64,000 bases of DNA from Candidatus Binatia bacterium (lineage in GTDB: Bacteria > Desulfobacterota > Binatia > Bin18), in the NCBI GenBank assembly GCA_022826945.1, contig JAJDTY010000037.1:1-64000 (forward strand). The letters are read 5' to 3'. Numbering within the stretch: the stretch's first letter is position 1; each line of letters starts with the position of its first letter. The notes beneath the pieces are model-generated. The model had not been told where the DNA came from. It searched no databases and worked only from the letters and a program-made list of their open reading frames with translations. The position numbers were made by a program, and so were the translations under genes. Shown here in pieces: positions 1 to 64,000 of this stretch.

Positions 1-2
1 TG

Positions 3-185
3 GCATTATTGGACCGACTTGACGCCGAGGGCTTAATCGTGACCAAGCACGGCAAGCCGGTCGCACGCGTTGTTCCCTACGATCAGCAGTGCGCCGACCT
101 GATCGGCAGCCTGCAACACAAGATCAAAATTCAAGGCGGCATTTTGACAACCGGTGTCCACTGGAATGCCGATGCTCAATCTTGA
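3..185 (+). CDS. Phd/YefM-type antitoxin, C-terminal part (5' truncated by window edge)
   Basis: Frame 3 reads ALLDRLDAEGLIVTKHGKPVARVVPYDQQCADLIGSLQHKIKIQGGILTTGVHWNADAQS*; 'VTKHGKPVARVVPY' is typical of Phd/YefM antitoxins; followed by an overlapping PIN gene. Confidence 0.85.
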   Translation, partial: ALLDRLDAEGLIVTKHGKPVARVVPYDQQCADLIGSLQHKIKIQGGILTTGVHWNADAQS

Positions 186-546
186 CACACACATGCTGGT
201 CTTCGCGCTCAACGGGGAACTCCGGCCGGCTGAGCGGGCGCTCTTGGCCCAGAACAGATGGTCAGTGGCGGCTATTGTCCTATGGGAATTGGCCAAGCTG
301 ATTGACCTCGGTCGGATAGACATGGACCTTGACGACTATGACGTAAGCCGGATCCTGAACCGCATACAGATATGGCCGCTTGATCTCGCTGTTGCACGCG
401 CCTCCACTCGTCTCGATTTTGAGAGTGATCCAGCAGACCAACTCATTGCCGCCACCAGCATCGTGCACAACATTCCGTTGCTCACGCGCGACCGCGTCAT
501 ACGCCGCTCGAAGCTCGTCCCCCTGGCCATTCCCGGAAGTGGCTGA
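166..546 (+). CDS. PIN-domain (VapC-like) toxin
   Basis: MPMLNLDTHMLVFALNG...DPADQLIAATSIVHNIPLLTRDRVIR; PIN acidic motifs; start overlaps antitoxin end. Confidence 0.85.
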   Translation: MPMLNLDTHMLVFALNGELRPAERALLAQNRWSVAAIVLWELAKLIDLGRIDMDLDDYDVSRILNRIQIWPLDLAVARASTRLDFESDPADQLIAATSIVHNIPLLTRDRVIRRSKLVPLAIPGSG

Positions 547-785
547 GTAAACGCAAGGAAAGGCCGGTCGCATGGGCCAACACACGTCACTGTCACGACT
601 CGTAGCCCGGCTGAGCCGGACTGCCTGCCCGGCGAAGACGAACCGTTCAGCGGCATCTGGACCACGCGCTTTTATGAGCAAGGCTCCAAAATGCGAGCGC
701 AGGTTGCCAGCGGCGGCGGTGAAGCCAGCGGGGGTAAGTTGAAGGTAGGTGGAGCGTTCGGGCCTCAGCCCCGCTGAAAAGGGGA

Positions 786-1610
786 TTGCAATATGAGCTT
801 GCCCGCTCCACTCCTCTTGAGGTAGCGGCTGTGATAGATGGGGGTAAAGCGGTGAAAGGAGTCCCTGAAATGACGACCTCCACCATCGATACCCATGAAA
901 CCGTGCAGCAATCCGATGAGAAACGCTCACACACTATGGCGCTGCCTCCATTGGAAAACGGTGACCGGCTGATGCGGGAAGAGTTTGAGAAACGCTATGC
1001 TGCCATGCCAGAGGTGAAGAAGGCGGAACTGATTGATGGAGTGGTGCATATGGGCTCACCGGTTCGCTTCGGGAAACACAGTGAACCCCACGCCGCACTG
1101 TTGACGTGGCTGGGGACGTATGCCGCGTTTACCCAGGGTGTCCGGCTTGGGGGCAACGCAACCGTCCGCCTGGATTCGGATACGGAACCACAGCCGGACG
1201 CTCTGCTGCGCATAGAGCCGGAGGTGGGTGGCAATTCGCGTATCAGCGAAGACGATTATATCGAAGGCGCGCCCGAGTTGGTTGCCGAAATCTCTTCCAG
1301 TACTGCATCGTACGATCTGCACGACAAAATGGATGCCTACTGTCGTGCGGGTGTGAAAGAGTATCTGGTCTGGCGCGTAGACGATAAGCAGGTTGACTGG
1401 TTTGTTCTGCACGAGGGGGCGTATATGCGTCTTGCGCCTGACGCCTCCGGGGGAATGACGAGCCCGACATTTCCGGGCTTGCGTCTGGCAGTCCCGGCAT
1501 TGCTGGCGGGTGACATAGCGCAGGTCGTTGGAGAGCTGCAAAAGGGACTGGACACTACCGAGCACGCGGAGTTTGTTGATCACTTAGAGGCGCAAACCTC
1601 ACCCCGCTGA
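786..1610 (+). CDS. Uma2 family (DUF820) putative endonuclease
   Basis: PDALLRIEPEVGG...GAPELVAEISSSTASYDLHDKMDAYCRAGVKEYLVWRVDDKQVDWFVL; start may be further downstream. Confidence 0.85.
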   Translation: MQYELARSTPLEVAAVIDGGKAVKGVPEMTTSTIDTHETVQQSDEKRSHTMALPPLENGDRLMREEFEKRYAAMPEVKKAELIDGVVHMGSPVRFGKHSEPHAALLTWLGTYAAFTQGVRLGGNATVRLDSDTEPQPDALLRIEPEVGGNSRISEDDYIEGAPELVAEISSSTASYDLHDKMDAYCRAGVKEYLVWRVDDKQVDWFVLHEGAYMRLAPDASGGMTSPTFPGLRLAVPALLAGDIAQVVGELQKGLDTTEHAEFVDHLEAQTSPR

Positions 1611-1636
1611 AAAAGGATAAGAACCCCTCACCCCAG

Positions 1637-1659
1637 CCCTCTCCCCTTGAGGGAGAGGG
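1637..1659. repeat. Intergenic palindrome ccctctccc-cttga-gggagaggg
   Basis: Perfect 9-bp inverted repeat within 'ctcaccccagccctctccccttgagggagaggg' between Uma2 and NhaC genes. Confidence 0.7.
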
Positions 1660-1728
1660 AGTAAATACAAGAAAACTTTCCCCCTGAATTAGTGCTCGCC
1701 CGAACGACAGTCCCATTGGAGAAAACAG

Positions 1729-3465
1729 ATGCCTGCCCACCTGCTTAATTTTTTCATTTTTTCCGGTGCCCTGATTCTCTCCTGGGTGGTCGGCGCGGTC
1801 GTGCCGCCGACCTGGACGGTGAGCCAGGCCGTGTTGGACGTCCACACGGACAGCGACGGGCGTTTGTACTACATCGCCCGGAGCGAGCCGGTGTATTTCG
1901 AGGCGGTTCCCATTGATCGGGCAGAACTCAACCCGGCCCGGGTTGACGGCTCGAACGTTGCGCCCGCAGTGACGGAGGAATTTGCGGTGGCAACCGTCTC
2001 GCGCGACGGACAAGACACGCACGTTTATTACCGGCTCACCGCCCAGTATCACTGGGGTTATTGGTCATTGCTGCCGGCGGTTGTTGCGGTGCTGCTGTGT
2101 TGGGTTACGAGAGAACCTGTCCCCGCGCTACTGGGCGGCATTGTCTCCGGCGCGCTGATTCTGGGGCAGTACGACCTGACGGGCCAGGTGCTGATTCCCG
2201 CCCTGGCCACGACCAATGCGGCCGGCATTCTGTTGCTCTACTTGTGGCTGCTCGGTGGACTGATGGGAATCTGGTCGCGGACCGGAGCGGCCCAGGCTTT
2301 CGCCGAGTTCATGACCGTGCGTTTCGTGCGTGGTCCAAAGACCGCCAAGCTGGTGGCCTGGATGTTGGGCGTTATCTTTTTTCAGGGTGGCAGCATGAGT
2401 ACGGTGCTGGTCGGCACCACGGTCAAGCCGATTGCCGACAAGGAAAACGTGAGCCACGAAGAACTGGCCTATATTGTCGATTCGACCGCCTCGCCCATTG
2501 CCTCACAACTCGCGTTCAATGCCTGGCCGGGTTATGTGCAGGCGTTCATTTTTGTCTCCGGGGTCGGTTTTCTGGCGACTGAAGCAGACCGCATCAGCTT
2601 TTTCTTTCAGAGCGTTCCGTTTTGTTTCTATGCCATTTTCGCCGTCCTCGGCACGTTTTTGCTCGGTATTGAAAAGCCCCTTTTCCTGGGCAAGCGGCTG
2701 GCTGCGGCCATGGACCGCTCCCGCACCACCGGTCGGCTCGACGCGGACGGGGCCGAACCGCTGAGTGCCAGGGAATTGCAGGCGAGCAACGTGCCCGTGG
2801 GCTATACGCCGCACGTGCTGGAGTTCTTCCTGCCGCTGGGCGCGCTGATCGGCATTGCGATCGGCACCTTTGTTGTCACGGACTCGCCCAATGTGCACTG
2901 GGCGTTTGGGGCGGCCCTCCTCCTGGCCGTGGGCATGGCGCTGGCCAAGGGCATGGCGCTCAAGGAACTCATGGCCGGGTTTCACGATGGCATCCGGGGC
3001 GTTGTGCTCGGCTCGGTGATCCTGCTGCTGGCCATCACGATCGGCGGCGTCAACACCCAGACCGGGGGCGCGGTCTTTCTGGTCGACCAGCTCGGCGAGA
3101 GTATTCCCTACTTTCTCCTACCGGTCCTGCTCCAGCTCCTGACCATGATTATTGCCTTTTCCACCGGAACGAGCTGGGGCACCTATGCGGTGGCGTTTCC
3201 GCTGGCCATGCCGCTGGCCTGGGCCATTGCCGGCGCGCACGATCTCGCCCATCCCGAGCTGTTCATGACGCTGTGCTTTGCCGCGGTCATGGACGGCAGC
3301 GTCTATGGCGACCAGTGCTCGCCGATTTCGGATACGACGGTTCTGAGCGCCATGTGTACCGGCTGTGATCTGATGGACCACGTCAAGACGCAGATCCCGC
3401 AGGCCTCGGTTGCCGCCGGTCTGGCGGCCATCTGCTGGACCAGCATCGCGTTTCTGACCGCGTAA
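1729..3465 (+). CDS. Na+/H+ antiporter NhaC family
   Basis: Multi-TM 578 aa; C-terminal YGDQCSPISDTTVLSAMCTGCDLMDHVKTQIP motif typical of NhaC-type antiporters. Confidence 0.85.
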   Translation: MPAHLLNFFIFSGALILSWVVGAVVPPTWTVSQAVLDVHTDSDGRLYYIARSEPVYFEAVPIDRAELNPARVDGSNVAPAVTEEFAVATVSRDGQDTHVYYRLTAQYHWGYWSLLPAVVAVLLCWVTREPVPALLGGIVSGALILGQYDLTGQVLIPALATTNAAGILLLYLWLLGGLMGIWSRTGAAQAFAEFMTVRFVRGPKTAKLVAWMLGVIFFQGGSMSTVLVGTTVKPIADKENVSHEELAYIVDSTASPIASQLAFNAWPGYVQAFIFVSGVGFLATEADRISFFFQSVPFCFYAIFAVLGTFLLGIEKPLFLGKRLAAAMDRSRTTGRLDADGAEPLSARELQASNVPVGYTPHVLEFFLPLGALIGIAIGTFVVTDSPNVHWAFGAALLLAVGMALAKGMALKELMAGFHDGIRGVVLGSVILLLAITIGGVNTQTGGAVFLVDQLGESIPYFLLPVLLQLLTMIIAFSTGTSWGTYAVAFPLAMPLAWAIAGAHDLAHPELFMTLCFAAVMDGSVYGDQCSPISDTTVLSAMCTGCDLMDHVKTQIPQASVAAGLAAICWTSIAFLTA

Positions 3466-3552
3466 AGCCAAGAGAACGTCAAGTTTGTGTCCCTCCCGTC
3501 GAAGAGATACAATGGGCCTGTACTATTCTCACGTTTCTATGGGGAGGTTCTG

Positions 3553-4362
3553 ATGTCTTTCCTACTGCGCTTTTGTCTTGGGCTCGTTGTCTTGATGCCG
3601 TCTCTGGCGCACGCCACGTTCAATCTGGAGAATCCGGCGGATGGTTCTCCTTATTCAGGTCTTGGGGTCATTTCGGGCTGGAAATGTGAGACGAGCGGGG
3701 CGCTCACCGCCCGTATCTACGATGAGGACATGGTGCTGGCTTGGCCGACCCCGATTCCCCTGGTGTACGGGTCCGAGCGGACCGACGTCCGCGCCAATGG
3801 CTCATGTCGTGAGAATGGCCATGACAATGTCGGCTTCGTTGCTATCTGGAACTGGGGGAATCTTGAGCATGATGGGACCTACACGGTGGTCGTCCAAGAG
3901 GATGAGGTGGAGCTTGCCCGGAGCACGGTTACGGTAACCATGCTCGGGCCGGAGGAGAAGCCGCAGGTTCTGGAGGGAGCAAGTGGTGAGTGCCGTATCC
4001 CGAATTTCCCTATACCGGGGGAGACCACGACCTTTCAGTGGAATCAGGCGACGCAGCATCTGGAAGCGGTCTCGCGGAGGTCGTCCAATGACCTTAGGGA
4101 GTGTGAGGAGGGTCTGACTGTCGAGCCGGGAGGGATGTGTAGTTTCTTTTTCAGCGATACTAGCTTTGGTGAGATTGATGGTATTTTTTCTGTTAATGCT
4201 GAAGGCCAGGGGTGTGTGGAGGTGGATATAGCAGAAATTCCCTGTTTTAACACTGATCAGGATTTTGATACTCTCCTCCGCGGTCTTGGAATTTCCGGCA
4301 TTGAGGTCACCAAGAATGCCGATGGCAGTTGGACCATTGACAGCTACCCGACCGATCTCTGA
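3553..4362 (+). CDS. Secreted hypothetical protein (paralogue 1), 'GWKC...NWG' domain plus one C-terminal Cys-containing repeat
   Basis: Signal peptide MSFLLRFCLGLVVLMPSLAHA; ISGWKCE...VGFVAIWNWGNLEHDGTYTVVV; SD gggagg upstream of ATG 3553. Confidence 0.75.
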   Translation: MSFLLRFCLGLVVLMPSLAHATFNLENPADGSPYSGLGVISGWKCETSGALTARIYDEDMVLAWPTPIPLVYGSERTDVRANGSCRENGHDNVGFVAIWNWGNLEHDGTYTVVVQEDEVELARSTVTVTMLGPEEKPQVLEGASGECRIPNFPIPGETTTFQWNQATQHLEAVSRRSSNDLRECEEGLTVEPGGMCSFFFSDTSFGEIDGIFSVNAEGQGCVEVDIAEIPCFNTDQDFDTLLRGLGISGIEVTKNADGSWTIDSYPTDL

Positions 4363-4366
4363 GGAG

Positions 4367-5464
4367 ATGCTGACGTCTTTCCTGCTTCGCCTTTGCCTTG
4401 GACTCATTGTCTTGGTTCCGTCTCTGGCGCATGCGGCAGTGCTTGACATTCCTGGCGCTGATTCTCACCTGTCTGGCGCTGGTGTGATCACGGGCTGGAA
4501 GTGTGAAGCTGCGGGGGACCTGACCGTCCGTTTCTTCAGGCCGGACGGCTCAGCGGTCTTCTTCGAGGCGGAGCAGAGCGACACCATTCCCCTGGTGTAC
4601 GGCAGCGGACGGCCCGATGTCCGCCTACGCGGAGCCTGTGCCGATGCCGATGTCGGCTTTGTGGCCATCTGGAATTGGGGGAGACTGGCCGATGGGACCT
4701 ACACCGCGGTCGTGTACGATAATGGCGTGGAGTTTGCCCGCAATACGTTCACAGTAACCAACCTCGGGGCAGAACTCCTGACAGGAGTGAGCGCCCAGGT
4801 CAGTGTCCCGAACTTTCCTCAGGCCGGTGAGACCACGACCTTTAAGTGGAATCCGAATACTCAGCATCTGGAAGCGGTCTCACGGGAACCGTCCTGTAGA
4901 GAGACGCTCACGATGAATCCGGGAGAGACGTGCCGTGGCTCCATCTCTCTTGAGCTTAAGACCTCCCGCCTGGGTGAGGTCAGCACCGGCTTTACTTTTT
5001 CTGTTAAGGCTGAGGGCCGGGGGTGCATAAGCATCAGCGGCATTCCTGCATTCAATTATTGCTATTCGGCCCGCCTGCCGGATGTTCTGGGGAAGGCCGG
5101 GGTTTCTGTCACCAGGAATGCGGATGGGAGTTGGACCATTGATCGCTTCCCACTTGTTAATCTTGGGGAGTGCGTTATTGACTTAACGGTGAAGCCGGGA
5201 GCGAAGTGCAGTGGCTCTGTAGACCTTGACATTGTCGAGCTTGACTTTACTTTTTTTGTTGAAGACAGCGGACGAGGGTGTATCAGGGCCGAGGTGGATG
5301 TGCCTCTCGTGGGTGATGAGGACATCAAGGCGTGCTTTGATGATCGTGAGGCTTTCCAAAAGGTTCTTGACAAGATCGACGATGTTATCGAAATCCCCGC
5401 TTTTGCCGCCAAGAATGTCGATGGCAACTGGACCATTCTTACCGATATTGCCGATCTCTTCTAG
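4367..5464 (+). CDS. Secreted hypothetical protein (paralogue 2), same domain plus two C-terminal repeats; start codon uncertain (ATG 4367 or ACG 4373)
   Basis: Signal peptide LLRLCLGLIVLVPSLAHA; ITGWKCE...VGFVAIWNWGRLADGTYTAVV; tandem paralogue of upstream gene. Confidence 0.75.
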   Translation: MLTSFLLRLCLGLIVLVPSLAHAAVLDIPGADSHLSGAGVITGWKCEAAGDLTVRFFRPDGSAVFFEAEQSDTIPLVYGSGRPDVRLRGACADADVGFVAIWNWGRLADGTYTAVVYDNGVEFARNTFTVTNLGAELLTGVSAQVSVPNFPQAGETTTFKWNPNTQHLEAVSREPSCRETLTMNPGETCRGSISLELKTSRLGEVSTGFTFSVKAEGRGCISISGIPAFNYCYSARLPDVLGKAGVSVTRNADGSWTIDRFPLVNLGECVIDLTVKPGAKCSGSVDLDIVELDFTFFVEDSGRGCIRAEVDVPLVGDEDIKACFDDREAFQKVLDKIDDVIEIPAFAAKNVDGNWTILTDIADLF

Positions 5465-5494
5465 GAGTGTTCTCTCATAGCCGGTCTCTGGACC

Positions 5495-6649
5495 TCATGG
5501 CTCAGGCGCCGGCTGCTCACCGAGGGCCGCGAGCAATTCCTGGCGGACGTAAGTGTCTCGCTCGCGATCCAGGGCGGTCCTGATACTGGCCGTGTGTGCC
5601 AAGCGGCCCAGCGCCCAGGCCGCATGACCGCGGATCAGGGGTTCGGGGTCGTGGAGGGCTGCTTGCAGCGGGCCGACCGCGGCGGGGTTGTCGCTATTGC
5701 CCAAGGCGACGGCGACATTGCGCAGCAAACCGCGGCGCTTGGTGCGCCATACCGCGGAGCGCCGGAAGCAGGCTCGAAAGCCGTCTTCGTCCAGCAGTAA
5801 CAGGTCGGGCAGGTACGGAAACAACTCGTCCACCAAGTCGTGGCGGGGCTGGCCAAACTTGGCATTCCACGGACAGACTTCCTGGCAGATGTCGCACCCG
5901 AAAATCCAGTTGCCGAGCTTGGGGCGTAGCGTGTGTGGAATCGGACCGCGATGCTCGATTGTTAAATAAGAAATACACAAGGGCGACTTGAGGACATAGC
6001 CCGCTGCCAGGGCGTCGGTCGGACAATCATCGAGGCAGCGCGTACAACTGCCGCAATGGTCGCTCGGCATGCCTTCGCCTTCGAGATCGAGGCTGACAAG
6101 AATCTCGGCCAGGAAAAACCACGACCCCATGGCTTTATGCAGCAGCATGGTATTTTTGCCGAACCAGCCCAGGCCGCTACGATACGCCCAGTCGCGTTCC
6201 AGCAAGGGGCCGGTGTCCACATACGGCCGGGCCCATATCCCTGGCTGCTGATCTTTCAGAAAGGCAACGAACTGTTTCAGCTTTTTTTGAATGACATCGT
6301 GATAATCCGCTCCCGCCGCATAGGCGGCCATGCGACCCCGCAGTTCGTGTTGCCAATCTATCTGAGGCAGCACGGGCGGAGAGTAGGGGAAGCCCAGGCA
6401 GATGACGCTGCGGGCTTGCGGAAACGGGATATGCGGGTCAATGCGTCGTTGGGGTTCCCTGGCTAAGTACTGCATCTCTCCGGCAAAGCCCTGGGCCAGC
6501 CAGTCGCTGAAAAACGACGCGCGTGGTAGTACCGATAGGCGCGTGAAACCACACAGGGTAAAGCCGAGTTTGGCCGCGTGGGTCCGGATTGCGTTTTCGA
6601 GTGACACGGCTTTGTGGTAGCATACACGCGTCCGGGTCAAAACGGGCAC
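5495..6649 (-). CDS. queG: Epoxyqueuosine reductase
   Basis: CGSCTRCLDDCPTDALAAGYVLKSPLCISYLTIEHRGPIP; two 4Fe-4S motifs and C-terminal HEAT-like repeats. Confidence 0.93.
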   Translation of the reverse strand: MPVLTRTRVCYHKAVSLENAIRTHAAKLGFTLCGFTRLSVLPRASFFSDWLAQGFAGEMQYLAREPQRRIDPHIPFPQARSVICLGFPYSPPVLPQIDWQHELRGRMAAYAAGADYHDVIQKKLKQFVAFLKDQQPGIWARPYVDTGPLLERDWAYRSGLGWFGKNTMLLHKAMGSWFFLAEILVSLDLEGEGMPSDHCGSCTRCLDDCPTDALAAGYVLKSPLCISYLTIEHRGPIPHTLRPKLGNWIFGCDICQEVCPWNAKFGQPRHDLVDELFPYLPDLLLLDEDGFRACFRRSAVWRTKRRGLLRNVAVALGNSDNPAAVGPLQAALHDPEPLIRGHAAWALGRLAHTASIRTALDRERDTYVRQELLAALGEQPAPEP

Positions 6650-6703
6650 AGGGATTGACGCGGGGAAAGATAGACCTTATCTATCTCCTTTGAGGAGGTC
6701 GGC

Positions 6704-7105
6704 ATGGACAATCTGGATCAAGAGACACAAACCCAATCCAATGACACCCCGCAGGAGGCGGCTCCCACAGCTGATGGACCGGCCCTGTCGCTGTCTGATT
6801 TGGCCGTAGAAAAAGTGAAAGAAACCATGCTCAAGGAAGGCATGGAGGAAGGCGGGTTGCGGGTCTCGGTGGTCGGCGGGGGCTGTTCCGGCTTTCAGTA
6901 CAGCCTTGGCCTTGATGCCGCCGCGCGGGAGGATGATATTGTAGTCGAACAGGGTGGCGTCAAACTGTTCGTTGATCCCATCAGCCACCAATACGTCCAT
7001 GGGACCATGCTTGATTATGTCAATGGGCTGCATGGGGCGGGCTTCAAGTTCGTCAACCCGAATGCGACCCGAACCTGTGGTTGCGGCTCGTCGTTCGCCG
7101 TCTAA
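6704..7105 (+). CDS. erpA: HesB/IscA-type iron-sulfur cluster insertion protein
   Basis: LRVSVVGGGCSGFQYSLGLD...FVNPNATRTCGCGSSFAV; A-type carrier cysteines. Confidence 0.9.
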   Translation: MDNLDQETQTQSNDTPQEAAPTADGPALSLSDLAVEKVKETMLKEGMEEGGLRVSVVGGGCSGFQYSLGLDAAAREDDIVVEQGGVKLFVDPISHQYVHGTMLDYVNGLHGAGFKFVNPNATRTCGCGSSFAV

Positions 7106-7136
7106 GTCTCTCTTCCCCAACTGAAGAAATACCGTA

Positions 7137-7162
7137 GGGCCTGGAACTCTCCAGGCCCTTTT
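7137..7162 (+). terminator. Rho-independent terminator after HesB/IscA gene
   Basis: gggcctgga-actc-tccaggccc followed by tttt. Confidence 0.8.
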
Positions 7163-7835
7163 GCTTTCCATGCCCCGCTTCGCGCATCTCATTTTCGACC
7201 TGGATGGAACCCTGGTTGATACCAAAGCCGACTTGGCGGCGGCAACCAATCATATGTTGCGGGAGCTGGGTCTTCCGCTGCTGTCCGTTGCCCAAGTTGA
7301 AAGTTTTATCGGGCTTGGTGCGCGCGTGCTGATCGAACGGGCGCTGGGCCAGGAGCGAGCGAATCTCGTTGCAGCAGGCTTTACGCTCTTCATGGACTAT
7401 TACGACGCCCATCTACTCGACCGTACCAAGCCTTATCCAGGTATGGAAACGCTTCTCACAGTCGCCCGCGACCAAGGGAAATGTTTGTCTGTTTTGACGA
7501 ATAAGCCGGAGCGGCCAACCCGAGAGATTCTGTCGGGTCTGGGTCTTCTGGATCATTTTCAGGCGATCATTGGGGGCGATACCCTTCCGAAGCGAAAACC
7601 TGACCCACAAGGGGTTTTCGTGTTGCAGCAAGCGGTCGGCCACGCTCGGACCGAGACGCTGCTGGTCGGGGACTCTGCGATTGATATGCGCACGGGCCAA
7701 GTCGCGGGTATTGCTACCTGTGGGGTAACGTGGGGATTTGGACACGCAGGTTTTGAAACCTGCCCTCCCACGTTTCTGGTTGAAACGGTGCCGGCCCTTC
7801 AGCGGATCGTTATGGGGCCGTCGCTATCCCCCTAA
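7161..7835 (+). CDS. gph: Phosphoglycolate phosphatase-like HAD hydrolase (ATG at 7170 more likely start)
   Basis: HLIFDLDGTLVDTKADL...SVLTNKPERPTREIL...KRKPDPQGVFV...LLVGDSAIDMRTG. Confidence 0.88.
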   Translation: MLSMPRFAHLIFDLDGTLVDTKADLAAATNHMLRELGLPLLSVAQVESFIGLGARVLIERALGQERANLVAAGFTLFMDYYDAHLLDRTKPYPGMETLLTVARDQGKCLSVLTNKPERPTREILSGLGLLDHFQAIIGGDTLPKRKPDPQGVFVLQQAVGHARTETLLVGDSAIDMRTGQVAGIATCGVTWGFGHAGFETCPPTFLVETVPALQRIVMGPSLSP

Positions 7836-8696
7836 CGGTCCGCGCAGCCGTTCGGCCATGCGGACCGCCTCAACGGTCTCTCTGACATCATGGGCGCGGA
7901 TGATATGGGCCCCGTTGACCACCGCAATGGCGGCACAGGTCAGCGAGCCTATAAGCCGATCCTGGACGTTAGGCTGGTCCAGAATCTTGCCAATAAAGGA
8001 TTTACGCGAGGCTCCGACGAGGAGGGGAAATCCTAACGACCGCAGGTCTGCCAGCGCCCGCAGCACCAGGCAATCCCACTCGTCCCAGGCAATCCCAGGC
8101 TTGCGAAAGAATCCAATCCCAGGGTCGAGCACGATCTGTTGCCGTGGAATGCCGGCTTGCTCCGCGCGCGCCAGACTGTCCCGCAGGGCGTTTTGGATGC
8201 GCGCCAAAGGTGGTCCACTTTGGGGGTGTTGTTCACTTGCCATCAGAATCGCGCCAGATCCAAAACGGGCAATCAGCGCAGCCATGGCCGGATCATGCCT
8301 CAGACCACTGACATCGTTGATAATCCGAGCGCCCGCCCGCAGGGCGGCCTGGGCTGGCTGGGCTCGCTTGGTATCGGCCGAGATTGGAATTGAGACGGTC
8401 GCAGCAGTGGCTTCAACTGCCTGGGCTAAACGTTCAGTTTCTTCTGTAACGGAAATATCGGTTTTTATGTATGGGGCAGTGGACATTGCCCCAATATCAA
8501 TGATATCAGCTCCCTCACCTGCCAGTGCATGCGCCGTTTCCGCTATCTGCTCACGATTGGTCTGGACTGAGCCTGGGTAAAAAGACTCAGGGCTGACGTT
8601 CAGAACGGCCATAATCCGGACCGGTAGTGTATCGCCGACCGGAATGCCTGCCAATCGTGCAGAGAGGGGGGGAGGGATGTGGCTCATGAGGGGCAT
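7824..8696 (-). CDS. folP: Dihydropteroate synthase
   Basis: IMAVLNVSPESF...GADIIDIGAMSTAP...ISADTKRAQ...INDVSGL...VLDPGIGF...LLVGASRKSFIG. Confidence 0.93.
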   Translation of the reverse strand: MPLMSHIPPPLSARLAGIPVGDTLPVRIMAVLNVSPESFYPGSVQTNREQIAETAHALAGEGADIIDIGAMSTAPYIKTDISVTEETERLAQAVEATAATVSIPISADTKRAQPAQAALRAGARIINDVSGLRHDPAMAALIARFGSGAILMASEQHPQSGPPLARIQNALRDSLARAEQAGIPRQQIVLDPGIGFFRKPGIAWDEWDCLVLRALADLRSLGFPLLVGASRKSFIGKILDQPNVQDRLIGSLTCAAIAVVNGAHIIRAHDVRETVEAVRMAERLRGPLGG

Positions 8697-8822
8697 GCTA
8701 TACCGTTACTGAGCAGAAGTTGAGACCGGCCTGGGGAGAGACGGCAGAAGCGGCATTTTTGGTTTGCGGGCTCCTGCATTTTTCACTACACTACCCTGGC
8801 ATGAGTATAGGAGAGTAGCACT

Positions 8823-9440
8823 ATGAAATTGTACGACTTCCCCCTCAGCCCCTACTGCCAGAAAGTCCGCCTCGTACTGGCTGAAAAAGAGTTATCGTAC
8901 GATAAGGTCTTTGTTGATCTGACGAAGAGCGAACAGCGCAGTCCTGAATTTCTCCGGTTAAATCCGTACGGGAAGGTACCGGTCCTGATCGATGACGAAG
9001 AAGTCATTTACGACTCGACGTTTATTAATGAATATCTTGATGATGAATATCCGCATCCTCCCCTGCGCCCCGAGCCTTCCGGGGATCGGGCGCGGGTACG
9101 GATGTTTGAAGACTTTGCTGACACGTCCTTTACGGCGCAGTGTGGACTGCTGTATGCCGAGCAGCGGAAACCCGAAGATCAAATCGATCACGAGCGTGTG
9201 CAGCACTATCAGGGAGACGTCATTCGCGTGCTCGAATTTCTTGACCGGCATCTGAACGGCAAAGAATATCTGGTTGACGAATTTTCATTAGCCGACCTTG
9301 CGTTTACCCCTCGGTTGTTGATTCTGTCGCAGCTTGGCGTGGAACTCCCTTCTCGGCTCAGACATGTTTCGGCTTGGATTAAGCGCTTATCCCAGCGTCC
9401 GTGTGTGGAACAGTTGCTGAAGGAACTCAATATGGCGTAG
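8823..9440 (+). CDS. Glutathione S-transferase family protein
   Basis: MKLYDFPLSPYCQKVRLVLAEKELSYDKVFVDL...NPYGKVPVLIDDEEVIYDSTFINEYLDDEYP. Confidence 0.92.
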   Translation: MKLYDFPLSPYCQKVRLVLAEKELSYDKVFVDLTKSEQRSPEFLRLNPYGKVPVLIDDEEVIYDSTFINEYLDDEYPHPPLRPEPSGDRARVRMFEDFADTSFTAQCGLLYAEQRKPEDQIDHERVQHYQGDVIRVLEFLDRHLNGKEYLVDEFSLADLAFTPRLLILSQLGVELPSRLRHVSAWIKRLSQRPCVEQLLKELNMA

Positions 9441-9450
9441 CCTGTCCGGT

Positions 9451-10161
9451 ATGGGCTCGGGGGGCCTGACAGCTCGGATATTGCGTATCCCCAGTGAGAA
9501 AAGCGAGGCTGCTGTGTCTGAACTGCCTGACATTATTCCGGTTTTTCCATTACCAAATGTCGTTCTGTTCCCGCGCGTCCAGCTTCCGTTGCATATCTTT
9601 GAGCCGCGCTACCGCGCCATGGTGCGGGATGTCATGGAGGCAGAGCCGCCGCTTATCGGCATGGCCTTGCTCCGGGGTGACTGGCAGGAGCAGTATGAAG
9701 GCAATCCTCAAGTGTTCCCGGTCGGCTGTGTAGGCAAGATGGTGAAGACCGTGCCGCTCCCGGACGGGCGGTTTAATATTCTCCTGCAGGGGCTACGGGA
9801 ATATCGCATTCAGGAAGAATTTCACGATAAAAGCTATCGTCGGGCTCGGGTAGAATGGCTCCCGCAGAGAAACCAGACGCTTGAGCCAGCGCAACGTGAG
9901 GCCCTCGGCCGTCTGTTAGCGTCCTATTTGCAGAAGGATGAGGTGGTACAGAAATTCTTGGCAGACCCCGATATCACCGATGAACTCTTCATTAATTTCT
10001 TTGCCTTTCAGCTTGACCTCCTGCCTATCGAGAAGCAAAGCCTGCTGGACGCCGCAACGCTCGACGAACGGGCAGCCTGCTTGCGGGATACCCTTGACTT
10101 CAAGTTGTCAGAGAGCAACTGGCCAAAGGGTGGGGGTGGGGGAAAAGATCGTCTCCACTAG
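9451..10161 (+). CDS. LON peptidase substrate-binding domain protein
   Basis: IPVFPLPNVVLFPRVQLPLHIFEPRYRAMVRDVM; LON-N domain only, no ATPase/protease; true start probably downstream (GTG near 9513). Confidence 0.87.
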   Translation: MGSGGLTARILRIPSEKSEAAVSELPDIIPVFPLPNVVLFPRVQLPLHIFEPRYRAMVRDVMEAEPPLIGMALLRGDWQEQYEGNPQVFPVGCVGKMVKTVPLPDGRFNILLQGLREYRIQEEFHDKSYRRARVEWLPQRNQTLEPAQREALGRLLASYLQKDEVVQKFLADPDITDELFINFFAFQLDLLPIEKQSLLDAATLDERAACLRDTLDFKLSESNWPKGGGGGKDRLH

Positions 10162-10252
10162 AAACTGCCTTGACAAACATAGGCCCCCTCATAATAGTGA
10201 GATGCGACGGGTAGCGGCGAGCCCGCTATTAGACAGAGGTAGATAGGACTCC

Positions 10253-10861
10253 ATGAAACGTAAAGAAGAGATGACGTGGTGGGAGCGACTGTATATCCCG
10301 GAAATCGTGCGTGGTCTTGTTGTCACCATGTCCCACTTCTGGCGGAATCTGACGCTGCATATGCTGCATGCGCTCGGCTTCGCCAAAGGGACGCGGGCTG
10401 CATATACGGTCCAATATCCGGAAGAGCGCAAGCGCTACCCGGACGTCTATCGGGGGAGTCACCGGCTGACGCTCAAAGAGGACGGCTCGGTCCGCTGTAC
10501 CTCGTGTTTTCTGTGTGCAACGGCCTGTCCGGCCAACTGCATTCACATCGAGGCTGGGGAACACCCCGACCCCGACGTGGAAAAATTTCCGTTGCGCTAC
10601 GAAATCGATACCCTACGCTGCATTTACTGCGGGATGTGCGTCGAAGCCTGTCCATGTGACGCGATCCGGATGGATACCTATGTGCATCCGCGCATTTGGG
10701 GCTATGATCGTAAAGATTTTATCGAATCCAAAGAAACCCTTATGAATCGTTCCCGCACCCTGGCGACGGGTGGCCGGGATTCCATTATGACTGAAATGCT
10801 GGAGAGTTATCAGGAAGCAGAGCAGCAAGTAGCCAAGGAAATTGGCGCCCCTGGAGCCTGA
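10253..10861 (+). CDS. nuoI: NADH-quinone oxidoreductase subunit I-like ferredoxin (isolated)
   Basis: RCTSCFLCATACPANCIHIEAGEHPDPDVEKFPLRYEIDTLRCIYCGMCVEACPCDAIRMD. Confidence 0.88.
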   Translation: MKRKEEMTWWERLYIPEIVRGLVVTMSHFWRNLTLHMLHALGFAKGTRAAYTVQYPEERKRYPDVYRGSHRLTLKEDGSVRCTSCFLCATACPANCIHIEAGEHPDPDVEKFPLRYEIDTLRCIYCGMCVEACPCDAIRMDTYVHPRIWGYDRKDFIESKETLMNRSRTLATGGRDSIMTEMLESYQEAEQQVAKEIGAPGA

Positions 10862-10883
10862 GGCTCTCTCGCGGAGGCAGACT

Positions 10884-12062
10884 ATGGCAAAGACCTATCA
10901 GGAACTCATGACCGAGGCCCGAGACAGTGTACCGGAAGTCACGATTGATGAGGTGCAAGCCCAAATGGAAAACGGTGCGCGGCCAACCTTGCTCGATGTG
11001 CGGGAACGCGAGGAGTACCGTGAGGGCCATCTTGAAGGATCGGTCCCGCTCCCGCGCGGTTTTCTCGAAATGCGCATCGAAGAGGCCGTCCCGGATAAGA
11101 ATACGCCCATCGTGGCGTATTGTGCCGGCGGCGTCCGCTCGCTCATCGCCGCTCGGACGCTCAAGGAAATGGGCTATGAGAATGTGACTTCCATGTCCGG
11201 CGGCTATACGGCTTGGAAAAACGCCGGCTATAAATGGGTGGCGGATCGACAGTTCACCCCAGATCAGATCACGCGCTACGCACGCCATTTTACCCTGCCG
11301 GAAGTCGGGGAAGCGGGTCAGGCCAAATTGCTCGACGCCAAAGTATTATGCGTTGGGGCGGGCGGCCTCGGATCGCCGGTGGCTCTATATCTGGCCGCGG
11401 CCGGGGTCGGTACGATAGGGATTGCCGACCATGACACCGTTGATATGAGCAATCTCCAACGCCAGATCCTGCACACCAACGACCGGGTCGGGATGCCCAA
11501 GGTGGAGTCGGCGCAACTGACCCTGAACGCGCTCAACCCCGATGTCAATGTCGTCCAGTTCAAAGAGCGCCTCTCTTCCGAAAACGTCATGCGCATTATC
11601 GACGACTTCGATATCGTGGTGAACGGCTGCGATAATTTCCCGACCCGCTATCTCATTAACGACGCCTGCGTCATGGCCAAGAAGATGCTCGTCGATGGCT
11701 CGATCTTCCAGTTTGAAGGCCAGGTCACGGTGGTCGATCCGACCGAAGGCCCTTGCTATCGCTGCCTGTTTCCCGAGCCGCCCCCTCCGGGGATGGCTCC
11801 GAGCTGTGCCGAAGCCGGCGTCCTTGGTGTGCTGCCCGGACTCGTCGGCTGCGTGCAGGCGCTCGAAGTGATCAAGATCATTCTCGGTGCGGGCAAGCCG
11901 CTTGTCGGACGGATGATGCATTTTGATACGCTCAGCTCGGAAATCCGGGTGTTGAAACTGCGCAAAGATCCGAACTGTTTGGTGTGCGGCGCCAACCCGA
12001 AAATCAAGAAGCTGATCGATTACGAAGAGTTTTGTGGTCTGCGACCGGCCAACGCCGCCTAG
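10884..12062 (+). CDS. moeB: Rhodanese-ThiF/MoeB fusion (E1-like adenylyltransferase/sulfurtransferase, rhodanese at N-terminus)
   Basis: N-term LLDVREREEYREGHLEGSVPLPRG...IVAYCAGGVRSLIAARTL (rhodanese) then LCVGAGGLGSPVALYLAAAGVGTIGIADHDTVDMSNLQRQILH...CYRCLFPEPPPPG. Confidence 0.9.
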   Translation: MAKTYQELMTEARDSVPEVTIDEVQAQMENGARPTLLDVREREEYREGHLEGSVPLPRGFLEMRIEEAVPDKNTPIVAYCAGGVRSLIAARTLKEMGYENVTSMSGGYTAWKNAGYKWVADRQFTPDQITRYARHFTLPEVGEAGQAKLLDAKVLCVGAGGLGSPVALYLAAAGVGTIGIADHDTVDMSNLQRQILHTNDRVGMPKVESAQLTLNALNPDVNVVQFKERLSSENVMRIIDDFDIVVNGCDNFPTRYLINDACVMAKKMLVDGSIFQFEGQVTVVDPTEGPCYRCLFPEPPPPGMAPSCAEAGVLGVLPGLVGCVQALEVIKIILGAGKPLVGRMMHFDTLSSEIRVLKLRKDPNCLVCGANPKIKKLIDYEEFCGLRPANAA

Positions 12063-12093
12063 CCCGATGGGGTCAGTCTCAGCACCACCGCAT

Positions 12094-12351
12094 ATGGCCG
12101 ATTCCGTCACCATAACCGTCAAGCTTTTTGCGGCGCTGAAAAAATATACCCCGCAGGGGAGTCCGGATGGCGTCTCACTCTCCCTGCCCGCTGGGGCAAC
12201 AGTCCAGGACGCGGTTGATATGTTGAACATTCCACGCGAGCAGGCGGGTATGCTTGTTGTGGGTGATACCTATGTCGAAGTGGGGACGGTCCTTGAAAAC
12301 GGACTGGAACTGAGCATTTTTCCGCCGCTTGCCGGTGGGGTGTGTGGATAG
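12094..12351 (+). CDS. MoaD/ThiS-like ubiquitin-fold sulfur carrier with C-terminal extension after GG
   Basis: MADSVTITVKLFAALKKYTPQ...LENGLELSIFPPLAGGVCG*; adjacent to MoeB-like E1. Confidence 0.87.
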   Translation: MADSVTITVKLFAALKKYTPQGSPDGVSLSLPAGATVQDAVDMLNIPREQAGMLVVGDTYVEVGTVLENGLELSIFPPLAGGVCG

Positions 12352-12390
12352 CCACGGATAAGAAGGGCGCATGCCAGGGGATGATAGTGG

Positions 12391-12422
12391 AAAGGGACAC
12401 GGTCTACCGTGTCCCTTTTTTT
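12391..12422 (+). terminator. Rho-independent terminator
   Basis: gggacacgg-tcta-ccgtgtccc followed by 7 T. Confidence 0.9.
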
Positions 12423-12445
12423 ACCTTTAGGGGGAGGGACGAATC

Positions 12446-14287
12446 GTGAGGGTTGATCTCAACGCTTTACAGGCAACTGCGGATACACTGCGTATCCACT
12501 CATTGCGTACCACAGCCGCAGCAGGCTCCGGCCATCCGACGTCGTGTATGTCCGCTGCGGATATCATGGCGGCCGTGTTCTTTGCCGACATGCGTTTCGA
12601 CCCCGCCAATCCGGCCCATCCGGGCAATGATAGATTTGTGCTGTCAAAAGGACACGCCGCTCCCGTCCTCTATGCGGCCCTGGCGGAAGCCGGAGCCTTG
12701 CCGCTGGAGCAGTTGCCTTCGCTCCGCAAGTTCTCCAGTGATTTGGAAGGCCACCCCACGCCGCGCATCCCCTGGGTGGGTGCCGCAACCGGCTCACTCG
12801 GGCAGGGACTCTCGGTCGGGGTCGGCATGGCGCTGAATGGTAAACGCCTGGATAAGCTCGACTACCGCGTCTATGTCCTGCTGGGCGACGGAGAGGTCGC
12901 AGAAGGCGGTGTCTGGGAAGCCGCGGCCATGGCGTCGTACTATCAGCTCGACAACCTCATTGGCATTGTTGATGTCAACGGCATGGGGCAGAGCGAACGG
13001 ACCATGTACAATTTTGACGTGGAAACCTATCAGCGTCGTTTTGCCGCGTTCGGTTGGAATGCGCTGGTGATTGATGGCCATAACATCGAAGAAGTCATAG
13101 CCGCGCTCAACCAGGCCCACGCCACCAAGGACCGACCAACCATGCTGGTCGCCAAGACGTTCAAGGGGAAAGGCGTCTCTTTTCTTGAGGATAAACCCGG
13201 TTGGCACGGAAAGCCGCTCAAGGGGGACGATCTGGACAAAGCGCTGGGTGAGTTGACGCTCGACCAGCGCGTAGAGGTGCCCGCTGTGATGCGACCGCAA
13301 ACCAACGGGTTTTCTCCGGCTGGTGCCAGCGGAAGCGTCCCTGCCCCGGCCTATGAGTTAGGAGAGAAGATCGCGACCCGCGTGGCCTACGGAACCGCCC
13401 TGGCCAAGCTCGGAGCGGTGGACTCCCGGTTGGTCGCTCTCGACGGGGATACCAAGAATTCAACCTTTGCCGAAACCTTTCTCAAGGCTCACCCGGAGCG
13501 GTATTTTGAGAGTTATATTGCTGAGCAAAACATGGTCGGAGCCGCGGTCGGGCTGGCCGCGTGCGGCAAGATTCCGTTTGCCTCGACGTTTGCGGCCTTT
13601 CTCACCCGGGCGTTTGACCATATTCGCATGGCGGCCATCTCCGGCGTGTGCATCAAATACGTTGGCTCGCATTGCGGGGTCTCGATTGGGGAAGACGGCC
13701 CGTCTCAGATGGGGTTGGAAGATTTGGCGATGATGCGGGCCATTCCCAACTCGGTCGTGCTCTATCCCAGCGATGCAGTGGCAACCGAACGTCTGGTCAG
13801 CGCCATGCCCGACCTGCCCGGTACGACCTATCTGCGTACCACCCGTCCGGCAACGCCGGTGCTCTATCCCAACACCGAGGAGTTTCCCATTGGTGGCAGC
13901 AAACTGCTGCGGTCCAGCGATAACGATGTACTGACAGTCGTTGCCGCCGGGGTGACGCTGCACGAAGCGCTTGCGGCCAGCGAGACGCTGAAGGGCGAGG
14001 GGGTGGCTATTCGCCTGATTGACGCCTACTCGGTCAAACCGATTGATGCCCAGGGTCTACTGGCCGCGGCCAGCCAAACGGATAATACCCTGCTCGTGGT
14101 CGAAGACCACTATTATGACGGCGGTTTAGGCGACGCCGTGCTGAACGCGGTTGCGGCTCATGGGGTCAAGGTTCACAAACTCGCGGTGAATGGCGTCCCT
14201 CGCTCCGGTGCGCCGGCAGAGTTACTCGACGCTTTTGGCATCAGCGCTCAACATATTGTTGCCCGCGTCAAAAAGCTGACAGCCTAA
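12446..14287 (+). CDS. tkt: Transketolase
   Basis: 613 aa; SGHPTSCMSAADI...GHAAPVLYAALAEAG...LLGDGEVAEGGVWEAAAMASYYQLDNLIGIVDVNGMGQS. Confidence 0.93.
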   Translation: MRVDLNALQATADTLRIHSLRTTAAAGSGHPTSCMSAADIMAAVFFADMRFDPANPAHPGNDRFVLSKGHAAPVLYAALAEAGALPLEQLPSLRKFSSDLEGHPTPRIPWVGAATGSLGQGLSVGVGMALNGKRLDKLDYRVYVLLGDGEVAEGGVWEAAAMASYYQLDNLIGIVDVNGMGQSERTMYNFDVETYQRRFAAFGWNALVIDGHNIEEVIAALNQAHATKDRPTMLVAKTFKGKGVSFLEDKPGWHGKPLKGDDLDKALGELTLDQRVEVPAVMRPQTNGFSPAGASGSVPAPAYELGEKIATRVAYGTALAKLGAVDSRLVALDGDTKNSTFAETFLKAHPERYFESYIAEQNMVGAAVGLAACGKIPFASTFAAFLTRAFDHIRMAAISGVCIKYVGSHCGVSIGEDGPSQMGLEDLAMMRAIPNSVVLYPSDAVATERLVSAMPDLPGTTYLRTTRPATPVLYPNTEEFPIGGSKLLRSSDNDVLTVVAAGVTLHEALAASETLKGEGVAIRLIDAYSVKPIDAQGLLAAASQTDNTLLVVEDHYYDGGLGDAVLNAVAAHGVKVHKLAVNGVPRSGAPAELLDAFGISAQHIVARVKKLTA

Positions 14288-14309
14288 TCAGCTGGACTCA
14301 TGCTGGGGA

Positions 14310-14375
14310 GGGAGTCGATATCTCCTCTTGGGAGGGGTGCCGCGTAGCGGCGGGGTGGGTTCTTCCTCATCTCGT
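14310..14375. repeat. REP-like intergenic GC-rich palindromic element
   Basis: 'gggaggggtgccgcgtagcggcggggtgggttcttcctc' between convergent tkt and trmB; GCCGC-GTA-GCGGC core. Confidence 0.45.
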
Positions 14376-14425
14376 CATCTCTAGGTGCCCTCTTTATACA
14401 ACGGCCCGTGTCGGGTTGGACAGCC

Positions 14426-15022
14426 CTATGTCTTCTTGCAGAATCCGGCGTAGTAGATGGGCTTGCCCGCATCCATAAACTGACGTTCAAAGTCGGTCAG
14501 AATCAACTTGCCGTTTTGATTCCGCTGGTCCCGTTGCCAGGGAAATTGCGTCAGCTCAGCAACTGCCTTCAACTGTTTGACCATTTCGACAAAATACGTC
14601 TGGACATCGGTGGCGATCAATATTTTTCCGCCGGGAACGAGGGCGCGGGTGAGCGCGACGCAGAAGTCGCCCCGAAACAGACGCCGACGGTGATGCCGCC
14701 GCTTCCACCACGGGTCCGGGAAGTAAAGATGGAAAATGGTTACGGATTCGGGCCGAATCAGGGTGTCGAGCACGCAACTGATATCGGCGGCAAGGGCGAG
14801 CACATTGTCCGGCTGTTCGCGCTCGATCAACTCCTTGATCCGATACACCCGCCGTCTGGAGAACTCGACCCCGAAGAAATTATGCTCTGGTGTGCTTTGG
14901 GCCGCCGCCAGGAGAAAAGCGCCTTTTCCAGGACCGATTTCAACTTCAACGGGATTGGTATTGCCGAATATATCCTTCCAGGCTGGAGGAGTAAGTGGGG
15001 GCGGGATATTCTCGGCGCTCAT
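14426..15022 (-). CDS. trmB: tRNA (guanine-N7-)-methyltransferase
   Basis: VEIGPGKGAFLLAAAQSTPEHNFFGVEFSRRRVYR...IFHLYFPDPWWKRRHHRRRLF. Confidence 0.93.
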   Translation of the reverse strand: MSAENIPPPLTPPAWKDIFGNTNPVEVEIGPGKGAFLLAAAQSTPEHNFFGVEFSRRRVYRIKELIEREQPDNVLALAADISCVLDTLIRPESVTIFHLYFPDPWWKRRHHRRRLFRGDFCVALTRALVPGGKILIATDVQTYFVEMVKQLKAVAELTQFPWQRDQRNQNGKLILTDFERQFMDAGKPIYYAGFCKKT

Positions 15023-15106
15023 AGCGGAGGGAGTGTAGCGGGCTACCGGGGATTATACCACTCCATGCCGGACGCCTAGGGCTTTGTGGGGGACACACCG
15101 ATTGTC

Positions 15107-15838
15107 CTACAGCAGCCCCCGTCCCCCATCCACCGAAAACACCGCGCCTGTACTGAAATCGGACTCCGCTACAAAGACCACGAGCTGGGCAACTTCCTCA
15201 AGGGTTCCGGCGCGTTTGACCAGGGTCTTCTCGATTTCGCGGCGCTGGATCTCCTGGGGCGTATCGTCCTGGAACAGAACTGGTCCCGGAATAACCGCGT
15301 TGACCATGACTTCGGGCGCGAGTTCCATCGATAATCCCTGGCTGAAGGCCAGCACGCAGGCCTTTGAGACAGAGTAGGGCACGTAGTCGGCCCAGGGGCG
15401 TTGCCCGGCGACATCGGCCATGTTGATAATATGACCCCAGCCCCACTCCTTCATGCGTAGACCGATCTTATGGGCGCAATAGAAGGTGCCGTCCAGATTC
15501 ACGTCCATAATCTGTTCCCAGTCATCAAGCGTGACCGTATCAATCTGAGTGCGGTAAAAGAGGGCCGCGTTATTGACTAACACGTCGATACGACCGAAAT
15601 GCTCAAGCGCCTGATCGATCATGCGGTCGACATCCGTTTCACGGCTGATGTCGGCCTGAAGGGCGAGCGCCTCATGACCGGCGCTTCGGAGTTCTCGAAC
15701 GGTTACTTCCGCTTCGGCCTGAGAGGTGTAGTAGTGGACCACGAGTTTGCAGCCCCGTTCGGCAAGCGCAAGGACGATGGCTTTCCCTACACGCTTTGCT
15801 CCGCCGGTGACGAGGGCGACTTTGCCGCTGAGGTCCAT
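15107..15838 (-). CDS. Short-chain dehydrogenase/reductase
   Basis: MDLSGKVALVTGGAKRVGKAI...VNNAALFYRT...YSVSKACVLAFSQ. Confidence 0.92.
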   Translation of the reverse strand: MDLSGKVALVTGGAKRVGKAIVLALAERGCKLVVHYYTSQAEAEVTVRELRSAGHEALALQADISRETDVDRMIDQALEHFGRIDVLVNNAALFYRTQIDTVTLDDWEQIMDVNLDGTFYCAHKIGLRMKEWGWGHIINMADVAGQRPWADYVPYSVSKACVLAFSQGLSMELAPEVMVNAVIPGPVLFQDDTPQEIQRREIEKTLVKRAGTLEEVAQLVVFVAESDFSTGAVFSVDGGRGLL

Positions 15839-15844
15839 AGGCGT

Positions 15845-16579
15845 TTAGGTAAACGGCTCAGATTGGGGCTGGAGGATTACTTCAGCCGGACAGGCGCGCG
15901 GTGAGGCGGTGGCAATATGGTAGGCGGCCTCTGCGACGTCATCCGGACTGAGGAGCTTCTCGCGATTCAGCCGCTTATTGTACGGAATAAGCGCGGTGTC
16001 AACCGAGCCCGGACAGAGCAACGAGACCTTGATGCCGTACCGCCGCACCTCCTCAAATAAGGCTTGCGTAAAGCCCCGCAGGCCGAACTTGCTGGCCGCA
16101 TAGGCGGCCTCGCCGGCCCGCCCGCTCAAGCTGGCCGTTGAGCCCAGCATGATGATGGTGCCGTGCCGGCGTTCAATCATGGACGGGAGGACGCGCCTGG
16201 TGAGAGACATGGCCGCGAACAGGTTCACCCGTAACACGGATTCCCAGTCGGTGAGGCGTGACTTCACGATGGGCGTGCGCGGAGGTCCGCCACCGGCGTT
16301 ATTGACCAGGATGTCAATGCGTTTGTATTGCGCGAGCGTTTTCTCGATGAGGGTCGTGACCTGCGCATCCTGCTGTAAGTCGGTCGGGATCGAGAGTGCC
16401 TCGCCTCCCTGGTCCTGAATGCTGCGCATCGTATCCTGGAGTTCCTGTTCGGTCCGGGCGGCCAGAACCGTCCTCGCTCCCGCCTGAGCAAGCCTGAGGG
16501 CGATGGCTCTGCCGATGCCGCGGCCCGCGCCGGTAACCAGGGCCACCTGTTCTGACAGAGGGGGGGAGTGAGCCGCCAT
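15845..16579 (-). CDS. Short-chain dehydrogenase/reductase
   Basis: QVALVTGAGRGIGRAIALRLAQAGA...LVNNAGGGPPRTP...YAASKFGLRGFTQ. Confidence 0.9.
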   Translation of the reverse strand: MAAHSPPLSEQVALVTGAGRGIGRAIALRLAQAGARTVLAARTEQELQDTMRSIQDQGGEALSIPTDLQQDAQVTTLIEKTLAQYKRIDILVNNAGGGPPRTPIVKSRLTDWESVLRVNLFAAMSLTRRVLPSMIERRHGTIIMLGSTASLSGRAGEAAYAASKFGLRGFTQALFEEVRRYGIKVSLLCPGSVDTALIPYNKRLNREKLLSPDDVAEAAYHIATASPRACPAEVILQPQSEPFT

Positions 16580-16662
16580 TTTGTTGCTTTTACCATGACG
16601 GAACGGTAGTATCCAATCCGCTTTTGGCCAGGTGGAGAAAGACACACAACGAGGGAGGAGCT

Positions 16663-17439
16663 ATGGCGTACGAATATGCAATCTATGAAAAGGAAGGCCA
16701 TGTTGCCACCATCACTATGAATCGCCCGGAGCGGCTGAATGCGGTGCACCCCCCGGCGGCCGAGGAATTGTCGGCAATCTGGGATGACGCGCTCGCCGAT
16801 GACAACACCTGGGTGATCGTTTTGACCGGGGCTGGGGACAAAGCGTTTTCGGCCGGGAACGATCTCAAATACACCGCCGAGCACGGCTTTCCGAAAAAGC
16901 GGGCCAAGGGTGGCTTCGGGGGCTTAACCGACCGCACCGATATCTGGAAACCAACGATTGCCGCAGTGAACGGTTTTGCCCTGGGTGGCGGGTTTGAGAT
17001 GGCGCTGGCGTGCGACATCATCGTGGCTGCCGACCACGCGCGGCTCGGGTTGCCCGAACCGCGTGTCGGCTTGGCGGCTGCAGCCGGAGGCGTTCACCGC
17101 TTGCCGCGTCAAATGCCGCTCAAGATTGCGCTTGGCTATATGCTGACCGGCAAGCATATGACCGCCCAGGAGGCGCACCGCTGGGGTATTGTGAATGAAG
17201 TCGTCCCACTGGCCGACCTCAAGGCCACGGTGAAGCGTTGGACGGACGAAATCCAGGAGTGTGCCCCTCTGTCGGTCCGGGCGACTAAACAGTGCGCCAT
17301 GATGGGCGCAGGGCTGACCCTGGACGAGGCCTTTGCCCAGTCCTACCCGGCATTGAAGCAGATGATGAACTCCGAAGACGTGGTCGAAGGACCACGGGCC
17401 TTTGCCGAGAAGCGCAAACCGAACTGGAAGGGGCGATAG
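16663..17439 (+). CDS. Enoyl-CoA hydratase/isomerase family protein
   Basis: GAGDKAFSAGNDLKYTAEHGF...ALGGGFEMALACDIIVAADHARLGLPEPRVGLAAAAGGVHRLPR. Confidence 0.92.
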   Translation: MAYEYAIYEKEGHVATITMNRPERLNAVHPPAAEELSAIWDDALADDNTWVIVLTGAGDKAFSAGNDLKYTAEHGFPKKRAKGGFGGLTDRTDIWKPTIAAVNGFALGGGFEMALACDIIVAADHARLGLPEPRVGLAAAAGGVHRLPRQMPLKIALGYMLTGKHMTAQEAHRWGIVNEVVPLADLKATVKRWTDEIQECAPLSVRATKQCAMMGAGLTLDEAFAQSYPALKQMMNSEDVVEGPRAFAEKRKPNWKGR

Positions 17440-17464
17440 GTATTAGGGGTTGGGGCTAGGGTTC

Positions 17465-17920
17465 ATGGCAAAGACCGAGCAATCTTCTTCCCCAACCCCC
17501 AACCCCCAACCTCCAGTTCCCCCTTCCCACACCCACATCCTGCGGGTTCGCTACGCCGAGACCGACCAGGCGGGGATGGCGCATCATGCCGCCTATCTGC
17601 CGTGGTTTGAAGAAGGACGGGTGGCGTTTCTGCGCGCGCTGGGCAAGCCGTACCGTGAGCTTGAAGCTGAGGGGATTCACTTTCCGGTTCGGGAAGTCCA
17701 GTGTCGCTACCGGGCGGTCGCGCTGTTCGATGACGTACTCAGTCTGACGACAACGCTTGAGGCGGTCGGTGGCGCGAGCATCCAATTCGGCTATCGGGTT
17801 ATCCGGCCGGCTGACGCTATGTTGATCGCGGAAGGGACGACGCAGCACGCCTGTGTTGATGACGCAGGCAGGGTGAAACGGCTGCCCCGTGAATTGCGGG
17901 CGGTGTTGAGGGTCGGTTGA
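17465..17920 (+). CDS. 4-hydroxybenzoyl-CoA thioesterase-like (hot-dog) protein
   Basis: ILRVRYAETDQAGMAHHAAYLPWFEEGRVAFLRALG; N-terminal Pro-rich leader encoded by ccccaaccccc repeats. Confidence 0.87.
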   Translation: MAKTEQSSSPTPNPQPPVPPSHTHILRVRYAETDQAGMAHHAAYLPWFEEGRVAFLRALGKPYRELEAEGIHFPVREVQCRYRAVALFDDVLSLTTTLEAVGGASIQFGYRVIRPADAMLIAEGTTQHACVDDAGRVKRLPRELRAVLRVG

Positions 17921-17965
17921 GTCAATTGGGTTGATTGGGTCGGTTGTCGGAGTCCGCCTCGAGAC

Positions 17966-18517
17966 CTATACCGTGTTCTGCCGCTCCCGGAGCTGTTTCA
18001 GATATTTCGTACGGGCCTGTTTCAAGAAGTTATGCGTTTCCGGCCAGCGATAGTCCGCATAGGTGTACACAAAAGGATGATATACAGCGTGGTGATAGAG
18101 GAGCGTCACCTCGGCATAGATACCCTGAGAGAGGTAGAGGCGATGGGCCTGAGCCTTGGTTGATGCCAGGACAAGCTTCGTCGTATCAATATAGCCAGGG
18201 TCGAGATTCACGCGGCGCGGTGAAGCTGGACCTGGTGGGACGGCAAAGTCGTATTCCAACTTGTTGGCTTCGAGTTTCAACCGAATCAGGTCTTCAGGCA
18301 TGATGAGTTGCTCAAACGTCACAAAACGCCGCAACAGAGGATCCCCCATCTCCGCTCGATAATAGTCCGTGGTCTCCCAGGGAAACACAGCGCTTTCCAA
18401 ATCAATCCGGCCATAAGCCGCTTCCAGCCGCGCAGTCGCCTGAGCGAAGAGGGTCGTATCGGCGGCGAGCAGGCCCATCAATAATTTCACGGGCCGGGGG
18501 AGGCCGGGCGTGCCCAT
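17966..18517 (-). CDS. DUF4416 family protein
   Basis: VKLLMGLLAADTTLFAQATARLEAAYGRIDLESAVFPWETTDYYRAEMGDPLLRRFVTFEQLI. Confidence 0.82.
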   Translation of the reverse strand: MGTPGLPRPVKLLMGLLAADTTLFAQATARLEAAYGRIDLESAVFPWETTDYYRAEMGDPLLRRFVTFEQLIMPEDLIRLKLEANKLEYDFAVPPGPASPRRVNLDPGYIDTTKLVLASTKAQAHRLYLSQGIYAEVTLLYHHAVYHPFVYTYADYRWPETHNFLKQARTKYLKQLRERQNTV

Positions 18518-18529
18518 CTGGGGAGGGAC

Positions 18530-19729
18530 CTACGGGGATTTCTTCAGGGCCAGCAGACGGTTGTAGACCGCATGGGCGACCGCGTCTTTGGACATGAGGG
18601 GGAGCGGTTCCTGCTGGCCGGCTCGGTCCAACAGCGTGACGATATTGGTATCGCCGGCAAAGCCTGCCCCTTCTTGCGTCACATCGTTGGCCACGATCAT
18701 ATCGAGATTTTTCGAGTGGAGCTTGCGCTCGGCATTTTGGAGGACATCTTCCGTTTCCGTGGCAAAGCCGACCAGCAGTCTATTGCCCTTGTCCTGACCG
18801 AGTCCGGCCAGAATGTCTGGATTGCGATCGAGTAGAATGGAGAAGTCGCCCTCTTTCTTTTTGATCTTCTGAGAAGCAACCTGGGCCGGTCGATAGTCGG
18901 CAATAGCCGCGGCTGAGACGACGATGGTGGCCCGAGGGTAGTGGGCGAGGACGGCCTGCTGCATTTCGAGGGCGGTGCGCACCGGACACAGACGGACCCC
19001 GAGCGGGGTAGCCAGCGCGGTCGGCCCGCTGACCAAAGTGACCTCCGCCCCACGTTGGTGGGCAATGCGGGCCATGGCAAAACCCATTTTCCCGGTTGAG
19101 CGATTGGTGATAAAGCGCACCGGGTCAATGGGTTCGCAGTTGGGGCCGGCCGTTACGATGACATGCTCCCCCTGCATATCTTTTTTGGTTAGCGTGGCTT
19201 CCACGTACTCGACAATCTGTTCAGGCTCGGCCAAACGACCCTTGCCTTCGTAGCCACAGGCCAGCTCCCCTTCCGCAGGTTCAATAACGTGGTGACCGAA
19301 ACGCTGTAGGGTCTTGAGGTTTTCCTGCGTTGCCGGATGGGCATACATATGGACATTCATGGCCGGCGCAACGACAACCGGAGCCCGCGTGACCAAGAGC
19401 AAGGTTGAAAGCAGATCGTCGGCAATCCCGTGCGTAATCTTGGCCAGGATATTGGCAGTTGCCGGCGCAATAAGCACAAGGTCGGCGGTATCCGCCAGTC
19501 GGATATGCCCAATTTCGGATTCTTGTGTCAGGTCAAACGTATCGGTTGACACCGGATTGCCGGACAGCGATTGCAGGGTAAGCGGGGTAATAAATTCCTG
19601 AGCGTTTTTAGTCATCACCACGCGAACCGTGGCCCCTGCCTTGACCAGGAGGCGGACGAGCTCGGCTGCCTTATAGGCCGCAATGCCGCCGCTGACTCCA
19701 AGAAGGATGTTTTTGTTTTGTAGTCCCAT
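18530..19729 (-). CDS. coaBC: Bifunctional phosphopantothenoylcysteine decarboxylase/phosphopantothenate-cysteine ligase
   Basis: MGLQNKNILLGVSGGIAAYKAAELVRLLVKAGA...PAMNVHMYAHPATQENL...TAGPNCEPIDPVRFITNRSTGKMG. Confidence 0.93.
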   Translation of the reverse strand: MGLQNKNILLGVSGGIAAYKAAELVRLLVKAGATVRVVMTKNAQEFITPLTLQSLSGNPVSTDTFDLTQESEIGHIRLADTADLVLIAPATANILAKITHGIADDLLSTLLLVTRAPVVVAPAMNVHMYAHPATQENLKTLQRFGHHVIEPAEGELACGYEGKGRLAEPEQIVEYVEATLTKKDMQGEHVIVTAGPNCEPIDPVRFITNRSTGKMGFAMARIAHQRGAEVTLVSGPTALATPLGVRLCPVRTALEMQQAVLAHYPRATIVVSAAAIADYRPAQVASQKIKKKEGDFSILLDRNPDILAGLGQDKGNRLLVGFATETEDVLQNAERKLHSKNLDMIVANDVTQEGAGFAGDTNIVTLLDRAGQQEPLPLMSKDAVAHAVYNRLLALKKSP

Positions 19730-19960
19730 GTTGATGGCAGCGCCCTCCGCTCCCTCCACTTTTTTCACCGTATTATGCATCATACGGGGGAAAAGAGGCG
19801 GGGGGCAAGGTCTTGGGCCGGATCACCGCTCCTCGGACAGTTGGGCATTTTCGCTTGAATTGACAAGATGTTTGCACTCCTTGACGTTTTTCCTGCCTTT
19901 GGCATTATGTGGGAAGCCTCAGGACGGGTCTGAGGAAATGTCGTCCGATTTGAGTGTAAT

Positions 19961-20947
19961 GTGTCTGCCAAAGCCAGTCTCTCGCAACCAGCTTCCTTTT
20001 CGCCACAGGACTGTGTCGCCGCTGAGCTTGAGCAGGTTGAAGAACGGCTGACCGAACTCCTCCAATCCCGCGAACAACTGCTGAGTGACATCGGGCATTA
20101 TCTTGTTGGGGCAGGTGGGAAACGCGCACGGCCAACTGTGGCCCTCATGGTGTTTCGCGCCTGTGGCGGGAAAAATGTGAATGACATCGTTGATGTTGCC
20201 ACCGCCCTGGAACTTATTCATTCCGCCTCTCTCCTCCATGACGACATTATCGATGAAGCAGAAACCCGGCGGGGGAAAGAGTCGGCCCTGCACCGCTTTG
20301 GATTGGCAGAGACCTTAATAGCCGGGGATTTTTTATTTGGACGGGCTTTTGCGCTGTGCGGTCGTTTTGAGGAAAAGGTCATTACCTGGGCGACGGACGC
20401 CTGTATCAGCCTGACCGAAGGAGAAGTCTTGCAAGACCGCTTGCGCCACGACCCGAACGTGACGCGGGACGATTATCTGGAAATCATCGAACGTAAAACC
20501 GCCTCGCTGTTTGCCCAGGGGGCGCGGATGGGAGCCCATCTTGCCGGGGCGTCGCCGGCTGTTGTGGAGAGTCTGGCCGAGTCCGGCTACTGCCTGGGTA
20601 TGGCCTTCCAGATTGTTGATGATGTACTGGACGTGGCCGGCGATGGCAACCGGACGGGCAAGCCAACCGGAGCCGATCTCAGAGACGGCAATCCGTCGCT
20701 GCCGCTTGTGCTGGCGCTCGCCCGTGACTCTGAGGTCAAGCGTGTCTTTGAGAAACAGTCGCCGAGTCAGCAGGAAATTGACAGCGCCCTGGAGCAGGTT
20801 CGCCGCTCTGGGGTGCTCGATGAAGCCACGCGCATGGCCCACGCTTACAGCAAGCAGACCCTGAGGGCTTTAGAAGTGTTGCCGCCGTCGCCCTATTACG
20901 ACGGTCTTGCTTTTTTTGTCTCCCAGCTTGTCAATCGAACTGCCTAG
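19961..20947 (+). CDS. Polyprenyl synthetase (trans-prenyltransferase)
   Basis: GGKRARPTVALMVF...ELIHSASLLHDDIIDEAETRRGKES...FQIVDDVLDVAGD. Confidence 0.92.
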   Translation: MSAKASLSQPASFSPQDCVAAELEQVEERLTELLQSREQLLSDIGHYLVGAGGKRARPTVALMVFRACGGKNVNDIVDVATALELIHSASLLHDDIIDEAETRRGKESALHRFGLAETLIAGDFLFGRAFALCGRFEEKVITWATDACISLTEGEVLQDRLRHDPNVTRDDYLEIIERKTASLFAQGARMGAHLAGASPAVVESLAESGYCLGMAFQIVDDVLDVAGDGNRTGKPTGADLRDGNPSLPLVLALARDSEVKRVFEKQSPSQQEIDSALEQVRRSGVLDEATRMAHAYSKQTLRALEVLPPSPYYDGLAFFVSQLVNRTA

Positions 20948-20965
20948 GCATATCCTTGACAGGTA

Positions 20966-21820
20966 ATGGCCGCTGACTCGCCACACGCACGACTTGCCCA
21001 GATTACCCACTCCCTGCATGCGTATGCAAAGGAGTTGCAGGCTGGCGGAGTCGAGGGCTTCCCGCCCGCTCCGTCCGTCACACATCCACCCTCTTCGACG
21101 ATACCGGCTGGCCAGGACTCGCCAGGATCAATCGCCGACAGTCGGGTGGAAATGGTCGAATATCAGTCTCAACAGGCCACTGACGCACCCGCCCCGACCA
21201 CGACTTTTCCGGCTTCGGACGCGGCTGCTTCAACAGCCCCAGCCGGGGAAGCCTCTCTGGCTGCGGTCAATACACTCGCCGAACTCCGCACCGAGATCGG
21301 CGACTGCCAGCGCTGCCGTTTGTGTGAAAGACGCAATACCATCGTCTTTGGGGTGGGGAATCCCGATGCAGAGATCATGTTTATTGGTGAAGGGCCGGGC
21401 TACGAAGAGGATAAACAGGGTGAACCCTTTGTTGGACGGGCCGGGCAGTTGTTGACGCAGATCATTACCAAAGGCATGCAAATGCAGCGCTCGGACGTTT
21501 ATATTGCCAATGTCGTCAAATGCCGTCCGCCTGAGAATCGGAACCCTGAACCTGATGAAATTGCGGCGTGTGAGCCCTTTCTTGCCAAACAGTTGGAGAT
21601 CATTCGGCCCAAGGTTATTATTGCCTTAGGAAAATTTGCCGCCCAGACGCTGCTGAAGGATGCGACCCCCATCACCCGTTTGCGCGGGAAGTGGCAGTCC
21701 TATCATGGGATAAAGCTGATGCCGACCTTGCATCCGGCCTATTTGCTGCGCAATCCGAAAGATAAGCGTCTGGTGTGGGAAGATATTAAAGCGGTACTCC
21801 GGGAAATAGGGCGTCTCTAG
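20966..21820 (+). CDS. Uracil-DNA glycosylase, Fe-S type (type 4) with long low-complexity N-terminus
   Basis: CQRCRLCERRNTIVFGVGNPDAEIMFIGEGPGYEEDKQGEPFVGRAGQLLTQII...LMPTLHPAYLLRNP. Confidence 0.91.
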   Translation: MAADSPHARLAQITHSLHAYAKELQAGGVEGFPPAPSVTHPPSSTIPAGQDSPGSIADSRVEMVEYQSQQATDAPAPTTTFPASDAAASTAPAGEASLAAVNTLAELRTEIGDCQRCRLCERRNTIVFGVGNPDAEIMFIGEGPGYEEDKQGEPFVGRAGQLLTQIITKGMQMQRSDVYIANVVKCRPPENRNPEPDEIAACEPFLAKQLEIIRPKVIIALGKFAAQTLLKDATPITRLRGKWQSYHGIKLMPTLHPAYLLRNPKDKRLVWEDIKAVLREIGRL

Positions 21821-21821
21821 C

Positions 21822-23165
21822 GTGCGAAAGCGTTGCCGTACAGTTCGACTCGTCCGACTCTTTTCCTGTGTCTGTCTCCTGACGGGCCTGGGCATGCTTC
21901 TCGCTATGTCCGCCCAAAGTCAGCATGCCCATATCAACCGGATTGTTATCGACGCCTCGATCAATCCGGCGGTGGGTGACTTCATTCACGAGAATATCGA
22001 TCAGTCGGCCCAAGAGGGGGCTCTAGCGCTGATTATTCAGCTCGATACCCCAGGCGGCTTGCTGAACTCGACCAAGAGCATCGTCAAGGACATGCTGGGC
22101 GCTCCGCTGCCTGTTCTCCTGTACGTCTCGCCCAGCGGGGCGGGCGCTGGCTCGGCGGGTGTGTTTATCACAATGGCCGGTCATATTGCCGCCATGGCTC
22201 CGGGCACAACCATAGGCGCGGCGCATCCGGTTGCCAGCGGCGGACAAAATATAGAAGGCGATATGCGGGAAAAGATCGAAAACTTCACCGTGTCCTTTAT
22301 CGAATCCATTGCGCAGCGGCGGGGCCGCAATGTCGAGTGGGCAGAGAAAGCGGTCCGTGAAAGCGTTTCGATCACCGAGGTCGAGGCGCTGGAGAAGAAC
22401 GTTGTTGATTTTGTTGCGACGGATGTCCACGATTTGCTGAATCAGTCCAGCGGACGGTCCGTTGAGGTTGGTTCGGAAAAGATCACCCTGGATTTCAGCC
22501 CGGCCCAACTGGATGAGGGTCGTTTCAATATTGTTACGGTCGAAATGCGGTTGAAGCATAAGGTGCTGAATATCCTGGCCGACCCCAATATCGCCTACCT
22601 GCTCATGATGGCCGGTATGCTGGGTTTGTATCTTGAATTCTCGAACCCCGGCCTGTTGCTCCCCGGTCTGGCGGGCGGTATTTGTTTGATTCTTGCGCTG
22701 ACGGCCTTTCAGGTCCTACCCATCAATTATACCGGGCTGGTCTTAATCGGACTGGGCATGGCGCTGCTCGTAGCGGAGATGTTTCTCCCCAGTTTCGGTA
22801 TCTTGGGTGTCAGCGGCATTGCCGCCTTTGTGCTGGGCTCGTTGTTCCTGTTCGATACGCCTGACGCTGAGCTCGCGGTTGACCGCGGCATTATTTTTGC
22901 CGCCTCGCTGGCCGTGGGGACCTTCATGTTCATTGTCGGCTCGCTCGCCGTGAGGGCGTGGCGCCGCCCGGTCGCGTCAGGAATGGAAGGGCTCCAGGGA
23001 GAAATCGGTGAAGTGCGTACCCCGCTTACCCCGCAGGGAAAGGTCTGGGTGCATGGCGAGTACTGGACGGCTCAGAGTGACGAAGAGATTGAGGTTGGTC
23101 AAAAGGTCCAAATCGTCGAGGTCGATCATATGGTATTACGGGTACGCCGCGCAGCGAATTCATGA
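21822..23165 (+). CDS. NfeD-type membrane-bound (ClpP-class) serine protease
   Basis: ALIIQLDTPGGLLNSTKSIVKDML...YVSPSGAGAGSAGVFITMAGHIAAMAPGTTIGAAHPV; C-terminal TM and OB-like domain. Confidence 0.91.
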   Translation: MRKRCRTVRLVRLFSCVCLLTGLGMLLAMSAQSQHAHINRIVIDASINPAVGDFIHENIDQSAQEGALALIIQLDTPGGLLNSTKSIVKDMLGAPLPVLLYVSPSGAGAGSAGVFITMAGHIAAMAPGTTIGAAHPVASGGQNIEGDMREKIENFTVSFIESIAQRRGRNVEWAEKAVRESVSITEVEALEKNVVDFVATDVHDLLNQSSGRSVEVGSEKITLDFSPAQLDEGRFNIVTVEMRLKHKVLNILADPNIAYLLMMAGMLGLYLEFSNPGLLLPGLAGGICLILALTAFQVLPINYTGLVLIGLGMALLVAEMFLPSFGILGVSGIAAFVLGSLFLFDTPDAELAVDRGIIFAASLAVGTFMFIVGSLAVRAWRRPVASGMEGLQGEIGEVRTPLTPQGKVWVHGEYWTAQSDEEIEVGQKVQIVEVDHMVLRVRRAANS

Positions 23166-23183
23166 CGAAGAGGGGGATACTCC

Positions 23184-23978
23184 ATGTTTGGTTTTGGTCC
23201 GGCAGCAACATTTCTGGTTATTGGTCTGGTACTTCTGGCAAGCGGCATCAAGATTCTGCCCGAATATGAGCGGGGGGTTATTTTCCGACTCGGCCGTCTG
23301 GTGAAGCATCGCGGGCCGGGGCTGATCTATGTGATCCCGTTGATTGAACGCATGGTCCGGTTGGACATGCGGACGATCACCCTGGACGTACCCCCACAGG
23401 ACGTGATCACCAAAGACAACGTCTCGATCAAGGTGAATGCCGTCCTCTATTTTCGCGTTCTGGAGCCGAATAAGGCCACGATTGAGATCGAGAATTATCT
23501 GTTCGCCACCTCGCAACTGGCCCAAACGACGCTGCGGAGTGTCTGCGGTCAAGCCGAACTGGACGAGTTGCTGTCCGAGCGGGACAAGATTAACGCCCAC
23601 CTACAAGAGATCGTTGACACCCAGACGGACCCGTGGGGGATTAAGGTCTCGCTGGTTGAGGTGAAACATATTGACCTGCCCCAGGAGATGCAACGGGCGC
23701 TGGCAAAACAGGCCGAGGCCGAGCGTGAACGCCGGGCCAAAGTGATCAATGCCGAGGGGGAATTCCAGGCGGCCCAGCGGCTGGCTGACGCCTCGGGGAT
23801 TATCGAACAACACCCGGTCGCACTCCAACTCCGCTATCTGCAAACACTTTCTGAAGTCGCAACGGAGAATAACTCAACCACCCTCTTCCCGGTGCCGATT
23901 GATCTCTTGCAGCCATTTCTGCGCGGGATGGGAGGATCGGCACCGACGGACAGCCCGCCAGATAATCCGACAGCCTAA
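23184..23978 (+). CDS. SPFH/Band 7 family slipin
   Basis: [72 protein letters not shown]; operon with NfeD. Confidence 0.93.
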
Positions 23979-24018
23979 GATGCCTTTCTTGCGAGTCGAT
24001 TGACTCAATATGTATCTT

Positions 24019-24040
24019 CCCCTCCCTTACGGGGGAGGGG
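24019..24040. repeat. Intergenic palindrome cccctccc-ttac-ggggagggg
   Basis: Inverted repeat between slipin and queA. Confidence 0.6.
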
Positions 24041-24057
24041 TCTGTTATCCCTCCTGA

Positions 24058-25095
24058 ATGGACCTTGCTGATTTCGACTACGACCTGCCAGCCGAGTTAG
24101 TCGCTCAAGAGCCGGCGAAACAACGCGATCAGTCCCGTCTGCTGTATGTTGGACGTGGCGACACTTCCCTCTCGCATCATCGGTTTTCGGACCTGCCCGG
24201 CCTGCTGCCCAAAGACTGTGTGCTGGTCTTGAACAACACCAGGGTTATCCCGGCTCGGTTACGCGGGAAGAAAACGACCGGCGGAAAAGTCGAACTCCTC
24301 CTGGTTCGACGCACCGCTGCTGAGGGAGCAGTCTGGCAGGTCTTGTGTAAAGGCGGCCAGAACCAAAAAGTCGGTGGGCGGATTAATTTTGCGGATAATT
24401 TTTGGGGCAAGTGGGTGGAGGCACCGAGGGCAGGGCAGGGAAGTATCCGCTTCTTCCCGGAAAAGAAATTTCAGCAACTTGTTGAACAACACGGAGAAGT
24501 CCCGCTTCCGCCGTATATCAGGCGCCCGCCAGGCCGGCACGCCGCAGACCAGGAGCGCTACCAAACGGTATATGCCCGGCAACCCGGTGCGGTCGCCGCT
24601 CCGACTGCCGGGCTGCATTTTACGCCGACATTACTCGATGAGTTGGTACAGAAGGGCATTCAGCTGTGCTTTGTCACCCTGCACGTTGGTCTGGGCACGT
24701 TTCAACCTATTCGGGTAGAGCAGGTTGAGACGCATACGATGGGAACCGAATTGTATGAAATCGATGCGGCAACCGCAGAATGCCTTAACACGGCCAAAGC
24801 ATCAGGGAGAAAAATCATTGCCGTTGGAACAACCACAACACGAGCGCTCGAATCATCAGCCCAACAGGCGGGCCATGTCCGACCCGGACCGAATCAGTCC
24901 GATTTGTTCATCTATCCCGGCTATGAATTTCGGGTGATAGACGGCTTGATTACCAATTTCCATCTCCCCCGTTCGACCTTGCTGTTACTGGTGTCCGCCT
25001 TTGCCGGGCGCGAGCGCGTACTGCACGCCTACGCAGAAGCAGTCAAGCATCGCTATCGATTTTACAGTTATGGGGATGCGATGTTGATTGTATAG
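24058..25095 (+). CDS. queA: S-adenosylmethionine:tRNA ribosyltransferase-isomerase
   Basis: MDLADFDYDLPAELVAQEPAKQRDQSRLLYV...GTTTTRALESSA...FHLPRSTLLLLVSAFAG. Confidence 0.93.
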   Translation: MDLADFDYDLPAELVAQEPAKQRDQSRLLYVGRGDTSLSHHRFSDLPGLLPKDCVLVLNNTRVIPARLRGKKTTGGKVELLLVRRTAAEGAVWQVLCKGGQNQKVGGRINFADNFWGKWVEAPRAGQGSIRFFPEKKFQQLVEQHGEVPLPPYIRRPPGRHAADQERYQTVYARQPGAVAAPTAGLHFTPTLLDELVQKGIQLCFVTLHVGLGTFQPIRVEQVETHTMGTELYEIDAATAECLNTAKASGRKIIAVGTTTTRALESSAQQAGHVRPGPNQSDLFIYPGYEFRVIDGLITNFHLPRSTLLLLVSAFAGRERVLHAYAEAVKHRYRFYSYGDAMLIV

Positions 25096-25137
25096 GCAGG
25101 ACAGAAGGTGTCCCGAACATGCCTGAATAGGTCCTCG

Positions 25138-25638
25138 TCATGCGTCTATAGGAACCCCGGCAAAGCTCTTTATCCAGTTGCTCTGTTCAAGAGTATCCGG
25201 GACGGCACAGCCCCGTGCTTGGTGAATTTGAGCCAGGGCAGCTTCCGGGTCTACCCCGGCTGAGACAAGTAAGAGGGCTGCTATAAGGCTTGAGCGTCCA
25301 ATTCCTTGCCGGCAATGGACGGCTACGGATTGGCCAGCTTCAAGTGCTTTCTCCAGTTTCCTTACTAAGTCAGTCGTTGCCTTTCGTGATGTAGGGACCC
25401 CTCGGTCCTGGATGGGATAGGCGTGGAATTGGATGCCCCGGGCCCGACACAAAAGCTCTTCCTGATGTAGTTCAAGCTCAGTATTTTCATCGTGGGTGAG
25501 GAGTGAAACCATTACATCGAGCCCGGCTTCCTGCCAGGAGCGGACTTCCTCTTCGAGCCAGTCGCCTCCGCGCGGACGCGGGACAATGGCCAGACGACCG
25601 CGCCAGGGGCCTTCTATCCAGTACGCCGTTGTTCTCAT
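25138..25638 (-). CDS. Dual-specificity/tyrosine phosphatase-like protein
   Basis: SVAVHCRQGIGRSSLIAALLLVSAG (CX5R motif). Confidence 0.85.
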   Translation of the reverse strand: MRTTAYWIEGPWRGRLAIVPRPRGGDWLEEEVRSWQEAGLDVMVSLLTHDENTELELHQEELLCRARGIQFHAYPIQDRGVPTSRKATTDLVRKLEKALEAGQSVAVHCRQGIGRSSLIAALLLVSAGVDPEAALAQIHQARGCAVPDTLEQSNWIKSFAGVPIDA

Positions 25639-25682
25639 AAAAGTCTATTCGTTACGGCAGCGGCTCCTCGTCAAAGTTCTCC

Positions 25683-26048
25683 TCAGGACCGTTGGCTTCC
25701 CACCGTCCGCCAAACACCTTGTACTTTATTCCGCATTATCACCAGTAAACCTGGCCAGTCGGTCTCAGCGACCTGTTCAATTGCCTGCATGACACGCTGG
25801 TGAATCTTGTGGCGATTTGGCTGTCGCAAACGGACGATCAAAATCTCATAGTGTTCCGAGGTACGATACTGTGTGAATCCCTTATCTGTTGTAATCAGCA
25901 ACCGCCTTTCCCTCTGGACCATCTCCCACAGTGCGTCGTCTTGTATCCCCTCATCAGGAGTCCCGCGAATATCGCGTATCTCATGATCCACGAATGCAGG
26001 CGCTCGCACGGTCATTGCAGGGATATGTTCATCAACGAAGATTTTCAT
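25683..26048 (-). CDS. DUF5615-type PIN-like protein (putative toxin)
   Basis: MKIFVDEHIPAMTVRAPAF...DDALWEMVQRERRLLITTDKGF; overlaps the upstream DUF433 gene by 4 nt. Confidence 0.83.
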   Translation of the reverse strand: MKIFVDEHIPAMTVRAPAFVDHEIRDIRGTPDEGIQDDALWEMVQRERRLLITTDKGFTQYRTSEHYEILIVRLRQPNRHKIHQRVMQAIEQVAETDWPGLLVIMRNKVQGVWRTVGSQRS

Positions 26049-26281
26049 GCCTCGCCCGAAAACGTTTCTAGCGGGCTCACTTCTTCCTCTGCGAGAACGG
26101 CTGCATAGTCAAAGCAGGCAAGGATGTCTTCCTGCGTTAGTGAGGGATATTCTCTGAGCATGTCTTCGACAGTATCCCCATTAGCCAGCATACGGAGGAT
26201 AAGATGTACGGGGATTCGAGTCCCTTTAATACATGCCTGTCCGTGACAAACCTTTGGATCAATAGAAATACGCTCGTACAT
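26045..26281 (-). CDS. DUF433 family (putative antitoxin)
   Basis: RISIDPKVCHGQACIKGTRIPVHLILRMLANGDTVEDMLREYPSLTQEDILACFDYAAVLAEEE. Confidence 0.92.
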   Translation of the reverse strand: MYERISIDPKVCHGQACIKGTRIPVHLILRMLANGDTVEDMLREYPSLTQEDILACFDYAAVLAEEEVSPLETFSGEA

Positions 26282-26458
26282 GCCCTGTTCCCCTTTTATC
26301 TCAGGCTCTACCGGGAAGCTTCCTCAGCTCCAATTGGCTCCTCCGATATCACGAGTTCAGACCGGAAGTTAAACCGGCGAGTGCTTAGCAGTAGCGATTC
26401 GCTCCCTACCCGCATAACGCCTATCCTTCTTACACTTCAACGGTAGCCCCACACGTAG

Positions 26459-28022
<1,564 letters not shown>

Positions 28023-28023
<1 letters not shown>

Positions 28024-29588
28024 TGCCCCAAGGTCTGCGCTATCGCCTCCTTTTGATTGTCGGTCTCGCGCTGTGGGGGATCCTCTATCTCATCCCGTCT
28101 TTCAGTTCCGTACTGCCGGGTTGGTGGCCGTCCTTTCTGCCCTCCCACCATATTCGGTTAGGTCTCGATCTGCGTGGCGGGACGTATTTATTGTTGACGG
28201 TCGACCTGGAGAAGGCCGTTGAAAACAGTCTGGACCAGTACGCCGAGGAATTCCGGCGGGCGCTGAGTGAAGCCGGGGCTGGTATCGTCGATATTCGGCG
28301 AGCAGGCAACACCTTACGCTTTTCCGCGATATCCGAATCAGACCGAACGATAGTGCGGGAGATTCTGGCCGACCGCTTCCCCATTCTCGAGCCGCGGATC
28401 GGCACCGGTTCGAGTGCGGATATTGTCGTTGACCTTGACAGCCGCCAGATCGAAGCACTCCACCAGTACGCGGTCGATCAATCCCTGGAAACCATTCGCA
28501 ACCGGATCGACCAGTTCGGTGTGGCAGAACCCATTATTCAACGCCAAGGCGATCGGGATATTCTGGTCCAACTGCCCGGCATTCAGGACCCCGAACGCGC
28601 CAAGGAATTGATCGGTAGAACCGCGGTATTGGAATTCAAGCTGGTGGCGGAAGAGGGCAGTACGCGCGAGACCGAGACCCTGAATGGTCAAGACCGAGAC
28701 CCGCTGAGCGGGGAGCCGATTCGGACTACCTACACCCTGGAAAGACAGACCTTGCTTTCTGGTGATGGGGTGGCCGATGCCCGTGTGCGTCCCAGCGTAG
28801 ATATTGAGGGGCCATACGTCGAGCTGATTCTGAACAACCGCGGGGCTGAGACCTTTGAAGAAATAACCGGGGCCAACGTCGGCCGCCGTTTAGCCATTGT
28901 GCTGGATAATACCGTGTACTCGGCTCCCGTGATTCGCGATCGGATCGGCGGCGGACACGCCTCCATCACGGGTGGGTTTGACATTAGGGAAGCCCGTGAC
29001 CTCGCCATTGTCTTACGCGCCGGTGCGTTGCCTGCGCCTGTCACCATCGCCGAGGAGCGGACAGTCGGACCGTCTCTCGGGCGGGACTCGATTGAACAAG
29101 GAACCATGTCTTTTATTATTGGCGGGATCTTGGTCGTGGTCTTCATGGTCGTGTATTACAACCTCGCCGGCCTCTTGGCCGACCTCGCGCTGGCCTTGAA
29201 TATCCTGCTGCTCCTGGCTGCTCTGGCCATGTTCGACGCGACCCTGACCCTGCCGGGTATTGCCGGTATTGTCCTCACCGTGGGTATGGCGGTGGACGCC
29301 AATGTGCTGATCAACGAGCGTATGCGAGAAGAGGTGCGACTCGGCAAAGGGGCGCGGGCTGCGGTAGACTCCGGCTATGAACGCGCCTTGCCGGCTATCT
29401 TTGACTCGAATATCACCACGTTTTTATCGGGTCTGATTCTGTTTCAGTTTGGGTCCGGTCCCATCAAGGGCTTCGCCGTTACCCTGTGTATCGGGATCAT
29501 CAGCACGGTGTTCACGACGGTGTTCTGCACGCGGGCGGTGTATGACTATTTTCTGGTGCGGCGGCGGTTACACACCCTGAGCGTCTGA
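28023..29588 (+). CDS. secD: Protein translocase subunit SecD
   Basis: IRLGLDLRGGTYLLLTVD...NRIDQFGVAEPIIQRQGDRDILVQLPGI; SecD/SecF signature. Confidence 0.95.
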
Positions 29589-29617
29589 GCCGGGCAAGCA
29601 GTGAAGAGTATGAGACC

Positions 29618-30520
29618 ATGGAACTGATTAAAGCTGTCACAACGATTGATTTTCTGCGCTACGCCAAAGGCGCGTATCTGTTTTCCGCTCTGCTTATCCT
29701 GCTCGGCATCACCGCCTTTTGGTACCGGGGCGGGTTGAACTATGGGGTTGATTTTGCGGGCGGGACCATCGTCCATGTCAAATTCAGCCAGCAGACCGAT
29801 GCGGCGAGCATTCGTGCTGTCGTCTCTCAAACGGATATTTCAGATATCACGGTCCAGGATTTTGGGCAGAACGGGGATGAATTCCTGATTCGGATCCCCA
29901 AGTCGGAAACGGGCGCGGAAAACTTCTCGAATCGGATTCGCCAGAGTCTGGCCGATGGCTACGGTCCTGAGGCGTTCGACGTCCGACGGGTCGAAAGCGT
30001 CGGTCCGAAAGTCGGGAGAGATTTACGGCGGAAAGGCATTCTCGCCGTGGTGTTCGCCACCTTCATGATGGGCGGCTATATTGCTTTCCGATTTGAACCC
30101 CGGTTTGGGGTGGGTGCGGGTGTCGCCCTGATCCATGATGTCTTGGTGACCACCACCGTCTTGCTCGTAGCAGACGTTGAGTTCGATCTGACCGTTGTGG
30201 CCGCGCTGTTGACTGTCATCGGTTATTCGGTCAACGACACGGTCATTGTGTGTGACCGTGTGCGAGAAAACATGCGCAAGCTGCGCCGTGAGACCATGCG
30301 GACGATCATCAACCGGAGTATTAACGAAACTCTGAGCCGCACGGTGATTACGACCGGGACGGTCCTTATGGTCATCCTGGCCCTTTTCTTTTTAGGGGGC
30401 TCGGTGATCCATGCCTTTGCACTCGTCTTGCTGGTCGGGATGACGGTCGGTACGTACTCTTCCATCTATGTTGCCAGTCCGGTTATCCTGCTGTGGGAAA
30501 GGGAGACCGCCAGGCAGTGA
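29618..30520 (+). CDS. secF: Protein translocase subunit SecF
   Basis: GLNYGVDFAGGTIVHVKF...YSVNDTVIVCDRVRENMRK. Confidence 0.94.
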   Translation: MELIKAVTTIDFLRYAKGAYLFSALLILLGITAFWYRGGLNYGVDFAGGTIVHVKFSQQTDAASIRAVVSQTDISDITVQDFGQNGDEFLIRIPKSETGAENFSNRIRQSLADGYGPEAFDVRRVESVGPKVGRDLRRKGILAVVFATFMMGGYIAFRFEPRFGVGAGVALIHDVLVTTTVLLVADVEFDLTVVAALLTVIGYSVNDTVIVCDRVRENMRKLRRETMRTIINRSINETLSRTVITTGTVLMVILALFFLGGSVIHAFALVLLVGMTVGTYSSIYVASPVILLWERETARQ

Positions 30521-32268
30521 ATGGCCCAGGCGCACGGCTCGAAAAACGCTGGCACCTGCGGCCGGCCGACCCGAGGCGAATTCAGGATCTGATCGAGTCA
30601 ACCCAGCCCGAACCCCTCTCCCCCGTCACGGCACGGCTGCTCGTCAACCGCGGCATTGATACGGCCGACAAGGCGGTCACATTTTTATCTCCTACCCTGC
30701 GTACGGGTCTTCGTTCGCCCATGCTCTTCCCTGACATGCGGCGCGCGACAGACCGTTTGCTCCACGCTCGCGAGCAGGGTGAACGGGTGTGTATCTGGGG
30801 CGACTACGACGTTGATGGGGTGACCGGCAGCGCTCAGCTCATCCTGTTCTTGCGAGAAATTGGCATGGACCCGAGGCTGTATATCCCCCATCGGACCCGT
30901 GAAGGATACGGATTGAATACGCCAGCTATTGAGCAATTGGCCGGTGAGGGCACGCGGGTCTTGGTGACGGCCGACTGCGGAGCAGCCAGCCATCAGGAGA
31001 TTGCGCGGGCACAGCAGCTTGGTATCGATGTGATCGTGTGTGACCACCACCACGTCCCGGAGGAAAAACTGCCCGCCTATGCCGTGCTGAACCCGATGGT
31101 AGCCGGCTGTCCCTTCTCCTTTTCCGGATTGTCCGGGGCAGGCGTGGCGTTTTATTTGCTCATGGGGCTGCGGATGCGGCTGCGCGAGCAGGGGGAGCAG
31201 CCCGTGCCCGACTTGCGGCTCTATTTGGATCTGGTCTGTTTGGGGACGGTGGCCGACCTTGTGCCGTTGATTGAAGAAAATCGCGTGCTCGTCACTCACG
31301 GTCTGAGACAAATCGCAAGCAGCCAGCGTCCTGGTATTCGTGCGCTGCGAGCGGTGAGTGGTGATGACGCCGTGACGGCGAGCTATATCGGCTTTCGTCT
31401 CGGACCACGCATCAATGCCGGGGGGCGGTTGGCCGAGGCGCGCAAGGCGGTTGAACTGCTCACGACAACGGATACCGAACGTGCCCGGTTGCTGGCTGTT
31501 GAGCTGGACAAGGAGAACATCGACCGCAGAGCCATCGAAGAGAGAATATTGCAACAGGCGCTCGCCTTGGCGCGGGCCCAGCTTGAACAGGGCCTGTGCT
31601 ATAGCTTTGTCTTGGCCTCTCCCGAATGGCATCCTGGGGTGATTGGCATTGTTGCGTCCCGCTTGGTCGAGCGCTTTGGACGTCCGACCATCCTCATTGC
31701 GATTGATGGCGATATGGGGAAAGGGTCGGGACGGAGCCCCAAGGTTTTCCATCTGTATAAAGGCATACAGGCGTGTGCCGAGCACTTGGCTGGTTATGGC
31801 GGGCATCGTCAGGCTGCTGGACTGTCGATACGGACGGCATCAATATCGACCTTTGCAGACGAGTTTGAGGCGGTCGTGCGTCGGCATCTGACTCCCGATG
31901 ATCTGACTCCCATTATTGAGTTTGACGCCGACCTTGATGTTGCGCTGGTCGGACCGGAATTGCTTGATGAACTGCATCGTCTTCAGCCCTGCGGGCAGGG
32001 TAATCCAGAGCCGGTGTTTCGGTCCTCGCAGACCGAAGTGGTCAGTGTCCGCGTCGTTGGCGATCAGTCCCACGGAAAAGTCGGCCACCTCAAGCTCGTG
32101 CTGCGATCTTCCCAAGGGGGACAGCCCATTGATGCTATCGGGTTTGGGATGGGCGACCGTCCGATTGTTCCCCGCCAACAGGTTGACGTACTCTACACAC
32201 CAACGCTGAACGTCTGGAATGGGCAGGCGAGTCTCCAGCTTCGCCTGCGCGATCTAAAAGTTCACTAA
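30517..32268 (+). CDS. recJ: Single-stranded-DNA-specific exonuclease RecJ
   Basis: GTG start overlapping secF stop; ICIWGDYDVDGVTGSAQLILFLRE...VIVCDHHHVPEEKLPAYAVLNPM. Confidence 0.93.
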   Translation: MNGPGARLEKRWHLRPADPRRIQDLIESTQPEPLSPVTARLLVNRGIDTADKAVTFLSPTLRTGLRSPMLFPDMRRATDRLLHAREQGERVCIWGDYDVDGVTGSAQLILFLREIGMDPRLYIPHRTREGYGLNTPAIEQLAGEGTRVLVTADCGAASHQEIARAQQLGIDVIVCDHHHVPEEKLPAYAVLNPMVAGCPFSFSGLSGAGVAFYLLMGLRMRLREQGEQPVPDLRLYLDLVCLGTVADLVPLIEENRVLVTHGLRQIASSQRPGIRALRAVSGDDAVTASYIGFRLGPRINAGGRLAEARKAVELLTTTDTERARLLAVELDKENIDRRAIEERILQQALALARAQLEQGLCYSFVLASPEWHPGVIGIVASRLVERFGRPTILIAIDGDMGKGSGRSPKVFHLYKGIQACAEHLAGYGGHRQAAGLSIRTASISTFADEFEAVVRRHLTPDDLTPIIEFDADLDVALVGPELLDELHRLQPCGQGNPEPVFRSSQTEVVSVRVVGDQSHGKVGHLKLVLRSSQGGQPIDAIGFGMGDRPIVPRQQVDVLYTPTLNVWNGQASLQLRLRDLKVH

Positions 32269-32356
32269 CCCTGCGAAATTACACGGACATTGACGATTAA
32301 GGGGGTGTGTGGTATACCCCAGCCACCAATTTGAATCATATAGGAAATAGAGAGCT

Positions 32357-32548
32357 GTGGAAGAAAAAGAAGAAGTGCTGCTCAATAGCCGACAGGTGGC
32401 CGCGCTCCTTGAGTTGAGCCCGGATACGGTCAACGAGCTTGCCCGGAAAAACATCCTCCCAGGTGTCAAACGGGGCAGGCAGTGGCGGTTTCGTCAGCAG
32501 GACATCACACTTTTTAAGAAACAGCAGCAAAAGCAGGAAGCCGCCTAG
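32357..32548 (+). CDS. Excisionase-type helix-turn-helix protein
   Basis: EVLLNSRQVAALLELSPDTVNELARKNILPGVKRGRQWRFRQQDI. Confidence 0.85.
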   Translation: MEEKEEVLLNSRQVAALLELSPDTVNELARKNILPGVKRGRQWRFRQQDITLFKKQQQKQEAA

Positions 32549-32568
32549 ACTGCGAAGGGGGATAGCGG

Positions 32569-33285
32569 GTGCTGGCTACACAGAATGAGCGGGATACCCG
32601 GCACGCTCACGAAAGCAAGATTTACTCCGAGTTTTCCCATCTCTACGATAAGATCTTCGCTCGTTTTTTTACCGACCGTATCTCTGCGGTCATCCAGGGC
32701 CTCGGCATTCAGCCCAACGCCAGCGTGCTCGAAGTGGGGGTCGGAACCGGCCTGTCCATGGAGGCCTATCCGCCCCATTGCCAGGTGACCGGGGTAGACC
32801 TTGCTCCCGATATGTTAGAGCGTGCCCAGCAACGGGTGGACGAGAACCAGTGGCGACATTTTCATTTGCTGACGATGGACGCCATGAACCTCGACTTTCC
32901 AGACAACTCTTTTGACTACGTGACCTCGTTTCACGTCATTAGTGTCGTGCCTGACCCCGTGCGGATGATGCGCGAAATTCACCGGGTCTGTAAGCCGGGC
33001 GGAAAAATCGCCATCATCAACCATTTCCGCTCAACCAAGCCGGTTATTGGCGCCCTTATTGGTGCCCTCGACCCTCTCACCAGACGGCTGGGCTGGAGCG
33101 CCTCACTGCGCCTGAAACAAGCCTTTGACGATGTTCCCATCCGCATTGAGAAGCGGTATAAAACTCACCCGATGTCCCTGTTCACCGTGGTGCTGGCCGA
33201 AAACCTGAAAAATGGTGCTGCCCCGGACAACAGTCCGGCCAGGAATCTTGGCACCGCCAGCCGGAACGGTACCCATCTCGCGTAA
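32569..33285 (+). CDS. Class I SAM methyltransferase (PmtA-like)
   Basis: VLEVGVGTGLSMEAYPPHCQVTGVDLAPDMLERAQQRV...HVISVVPDPVRMMREIHRVCKPGGKIAIINHF. Confidence 0.87.
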   Translation: MLATQNERDTRHAHESKIYSEFSHLYDKIFARFFTDRISAVIQGLGIQPNASVLEVGVGTGLSMEAYPPHCQVTGVDLAPDMLERAQQRVDENQWRHFHLLTMDAMNLDFPDNSFDYVTSFHVISVVPDPVRMMREIHRVCKPGGKIAIINHFRSTKPVIGALIGALDPLTRRLGWSASLRLKQAFDDVPIRIEKRYKTHPMSLFTVVLAENLKNGAAPDNSPARNLGTASRNGTHLA

Positions 33286-33345
33286 GCACGTCTCCACCAA
33301 GAGTGTACCCGGCTGACCGGGAGAGCGTTTCCCCCGCCCGTGATT

Positions 33346-34059
33346 TTAGAAATTTGCCGGTCTGCCCACCGCAGCCAAGAGCAGATGGGGGAAATCCACA
33401 GTCATGCCATCAACCCCGGCGTCAATGGCCGTACGCATTATATCGGGGTCTTTGATACCCCACGCCCGAACTTCGAGGCCCGCGGCCTTCCAGGCCGTGA
33501 CCAACTCACGGGAAAGAAATGGGGCCGGCGGGCAGATTTGATCAAACCCGGCGTCCAGCACGCGTCGGGTGGTTTCCGGTTTGGCATCGATCGTCAGCAA
33601 GCCAACTTTCGCCGTGGGTGCATGGGTCTTGAGATTGTGGACGATGGAAAAAAAGAACGACGAGAAGGTGACTTGGGCCAGCAGCCCCATGTCACGGACC
33701 ATGTCGAGCACCCGGAGTTCTATGCCGCGCTGTTTGACTTCGAGCACGAGATGGGTCCGTTTGCCGTAATGCGCCAGCGTCTCTCGGAGTAAGGGGACCC
33801 GCGCACCGGCATAGTCTGCACTGAACCAGGAGCCGGCATCGAGCCCTTTCACCACTGACCAGGGGGTATCGTGCACAACCCCCGACCCATCGGTCGTCCG
33901 GCCCAGGTTTTTGTCATGAATCAGAACGAGTTCACCGTCGCTGGTGGAATGGACATCGGTCTCGATTGCGTCCACGCCGATCGACAGCGCACGGTCAAAG
34001 CTTGCCCAGGTGTTCTCCGGAGCGAGCGCCGCGGCGCCGCGATGTCCAATCACTTGCAT
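33346..34059 (-). CDS. Glycerophosphodiester phosphodiesterase
   Basis: MQVIGHRGAAALAPENTWASFDRALSIGVDAIETDVHSTSDGELVLIHDKNLGRTTDG. Confidence 0.93.
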   Translation of the reverse strand: MQVIGHRGAAALAPENTWASFDRALSIGVDAIETDVHSTSDGELVLIHDKNLGRTTDGSGVVHDTPWSVVKGLDAGSWFSADYAGARVPLLRETLAHYGKRTHLVLEVKQRGIELRVLDMVRDMGLLAQVTFSSFFFSIVHNLKTHAPTAKVGLLTIDAKPETTRRVLDAGFDQICPPAPFLSRELVTAWKAAGLEVRAWGIKDPDIMRTAIDAGVDGMTVDFPHLLLAAVGRPANF

Positions 34060-34099
34060 GAGAAAACCCGCTGCCCGGACAAATCCCCACCCCCGCGTC

Positions 34100-35338
34100 C
34101 TAATTCAACTCCTGACTCGAATAGCCCAAAATGCGCCGCGCAATAATAAGCAGGTTGATCTGCTGAGTGCCCTCATAAATATCGCTGATCTTGGCGTCCC
34201 GCATCCATTTTTCGAGCAAGGTTTTCCGCGAATAACCCAACGGGCCGAGCAGTTCGACCGCCTTCTGCGTGACCTGGGTGACCATGCTGCCGGCTTTGGC
34301 TTTGGCCATAGAGGCTTCGAGATTGTTCTGGATCCCCTGATCGAGCATCCAGGCCGCCCGCCACGTCAACAACCGCGCGGCCTGGAGATTGGCCTCCATA
34401 TCCATAAAGTCCCGCTCAAGCGTGGTCAGCTTTGTCGGTGGGGTGGCGTAACGAATGGTGATTCCTTCTGCCGCAAACGTTTCGCGGACATAATCCACCG
34501 CGGCCCGCGCCACACCCAGCGCACTGGCCGCAACCAGTGGCCGGGTGGCGTCAAATGTGGCCATGACCCCCTTGAAACCCGTGGTCGATTGCTTGACCTC
34601 TGCCTGGCCGAGAATATTATCGAGCGGAATCCGACAGTCTTCAAAGACGAGCATTGCCGTGTCCGAGGCGCGGATACCCATTTTGTCTTCCACTTTGGCA
34701 ACCGTCATACCGGGGGTGTGGTGATCCACCACAAAGGCCTTGATCCCCGCGCGTCCGGCCGACTTGTCCACCGTGGCCCAGACAACCACAAAGCCCTCTG
34801 ATTTTTCGGCCGCCATGAGCCCGCTGGTGCAAAAGATCTTGGTGCCATTGATGACCCACTGATCCCCGTCCTGTACTGCGGTCGTGGTGAGAGCGGCCGA
34901 ATCCGAACCGCAGCCCGGCTCGGTAATTGCCATTGCGCCCCACTTTGGTTCCCCGTCGCGGAAGCGGGACAGAAAGCGCTCTTTCTGCTCGGGAGTACCG
35001 GCCGCCGCGACCGCGGCCCCGCCGAGTGCCGGATGGGGAATGCTGAGATACAGTCCGACATCGCCCCACGACAGTTCTTCAATCAGGACTGCCGAACGGA
35101 CGGTGCGTTCCGAGGGGCGTCGTTCGACGGACTCCGCCTTTCCGCTCGCCTTCTTCTTGCCATCTCCGAAACTGACCAAGTTTTTGGAGGCCTCCCACAT
35201 CATGTTCAGCCATTCCGTCGGCTTTTCGTGCTCGCGCTCGTCATACTCGCGCGAGATGGGGCGCATGGTCCCGTCTGCAACGGCGTGGATCATGTCGCGA
35301 TTTTTTTCAACTGCCGGGGAAAGGGAGAAGTCGATCAT
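34100..35338 (-). CDS. Acyl-CoA dehydrogenase
   Basis: WGAMAITEPGCGSDSAAL...VINGTKIFCTSG...LGPLGYSRKTLLEKWMRDAKISDIYEGTQQINLLIIAR. Confidence 0.93.
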   Translation of the reverse strand: MIDFSLSPAVEKNRDMIHAVADGTMRPISREYDEREHEKPTEWLNMMWEASKNLVSFGDGKKKASGKAESVERRPSERTVRSAVLIEELSWGDVGLYLSIPHPALGGAAVAAAGTPEQKERFLSRFRDGEPKWGAMAITEPGCGSDSAALTTTAVQDGDQWVINGTKIFCTSGLMAAEKSEGFVVVWATVDKSAGRAGIKAFVVDHHTPGMTVAKVEDKMGIRASDTAMLVFEDCRIPLDNILGQAEVKQSTTGFKGVMATFDATRPLVAASALGVARAAVDYVRETFAAEGITIRYATPPTKLTTLERDFMDMEANLQAARLLTWRAAWMLDQGIQNNLEASMAKAKAGSMVTQVTQKAVELLGPLGYSRKTLLEKWMRDAKISDIYEGTQQINLLIIARRILGYSSQELN

Positions 35339-35367
35339 GGTTTGTCTCCAATGGGTCTGTTGGGTCG

Positions 35368-36450
35368 TTAGATCATGGCCAGCCCCTCAAACGTCGCAAA
35401 CCCGCGTCCGTTCCGGAGCCAGCGTTCAACCGGATGATCCCGGATATAGCCGTGCCCGCCCAGGGTTTGGACGGCGTTATCCGCCACTTTGAGAACCATA
35501 GTGGCCGCGTAATTCTTGGCCAAGCACGCTTCGCGCGTTGCGTCTGCGCCAGTGTCGATTTTCCAGGCCGCCTCCCAGACGAGGAGGCGCGCCGCGTCGA
35601 CCTCCATGGCCATCTCGGCCAACATAAAAGCGATGGCCTGTTTCTGGGCAATAGCCGTACCAAAGGCCCTCCGCTCCTTGGCATACTCCCGCGCGTACTC
35701 ATAGGCGGCTCTGGCTACGCCAACGGCCATGGCCGAGAGGGCGACCCGCGAGCGGTTTAACACAGGCTGGATATCGCCTTGCAGTTGTGAGGAAGCAGGA
35801 ACGCGGCAATTGTCCAAACGCAGTTCATACGTGGCAACCGCTTTGAGGCCCATATTTTTCTCCCGCTCGCCTATGGTCAGTCCTGGCGTATCCTGAGGGA
35901 GAAGAAAGGCTGCGATACCGTTGTCTCCCCTGGCATAGACCAGGAGATGGACCGCCTCGGCGGCAAGCGGCACAAAACATTTGGTGCCGTTCAGGACAAA
36001 CTCGCCGCTGTGTTGCGCGGCTGTTGTGGTGAGTTCGTTGAGGTCAAAGCCGAAGCGCGGCTCCATAACTGCGGCCGTGCCGGCTGTGAAATGAGGGCCG
36101 ATATAGGCGCTGAGAATCTGCGCCTTTTGCTCATGTGTCCCCAGCATTATGACCGGATAGGTCACCAGTTGGGGCGAGAGAATATGAAGCGCCAGCGAGA
36201 GGTCCCCCCAGGCCAGCTCTTCACAAATGAGTGATCCTGTGACCGTCGAAGACTCGGCGCCGACACCACCGTAGGCTTCGGGAATCGTGCTTTGCACCAG
36301 GCCGAGCTCCCAGGCCTGCTGGGCTGCAGCATTGGGAAATATCCCGCTCTCATCCGCCTCGTGTGCAAGCGGGCGGAGCTGTTCGCGGGCAAATTCCGCA
36401 ACCGTATCCCGAATCAGTTGTTGTTCGTCGTTGGGTTGAAAACCAAGCAT
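35368..36450 (-). CDS. Acyl-CoA dehydrogenase
   Basis: MLGFQPNDEQQLIRDTVAEFAREQLRP...YGGVGAESS...QTLGGHGYIRDHPVERWLRNGRG. Confidence 0.92.
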   Translation of the reverse strand: MLGFQPNDEQQLIRDTVAEFAREQLRPLAHEADESGIFPNAAAQQAWELGLVQSTIPEAYGGVGAESSTVTGSLICEELAWGDLSLALHILSPQLVTYPVIMLGTHEQKAQILSAYIGPHFTAGTAAVMEPRFGFDLNELTTTAAQHSGEFVLNGTKCFVPLAAEAVHLLVYARGDNGIAAFLLPQDTPGLTIGEREKNMGLKAVATYELRLDNCRVPASSQLQGDIQPVLNRSRVALSAMAVGVARAAYEYAREYAKERRAFGTAIAQKQAIAFMLAEMAMEVDAARLLVWEAAWKIDTGADATREACLAKNYAATMVLKVADNAVQTLGGHGYIRDHPVERWLRNGRGFATFEGLAMI

Positions 36451-36584
36451 ACCGGCCGTCTCCTCGTGATTCCTGTCCCTGCGCCGCCCCTAGTTTAGCA
36501 TAAAAAGGGAGAATTGAACCTTGACTCTCATATGCCCAAGTGGGATGCTGAAGCATCAACATCATTCCACAGGGAGGGAAGACT

Positions 36585-37274
36585 ATGGGCTTACCAAATG
36601 GCGTGCATCATCTGGCGATCTGTACCAAGAATATGAAGGAGCAGATTGAGTTTTTTACCCAAGTCGTCGGTATGGAGCTGGTTGCGCTGTACTGGATGCA
36701 TGGCGTGAAGAATACCTATCACGGCTTCGTCCGTCTGGGCGACAGCTCGTCCATCGCCTTTGTCCAAGGCCCGGAGAGCGGCGAGATCCAACCCCAAACC
36801 GGGGTCTCCCATGCAAGCTGGACCGCGGGTCTGGTAGCGCCAGGTGCCATGCAGCATCTGGCGCTCAATGTAGACACAGAAGAAGATTTGCTGGCCATGC
36901 GGGACCGTGTCCGCTCGCACGGGCACTGGGTCATGGGGCCGCTCGATCACGGCTTCTGCAAGTCCATTTATTTTGCCGGGCCAGAGGGCATGATGCTCGA
37001 ATTCTCGACTTCCGAGGGCGAAGCGATTGATGCCGAATCCTGGATTGATCCCGAGGTGGTGAAGCTCAACGGCATCAGTCTGGAAGAGCTGGAACAGTAT
37101 AAAAACCCTCCGGCATTTGAATCCCAAGGGGGCACAGTCCAAAACCCCGAGGTTGACTTGAATGCCCCCCCCATGCAGTTCCCACCGGGCCAGGAGGTCG
37201 TCTACTCGATGTCGGACGAAGAGGTGACGACAAAACTGAGCGAGACCACACCGCCCGTCCAACCGAATCACTGA
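36585..37274 (+). CDS. VOC (glyoxalase/extradiol dioxygenase) family protein
   Basis: GVHHLAICTKNMKEQIEFFTQVVGMELVALYWM...KSIYFAGPEGMMLEFSTSE. Confidence 0.87.
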   Translation: MGLPNGVHHLAICTKNMKEQIEFFTQVVGMELVALYWMHGVKNTYHGFVRLGDSSSIAFVQGPESGEIQPQTGVSHASWTAGLVAPGAMQHLALNVDTEEDLLAMRDRVRSHGHWVMGPLDHGFCKSIYFAGPEGMMLEFSTSEGEAIDAESWIDPEVVKLNGISLEELEQYKNPPAFESQGGTVQNPEVDLNAPPMQFPPGQEVVYSMSDEEVTTKLSETTPPVQPNH

Positions 37275-37331
37275 CGACGCGTTTCTGGTTCACCCGGTTC
37301 ATGAGTACGAATTGCGACCGCAGGAGGGGAT

Positions 37332-38012
37332 ATGGCAGCACAGCACGAGAGCTCGCAATCACGGCTGATCGCCGTCAATGACTTTGCCTGGCAGGAATTG
37401 ATGCCGGGCGTGCAGGCCCGCAGCCTGTGGACTGACGAAAAAACCAATAGGCGGGCGCTGATGACGCGGATCACGCCCGGCCTGCAAATGCCGACCCACA
37501 AGCATGTGGGCGACGAACTGGTCTATCTCATCGAAGGGACCCTGTCGGATGAGTTTGGCACGATAACCGCGGGCAATATGGGTTATCGGCCCGACGGGTG
37601 CGTCCACAGCGTATCGAGTAACACTGGGGCAACTGCTATTGCGATTATCACCGGTGGGGTGGAGCCTGCGACCGAACGAGGGAACGCCCCACCGTCCCAG
37701 GTCTTTTCGCTGAGTCAGCTGGAATGGGCTGAGGCCCGGCCGGGTATCCGCCTGAAGTCCGTTTGGGAAGATCAGGTGGCCAGGCGACGGGCCGTACTCG
37801 CGCGCTTTGAGCCGGGCTCGGTGCTGCCCTTGCATCGCCATAACGGGGATGAACTCATCTTCGTGATCGAAGGGGAAAACGAGGATGAGTCCGGCCCGGT
37901 GCCAACCGGCAATATGAGCTATCGACCCAACGGGTGTACCCACACCGTCACAAGCAAAAACGGGGCGACAGCCCTGAATTTTGTCTGGGGCGGGGCAGAG
38001 ATGATCGAGTAG
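37332..38012 (+). CDS. Bicupin domain protein (two ChrR-like cupin halves)
   Basis: MPTHKHVGDELVYLIEGTLSDEFGTITAGNMGYRPDGCVHSV and LPLHRHNGDELIFVIEGENEDESGPVPTGNMSYRPNGCTHTV. Confidence 0.9.
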   Translation: MAAQHESSQSRLIAVNDFAWQELMPGVQARSLWTDEKTNRRALMTRITPGLQMPTHKHVGDELVYLIEGTLSDEFGTITAGNMGYRPDGCVHSVSSNTGATAIAIITGGVEPATERGNAPPSQVFSLSQLEWAEARPGIRLKSVWEDQVARRRAVLARFEPGSVLPLHRHNGDELIFVIEGENEDESGPVPTGNMSYRPNGCTHTVTSKNGATALNFVWGGAEMIE

Positions 38013-38088
38013 ACGTCTGCGTCAAAAAATTTCAACCCGTAGCCTCGCTGTCTGCCGGGCTGTTCGACTGCCAGAGCCGCCAGCCCGG

Positions 38089-39624
38089 CTATGCATCGTC
38101 CGCCTCACCCGTTCGCCCCAGGGTCCACACCAGTACGGCACCAAGGCCAACCCCCAAAGGGAGTAAAAGAAGGGGGGGAACGCCAAAACCGGCCGGCAGA
38201 TAGCCCAAACACAGCGAGATCGCCCCAACCGTGAGTGCGTACGGTAACTGCGTTCGTACATGAGTGATGACATCAACCCCGCTGGCTGTAGCGGACAATA
38301 TCGTTGTGTCTGAAATCGGCGAGATATGGTCGCCAAAGCAGGCGCCGGCGAGAACCGCCCCAACCGTGGCCAGGACCGGAGGGCCGACCGTCCCGCCCGC
38401 AAGGGAGACGGCCAGGGGAACGACCAGCGGAATGAGAATGGCCATCGTACTAAACGAGCTTCCGGTCGCAAAGGAGATGGCCGCTGCCACCAGAAACGTC
38501 AATGCGGGCAGGCTCCACGTGCTCACACTGCCGGTCAGTAAATCGGTCAGGGCGCGCGCTGTGCCTATGGTTTCGAGCGCCGTCCCCAATCCCCAGGCCA
38601 GATACAGAATCACCAACGCGCCGAGAATACGCCGCATACCGCGCCAGCTCGCCAGTAGCACTCCGGGGAGCATGAGGGTCCGGCTGTATAAAGACAATAC
38701 GATGGAGACCATAAAAGCCGTGCCGGCACCCAGCACCATAGACCGATAGGCATTGGCCGACCCCATAATCGAGAGGAGCGTGGGATGGGCCGGACCACTC
38801 GCTCCCGCACTGGCTCGGCCGTCCAAATAGAGAAAGGCCACGGTTGCCAGCAGGAGGCTCAGAATAGGGCCCGCCGCCAGCCAAGCGGACTGGGCCGGCT
38901 CGGGTCTCTCACTCTTCTCGATAGCAAGTGTGGCGGCTCGCGTTTCGTGTTCCAGACGGGCCATGGGTCCAAAGTCCCGACCTGACAGGGCAACCGCGCC
39001 AACAAAAGCCAGGGAATAGATGCTGTAAAAACGAAACGGCAGGGTGCTCACAAAGAAGAGCAGGAGACCGCCGGCAAGCGGAACGCCTTTGAGCGCGTCG
39101 GCGAGCAGCCCCAACTCGTAACCGATCCATGTTGAGATGACGGCAAATGAAGCCACCGGAGCCGCAGTCGAATCCACAATATACGCGAGCTTGGCGTGCG
39201 AGAGCCTGTGGCGATCATAGAGAGGACGAAAGGTGGTGCCGACCATCAGGCAGTTGGCATAATCGTCAAAAAAGACGAACAGACCGGCCAACCAACTGGC
39301 AGCCATGGCGCTCCGTGGGCCGCGAACGATCCGTTCAGCTTTGCGGACAAGCGCGATGGTTCCGCCATTGCGCTCGATGACCGCGACCATGCTGGCCACG
39401 AGGAGGGAAAACGTCGTAATGAGAATGTTGTCGGCATCAAACGCCACGTGGAAGAGGAAACCGGCCGTTCGTGTGGCCGCGGCCAGGGGGTCGAGTTGGG
39501 TGGCGAGGAGCGCCCCACACCCCAGGCCGATGCTCAATGAGAGGCGCACCCGTTGGGTGGCAATCGCTAGGCCAATAGTGACCAGTGGAGGGAGGAGGGT
39601 GAGGGGCGAGCCATACCATTCCAT
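38089..39624 (-). CDS. Na+/H+ antiporter NhaC family
   Basis: YANCLMVGTTFRPLYDRHRLSHAKLAYIVDSTAAPVASFAVISTWIGYE...FGDHISPISDTTILSATASGVDVITHVRTQLPYA. Confidence 0.9.
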   Translation of the reverse strand: MEWYGSPLTLLPPLVTIGLAIATQRVRLSLSIGLGCGALLATQLDPLAAATRTAGFLFHVAFDADNILITTFSLLVASMVAVIERNGGTIALVRKAERIVRGPRSAMAASWLAGLFVFFDDYANCLMVGTTFRPLYDRHRLSHAKLAYIVDSTAAPVASFAVISTWIGYELGLLADALKGVPLAGGLLLFFVSTLPFRFYSIYSLAFVGAVALSGRDFGPMARLEHETRAATLAIEKSERPEPAQSAWLAAGPILSLLLATVAFLYLDGRASAGASGPAHPTLLSIMGSANAYRSMVLGAGTAFMVSIVLSLYSRTLMLPGVLLASWRGMRRILGALVILYLAWGLGTALETIGTARALTDLLTGSVSTWSLPALTFLVAAAISFATGSSFSTMAILIPLVVPLAVSLAGGTVGPPVLATVGAVLAGACFGDHISPISDTTILSATASGVDVITHVRTQLPYALTVGAISLCLGYLPAGFGVPPLLLLPLGVGLGAVLVWTLGRTGEADDA

Positions 39625-39645
39625 GGGGTGTGCCCACCGGCGTGC

Positions 39646-40386
39646 TTACAAGCCCAAGCTCATCCCTCCATCAGCAATCAACATCTGGCCGGTAAGATAC
39701 GACGCCAGCGGTGAGGCCAGAAACAACGCAATGCCGCCTATGTCCTCCGGTGTTCCCCAGCGTTTCATGGGGATCGAGTCAAGCGAATCCTGATAGCGGC
39801 GCGGATGGTCCCAGGTGACCTTGGTGATCTTGGTGGCGATCAATCCTGGGGCGATCCCGTTGACCCGGATGCCGTCCCCGGCCCAAGCCTCGGCCAGGGT
39901 TTTGGTCAGGGTGACGAGCGCCCCCTTGCTGGCACTATACGCGGGGTTCCCCAGCACGGAGAAAAAGCTTGCTCCCGAGCCGAGCACGATGATGCTGCCC
40001 TGAGTTTTGGCCAACATGGGCTGGAACTTGGTGCAACTACTCATGACGCTCATGAGGTTGACGTCCAGTACGCGCCTGAAGGTTGGCATCTGAAACTCGG
40101 CCCGCTTATACTCGACAATACCTTGTGAGGCGACCAGCACATCAAGGGAGTCAAAGGGCAGTTGCAGGGCCTCGACGTTGCGGTCGCTTGACACGTCCCA
40201 TTGGAAATAATCCAGGCCGTCCAGCGCGGAGCCTTCTTCGTTCGCGTAATCTGCTGCGCTTGCGCGGGTACCGGAGACAAAGACCCGCGCGCCGTGGTCG
40301 CGGAAACGGCGCGCGATGCCGTTTCCTATCCCGCTCGACCCGCCAATGACCAGAACGGTTTTATTATTGAAATCGATTTCATTCAT
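39646..40386 (-). CDS. Short-chain dehydrogenase/reductase
   Basis: MNEIDFNNKTVLVIGGSSGIGNGIARRF...YSASKGALVTLTKTLAEAWAGDGIRVNGIAPG. Confidence 0.92.
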   Translation of the reverse strand: MNEIDFNNKTVLVIGGSSGIGNGIARRFRDHGARVFVSGTRASAADYANEEGSALDGLDYFQWDVSSDRNVEALQLPFDSLDVLVASQGIVEYKRAEFQMPTFRRVLDVNLMSVMSSCTKFQPMLAKTQGSIIVLGSGASFFSVLGNPAYSASKGALVTLTKTLAEAWAGDGIRVNGIAPGLIATKITKVTWDHPRRYQDSLDSIPMKRWGTPEDIGGIALFLASPLASYLTGQMLIADGGMSLGL

Positions 40387-40547
40387 TGTTGATTGCCCCT
40401 CTGCTGAAAATTGCCCATTGTGACGAAGCCAGCCTACTGTAACGAGTGTCACCCGGCTGAGAAAGGGTAGGAGAGGGCATGGGCGGCTTGCATCCCGACG
40501 CAGGGACAGGCATGTAAGAAGGCACCGACTATAGTAAGGAGGGAGCT

Positions 40548-41075
40548 ATGGCTTTACCGCAAGAGATTCGTCCGATTAACAGTGAACTGATGGATGCAAT
40601 CACGCAGTCGTCGGACGCGGATTGGATTCCCAATCCGGATGATCCCGAACGCGCCTTTATGAGGGTGCTGTGGACCGGAGAAGAGAGTGGCCGCTGGATG
40701 GTGCATTTCCGTTGGCTGAAAGGCTATGTCGCCCCGCCGCATAAACATCTGAGTGCGGCGCACACCTATATTCTTTCGGGCAAACTCAAAGTCCGGGGCG
40801 GTACATTTAACGCCGGTGATTATGTCCATGAGGCCAACGGCATGGTCCACGGAGCCACCACCGCGTTGGAAGACACGGAATATCTGTTCATGTGTGACGG
40901 CCCGGTCATCTTTTTTGGCAAAGACGAGTTCACCGGTTATCTTGGTTGGGAAGAGATTCGGCGCATGCAGCAAGCCCATGAAGCGGCCAAAAAGAAAGCT
41001 GCGGCGCGGAAGAGGTCCGCATCGAAAAAGCGCGTGACCGCCAGAAAGCGGACCACCAAGAAGAAAGCCGCCTAG
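40548..41075 (+). CDS. Cupin domain protein with C-terminal Lys/Arg/Ala-rich tail
   Basis: APPHKHLSAAHTYILSGKLKVRGGTFNAGDYVHEANGMVHG; tail AAKKKAAARKRSASKKRVTARKRTTKKKAA. Confidence 0.88.
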   Translation: MALPQEIRPINSELMDAITQSSDADWIPNPDDPERAFMRVLWTGEESGRWMVHFRWLKGYVAPPHKHLSAAHTYILSGKLKVRGGTFNAGDYVHEANGMVHGATTALEDTEYLFMCDGPVIFFGKDEFTGYLGWEEIRRMQQAHEAAKKKAAARKRSASKKRVTARKRTTKKKAA

Positions 41076-41215
41076 GTGGCGGTACTGCCGACCAGCGTGT
41101 GAGTTACTAACGCCCGGAGTGCTGACGAACGGACTCTGGGCGTTGTCTTTGGAGCGGTGGAGTGCGCACCACGCGTGCTCTACTCCTTAGTCCAGCGCTC
41201 GGATACATTGTCTGC

Positions 41216-41926
41216 ATGTCAGAAAACAAAGCCGCGTCACCCCCTGCAGTTCCTGCTGCCACCGTCATCGTGCTTCGGAATGCGGAGCGCGGACCAAAAG
41301 GCATCGAAGTCCTGTTATTACGCCGAAACGCAAAAACCGCCTTTCATGGCGGGGCCTGGGTATTCCCCGGCGGACATATTGATCCCGAAGATCATAATCC
41401 GGACGCACCGGGCGATATGCTGGCTGCCGCCCGGCAGGCTGCGGTCCGCGAGACTCAGGAAGAAGCCGGCCTCAGCCTCTCGAAAGCGGACTTGCTCTAT
41501 TTTTCGCACTGGACCACACCCCTGGTTCGACCGAAACGTTTTTCAACCTGGTTTTTTGTTGCCCAAGCTGGCAGGGATGCCGTTCAGGTTGACGGCACGG
41601 AAATCAACGCCCATGCCTGGATGCGCCCACACGAGGCGCTGGCAGCACGGCAGGCCGGCGAGCTTGAACTGCCGCCGCCAACCTTTGTTTCACTGACGAA
41701 ACTCTCGGCTTTTGGAACGGTCGAGGACGCGCTCGCGTATGTACGTGGACGTGAGCCGGACATCTTTTTCCCCAAGCTTGAGAAAGTCGAGGACGGCTAT
41801 TGTTCGATCTATCACGGCGATGCCGGATATGAGTCCTCGAGTGTCGATGAACCGGGAAGGCGTCACCGGTTATGGATGCGTAAAAGTGGCTGGCACTACG
41901 AGCGCGCGCAGGAGCATGCCGGTTGA
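41216..41926 (+). CDS. NUDIX hydrolase
   Basis: GAWVFPGGHIDPEDHNPDAPGDMLAAARQAAVRETQEEAGLSL (Nudix box). Confidence 0.9.
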   Translation: MSENKAASPPAVPAATVIVLRNAERGPKGIEVLLLRRNAKTAFHGGAWVFPGGHIDPEDHNPDAPGDMLAAARQAAVRETQEEAGLSLSKADLLYFSHWTTPLVRPKRFSTWFFVAQAGRDAVQVDGTEINAHAWMRPHEALAARQAGELELPPPTFVSLTKLSAFGTVEDALAYVRGREPDIFFPKLEKVEDGYCSIYHGDAGYESSSVDEPGRRHRLWMRKSGWHYERAQEHAG

Positions 41927-41951
41927 GCGCGGTTCCGCTTTTCAGGAGGAC

Positions 41952-42836
41952 ATGACCATGGCCGTATCGTTCTCAAAAATTACGGATGTCTTTGGGGCGG
42001 AAGTTGATGGGGTGGACATCGCGGCGGGTGTCGGCGAAACAGCCATGCGGGACATCGTCGATCTATTTAACGACTATTCCATCCTGGTTTTCCACGACCA
42101 GAAAATAAACGACGAGCAGCAGATTCGTTTCAGTCGGCTCTTTTCCGAGGTCGGTCATTTTGGCGGACTGGAGAAAACCGTGGTGCAGAATGCCAGTGGT
42201 GGGACCGAGATCGCCGACCTCTCAAACGTTGAGCCCGACACCAAGGTCATTATCCCGCCAACAGACAAGCGCATGGTCTTTAACTCCGGCAACGAGATGT
42301 GGCACACCGACAGCTCGTTCAAGCGTGTTCCGGCAACCGCTTCTCTGCTGTCCGGCCGCGAGGTCCCGCCGACTGGGGGAGAGACCGAGTTTGCGACCGA
42401 GCGGGCCGCCTACGCCGACCTGTCCGTAGCCATGCGCGAGCGGATCGGTCCGCTGATCGCCATTCACGATTTTGCGTATAACCGCAGCCTGATTGATCCG
42501 AACCTGATGACCGAGGAACAGAAGCGGGAGACTCCGCCGATACCGCAGGCGGTGGTTCGAGCCAACCCGGCCAACGGTCGCAAGAATTTCTATGCCGGAG
42601 CCCACGCATCCCATATACGCGGGATGCCGCTCGAAGAAGGCCGGGCCCTGCTCAAAGACCTGACCGCCATCGCCACTCAGCCCCAATACACCCTTCGCCA
42701 CACCTGGCGCGCCAACGACCTGGTGATCTGGGACAACCGCTGTTGCCTCCACCGTGGCCGCCCCTGGGATAAAGCCCGCTACCGCCGGATCATGTATCGC
42801 ACCACGGTCGCGGGGGTCGGACCTACCGCGGAGTAG
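41952..42836 (+). CDS. TauD/TfdA family dioxygenase
   Basis: DYSILVFHDQKINDEQQIRFSRLFSEVG...EMWHTDSSFKRVPATASLLSGREVPPTGGETEFA...VIWDNRCCLHRGRPWDKARYRRIMYRTTV. Confidence 0.93.
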   Translation: MTMAVSFSKITDVFGAEVDGVDIAAGVGETAMRDIVDLFNDYSILVFHDQKINDEQQIRFSRLFSEVGHFGGLEKTVVQNASGGTEIADLSNVEPDTKVIIPPTDKRMVFNSGNEMWHTDSSFKRVPATASLLSGREVPPTGGETEFATERAAYADLSVAMRERIGPLIAIHDFAYNRSLIDPNLMTEEQKRETPPIPQAVVRANPANGRKNFYAGAHASHIRGMPLEEGRALLKDLTAIATQPQYTLRHTWRANDLVIWDNRCCLHRGRPWDKARYRRIMYRTTVAGVGPTAE

Positions 42837-42956
42837 GAACAGGTCGGAATCCGATCTCTTCCTTGAGCGGGGCGGTTGAGATTCAGAGCGGCTGCCTAAC
42901 GTCAGCCTATGCTGCCGAATCCTCTGACAGCCTCCTCAGCTCAAACCTGCCTCTAA

Positions 42957-42975
42957 TGCTATCATTTTGATATCA
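42957..42975. promoter_or_regulatory. Candidate operator palindrome TGCTATCA-TTT-TGATATCA upstream of FitA-like gene
   Basis: 7/8 inverted repeat about 30 bp before the ATG; ribbon-helix-helix antitoxins commonly autoregulate at such sites. Confidence 0.4.
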
Positions 42976-43004
42976 ACATGAGCAAAAGCTGGGGGTGGTA
43001 CGTC

Positions 43005-43241
43005 ATGGCTCAGGTACTTGTACGAAACTTGGACGAAAAAACTGTTGCTCAACTGAAGAAGCGGGCCGCAGGGAACGGACGTTCTCTCCAGGCTGAGTTG
43101 AAGCTGCTACTCGAACAGGCGGTACGACCTGATGGGATGGATGCGTGGCAGAGCGTAAAGCAGTTTTGAGAGAAAATGAAAAAGTCGCGACGAATTTTCT
43201 CCGATAGCGCGACACTTATCCGAGAGGACAGCAAACGGTGA
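43005..43241 (+). pseudogene. FitA-like ribbon-helix-helix antitoxin with in-frame TGA at 43167-43169
   Basis: MAQVLVRNLDEKTVAQLKKRAAGNGRSLQAELKLLLEQAVRPDGMDAWQSVKQF * EKMKKSRRIFSDSATLIREDSKR*; downstream part in same frame matches the usual antitoxin C-terminus; no intact PIN toxin follows. Confidence 0.75.
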
Positions 43242-43284
43242 GTACCGTTGTTGGTGATCCCATCGCAGCCTCGTCTATGCGGCG

Positions 43285-43527
43285 CTACAAGGCCGCTGGG
43301 ACAGGAGCCGGGTCCGAATGTTCTCGCTTCTGCCTGAGCGGGATAAGCTGATCACTGCGTAACGTGACAAGAGCGTAAGTGTAGCCGTCTCGGGCGACGA
43401 ACTCGACTTCAAAGGCGTCGTCCGTATGGCACTCAACAACCGTTCCAATTTCTCCACGATGAAGATCGTGGTCTGGAAGGTCAGTTGTCAACGCTACGAC
43501 ATCAAGCAGTCTCACATCGGCACTCAT
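43285..43527 (-). CDS. DUF4926 domain protein
   Basis: LLDVVALTTDLPDHDLHRGEIGTVVECHTDDAFEVEFVARDGYTYALVTLRSDQLIPL. Confidence 0.87.
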   Translation of the reverse strand: MSADVRLLDVVALTTDLPDHDLHRGEIGTVVECHTDDAFEVEFVARDGYTYALVTLRSDQLIPLRQKREHSDPAPVPAAL

Positions 43528-43874
43528 CAGTCTTCCTCCTGAACAGGATAGTACGTTACAAGGCGCGGGAAATCCTCAGCAGAGCGTATATTCCATACAC
43601 TTCGCAGGGAAGCCTTCCTGCCTTTCCACTCCAATATAAAGTCCACACAGTATCGTTGCCCATACTCGTCTCTGTCGTGGATATCAGCATCATGGTCTTT
43701 GACTGCTTGAAGCAAGAGGGCTCGAAGTTCTTCAGAATTATCCGAATTTATTCCCAAGCGTGTAGCAAACAATAAGGCTTTATGCTTGCCGACTCGATGT
43801 TCTGTGTTCAGTGCGTAATCTTGTAGTTTACGGATATCAACGAAGGCTCGTTTTGCGTTTGGGATTCTCACCAC
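43527..43874 (-). CDS. DUF6883-like protein, coupled to DUF4926
   Basis: RKLQDYALNTEHRVGKHKALLFATRLGINSDNSEELRALLLQAVKDHDADIHDRDEYGQRYCVDF; stop and next start overlap (TGATG). Confidence 0.75.
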   Translation of the reverse strand: MVRIPNAKRAFVDIRKLQDYALNTEHRVGKHKALLFATRLGINSDNSEELRALLLQAVKDHDADIHDRDEYGQRYCVDFILEWKGRKASLRSVWNIRSAEDFPRLVTYYPVQEED

Positions 43875-43906
43875 ATCTATCCTGAAGACGAAGTGTTCCT
43901 TTAGGC

Positions 43907-45154
43907 CTACGCTACCAGCTCCTTCACCTTCTCTTCCTCAACGAGCACTCCGGCCTCGGTGAGCCGGGCAATCTCGGCTGCGGAATAGCCCAGATGGGTG
44001 CTGAGAATCGCCGCATTATGCTGACCAACGAGCGGCGCCGGACCCTGAACCTCGCGTGGAGTTTCGGAAAAAACGAAGGGCGCATTGGTAATCTCCATCC
44101 GGCCAAATACGGGATGCTCGATCTCGGCGACCATGCCGCGGGCGCGGATATGCGGATGGTGAAAAGCCTGACCCACATCAAGAACGGGTGCGCAGGGAAT
44201 GCGCGCTTCGGCCAGCACGTGCAGGGCCGCCTCATCGCTCGGGAAGGACTGGAGCCAGGCTTCAATCATGGCGACGAGTTCGTCCCGGTTTTCGAGCCGC
44301 CGTTCGTTGGTCGCGAACTTCGGGTCAGTCACCAGGTCTTCGCGGCCCATAGCTTTCGCCAGTTGGGGGAATTGATGCTCAACCGCCTGGAGCACGAGAT
44401 AGCCGTCTTTGCCGTGGAAGACACCCAAGGGGGCGACCCCAAAATGGTGTGCTCCAAAGCGCTTCGGGTTCTGCTCACCATTCGTGAGTGCGTGCAGGGG
44501 AATATTGATCATGTCCATAAAGAAGAGCGAATCGACCTGGGCGATATCGATCAGCTGCCCTTTGCCGCTGCGGTCCCGGTAGAAGAGCGCCGCGCACACC
44601 GCCAGGGCCGCATGCACGCCGGTGTTGGTGTCGCCGATATAATTACCGACGTACTGGGGCGGGCCGTCCGGGTCGCCGGTCATATGCATCACGCTGCTCA
44701 TGGCCTGTCCAATGATGTCGTAACTGGTGTTCTTGGATAACGGACCGGTCTGGCCAAAGCCCGAACAGGAAGCCATGATGATCTTGGGATTGATCCGAGC
44801 CGCACTCTCATAGTCCAGGCCGAGCCGCGCCATGACGCCGGGCGCAAAGTTTTCAACCATCACGTCTACCTTGGCGATCAGTCCGGTGGCGATTTTCATG
44901 CCTTCCGGCTTTTTCAGATCGACGCACAGGCTTTTCTTGCCGGCACAGGTATAGAGAAACATCGAACCCAGGCCGCCCTGGACCGGAAAAAGGCTGCGGC
45001 CAAATTCCCCGTTCGGCGCGGGCTCAAGCTTAATGACCTCGGCCCCAAGATCGCTCAGAATTCGGGTACAGGTTGGCCCGGCCAAGGCGTGGGTAAAGTC
45101 GAGTACGGTGATCCCGCTGAGGAGCTTTGAACAGTCTGGATTGGACGTTGCCAT
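43907..45154 (-). CDS. CaiB/BaiF family (class III) CoA-transferase
   Basis: LSGITVLDFTHALAGPTCTRILSDLGAEVIKLEPAP...NFAPGVMARLGLDYESAARINPKIIMASCSGFGQTGPL. Confidence 0.94.
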   Translation of the reverse strand: MATSNPDCSKLLSGITVLDFTHALAGPTCTRILSDLGAEVIKLEPAPNGEFGRSLFPVQGGLGSMFLYTCAGKKSLCVDLKKPEGMKIATGLIAKVDVMVENFAPGVMARLGLDYESAARINPKIIMASCSGFGQTGPLSKNTSYDIIGQAMSSVMHMTGDPDGPPQYVGNYIGDTNTGVHAALAVCAALFYRDRSGKGQLIDIAQVDSLFFMDMINIPLHALTNGEQNPKRFGAHHFGVAPLGVFHGKDGYLVLQAVEHQFPQLAKAMGREDLVTDPKFATNERRLENRDELVAMIEAWLQSFPSDEAALHVLAEARIPCAPVLDVGQAFHHPHIRARGMVAEIEHPVFGRMEITNAPFVFSETPREVQGPAPLVGQHNAAILSTHLGYSAAEIARLTEAGVLVEEEKVKELVA

Positions 45155-45281
45155 GTCAGTTCTCCCTTCGATTGTCCCGCTACTGTTGCCTCATCTGTTC
45201 GTGAATGGACGGCCCTCGTGTTTCTCTATATATCTCGTGTGGACAGTGCAAAAGTCAACGCAGGGAAGAAAGGACACACGG

Positions 45282-46193
45282 ATGCGTATTGGTATGATGA
45301 TTGGTGAAGGGGCGGGCGAGTCGCCTACTATGGATGAAGTCATTCGGCGGGCCCAGCGGGCTGAGGAAGTCGGGCTCGATAGCAGCTGGCTGGCGCATAT
45401 TTTTTCACACGATGCCATTAATCTGCTCGCCCTAGTCGGTCGGGAGACCTCACGTATTGAACTGGGAACGGCGGTCGTACCGACGTATCCGCGCCACCCC
45501 GTGGTGATGGGCCAGGCCGCACTGACCACCCAAGCCGCGTGTAAAGGCCGTTTTACGCTGGGCATCGGGCTGTCCCACCAGATGGTGATCGAGGGCATGT
45601 TCGGCCTGTCGTATACCCGTCATATGGCCCATATGCGCGATTATCTGAGTGTTTTGAAACCGGTACTGCGTGGCGAGGCAGTAAAATACCAAGGTGAAGA
45701 ATACCGTGCCAATCTTGAGGTTGCGGTCCCGGGAGCCGACCCGGTCCCACTCGTGCTGGCCGCGCTCGGACCCAAAATGCTCGACCTGTGTGGGCGTGAG
45801 GCCCAGGGCACCGTCACTTGGATGGCCGGCCATAAGGCGCTCAAAGACCATGTCGTCCCACGGATCACCGCAGCGGCCCAGGCGGCCGGTGCACCGGCGC
45901 CGCGTGTCATTGCCGGTGTGCCCATGGCGGTCACCAATGATCGGCAAAACGCCCTCGAAGTGGCGGCTCAGGTCTTCGCCATTTATGGCCAACTGCCCGC
46001 CTATCGGGACATGCTGGACCGGGGGGGAGCCCAGGCCCCGGTTGATATGATTCTGACCGGCGACACGGGGGTCATCAAAGACGAGGTCAAGCGCCTGGAA
46101 GATATCGGCGTTACCGATCTGTGCGCTTTTGTCTTTCACGCCGACGATACGGCGTTTGAGCGGACGGTTGATTTCCTGGGTTCGCTGAACTGA
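45282..46193 (+). CDS. LLM class (luciferase-like) F420-dependent oxidoreductase
   Basis: MRIGMMIGEGAGESPTMDEVIRRAQRAEEVGLDSSWLAHIFSHDAINLLALVGRETSRIELGTAVVPTYPRHPVVMGQAALT. Confidence 0.92.
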   Translation: MRIGMMIGEGAGESPTMDEVIRRAQRAEEVGLDSSWLAHIFSHDAINLLALVGRETSRIELGTAVVPTYPRHPVVMGQAALTTQAACKGRFTLGIGLSHQMVIEGMFGLSYTRHMAHMRDYLSVLKPVLRGEAVKYQGEEYRANLEVAVPGADPVPLVLAALGPKMLDLCGREAQGTVTWMAGHKALKDHVVPRITAAAQAAGAPAPRVIAGVPMAVTNDRQNALEVAAQVFAIYGQLPAYRDMLDRGGAQAPVDMILTGDTGVIKDEVKRLEDIGVTDLCAFVFHADDTAFERTVDFLGSLN

Positions 46194-46213
46194 ATGGCTA
46201 GTGCGCATCTGCT

Positions 46214-47671
46214 ATGACCCTCAGCGTAAAAACTCTTGTCCGTAGCCTCCTGTGTTTGATCGTGCTGGGGACCGTATACACAGGGGGGTACGCCTTTTTG
46301 CTGGCTCGCCACGAGCGGACCGTCCAGCACGTGGCCCTGCAAAAAATCATGTTTTTCTCTCTGGTCGGAGCGGGGAATACGGGTGCGCTTGAAACCGGCA
46401 TGCAGATGTTTGACAGGGTGCGTAGACTGGAGGTTCAATCCGCCCCCCGTTTTGTGAACTTTCTGTGGCAGACTCTCGACACCGCTACGCCAAACGCCCA
46501 TATTCTTGAGGACTGGGCGGGACGTTTCTTTGCTTCTTGTGAGGCTGCCGTCTGTCAGGACCTGTCTCTGCGTGGGCTCAATCTCCGGGGGATACGCCTG
46601 AGCGGAGCCCGTTTGGCCCGGGCCGATTTGAGTGGCAGCGATCTACAAGAGGCCGATCTCTCGGAGGCGGATTTAAGCGAAGCCGACCTGCGTGGGGCGA
46701 ACCTGACCGGGGCACGCTTGGTTGGTACCCGCCTGCGCTATGCCAATTTTCTGGATGCTCAACTAACGCAGGCTGACCTGGAGAACGCCAACCTGTCAGA
46801 TGCCGAGTTGCAGGGCGTTCATCTCGGCCACGTCAATCTGCAATGGACAAAGCTGAACCGGACCAATCTGACCGGAGCGAATCTGGCCGGAGCCAATCTG
46901 TATGGCGCTGACCTGCGCGATGCAAAACTCGAAGGAATCAAGCTGCCCGGAGCCGTTCTGGTGGGGGTCGATCTCATAGGTGCCGGTCTTATAGAAGCGG
47001 ACCTGCAAGGGGCCGACCTTGAAGAGGCTGATTTGATTGAGGCCAAGCTGCGTGGCGCAAACCTGGTAGGGGCGAACCTGAAAGCGGCGAACCTGCATCA
47101 GGCGCATCTGTTTCAAGCCAATCTGACCCAGGCAACGCTTGCTGGCGCAGACCTGTTTCAAACCAATCTGGTAGGTGCAAGCTTAGCTGGTGCTGACCTG
47201 AGCAAGGCGGAATTAAAACAGACCGACTTCAGCCGAGCCAACCTGAAAGGAGCGAACCTGTCGGGAGCCAATCTGGCCGGTGCGGAATTGTCCGGCGCGG
47301 AAATCGACGCTCATACACAATTGGACGAAAAATGGCGTCTGGTCTGGGATATCGTCAACGAGAAGGGCAAGGTGACCGGTCTGGCCGGTGCCAACCTGCG
47401 GGACGCCGCCCTGGCCGGCGTGACCTTGGAGGGTGCCGATCTGAACGGAGCCGACCTGCGTGGCGCCATCCTGCGTTATGCCATCCTCACCGATGCCGAT
47501 ATGACCGGCAGTTCCCTGCAACGGGCGGATTTGCACGAGGCCGACCTGGCGGGGGCGAATCTGGCCGGAGCCGACTTAAGCGAGGCGCAGGGACTGACCA
47601 GAGAACAACTCGAAGCGGCCAAGACGTATACGGCCGCGCGGCTGCCCGACTATCTGAACGGGCGGGAGTGA
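46214..47671 (+). CDS. Long pentapeptide-repeat protein with N-terminal transmembrane anchor
   Basis: LCLIVLGTVYTGGYAFLL TM; continuous A(D/N)LXX array from LSLRG to AEIDA, break at HTQLDEKWRLVWDIVNEKGKVT, second array. Confidence 0.93.
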   Translation: MTLSVKTLVRSLLCLIVLGTVYTGGYAFLLARHERTVQHVALQKIMFFSLVGAGNTGALETGMQMFDRVRRLEVQSAPRFVNFLWQTLDTATPNAHILEDWAGRFFASCEAAVCQDLSLRGLNLRGIRLSGARLARADLSGSDLQEADLSEADLSEADLRGANLTGARLVGTRLRYANFLDAQLTQADLENANLSDAELQGVHLGHVNLQWTKLNRTNLTGANLAGANLYGADLRDAKLEGIKLPGAVLVGVDLIGAGLIEADLQGADLEEADLIEAKLRGANLVGANLKAANLHQAHLFQANLTQATLAGADLFQTNLVGASLAGADLSKAELKQTDFSRANLKGANLSGANLAGAELSGAEIDAHTQLDEKWRLVWDIVNEKGKVTGLAGANLRDAALAGVTLEGADLNGADLRGAILRYAILTDADMTGSSLQRADLHEADLAGANLAGADLSEAQGLTREQLEAAKTYTAARLPDYLNGRE

Positions 47672-47693
47672 GTCGGCTTAGACAGACCGTCCT

Positions 47694-48257
47694 TCAGATC
47701 AGAATACTCAGCCCCACTATAACGCCCAGGAGGGGCGCGGCGAGCATGAGGACACCGCACAGTGACCAGCCGACAAAAGTGAGCCGGTCGCTGCCCCTGG
47801 TACGTGATGGTAAGGTCGTGAGCCCGAGGCGGTGGCGCAACGCACCAATTGGAGTTGAAAACAGGGCATCGTTCAGCTCGGATCGATAGAGATTGGTACA
47901 GTGCCGCCCACGGATAAAAGCCCGGTACACAGCAACCGGGTTGAGCAGTAAACCGATGGCCATGACCTGGAGGTTGATAAACCAGGCCACAGAGTTGTGT
48001 GTACAATCGGAGGCGATTTCCCAGGCGGAAATCCCGGCCTCGCCACTCCAACTCGTGGGGTATTCAGTCAGGACGTGGTGAACATTGTGGAAACGGACCG
48101 CCCGGATGCGGGCCTGAGCATTGGGGAGAAAGAGGGTAAGGGGACCAAACTTGAACCTGATCCATCGGTCGGTATAGCCGCCATCGCCCAATTTGTTGAC
48201 GCGGAAATACTGCGTCCGTGCGTCTCTCACAGTGAGATGGTCAGCATACCGGCTCAT
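47694..48257 (-). CDS. Membrane-associated hypothetical protein, possibly Coq4-like
   Basis: VRFHNVHHVLTEYPTSWSGEAGISAWEIASDCTH; two C-terminal hydrophobic segments. Confidence 0.5.
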   Translation of the reverse strand: MSRYADHLTVRDARTQYFRVNKLGDGGYTDRWIRFKFGPLTLFLPNAQARIRAVRFHNVHHVLTEYPTSWSGEAGISAWEIASDCTHNSVAWFINLQVMAIGLLLNPVAVYRAFIRGRHCTNLYRSELNDALFSTPIGALRHRLGLTTLPSRTRGSDRLTFVGWSLCGVLMLAAPLLGVIVGLSILI

Positions 48258-48263
48258 CCCTGT

Positions 48264-49238
48264 TCACGCGAACTGCTTCAGAAAGCCCAGCAGTGTCTCG
48301 GTCACCTGTGTCGGGCGTTCCATTTGTACCCAGTGACCGGCGCCCTCGATATAGACCTTCCCCCGTAAATCCGTCACAAAGTGATCCATCAGGTCAACCC
48401 AACCGCCACCGCCAAAAGACAGGACCGGGTCTTTTTCCCCGGCAATAAAGAGCGCTGGTCGTTCGATCTTGGCGTTCTCCAACTGCGGAGTCAGCTCAAG
48501 GTTATGATCAATATTACGGTACCAATTGAGCGGACCGCGAAAGCCACTCTGCTCGTACTGGGCGACATAGTAGTCAAGGTCCTCTTGTGTCAGCCAGGCC
48601 GGAAGCGTGTCCGGCTCGGGCAGGCCATCAAGAAATTTCGCGGTTGCGGGCTTCTGCATCAGCATGGCATTCGCCGGGGCGTCGCCGGACGCGATATAAT
48701 AGGTCAGGCGTAAGGTCTTGCGAATATCCGCTTCAAACTCGGCTTCCGCCACCCCCGGGGTCTGGAAGTAGACGATATACCAGAAATTATCCCCAAAATT
48801 TTCCTGCCTGGTCATGGTCCCGGCCTGACCGCGCACATAGGGAACGCTCAGGCCGGCAACGGCTTTGACCCGCTCTGCGTGGAGCAGGGTCGTATGCCAG
48901 GCGACGGGCGCCCCCCAATCGTGGCCGACAACGAGGAACTGCTCGTGGCCCAGGGCGGTTGCCAGGCCGGCAACATCATTGCTGAGGTCTACGATATTAT
49001 AGGCGTCTATGGCTCCGGGTCGATCACTGCCCCCATAGCCGCGCTGGTCCGGGACCGCCACCTGAAAGCCGGCTTCGACCAGGGGGTCGATCTGATGTCG
49101 CCACAAATACCAGCACTGCGGAAAGCCGTGGAGGAGAATGACGAGCGGTCCATCGCCCTCAACAACCGTGCGCAAGCGAACGCCGTTGGTTGTGATGATC
49201 TGAAAATTCCGGTTTTGCATGGACGAACTCATGAGCAC
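48264..49238 (-). CDS. Alpha/beta hydrolase (epoxide hydrolase-like)
   Basis: LVILLHGFPQCWYLWRHQIDPLVEAGFQVAVPDQRGYGGSDRP...LVVGHDWGAPVAW. Confidence 0.93.
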   Translation of the reverse strand: MLMSSSMQNRNFQIITTNGVRLRTVVEGDGPLVILLHGFPQCWYLWRHQIDPLVEAGFQVAVPDQRGYGGSDRPGAIDAYNIVDLSNDVAGLATALGHEQFLVVGHDWGAPVAWHTTLLHAERVKAVAGLSVPYVRGQAGTMTRQENFGDNFWYIVYFQTPGVAEAEFEADIRKTLRLTYYIASGDAPANAMLMQKPATAKFLDGLPEPDTLPAWLTQEDLDYYVAQYEQSGFRGPLNWYRNIDHNLELTPQLENAKIERPALFIAGEKDPVLSFGGGGWVDLMDHFVTDLRGKVYIEGAGHWVQMERPTQVTETLLGFLKQFA

Positions 49239-49290
49239 TGCATCCCTCCGGGTCAGGCCGTATGCGTTTGCCTATTGATTCGCTTCACCC

Positions 49291-49309
49291 CACCCCCAGG
49301 GCGGGGGTG
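49291..49309. repeat. Intergenic palindrome caccccc-agggc-gggggtg
   Basis: Inverted repeat between the two minus-strand genes. Confidence 0.5.
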
Positions 49310-49322
49310 AGGAGGCCGCTCC

Positions 49323-50528
49323 CTACTTCGCGTTGGGCTGTCCTTGGGCTATATCGGCGATGGCCGGACGATAGCCGGTGTCCTTTTCGTAGCGCTCGAT
49401 TTCCTTTGCCACGGCGTTCATGGCCCCACCAATCAGCGTGTCGTGATCCGTTCGGCACCACTCTCTGGAAGACACGGCCCGGTCGGCGGAACTCTGAACG
49501 TGGGGGAAGACTTCCTTGGCCAACAGCTCATAGGAGTTGAGACAGGCCTGGCGCTCGGCCCAGTCGTTGGCCATCAGCATATAGCAGCCAAAGCCACCGG
49601 ACTGTTTGGTCAGCCGTTCGAGTTGAGCGATCGCATCATCCGGCGTGCCTATGACGGCGGTTCCAGACTCAACCAGGGCTTGGGGCCATTTGCGCGGGTC
49701 TGACTCATCCGGGGCGAGGGGCAGAGCCACGACATTCTGGAAGTAATCGACCCAGTCATAAATACCGTACTCGACCTCTTTGAATGCCTGCTCGCGGGTG
49801 GGTGCGATATGCATCGGTCCGACCAAGCGCCAGGAGGACCGATCAACCGTCTGGCCGTATTCCTTGGCCTGGTCGTTCCAGACCTTCCAGTGATCGCCCA
49901 GAACGGCAAAACCGCCCATGCTGGTCGCGCCCAGTGAGAGCAGGCCGGCGCCGTAACGTCCCGCAGTCCGGGGACCGGCCGGGGAGACGGTTGCCGCGAC
50001 CGCAATTTCAAAATGCGGGTAGGTGTACGGCCGGAGTTGGAGGCGGGCATCTTTCAGGGTGAACCAGTCGGTTTCCATGTTGACGGGTTTGTCCGAGGTC
50101 AGCAACTGAATGATTGCGCCGAGCGATTCTTCCATGCGTATGCGTTGCGTGTCAGGCGGGATGCCCATCATATACGCATCCGATGGCAGAGCCCCTGGGC
50201 CGACACCGAACATGGTCCGCCCGCGCGTCATATGGTCGAGCTGAACAATACGGTCGGCCAGGATCAAGGGATGATGATAGGGCAGGGAGCTGACGCCGGT
50301 GCCTAAGCGAATATGGTTCGTCCGCTGGGCGGCCGCGGCAATGAACACTTCGGGCGAGGCAATGATCTCCAAACCGGCCGAATGGTGCTCGCCGATCCAG
50401 GCTTCGTCATAGCCCAGCTCGTCCAGGCGAACGATCAGCTCTAGGTCGCGTTCAAGGGCGAGTGTGGGATTTTGACCTGCGGGATGAAAGGGGGCCATAA
50501 AAATGCCAAAGCGTAACGGGCGTTCCAT
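49323..50528 (-). CDS. LLM class flavin-dependent oxidoreductase
   Basis: MERPLRFGIFMAPFHPAGQNPTLALERDLELIVRLDELGYDEAWIGEHHSAGLEIIASPEVFIAAAAQRTNHIRLGTGVSSLPYHHP. Confidence 0.94.
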   Translation of the reverse strand: MERPLRFGIFMAPFHPAGQNPTLALERDLELIVRLDELGYDEAWIGEHHSAGLEIIASPEVFIAAAAQRTNHIRLGTGVSSLPYHHPLILADRIVQLDHMTRGRTMFGVGPGALPSDAYMMGIPPDTQRIRMEESLGAIIQLLTSDKPVNMETDWFTLKDARLQLRPYTYPHFEIAVAATVSPAGPRTAGRYGAGLLSLGATSMGGFAVLGDHWKVWNDQAKEYGQTVDRSSWRLVGPMHIAPTREQAFKEVEYGIYDWVDYFQNVVALPLAPDESDPRKWPQALVESGTAVIGTPDDAIAQLERLTKQSGGFGCYMLMANDWAERQACLNSYELLAKEVFPHVQSSADRAVSSREWCRTDHDTLIGGAMNAVAKEIERYEKDTGYRPAIADIAQGQPNAK

Positions 50529-50678
50529 ACTATCCTCCAGTCCCAGGCGTGACGGCTAGCCTTTCCTGGTCAGACTGCCGCTTCAGTCCGGTGATACAAC
50601 ACGAGACAATCGAACAACGTAAGCAAACCATAGCGGACTCTCCGCTGGGGCTCAATGCGCGCATGGTGTCTCAGCTTG

Positions 50679-51854
50679 TTACGCCTCAAGCAGACCTAAA
50701 GCCTGATAGGTCGCGTGTTCAAAGCGCTCGTACACAGGGATAGCCTTGACATCAAAAAAGGGCAGAATCTGCATCAGGATAACGCCGGTGACCCGCTTGG
50801 TCGGATCAATCCAGTAATAGGAGTTGAAGAGGCCGGCCCAGCTCAGGCTACCCGCCGAGCGTGCCCCTGGCAGCGCGCTGGTATTAATCAAAAATCCCAG
50901 GCCGTGTTTATGCACGACGCCGGGGGAGAATTTTACATCATTGGAGAGCGGTGGGACGGCGGTGGTCATGTCTCCGGCAGCGAGGTCGCCAATATGATTC
51001 TCTGACATCAGCGCAACCGTCTCGGGCTTGAGGATCTGCTGCCCGTTATGGCTGCCGCCTTTGAGAATCATCTGGACAAAAGCTAGATAGTCCGCGGCGG
51101 TCGAACTCAGACCGTGGCCGCCGCTCTGGTATTCGGCATCGGGAGTCACCAATTCAATATCCGTCGGGGCGAGTGTGCCGTCTTCACCGCGCTGATGGAC
51201 ACTGACCGTGCGAGCCTCCTGTTCTGCCGAACGAGTAAAACCGGTGTCCGTCATGCCCAGCGGCTCAAACATATTCCGGGTCAGATAGTCACCCAGGGTG
51301 TGGCCGCTGACCGCCTCAACCAGTTGGCCGACCCAATCCGTATTGATCCCGTACTCCCAGCGTTCTCCCGGATCGCACACCAGTGGCATATTCAACGCCG
51401 CTTTTTTACCGCTGCCAATGCCCGGTTCTCCGGTTGCCTCCTGGTATTGGCCGAGACCGGGGTTCCAGATCTCATAGCCAAACCCGGCGGTATGGGTCAG
51501 AATTTGACGGGCGGTGACGGGGCGTTTCGCCGGACGGAGTTGCGGTTGTCCGGCGGCATCAAACCCTTCCAGCACCTGAAGCTGGGCCAGGGCAGGCATG
51601 ATTTCGCCCAGCGGCTGATCAAGGCCGAATTTGCCCTGTTCGTAGAGTTGCATGGCCGCGGCCGAGGCGACCGCTTTGGTCATGGACGCGATGCGAAAGA
51701 CTGTGTCGGTTGTCATGGCCGGACCGGCATTGAGCTTGCGTGTCCCAAACGCGCCGGCGTACACCGGACCCGAATCTGTGGCGACCGTGGCGACGACGCC
51801 CGGAATATCTCCGGACTCTACCGCCTGATTCAAAACGGCATCAATCTGTTGCAT
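50679..51854 (-). CDS. Serine hydrolase (beta-lactamase class C/esterase family)
   Basis: FRIASMTKAVASAAAMQLYEQGKFGLDQPLGEIMPAL (SxxK); YGINTDWVG. Confidence 0.92.
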   Translation of the reverse strand: MQQIDAVLNQAVESGDIPGVVATVATDSGPVYAGAFGTRKLNAGPAMTTDTVFRIASMTKAVASAAAMQLYEQGKFGLDQPLGEIMPALAQLQVLEGFDAAGQPQLRPAKRPVTARQILTHTAGFGYEIWNPGLGQYQEATGEPGIGSGKKAALNMPLVCDPGERWEYGINTDWVGQLVEAVSGHTLGDYLTRNMFEPLGMTDTGFTRSAEQEARTVSVHQRGEDGTLAPTDIELVTPDAEYQSGGHGLSSTAADYLAFVQMILKGGSHNGQQILKPETVALMSENHIGDLAAGDMTTAVPPLSNDVKFSPGVVHKHGLGFLINTSALPGARSAGSLSWAGLFNSYYWIDPTKRVTGVILMQILPFFDVKAIPVYERFEHATYQALGLLEA

Positions 51855-51869
51855 GGCTCTCCCTTCCTT

Positions 51870-52334
51870 TCATTCCTGGACATCTGGTGTGACTTTGATG
51901 GCTACGGTCTTGCCCGACTCCACACGGCTCACCCGTGGCCGCGCAAAGCCCAACCAGGCAAGCCAGTATTTGTTGTTATAGGATTCGCCCATGCGCGCGA
52001 CGATAGTCGCATCCGTAAAAATCTCGGCGGTGCCGGTAAACGTAGGACCGTCCCGACTCCCGACGGCGATTCGTACCGTGTTGCGCCCATCCAGAATGCG
52101 CTTGGCTTTATACGAGTTTGGTGAGGCGGTGGAATAGATCACCTCATCGGTATACCAGAACCAGACCGGAGCCGCGCTGCCCCACTCGCCGCTCTTGCGT
52201 TTGGTAGAAACATAGATCTCCTTAGCTGTGTGGAGCTGGGCAATCGTGCTCTCATCAAGCGCATGAACCATGCCCGGAATAAACCCGGCCAGGCCGAGCT
52301 TGAGTAGGATAAGCAGTGCGGAAAAGGTAGACAT
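51870..52334 (-). CDS. Secreted hypothetical protein, possibly PPOX/split-barrel-like
   Basis: N-terminal hydrophobic leader; EIYVSTKRKSGEWGSAAPVWFWYTDEVIYSTASPNSYKAKRILDGRNTVRIAVGSRDGPTFTGTAEIF. Confidence 0.5.
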   Translation of the reverse strand: MSTFSALLILLKLGLAGFIPGMVHALDESTIAQLHTAKEIYVSTKRKSGEWGSAAPVWFWYTDEVIYSTASPNSYKAKRILDGRNTVRIAVGSRDGPTFTGTAEIFTDATIVARMGESYNNKYWLAWLGFARPRVSRVESGKTVAIKVTPDVQE

Positions 52335-52355
52335 CGTTTCCTCCAGAAGAGCGTA

Positions 52356-53501
52356 TCACTCCGCTTCGAGCGCGTCCGACAAACGCACGAAGGCGTTAAA
52401 AAAATCTTCTTTGAACTCCTGGACCACAGCCGCGGCTGACATCTGGCGATTCATCAGGCCGACCCCCTGGCCGACCCAATAGGTTGTCAATTCCTTGGCC
52501 CCCGCATGACCACTCTGGGAGAGCTTGTCCACTCTGCCCAGTGCGGGCTCGGTGACCAGGGACTGTAAGGGCATCGGCAGCGGCGTGGGGCTGTCCTCAG
52601 CCTCCCAGGCGTCGGTCCACGGAGACCTGAGCTGGCGCGAATACTTGCCCGTGCGGGCCTTTGACCTCACCGTGTCACGGGAGGAGGCGTGCAGCATTTT
52701 TTCCTTGACGACCGGATTGGTTTCGGCCTCGCTCGTCGTCAGCCAGACCGAACCCGTCCAGACTCCCGCGGCCCCCATGGCCATGCAGGCGGCCATTTGG
52801 CGGCCCGTCACAATGCCTCCTGCAGCTAAAACCGGAATATTGCCATACGGCTGAATGGCTTCATGAATCTCGGGAATCAGCACCATGGTCGAGACATCAC
52901 CACAATGGCCGCCGGCCTCTCCGCCGGCAGCAATCAGCACATCAACTCCGGCTTGCACCTGGCGGATGGCATGCTTTTTTGCACCGACCAGAGCGGCAAC
53001 ATGTACGCCGTGCTGTTTACCCATCTCCAGCATGATGGTGGGCGGGACACCCAACGCATTGGCCACGAGCTTGATCGGGTGCGAAAAAGCGACCTCCAGA
53101 GTTTTGGCCGCGCCACTGGCCTGCATATTCTGGCTGGCCCGGAACGTCTCGTCGCGAAAGCTGTACAGTCCCTCCGCTGGGATATCGTGCTGGGCCAGAA
53201 TCCCGGCCGCGAACTGAAAATACTCCTGGGGAATCGCCGCCTCGACCTTGTCTCGATTCAGCCCGCCAACACTCACCTCGGCCATCTTGTTGGGCACGAT
53301 CAGATCGATGCCGTACGGCTTGCCCTCAATGTGCTCATCAATCCAGCGTAGCTCTTCTTCCAGGCGGTCCGGCGGATGGGCGACCGCGCCAAACACCCCC
53401 ATGCCGCCCGCCTTGGAGACCGCCACCACGACATCGCGGCAGTGGGTAAACGCAATCAGGGGAAACTCAATGTCAAACATCTCGCAAATAGGGGTTTTCA
53501 T
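52356..53501 (-). CDS. Nitronate monooxygenase family protein
   Basis: CEMFDIEFPLIAFTHCRDVVVAVSKAGGMGVFGA...VDVLIAAGGEAGGHCGDVSTMVLIPEI...VLAAGGIVTGRQMAACMAMGAAGVWTGSVWL. Confidence 0.92.
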   Translation of the reverse strand: MKTPICEMFDIEFPLIAFTHCRDVVVAVSKAGGMGVFGAVAHPPDRLEEELRWIDEHIEGKPYGIDLIVPNKMAEVSVGGLNRDKVEAAIPQEYFQFAAGILAQHDIPAEGLYSFRDETFRASQNMQASGAAKTLEVAFSHPIKLVANALGVPPTIMLEMGKQHGVHVAALVGAKKHAIRQVQAGVDVLIAAGGEAGGHCGDVSTMVLIPEIHEAIQPYGNIPVLAAGGIVTGRQMAACMAMGAAGVWTGSVWLTTSEAETNPVVKEKMLHASSRDTVRSKARTGKYSRQLRSPWTDAWEAEDSPTPLPMPLQSLVTEPALGRVDKLSQSGHAGAKELTTYWVGQGVGLMNRQMSAAAVVQEFKEDFFNAFVRLSDALEAE

Positions 53502-53511
53502 AGGTCTGCTC

Positions 53512-54267
53512 CTAGTCAACCAAGGCCCTGACTTCAGCCGGACTCGGGCCGCCCGGACGGAGGAGGACGATGGCGTCGTCAAACCCGGCTTGGGCAAAGC
53601 GCTGGAGAATGGCTCTGGTCTGGCCCAGATCGTGATCAGCCGTCAACTGAATGGTGGAAACCATGGCTCTCCGTCCGCCAGCGGCACGATAGCGTCCGAG
53701 GGCATCTATGACCTGGTCGGCGGTCCGGTAGAAGGCGGAAGCAACCCAGCCGTCAAAGTCTTGTGCAGCCCGCTCTACCCCAGCGCCCCAGCTACCGAGA
53801 ATGAGGGGCGGGCCGCCCCTGACCGTTTTCCATGGTGTCAGGTCGCAGCGTTCGTTCTTCCCCTCGGCAAGCAGTCGTTTCAATTGCGTAAGGCTGGTAT
53901 CGAAGGTCTTGAACCGGTCCGCATAGGGCCGCTCGAAGGCGATGAAGTCCGTTTTCGTAGACCCTGCACCAAGACCGAGCGTGAGACGAGCTCCACAGAT
54001 TTGCATGAGAGAGAAAATGCGGTGCGCCAGGTCAGTCGGCTGGTATAACGGGAGCTGGAGAACCGCTGTCCCCAACTCGACCTCCTTGGTCGCCGTTGCG
54101 GCGGTTGCCAGCGCTGTAAAAGGGTCTGGCAGCATAAACCCTCTACCCACTGCCTGAGCCACCCAGAGACTGTCGAAGCCCTCTCCGGCATAGCGTTTGG
54201 CCTGCTCTGCCAAATCGGTAGGCCGGGGTTGCGACGATAAGAGACCGATGATTGCGCCGAGCCGCAT
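53512..54267 (-). CDS. LLM class flavin-dependent oxidoreductase
   Basis: AKRYAGEGFDSLWVAQAVGRGFMLPDPFTALATAATATKEVELGTAVLQLPLYQPTDLAHRIFSL. Confidence 0.9.
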   Translation of the reverse strand: MRLGAIIGLLSSQPRPTDLAEQAKRYAGEGFDSLWVAQAVGRGFMLPDPFTALATAATATKEVELGTAVLQLPLYQPTDLAHRIFSLMQICGARLTLGLGAGSTKTDFIAFERPYADRFKTFDTSLTQLKRLLAEGKNERCDLTPWKTVRGGPPLILGSWGAGVERAAQDFDGWVASAFYRTADQVIDALGRYRAAGGRRAMVSTIQLTADHDLGQTRAILQRFAQAGFDDAIVLLRPGGPSPAEVRALVD

Positions 54268-54280
54268 GTCACTCCAGTCC

Positions 54281-54646
54281 CTATTTCTTTTCCTTTTTCT
54301 CCAGGTCGCGCAAAAACTGAATGTTCAGCTCGAGTCTTTCCCCCAACCACAGGGCTCGGTGCGAGTGGTCGGCGATATCATCATCGGTCCGTGGGTGAAT
54401 AAGCACGTTGAGACCGGAGTGGTTAAGCATCAACCAGGGCACGAGGGTCTCGAACTGATCCGGCTGAAAGGCGACCTGATACATGGATTGCGGATGCGGC
54501 CCCACGGGCTTGTCGCGCCAGCGGCCCATTTCGACCTCGAACTGGTCGCTGATCGCTTCACGGATGTCCGCGGCAGTCGCGCGGGTGGACTCATCATAAT
54601 ACACATGCGCGTGAAAACCTCTGATTGCGCTCTTGTCCTGCTGCAT
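54281..54646 (-). CDS. DOPA 4,5-dioxygenase family protein
   Basis: IRGFHAHVYYDESTRATAADIREAI...VGPHPQSMYQVAFQPDQFETLVPWLMLNHSGLNVLIHPRTDDDIADHSHRALWLGE. Confidence 0.92.
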   Translation of the reverse strand: MQQDKSAIRGFHAHVYYDESTRATAADIREAISDQFEVEMGRWRDKPVGPHPQSMYQVAFQPDQFETLVPWLMLNHSGLNVLIHPRTDDDIADHSHRALWLGERLELNIQFLRDLEKKEKK

Positions 54647-54673
54647 AGGGCCTCCCTTATGACTGGAATAATG

Positions 54674-55291
54674 TTATCGAACGCCGCGCGTATTATCGCC
54701 GGCCGGCTCTCCGGGCTGCGGCCGCCAGTCAAAACCGATCTGTCGCCACAGGTCACGATAATCGTAGTCGGTTTTGAGCGCGAGGTTGAGACGGTTATAC
54801 GAGGCAAAATCGCTGACAAGATGGATCAACTGCACCACGCCGGCATCGGTCAGGCCGATCTCGTGCAGGTGGGCAATATCTGCATCCGTGACATCCTGCG
54901 GGCTGAGGTTCACCTGCAGGGCAAACTCCACAATGGTTTTCAGGCGGGGGTTGGTGATAGACGCCGGACCCTCAGCCAGAAACTGCCTGGTGTAGGCTTC
55001 GTCGGTCCGCAGGCCGTAGTTCAAAATGGTACAAAAGGCCGCCGTGCAGTAGGGACAGCCGTTGGCCTTCGAAACGGCAATACCGACGTGCTGAATTTCC
55101 GCCATGGAGAGTTCGCCCAGTTGCCACAGGACCTTGGTTGTCCCGAGCTTGGCCTTGAGCAATTCCGGGCAGTTCAGTTCAACATAGAAGTGATTAGGCA
55201 CCGCGCCTTCCATGTCGGTGACCCAACTGAAAATTTCCCGGATAATCGGATCGTCAATATGCTCTGGTTTGTTGAGTACCACACGGGCCAT
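54674..55291 (-). CDS. Carboxymuconolactone decarboxylase/AhpD-like family protein
   Basis: VPNHFYVELNCPELLKAKLGTTKVL...VGIAVSKANGCPYCTAAF. Confidence 0.87.
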   Translation of the reverse strand: MARVVLNKPEHIDDPIIREIFSWVTDMEGAVPNHFYVELNCPELLKAKLGTTKVLWQLGELSMAEIQHVGIAVSKANGCPYCTAAFCTILNYGLRTDEAYTRQFLAEGPASITNPRLKTIVEFALQVNLSPQDVTDADIAHLHEIGLTDAGVVQLIHLVSDFASYNRLNLALKTDYDYRDLWRQIGFDWRPQPGEPAGDNTRGVR

Positions 55292-55334
55292 ACGTCACCA
55301 CCTGTTGATTGTTGACTGAGGCGCTACGGGTCCA

Positions 55335-55375
55335 AAGAGTAAATGTGTCCAGCATTGGAGGATACGTTTACTCTT
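55335..55375. other. Long hairpin-forming inverted repeat (16-bp stem with two G-U pairs, 9-nt loop)
   Basis: aagagtaaatgtgtcc-agcattgga-ggatacgtttactctt. Confidence 0.7.
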
Positions 55376-55519
55376 CGATGATCTTCGCCCTGATTTTTAA
55401 TATCCCGCTATCCACCGAGATGCAAAGTCAGTTGCTTCTAGGGATTGAAAGCAAGTCCTTCAACCGTCATGTCGGTCAGGCCGCCACGACGGTTTCTAGG
55501 CTGTTGATGTCATCGCCGC

Positions 55520-55901
55520 TTATACCGTCATAGTGCGGACGCCGTAGAGCGGGATGCGGGCGTCTCTGGTGACGAGAATCAGTCCTTCGGCTTGGGCCTG
55601 GGCGACCAGCATCCGGTCGAACGGGTCGCCGTGGTGCGGCGGAAGGGCGCCGGCCTGCTCCGCGTGATAAGACGTCAGAGATAGTGGTGTAAAGCCCTGC
55701 TCTCTGATACTCGCTTCCAGGTTGTCCGGGGCACGCAATTTCCCAAGCGCCCGTTTGACGGCGATCTCCCAGGACGCTGACCGAGCTGACGAAGACTTCG
55801 TTTTGCGCATCCTCTAAGGCTGCACGAGCGCGCTTGCTCAACTTCCGGGGTTCGGTGAGCGTCCATAAGAGGGCATGGGTATCCAGCAGGAAACGCTCCA
55901 T
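55520..55901 (-). pseudogene. VapC/PIN toxin, frameshifted near 55777
   Basis: MERFLLDTHALLWTLTEPRKLSKRARAALEDAQNEVFVSSVS / +1 nt / SWEIAVKRALGKLRAPDNLEASIREQGFTPLSLTSYHAEQAGALPPHHGDPFDRMLVAQAQAEGLILVTRDARIPLYGVRTMTV*. Confidence 0.85.
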
Positions 55902-56047
55902 TACTCGTCTTCATCCGGGAATATCTTTGAGTTGTAGAACGAATCGATAACGTCCTGGGGTGTCTCGTCAAAGTCCGGGGCAATCCAGATTTGACCCTTC
56001 AATGCCCCGAATTTCCGTTTGGTCTTCGGCTTGCGATACGGCTCCAT
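55901..56047 (-). CDS. Phd/YefM-type antitoxin reduced to C-terminal segment (48 aa ORF, not in ORF track)
   Basis: MEPYRKPKTKRKFGALKGQIWIAPDFDETPQDVIDSFYNSKIFPDEDE*; resembles the usual C-terminus of Phd antitoxins; TAATG overlap with VapC start. Confidence 0.7.
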   Translation of the reverse strand: MEPYRKPKTKRKFGALKGQIWIAPDFDETPQDVIDSFYNSKIFPDEDE

Positions 56048-56511
56048 CCGTATTCGCAGGCTTTTTCGGCGTACCACAGGCGGGTTTGGGGGTCGCGAGC
56101 TTTATCAAGAAGAACACAGTTGTGGAACCAAGGAATTTGGGCAGCAACTTGCTGCACAAATCGGCGGTCGGGCCAAGCGGCGGCGAAGGTGCGCATGTAC
56201 TTGGGATTGCGCGGTGAGAATCCCCGCATAGCGGGAAACACTTCTCGGAGGTCATGGGACAGGCGGTCAATGACCTTGGCCCCCCAGCTTTCCTTGTCCT
56301 GGCGTTCAAGAATCCTCTTGCCGATATCCCAATACAGAAGAATCGCGGCGGCATTGGCGGCCAACACCACCTGCAAGCGCTCTGAGCGAATACGGTCTTT
56401 AATCTCACCGAGCAGAGCAGCATAGTCAGCCGGTAGCTCGCTTTTTCCTACCGGTGCGGGAAAGGACACCTCTTTACGTCTTCGCCCAACGGACTTTCGC
56501 TCGGAGTTCAT
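55999..56511 (-). pseudogene. YhcG/DUF1016 N-terminal domain, C-terminal PD-(D/E)XK nuclease half missing
   Basis: DYAALLGEIKDRIRSERLQVVLAANAAAILLYWDIGKRILERQDKESWGAKVIDRLSHDLREVFPAMRGFSPRNPKYMRTFAAAWP; ends shortly after EYGWSR. Confidence 0.8.
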
Positions 56512-56594
56512 GACAGCCGCTTCGCTCTCTCTTCGGGCGAGATGCACGCGAAGAATCGTTCAAGGGCGTCAATTGCGGTCAGCGTTTTTGTCAT
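56508..56594 (-). CDS. Small ORF (28 aa) coupled to YhcG fragment by ATGA overlap
   Basis: MTKTLTAIDALERFFACISPEERAKRLS*. Confidence 0.3.
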   Translation of the reverse strand: MTKTLTAIDALERFFACISPEERAKRLS

Positions 56595-56817
56595 GGCTCC
56601 CTCTCGAATCGGCAGTCTTTCCCAACAACCCTCCATACATTGCCGGGTCCGGCTCAATTTCCACGACTTCTCCATCCCGCATGACAACAACGCCGGTACC
56701 GGTCTGGTGAGCGATGAGGTGAGCGCGTTGAGCGGCCCGTATGAGGGCGGCTGTTACGCCTTCCGTGTCTGTGTCGCCCAGATTGAGAGACTTTTTTTCA
56801 GAGGGTTCTTTTCTCAT
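56569..56817 (-). CDS. Small partner protein of the zeta-like toxin
   Basis: MRKEPSEKKSLNLGDTDTEGVTAALIRAAQRAHLIAHQTGTGVVVMRDGEVVEIEPDPAMYGGLLGK; overlaps the end of the zeta-like frame. Confidence 0.65.
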   Translation of the reverse strand: MRKEPSEKKSLNLGDTDTEGVTAALIRAAQRAHLIAHQTGTGVVVMRDGEVVEIEPDPAMYGGLLGKTADSRGSHDKNADRN

Positions 56818-57331
56818 CGTTTCTCTTCTCCAGTAGGATAGGCGTCGTGCCGCTGTTGTTATACCACAACCAATCGTCAACACAGAGCCGGTATATTGTC
56901 TTGAAGTTATGGAGACCGCTGTCGAAACGGCGACGTATGAGCTATTTAGGGATGTGGTGCCCGCCTTGCTGTACGCGCAATGCTACGCGCTTGATCGCTT
57001 CTTCAGGTGTTGGGAGCGATAGAAATATCAGCCTTACCTTGTAACCATCAGTGCGCCACTGACGGATCATTCTGACATAGCCTCGGCCCGCCAGCGTTGT
57101 TTCAAAGGCGAAACTCCTTCCCGCGCGGGCATGAGTGTTGATTTCTTCCAGCATCAGCCGCCCGGCGCGAATGGCCGCAGTCGCGGGACGGAAGGGAGAC
57201 AGGCCCGCTGCTATCAGGTCGGCGTTGACAAAAACTGGACAGTCCGCCTCGTTGGGCAGGTATTCGAACGCAAAGGTCGTTTTGCCGGCTCCGTTCGGGC
57301 CGGCGATGATAATGATTTTCTTATTCGGCAT
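56798..57331 (-). pseudogene. Zeta-toxin-like P-loop kinase with in-frame TAG at 56942-56944
   Basis: MPNKKIIIIAGPNGAGKTTFAFEYLPNEADCPVFVNADLIAAGLSPF...FAFETTLAGRGY...VQQGGHHIPK * LIRRRFDSGLHNFKTIYRLCVDDWLWYNNSGTTPILLEKRNDEKRTL*; same frame before and after stop. Confidence 0.85.
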
Positions 57332-57363
57332 TCACGGCGTTAGAGTTGGGACCTAGTCGCTGC

Positions 57364-58170
57364 TTATAGCGGGTGCTGTGACAGGAACTCCTTGAAGACG
57401 GTGAGAAACGGCTCTCGGGCCGAGGACACAAAACCGTGTCCAGCGTTGTCGAAAATAGCCAGTTGCGCGTTTGGAATCTCTCGGGCCAGAATCTCGGAAT
57501 TGGCCGCCGGAATCAGCACGTCGTCACGCCCGGTGGCGACCAGGGTTGGGGCAGTAATCTCTTTGAGCTGCCGGTACACGCGCAGGGTCATGGTCGCGTC
57601 TAAGTGACGCTTGTAAGCAAAGAAAGGAGTGGAATGTTCCAGGACACGACGCATGGTGGCTTCGAGTTCATCCCGGTGGGTGGCGATATATTCTTGGGAG
57701 TAGGACAACTTCCAGCCCTCCCGAACGGCTTCTTCCGGCGTCTGTCCAGCACGGCCTTTGAGCGCCTCCATAGATTCCGGTGGGGCAGGGACAGAGTGCT
57801 TGCCGCCTGGGGTGGTACAGCCCAGGGTTAAACTTGCGATATGCTGCTGGTGGTGAATGCCGATTTCCTGGGCAATCATGCCTCCCATCGAAATGCCGAA
57901 AACGTGAGCACGTGGGATGTCGAGCGCGCTCAGCAAACCCACGGCATCACTGGCAAACAGTGCAATAGAGTAGGGCTCGTCCGGTTTATCCGACTGTCCG
58001 GTGCCGCGGTTATCATAGGTAATGACCTGATAGTCGTCGGCCATGCGCGCGACAAATTCCCGGTCCCAGGCCGCCGCAGGCCCGCCCAGCCCCATGATGA
58101 GCAGTAGCGGCTGACCCTGCCCCTGAATCGTATAGTGCAGATTGATCCCATTTACCTGTGCGTGTGGCAT
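57364..58170 (-). CDS. Alpha/beta fold hydrolase
   Basis: INLHYTIQGQGQPLLLIMGLGGPAAAWDREFVARMADDYQVITYDNRGTGQSDKP...HVFGISMGGMIAQEIGI. Confidence 0.93.
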   Translation of the reverse strand: MPHAQVNGINLHYTIQGQGQPLLLIMGLGGPAAAWDREFVARMADDYQVITYDNRGTGQSDKPDEPYSIALFASDAVGLLSALDIPRAHVFGISMGGMIAQEIGIHHQQHIASLTLGCTTPGGKHSVPAPPESMEALKGRAGQTPEEAVREGWKLSYSQEYIATHRDELEATMRRVLEHSTPFFAYKRHLDATMTLRVYRQLKEITAPTLVATGRDDVLIPAANSEILAREIPNAQLAIFDNAGHGFVSSAREPFLTVFKEFLSQHPL

Positions 58171-58277
58171 ACTCTTCCTCCTTTGTGTGAACGTCTTATC
58201 CAGTTGCGGGGAGAAGCGCAAATCGGGGAGCGGGCGCTATTTACCGATTCGTGCAGTTTGGTATAGGTCCATAGCAT

Positions 58278-59249
58278 ATGCAAACGGCTGCTTCCGAGAT
58301 TCCCGCTATCCGCCAGACGGTGAAGAAGCTGTCCCAGATATCGACGCTGCGGGCCGTGTACCATCTGGTTGAAGTCTGGGGTGTAATTGGGCTGGCGGTC
58401 TGGCTGAGTGGCTGGGCCTTGCCTCCATCCACGGGCATCTGGGGAGCGTGTGTTTATATCGGTGCGGTCGTCGTGATTGCCGCGCGGCAGCACGCCCTGA
58501 TGGTCCTCGTGCACGAGGCGATTCATAAACGGATATCGAGAACAGGATGGCTCAACGATACTCTGACCCGTGTGGCTGCGGCGTTTCCGGTCTTTATCTC
58601 GCTCTCGAAGTGGCGCTTCATCCACCTCTATCACCACCAGTATACCTATACCAAGGACGATCCGGACCGGGCTATCTATGCCCGCTACCCCCTGGGCAGC
58701 GGACCGTTTTGGCGGCTTCTGGCTCGGGATGTGTGTGGTCTGAACGTCATCTCGACGTTGAAGTATTTTATTGATCTGCCCTTTGTGACGCGGGACTTTA
58801 ATCGAAAATTCTTGGGTGAGGAGCACTCTGGCCGCTATCGGCAGATCGCTGATATGGGCCAGTTCACGATCTTTTGGGTGGTGGTGTTAAGCGCTGGTTT
58901 TACCTTGTGGGGTTGGGAATTTGGGACATGCTTGGTGTTGTACTGGCTCGTACCGTACTGCACGGTGACCCAGATCTTCTTTCGCATTCGGGGGGCGATT
59001 GAGCACGGTAATGTGCCCGACCCTGAGAACGCCTACCAACAGACGCGGACCTATTTCATGCCCGCGGTCTTGCGTTTTTTCTTTGCGCCCAAGCAGGTGA
59101 ACTACCACCTGGAGCACCACCTGTATCCTTCCGTGCCCTGCTATAATCTTCCCCGGCTGCACGCCGTTCTCAGCCGGGCAATCTATCCTGCCGAGTCCGG
59201 CTATTGCGAGCCATTCTCCACCGGTCTCAAAAAGTTGGTTCAGAGGTAA
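58278..59249 (+). CDS. Fatty acid desaturase family protein
   Basis: Histidine boxes HEAIHKRIS, HLYHHQYT, NYHLEHHLYPSVPCYNLPRLH; TM segments. Confidence 0.92.
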   Translation: MQTAASEIPAIRQTVKKLSQISTLRAVYHLVEVWGVIGLAVWLSGWALPPSTGIWGACVYIGAVVVIAARQHALMVLVHEAIHKRISRTGWLNDTLTRVAAAFPVFISLSKWRFIHLYHHQYTYTKDDPDRAIYARYPLGSGPFWRLLARDVCGLNVISTLKYFIDLPFVTRDFNRKFLGEEHSGRYRQIADMGQFTIFWVVVLSAGFTLWGWEFGTCLVLYWLVPYCTVTQIFFRIRGAIEHGNVPDPENAYQQTRTYFMPAVLRFFFAPKQVNYHLEHHLYPSVPCYNLPRLHAVLSRAIYPAESGYCEPFSTGLKKLVQR

Positions 59250-59270
59250 GGGGAGGGGGAAAACTCTCGA

Positions 59271-59302
59271 CAAAAAACAGGGCAGCCGTATGGCTGCCCT
59301 GT
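59271..59302 (-). terminator. Rho-independent terminator for the minus-strand amidohydrolase gene
   Basis: acagggcagcc-gtat-ggctgccctgt perfect 11-bp stem; T-tract on minus strand (59272-59277). Confidence 0.87.
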
Positions 59303-59326
59303 GTCTCTGCGTCTGTCCCAGATTTT

Positions 59327-60448
59327 CTACAGATCGTACGCTCGGGCCGCGTTATCGCCCAGGATGTTCTGCTGGTCAGGCGGTGGGAGTTCCTTAATCC
59401 CATTCTGTAAAGTGTTGAGGGCGTCCGGGAAGCCGTCAAAATGGGGGAAATCGGTGGACCAGAAGAATTTATCAGATCCCCAGCGCGCGGCAGCCGGTGG
59501 GATCATGCTTTCGTCCACATCACAACCAACCCAGCACTGACGGCGGAAATACTCACTCGGTGGACGCTTGCAGGCCGTCATGAAGCCGCTGTGTTCCCAC
59601 TTGCTGTCCATCCGCTCGACAAAATGTGGCACCCAGCCGGCTCCGACTTCCAGAACCAGCAATTTGAGATTCGGAAAGCGTTCCAGGGTGCCGCCCTCAA
59701 ACATGCTGACAAAGGACGCCTGGATATCAAAGCCCAGCGTGACAGACAGGAAGTAGAAGGGCGAACCGTGAAAGGTGGTATGGTCATACCAGGCACTACC
59801 GTGAAAGTCTGGCCGCGCAATCACGTGCAGGCCGACCGGCATCTGAATATCCTCCGCAACGGCCCAGAACGGATCGTAGGTCGTATCGCCATAGGCTTTC
59901 CCGTTTGCGGGATAGGGGGTCAGCATGACGGCCTTCAGCCCCAACTTGGCTGCGCGTTTCAACTCAACAATGGCGGCCTCGGGGTCCATGAGGGAGATGT
60001 GCGCGACTCCGTATAAGCGGTTGGGGTAGTGGTGACAGAAATCGGCGATCCAGTCGTTGTATACGCGGTTATATGCCAGGGCGAGTCCAGGGTCATTGAC
60101 TTCACCTTCCCACAGCAGGCCGATCGTAGGAAAGAGTACCGCCGCGTCAATGCCGTCAGCGTCTAACTGCTTGATCCGCTCATGCGGGTCGTAGGCCCCC
60201 TTGGGACCATCCATATACAGCTGGTCTTTGGAGAAGACGAGCTCACCGGGCTTGCCAAAACCGGAGGCAACGCCCATCCCTCTGATGGTCGGAGAAATCT
60301 TACCGTCAATGACAAGTGCCTCCCAGCCTTCCTCATCTTTGACGAGGTGCAAGGCGCGCTCTTTGTATTTCGACTCAAGGTTCTCCTTCCACAAATTGGG
60401 TGGCTCTAAAATATGACCATCGGCGTCAATAATTCTTCCGAGTTGCAT
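59327..60448 (-). CDS. Amidohydrolase family protein
   Basis: MQLGRIIDADGHILEPPNLWKENLESKYKERAL...ERIKQLDADGIDAAVLFPTIGLLWEGEVNDPGLALAYNRVYNDWIADFCHHYPNRLYGVAHISLMDPEAA. Confidence 0.93.
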   Translation of the reverse strand: MQLGRIIDADGHILEPPNLWKENLESKYKERALHLVKDEEGWEALVIDGKISPTIRGMGVASGFGKPGELVFSKDQLYMDGPKGAYDPHERIKQLDADGIDAAVLFPTIGLLWEGEVNDPGLALAYNRVYNDWIADFCHHYPNRLYGVAHISLMDPEAAIVELKRAAKLGLKAVMLTPYPANGKAYGDTTYDPFWAVAEDIQMPVGLHVIARPDFHGSAWYDHTTFHGSPFYFLSVTLGFDIQASFVSMFEGGTLERFPNLKLLVLEVGAGWVPHFVERMDSKWEHSGFMTACKRPPSEYFRRQCWVGCDVDESMIPPAAARWGSDKFFWSTDFPHFDGFPDALNTLQNGIKELPPPDQQNILGDNAARAYDL

Positions 60449-60706
60449 TGCGCGTCCCTCCTTGCACACAGATAGACTTTGCCTCGCTTCTAGCTCACTC
60501 TGCCCCGGATTACAAACCGTTTTACGCTTTTTGTAGAGGGTGATGAGAGGGAAGGCCTATCCCGCCGGACTCGAATCTATATCACAAAATGTTGTTCTAC
60601 TATATTTTTCAGAGAACGCTCCCCTTCTTCCTCACGATTTTCCCCACTTTGGCTGTGGGAATACAGGGGACTATTCACCTGTCAAGGGAAGGGCGGTAGG
60701 CGATCC

Positions 60707-60744
60707 TGGTACACTTGCACCACTGACATCGGCAAAGTGTACCA
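60707..60744. repeat. Perfect 10-bp inverted repeat TGGTACACTT...AAGTGTACCA
   Basis: tggtacactt (60707-60716) and aagtgtacca (60735-60744) with 18-bp spacer in a non-coding stretch. Confidence 0.6.
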
Positions 60745-60799
60745 CTTGAGAGTGCTGTCCTGATTTGAACCCAAACAGCCCAATTTCAAAGCGGACGGC

Positions 60800-61009
60800 C
60801 TAATTTGAATTTTTGGCCTCGTTGTAGTGTTGCACTGCGGCTTTCAACGTCGCGAACTGCTCTGGCGTACTTGGTGGGATGAAGGGTAAAAGCATTGGAT
60901 CACCAACGAGTTCACCGGGTATCACCAAACGGTGGTTTCCGCTTAAATCCCTGTAGTTGATAATCATAGTTGGATGAGAGCCTTGACGGTCTCTGGTCTG
61001 GTTCGCCAT
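60800..61009 (-). CDS. Small hypothetical protein
   Basis: MANQTRDRQGSHPTMIINYRDLSGNHRLVIPGELVGDPMLLPFIPPSTPEQFATLKAAVQHYNEAKNSN; preceded by aggagg. Confidence 0.5.
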   Translation of the reverse strand: MANQTRDRQGSHPTMIINYRDLSGNHRLVIPGELVGDPMLLPFIPPSTPEQFATLKAAVQHYNEAKNSN

Positions 61010-61359
61010 TGCTTCCTCCTAATGCGCGACTCTGTGTCCTGGGCGATGCCATACCGCCGGGCGGGTAGCTTCCTGAAGTTCCCCCTGTTCCTGCGCGGCC
61101 TACGCCCACTCTCTCAGTACCTGCAATGCGTTGCCAGGCCTGGGGTCTGCATCGCGGAGGCGCTCTGATTTTTTCAACATCTTCCGCAGAATAGTGTCTT
61201 GACGGCCCATAGCGGGGCCTATGGGCTTGCCCATGGAGCGTTCCTTCCTTCTGCCCTCGTTGCTGTTGCCTCCTTACAAGCAACAGTCGTCGTCGAGATC
61301 AGTAATCTTTTGGATTAGCCCTAGCTTTTGTCAGGGATTTTCTTACCTATGCGGGATTT

Positions 61360-61737
61360 TTAGAGGGAGAGCAAGCAGGCGGGCCGCGACATTCGTAGGC
61401 AGTAAAGCTGGACGCTGCCCCGCTGACGATTACCGCTACGCGTCTTGCGAAACTCAAGGTGCGCATGGCAGCGGCACCCCATGTCGGAGTGCACATGCGC
61501 CATCAGCCAAGCGAGGGAACCGTCTGGAGCCAAGGCGTTGGCTAGCTCCGCGTCGATGGAACGATCATAGTACACCATGCCAGAAAACCCGACCCAGTAG
61601 AGCTGAACAAGGGTCTCCTGTCTAGCTGTTCGAAACGGAAAGTCCAGAGCGTAGTGGTCGCCCCCACATTCCCGCCAACTCTCGGTGTGCACGGCGCGGC
61701 AGGATAGTGTATAGGAACGCTGATTGAGGAGGCCCAT
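61360..61737 (-). CDS. Hypothetical protein (125 aa), divergent from the large nuclease gene
   Basis: MGLLNQRSYTLSCRAVHTESWRECGGDHYALDFPFRTARQETLVQLYWVGFSGMVYYDRSIDAELANALAPDGSLAWLMAHVHSDMGCRCH. Confidence 0.5.
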   Translation of the reverse strand: MGLLNQRSYTLSCRAVHTESWRECGGDHYALDFPFRTARQETLVQLYWVGFSGMVYYDRSIDAELANALAPDGSLAWLMAHVHSDMGCRCHAHLEFRKTRSGNRQRGSVQLYCLRMSRPACLLSL

Positions 61738-61777
61738 GCCGGCGGCTGACCGGTAGGGAGGGGAGAGGAACCCGCAT

Positions 61778-64000
61778 ATGAAACAGACCGCTGACGCTCT
61801 TGTGCGCGCCCCCACGGACCTGAGTAATTTTCTCGGGTGCCAACATCTGTCCGCCCTCGACCTGCGCGCGGCGCGCGGCGAACTCGAGCGGCCCGTCCGG
61901 TACGACGAGGTCCATGAGGAGCTGCGAGAACGTGGACGCGCGCACGAGCAGGCGTACCTTGCACATCTGCGCGCCCAGGGCTTACGCGTTGCCGGTGACG
62001 CGGAGGGCAGCACCAACGAGGCAACCCTGACGGCGATGCGCGCCGGCGTCGACGTTATCTACCAGGCAACGCTCGCGCATGACGTCTGGTCCGGGCGTGT
62101 CGACTTTCTGCGCAAGGTCGATGCGCCCAGCAATCTCGGCAACTGGTCGTATGAACCGTTCGACACCAAGCTGGCCCGGGAGACCAAGGCGGGCACGATC
62201 CTGCAGCTCTGTGTCTACGCCCATCTCCTCGAGAAGATCCAGGGGACACGCCCAGCCTTGATGCATGTCGTCCCGCCAGGCACTAACTTCGAGCCGGTGA
62301 GCTACCGGGTCGACGACTTTGGCGCGTATGTCCGACTTCTCGAATGCAGCATCGATACGTTCATAACGCAGCCGGCTGCGACCTACCCGGAACTGGTCTC
62401 GCACTGCGACTACTGCGCGTGGTGGGCGGCATGCGAGGCACGTCGGCGCAGCGACGACCATCTGTGCTACGTGGCCGGGATTTCCCGCACGCAGATCAAG
62501 ACACTGCGCACGCTGGGCATCGAAACGCTTGCCGGATTGGCGGCGCTGGAGCCCGTTCCGGAGCCGTCCCACGGATCAAGAGACGCATTGGAACGTGTCC
62601 GGGAACAGGCGCGGGTGCAACGGACCGGACGCGATGTGGGTGAGCCCTATTACGAGTTGAAAGCCCCTTTCGACGCCGAGCACGGCCTGGCCCTCCTGCC
62701 CGAGCCCACCGGTGACGACATCTTCCTCGACTTTGAAGGCGATCACTTCGCCACGGAAGGAGTCCAAGAGTACCTCCTCGGCTACGTGATGGCCGACTCC
62801 GGCGGCAATCTCGTCTACACGCCGCTGTGGGCGGAGACCCGCGAGCAGGAGCGGGCGGCCTTCGAGGAGTTTATCGACCTGGCAATAGCGACCCGGAGAC
62901 GCAACCCGGGCGCGCACGTCTATCACTTTGCGCCCTACGAGCCGGCCGCGCTCAAGCGCCTTATGGGCCGGTATGCGACCCGCGAGGTCGCGCTTGACGA
63001 ACTCCTGCGCGGTCGCGCCTTTGTCGACCTGCACCTGGTAGTCAAGCGCGCCGTGGTCGCCAGCGTCGAGCGTTACTCCATCAAGGACCTTGAGCCCTTC
63101 TTCGACTATGGGCGTACACAGGACCTCCGCGAGGCGACGGCGAGCCGGCGAATCGTGGAGAATGCCATCGCCGACGGTGGTCTTGATGAACACCTCGCAT
63201 CGCACCGGCGGATCGTCGAGGACTATAACCGGGAAGACTGCGAGTCCGCTTTGCGGCTGCGCAACTGGCTCGAACAGCTCCGTACCGACGCCATCACTGC
63301 GGGCCACGATCTCCCCCGCCCCGCGGCCGAGAGTGGTGAGGCGTCCGAGGACATCAGCGACCTCGATCGCGCGCTGCAGCGCCTGCGCGACGGTCTGCTG
63401 GACGGGATCCCGGAGGATCCGGCCGTGCGGTCCGCAGACCAGCAGGCTCGGTTCGCGTTGGCCCACATGATGGAGTTTCACCGCCGGGAGGACAAAGCGG
63501 GCTGGTGGGAATACTTTCGCCTGCTTGATCTCGAGGAGGCGGACTTCGGCGACGAGCGGCGGGCGCTGACCGGGCTGGCCTTCGAAGCAGTCGTGGATCC
63601 GAAGTCGGCACCGCTGCAGCGCTACAGCTTCCTCCCACAGGATCTCGACGCCCGTCCAGGGGACGATCTGTACGATCGCGAAGGCAACAGAATCGGAAAA
63701 GTTGAGGCGGTCAACTATGCTGCGCGCACGATCGACATCAAGAAGATGGTGAAGACAGCGGATGCGCACCCGACGGCTGTGGTCCTCCACAACCGAGTGC
63801 CATCCGATGTGTTGCGCGAGGCGCTCATGCGGCTCGGGGAAGCCGTTCTCACGAGGGGACTCGCTCCCGGAGATCCCTTTCGTGCGGCCATGGACCTGCT
63901 GCTCCGCCGCCCGCCCCCGTTGGAGGGTGCCGGCTCCAGTTTACAAGGGCCTGAAGAGAAGACCGTTGAAGCGGCCTGCCGGATCGCGCGCTTCCTGGAC
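61778..64000 (+). CDS. TM0106-like RecB/Cas4-type nuclease fused to RNase H-like/DEDD exonuclease domain (3' end beyond window)
   Basis: Manually translated open frame: MKQTADALVRAPTDLSNFLGCQHLSALDLRAARGE...EPFDTKLARETKAGTILQLCVYAHLL...SHCDYCAWWAACEARRRSDDHLCYVAGISRTQIKTLRTLGI...DDIFLDFEGDHFATEGVQEYLLGYV...YHFAPYEPAALKRLM...YSIKDLEPFFDYG...IVEDYNREDCESALRLRNWL. Confidence 0.88.
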   Translation, partial: MKQTADALVRAPTDLSNFLGCQHLSALDLRAARGELERPVRYDEVHEELRERGRAHEQAYLAHLRAQGLRVAGDAEGSTNEATLTAMRAGVDVIYQATLAHDVWSGRVDFLRKVDAPSNLGNWSYEPFDTKLARETKAGTILQLCVYAHLLEKIQGTRPALMHVVPPGTNFEPVSYRVDDFGAYVRLLECSIDTFITQPAATYPELVSHCDYCAWWAACEARRRSDDHLCYVAGISRTQIKTLRTLGIETLAGLAALEPVPEPSHGSRDALERVREQARVQRTGRDVGEPYYELKAPFDAEHGLALLPEPTGDDIFLDFEGDHFATEGVQEYLLGYVMADSGGNLVYTPLWAETREQERAAFEEFIDLAIATRRRNPGAHVYHFAPYEPAALKRLMGRYATREVALDELLRGRAFVDLHLVVKRAVVASVERYSIKDLEPFFDYGRTQDLREATASRRIVENAIADGGLDEHLASHRRIVEDYNREDCESALRLRNWLEQLRTDAITAGHDLPRPAAESGEASEDISDLDRALQRLRDGLLDGIPEDPAVRSADQQARFALAHMMEFHRREDKAGWWEYFRLLDLEEADFGDERRALTGLAFEAVVDPKSAPLQRYSFLPQDLDARPGDDLYDREGNRIGKVEAVNYAARTIDIKKMVKTADAHPTAVVLHNRVPSDVLREALMRLGEAVLTRGLAPGDPFRAAMDLLLRRPPPLEGAGSSLQGPEEKTVEAACRIARFLD

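Follow-up and report, generated by a model that had tools for sequence, protein, structure and literature searches.

In the QbsE/QbsD and HcyS/HcyD systems, a sulfur carrier with residues after its Gly-Gly (GG) motif is accompanied by a rhodanese E1 and by a JAMM peptidase for trimming. Cleavage of related precursors has been described in other organisms. In D. radiodurans, DRJAMM cleaves the MoaD-MoaE protein DR2607 to a C-terminal Gly (PMC8832034), and MoaX of M. tuberculosis must be cut after Gly82 (PMC4326299). The ubiquitin precursor of Caldiarchaeum is processed by its Rpn11 homologue (PMC6043591). MoaD proteins linked to aldehyde ferredoxin oxidoreductase (AOR) were proposed by Iyer et al. 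in 2006 to serve tungsten-cofactor synthesis (PMC1779556), and the aor operon of Aromatoleum contains the MoaD-like aorD/aorE (PMC6365974).

The window analysed here is a stretch of 64,000 nucleotides (contig C70) from an uncultured Binatota bacterium. At positions 12094-12351, on the plus strand as are all window features below, it encodes an 85-aa ubiquitin-like sulfur carrier, MoaD-like and in precursor form. Its ORF starts at ATG 12094 and runs for 85 codons to the stop TAG at 12349-12351; this start was favoured over an upstream GTG at 12034, since in some congeners no long frame precedes the ATG. The protein scored 29.8 bits against PF02597 (Pfam ThiS, cut-off 22.5), which places it in the ThiS/MoaD superfamily, and 25.4 bits against the canonical MoaD model TIGR01682, below the cut-off of 66.15. 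The predicted structure is a beta-grasp, whose best PDB match was mycobacterial MoaD, haloarchaeal SAMP1 being nearly as good. Orthologues within the genus, from Binatia MAGs, are 89-99% identical. The C-terminus reads ...LSIFPPLAGGVCG, that is PPLAGG-VCG. The codons of Gly81-Gly82 (12334..12339), invariant in the alignment, would specify the adenylation/thiocarboxylation end once trimmed, and the Val-Cys-Gly tail (12340..12348) is predicted to be disordered, residues 82-85 being unstructured with pLDDT <50. The primary translation, expected in this superfamily to end in GG, thus runs on to GG-VCG, and the earlier note was right in describing a MoaD/ThiS-type carrier with residues after GG.

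The same note had placed the carrier beside a rhodanese-E1 fusion, and indeed only 31 bp separate the two genes. The E1 (10884..12062, 392 aa) is an adenylyltransferase/sulfurtransferase composed of an N-terminal rhodanese domain (10944..11225, PF00581 on residues 21-114), with the active-site loop CAGGVRS, and a ThiF/MoeB-type adenylation domain (11277..11981, PF00899 on residues 132-366), with CxxC...CxxC zinc motifs. It matched the rhodanese-MoeB model PRK08762 (NCBIfam) over residues 4-385 with 565.1 bits (cut-off 449). The ATP loop GAGGLGS, SNLQRQ, DN and the two CxxC pairs are retained, and the Cys of PSCAEAG is aligned with Uba4/ThiF. Downstream of the carrier is a strong intrinsic-terminator-like hairpin (12389..12420, a 14-pair stem and a T-run), which congeners retain, some of them with substitutions in both arms; the E1 and carrier genes therefore seem to be the last of a single transcript. 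Upstream of the E1 lies a gene for a NuoI-like 8Fe ferredoxin (10253..10861), which scored 100.6 bits with the NuoI model, below the curated cut-off; it stands beside the E1 across the family wherever the locus extends that far, and its functional link to the E1 is uncertain.

The earlier note had left room for VCG being a sequencing artefact. Comparison of homologue C-termini excludes this as well as a frameshift, because the tail frame is open to the stop in all seven congeneric genomes. Three codons follow GG in each (VCG in six, VRG in one): GTG, then TGT, TGC or CGT, then GGA or GGG, before TAG. In the other genera of the family the orthologues end in GG-VA, -AR, -GV, -LH, -STSR, -LNVLHLPC or -LDVPCPAFARLRRI, and outside the family some E1-adjacent orthologues stop exactly at GG or GGG. 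The E1-adjacent carriers of one family (L039 and L041) seem to have just one terminal Gly (PPLAG). Among 18 aligned carriers G81 and G82 are invariant and the tail is not alignable; this drift among orthologues rules out a functional VCG motif. Given the invariant GG, the drifting tail and its lack of structure in the model, the tail is, on the evidence of these alignments, real but without conserved sequence of its own.

Tails after GG are not confined to the window gene. The genome has six carriers, and all except one have residues after GG: besides the window carrier, an AOR-linked MoaD (GG-SA) whose neighbours are an aldehyde ferredoxin oxidoreductase and an FAD oxidoreductase, a CysO-like protein within an E1-CysO-CysM-ThiF-like-CysD-CysN cluster (GG-SG), a MoaD-MoaE fusion (GG-APMDS...) and ThiS (GGG-C; contig C4, L104 5638-5832). 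The exception is a carrier beside xanthine dehydrogenase, which ends exactly at GGG. The fused MoaE, behind MoaD, is the only MoaE of the genome, so that molybdopterin synthesis could not do without cleavage behind GG, should the fusion act like MoaX or DR2607. In the window carrier, as in those two proteins, residues after GG would have to go to free the carrier end, but its tail consists of three residues rather than MoaE, the MoaD-MoaE fusion being a separate gene. In the CysO cluster, the second ThiF-like protein between CysM and CysD (L102 9745-10494) has no GxGGxG nucleotide loop and is probably a degenerate E1.

Every CysO, MoaD-MoaE, AOR-linked MoaD and ThiS sampled in the genus also has residues after GG. 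In a class survey of about 130 carriers from 43 genomes, tails were found in 30 of 34 MoaD, 29 of 37 CysO, 8 of 12 AOR-linked MoaD and 7 of 43 ThiS, and on most MoaD and CysO carriers their length varied from 0 to >100 residues. The seven tailed ThiS are exactly those of the window's genus, where TGC or CGC replaces the stop of other genera (GGG-C, with one GGG-R, in congeners L189-L194). In the class's remaining 36 ThiS, GGG is the very end, which places the loss of the stop codon at the base of the genus. In one relative (G008, L199), CysO is fused in frame to the N-terminus of an E1 and also needs a cut after GG.

The first and second tail positions were compared in a set of 56 tails, in which each carrier type is represented once per genus and ThiS is excluded. 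Directly behind GG stood A, S, C, R, G, V, T, L, K, N or M. The residues D/E/P/F/Y/W/H/Q, a set picked after viewing the Binatia data, occurred in 0/56 first positions vs 15/41 second positions (Fisher p = 4e-7; p = 4e-5 with fusions left out), and 22.6% of the codons after true stops encode them. A fairer test, because of the way the set was picked, is given by 19 tails from other phyla, mostly Rokubacteria and several of them closely related, in which these residues were found at 0/19 first and 7/19 second positions. In an ignored tail the first residue should vary like the others. The pattern looks like a cleavage-site constraint, as would be expected from a P1' preference of the trimming peptidase.

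A search of the genome for a JAMM/Mov34 peptidase, as the earlier note had advised, yielded one on contig C66; the window itself contains none, just as that note had reported. The protein (C66:15007-15522) is a free-standing Prok-JAB of 172 aa, Mec/desampylase-like, with 67 bits against PF14464. It carries the motifs EECCG and HSHPNHDAYFSAED, the full E...HxHx7SxxD signature on a JAMM/MPN+ fold, and all 30 relatives inspected retain an intact HxHx7SxxD. In structure, the modelled protein resembles the Pyrococcus PfJAMM1-SAMP2 complex (TMt 0.81-0.83 to PfJAMM1) and also the Caldiarchaeum Rpn11 homologue. Its best NCBIfam match, the desampylase NF041370, reached 66.8 bits, below the cut-off of 130. 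The gene adjoins no carrier gene of the genome. This intact-motif protein supports the idea that the carrier would need trimming and that a JAMM is the candidate for it. A Mec-like JAMM gene was detected in 90 of 98 relatives, and as it is nearly universal in the class, co-occurrence of tail and JAMM cannot test their link there. The eight JAMM-less relatives are mostly incomplete MAGs and nearly all have tails or fusions. Among the eight, G020, 99% complete, combines a CysO ending GG-TTA with the lack of a Mec-like JAMM, its weak match being RadC (L168, L272); the exception is G061, where ThiS is the sole carrier found. Further JAMMs, encoded on contig C77 of the window's genome, were set aside as maturation candidates; they are part of an E1/E2/patatin island. 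Two ubiquitin-like modules are stacked in this island (L106 3774-11686), with genes for an E2-like protein, a ThiF E1, a JAB, two MBL-fold proteins and an E2-E1-JAB-patatin fusion of 1180 aa; it gives strong PADLOC E1-E2 and JAB matches and is a candidate anti-phage island.

The kinship of the carrier was examined with a tree of 83 rows (82 distinct sequences) on 81 columns, dimensions that leave many forks without resolution. The window carrier falls in a clade of E1- or FAD-oxidoreductase-adjacent carriers of the class (SH-aLRT 97), nested in a 58-row clade that also holds bacterial and Asgard archaeal AOR-linked MoaDs (SH-aLRT 95); the alignment behind this grouping is short and its branches are long. 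The class's canonical MoaD, CysO and ThiS lie outside this larger clade. The carrier thus resembles AOR-linked MoaDs of the AorD type (PMC1779556, PMC6365974) in its large clade and its IFPPLAGG end, and relatives' loci resemble theirs in containing a pyridine-nucleotide oxidoreductase, a 4Fe-4S protein and a MoeB-type E1. It differs in having no adjoining AOR, in belonging to an E1-linked clade of its own within the class and in its post-GG tail. Directly upstream of the carrier, several genera of the family encode a 4Fe-4S protein together with an FAD oxidoreductase of the AOR/phenylglyoxylate-dehydrogenase type; in L055 and L058, whose loci extend far enough to show it, these two subunits are flanked by the E1 on one side and the carrier on the other. 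No AOR was found beside the carrier in the orthologous loci examined; the genome has four AORs, on other contigs. The alliance with AOR-linked MoaDs, the oxidoreductase neighbours in relatives and the four AORs favour molybdopterin for W/Mo enzymes as the destination of the sulfur. Against it speak the lack of an adjoining AOR gene and the fact that the genome has both an AOR-linked MoaD and a MoaD besides the window carrier, and we consider this destination an evenly balanced proposition. L055 is the public contig CAMBFS010000031.1, titled Klebsiella pneumoniae, yet it carries Binatota genes in conserved order and is probably a mislabelled MAG.

These data bear on several other explanations. 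The earlier note had suggested a dedicated sulfur-transfer pathway. In a system like those of QbsE and HcyS, the output would be homocysteine or some special thiocarboxylate, and a partner JAMM would act on the window carrier alone. Like QbsE and HcyS, the carrier has a post-GG tail and a rhodanese-E1 neighbour, and the genome has a JAMM for a putative cleavage; moreover, carrier-E1-rhodanese-JAB operons are known (PMC1779556). However, no JAMM, AMP-ligase, sulfurylation partner, sulfhydrylase or sulfite reductase is present among the carrier's neighbours, and no product genes lie nearby. The JAMM is unlinked (C66 vs C70), class-wide and apparently general, and the E1 is of the MoeB/PRK08762 type with its rhodanese domain at the N-terminus, whereas the rhodanese of siderophore E1s is C-terminal (PMC1779556). 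Because the other carriers are tailed too, the tail being a genome-wide habit and not a mark of the window gene, the suggestion of a dedicated pathway was not borne out, and we regard it as quite unlikely. That the carrier is a second CysO, serving cysteine synthesis with CysM, draws on the presence of both an E1-CysO-CysM route, whose CysO is itself tailed (GG-SG), and a Mec-like JAMM, as in the CysO/CysM/Mec system. The CysO of the E1-CysO-CysM-CysDN cluster is, however, another protein in a separate clade of the tree, and on these two grounds the CysO identity of the window carrier was rejected, its probability being very small.

A function as protein modifier, with the carrier conjugated to lysines as in SAMP or urmylation systems and the JAMM acting mainly as a deconjugase that also matures the carrier, accords with the desampylase as best NCBIfam match of the JAMM (66.8 bits, under the cut-off), with SAMP1 and the PfJAMM1-SAMP2 complex as fold neighbours and with the resemblance of the E1 to UbaA/Uba4. 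The Caldiarchaeum ubiquitin system likewise combines a tailed precursor of ubiquitin fold with a JAMM of similar fold, but that system serves conjugation and includes E2 and RING. Since the E1 of the window includes a sulfur-supplying rhodanese, since neither a conjugation target nor a gene link came to light, and since kinship with sulfur carriers is clearer in the tree, modification of proteins appears unlikely, if less so than a dedicated pathway. Finally, the unprocessed form might be used directly, either by activation of the terminal Gly85 by the E1 or with the tail Cys carrying sulfur. The tail does end in Gly and has Cys in six of seven congeners, but in one congener this Cys is replaced by Arg, the last residue of orthologues is A, V, R, H, I or C unless GG itself is terminal, and the invariant residues are G81-G82; such direct use seems scarcely probable.

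Taken together, these features make it on balance probable that the window gene encodes a pro-carrier trimmed at GG by a general JAMM and then thiocarboxylated by the adjacent E1, for molybdopterin. A JAMM, for which C66:15007-15522 is the candidate, would cut after Gly82 and free the GG end. To judge from the comparative data, the carrier is very probably trimmed at GG, and this is quite probably done by the C66 JAMM. Its domains and conserved residues suggest that the rhodanese-E1 would then adenylate Gly82, the rhodanese giving persulfide sulfur for the carrier thiocarboxylate. In the last and weakest step, the sulfur would pass to molybdopterin for tungsten or molybdenum enzymes, and the partner could be the MoaE freed from the MoaD-MoaE fusion by the same cut. 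The tail itself would have no function, its first residue alone being constrained as a cleavage site would be; with trimming applied to nearly every carrier, the organism may tolerate it.

Since nearly all sister carriers in the genus are tailed, one general JAMM probably exposes all active ends. With nearly every carrier, ThiS included, having a masked C-terminus, this JAMM could even be a gatekeeper, and we tentatively suggest, with some doubt, that a single stand-alone JAMM gates nearly all sulfur-carrier pathways of the genus (thiamin, molybdopterin, tungsten cofactor and cysteine). The concept of JAMM trimming is already established; what appears to be new is its reach over nearly all carriers of one genus, together with the P1' constraint. 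Sulfur-carrier trimming has so far been shown case by case, and here tails occur on most MoaD and CysO of a whole class. For annotation, this means that ending in GG is an unsafe test for a working carrier. For such bacteria, it predicts that the JAMM would be a general, perhaps essential, enzyme of cofactor-sulfur maturation, analogous to the deubiquitinases that act on ubiquitin precursors.
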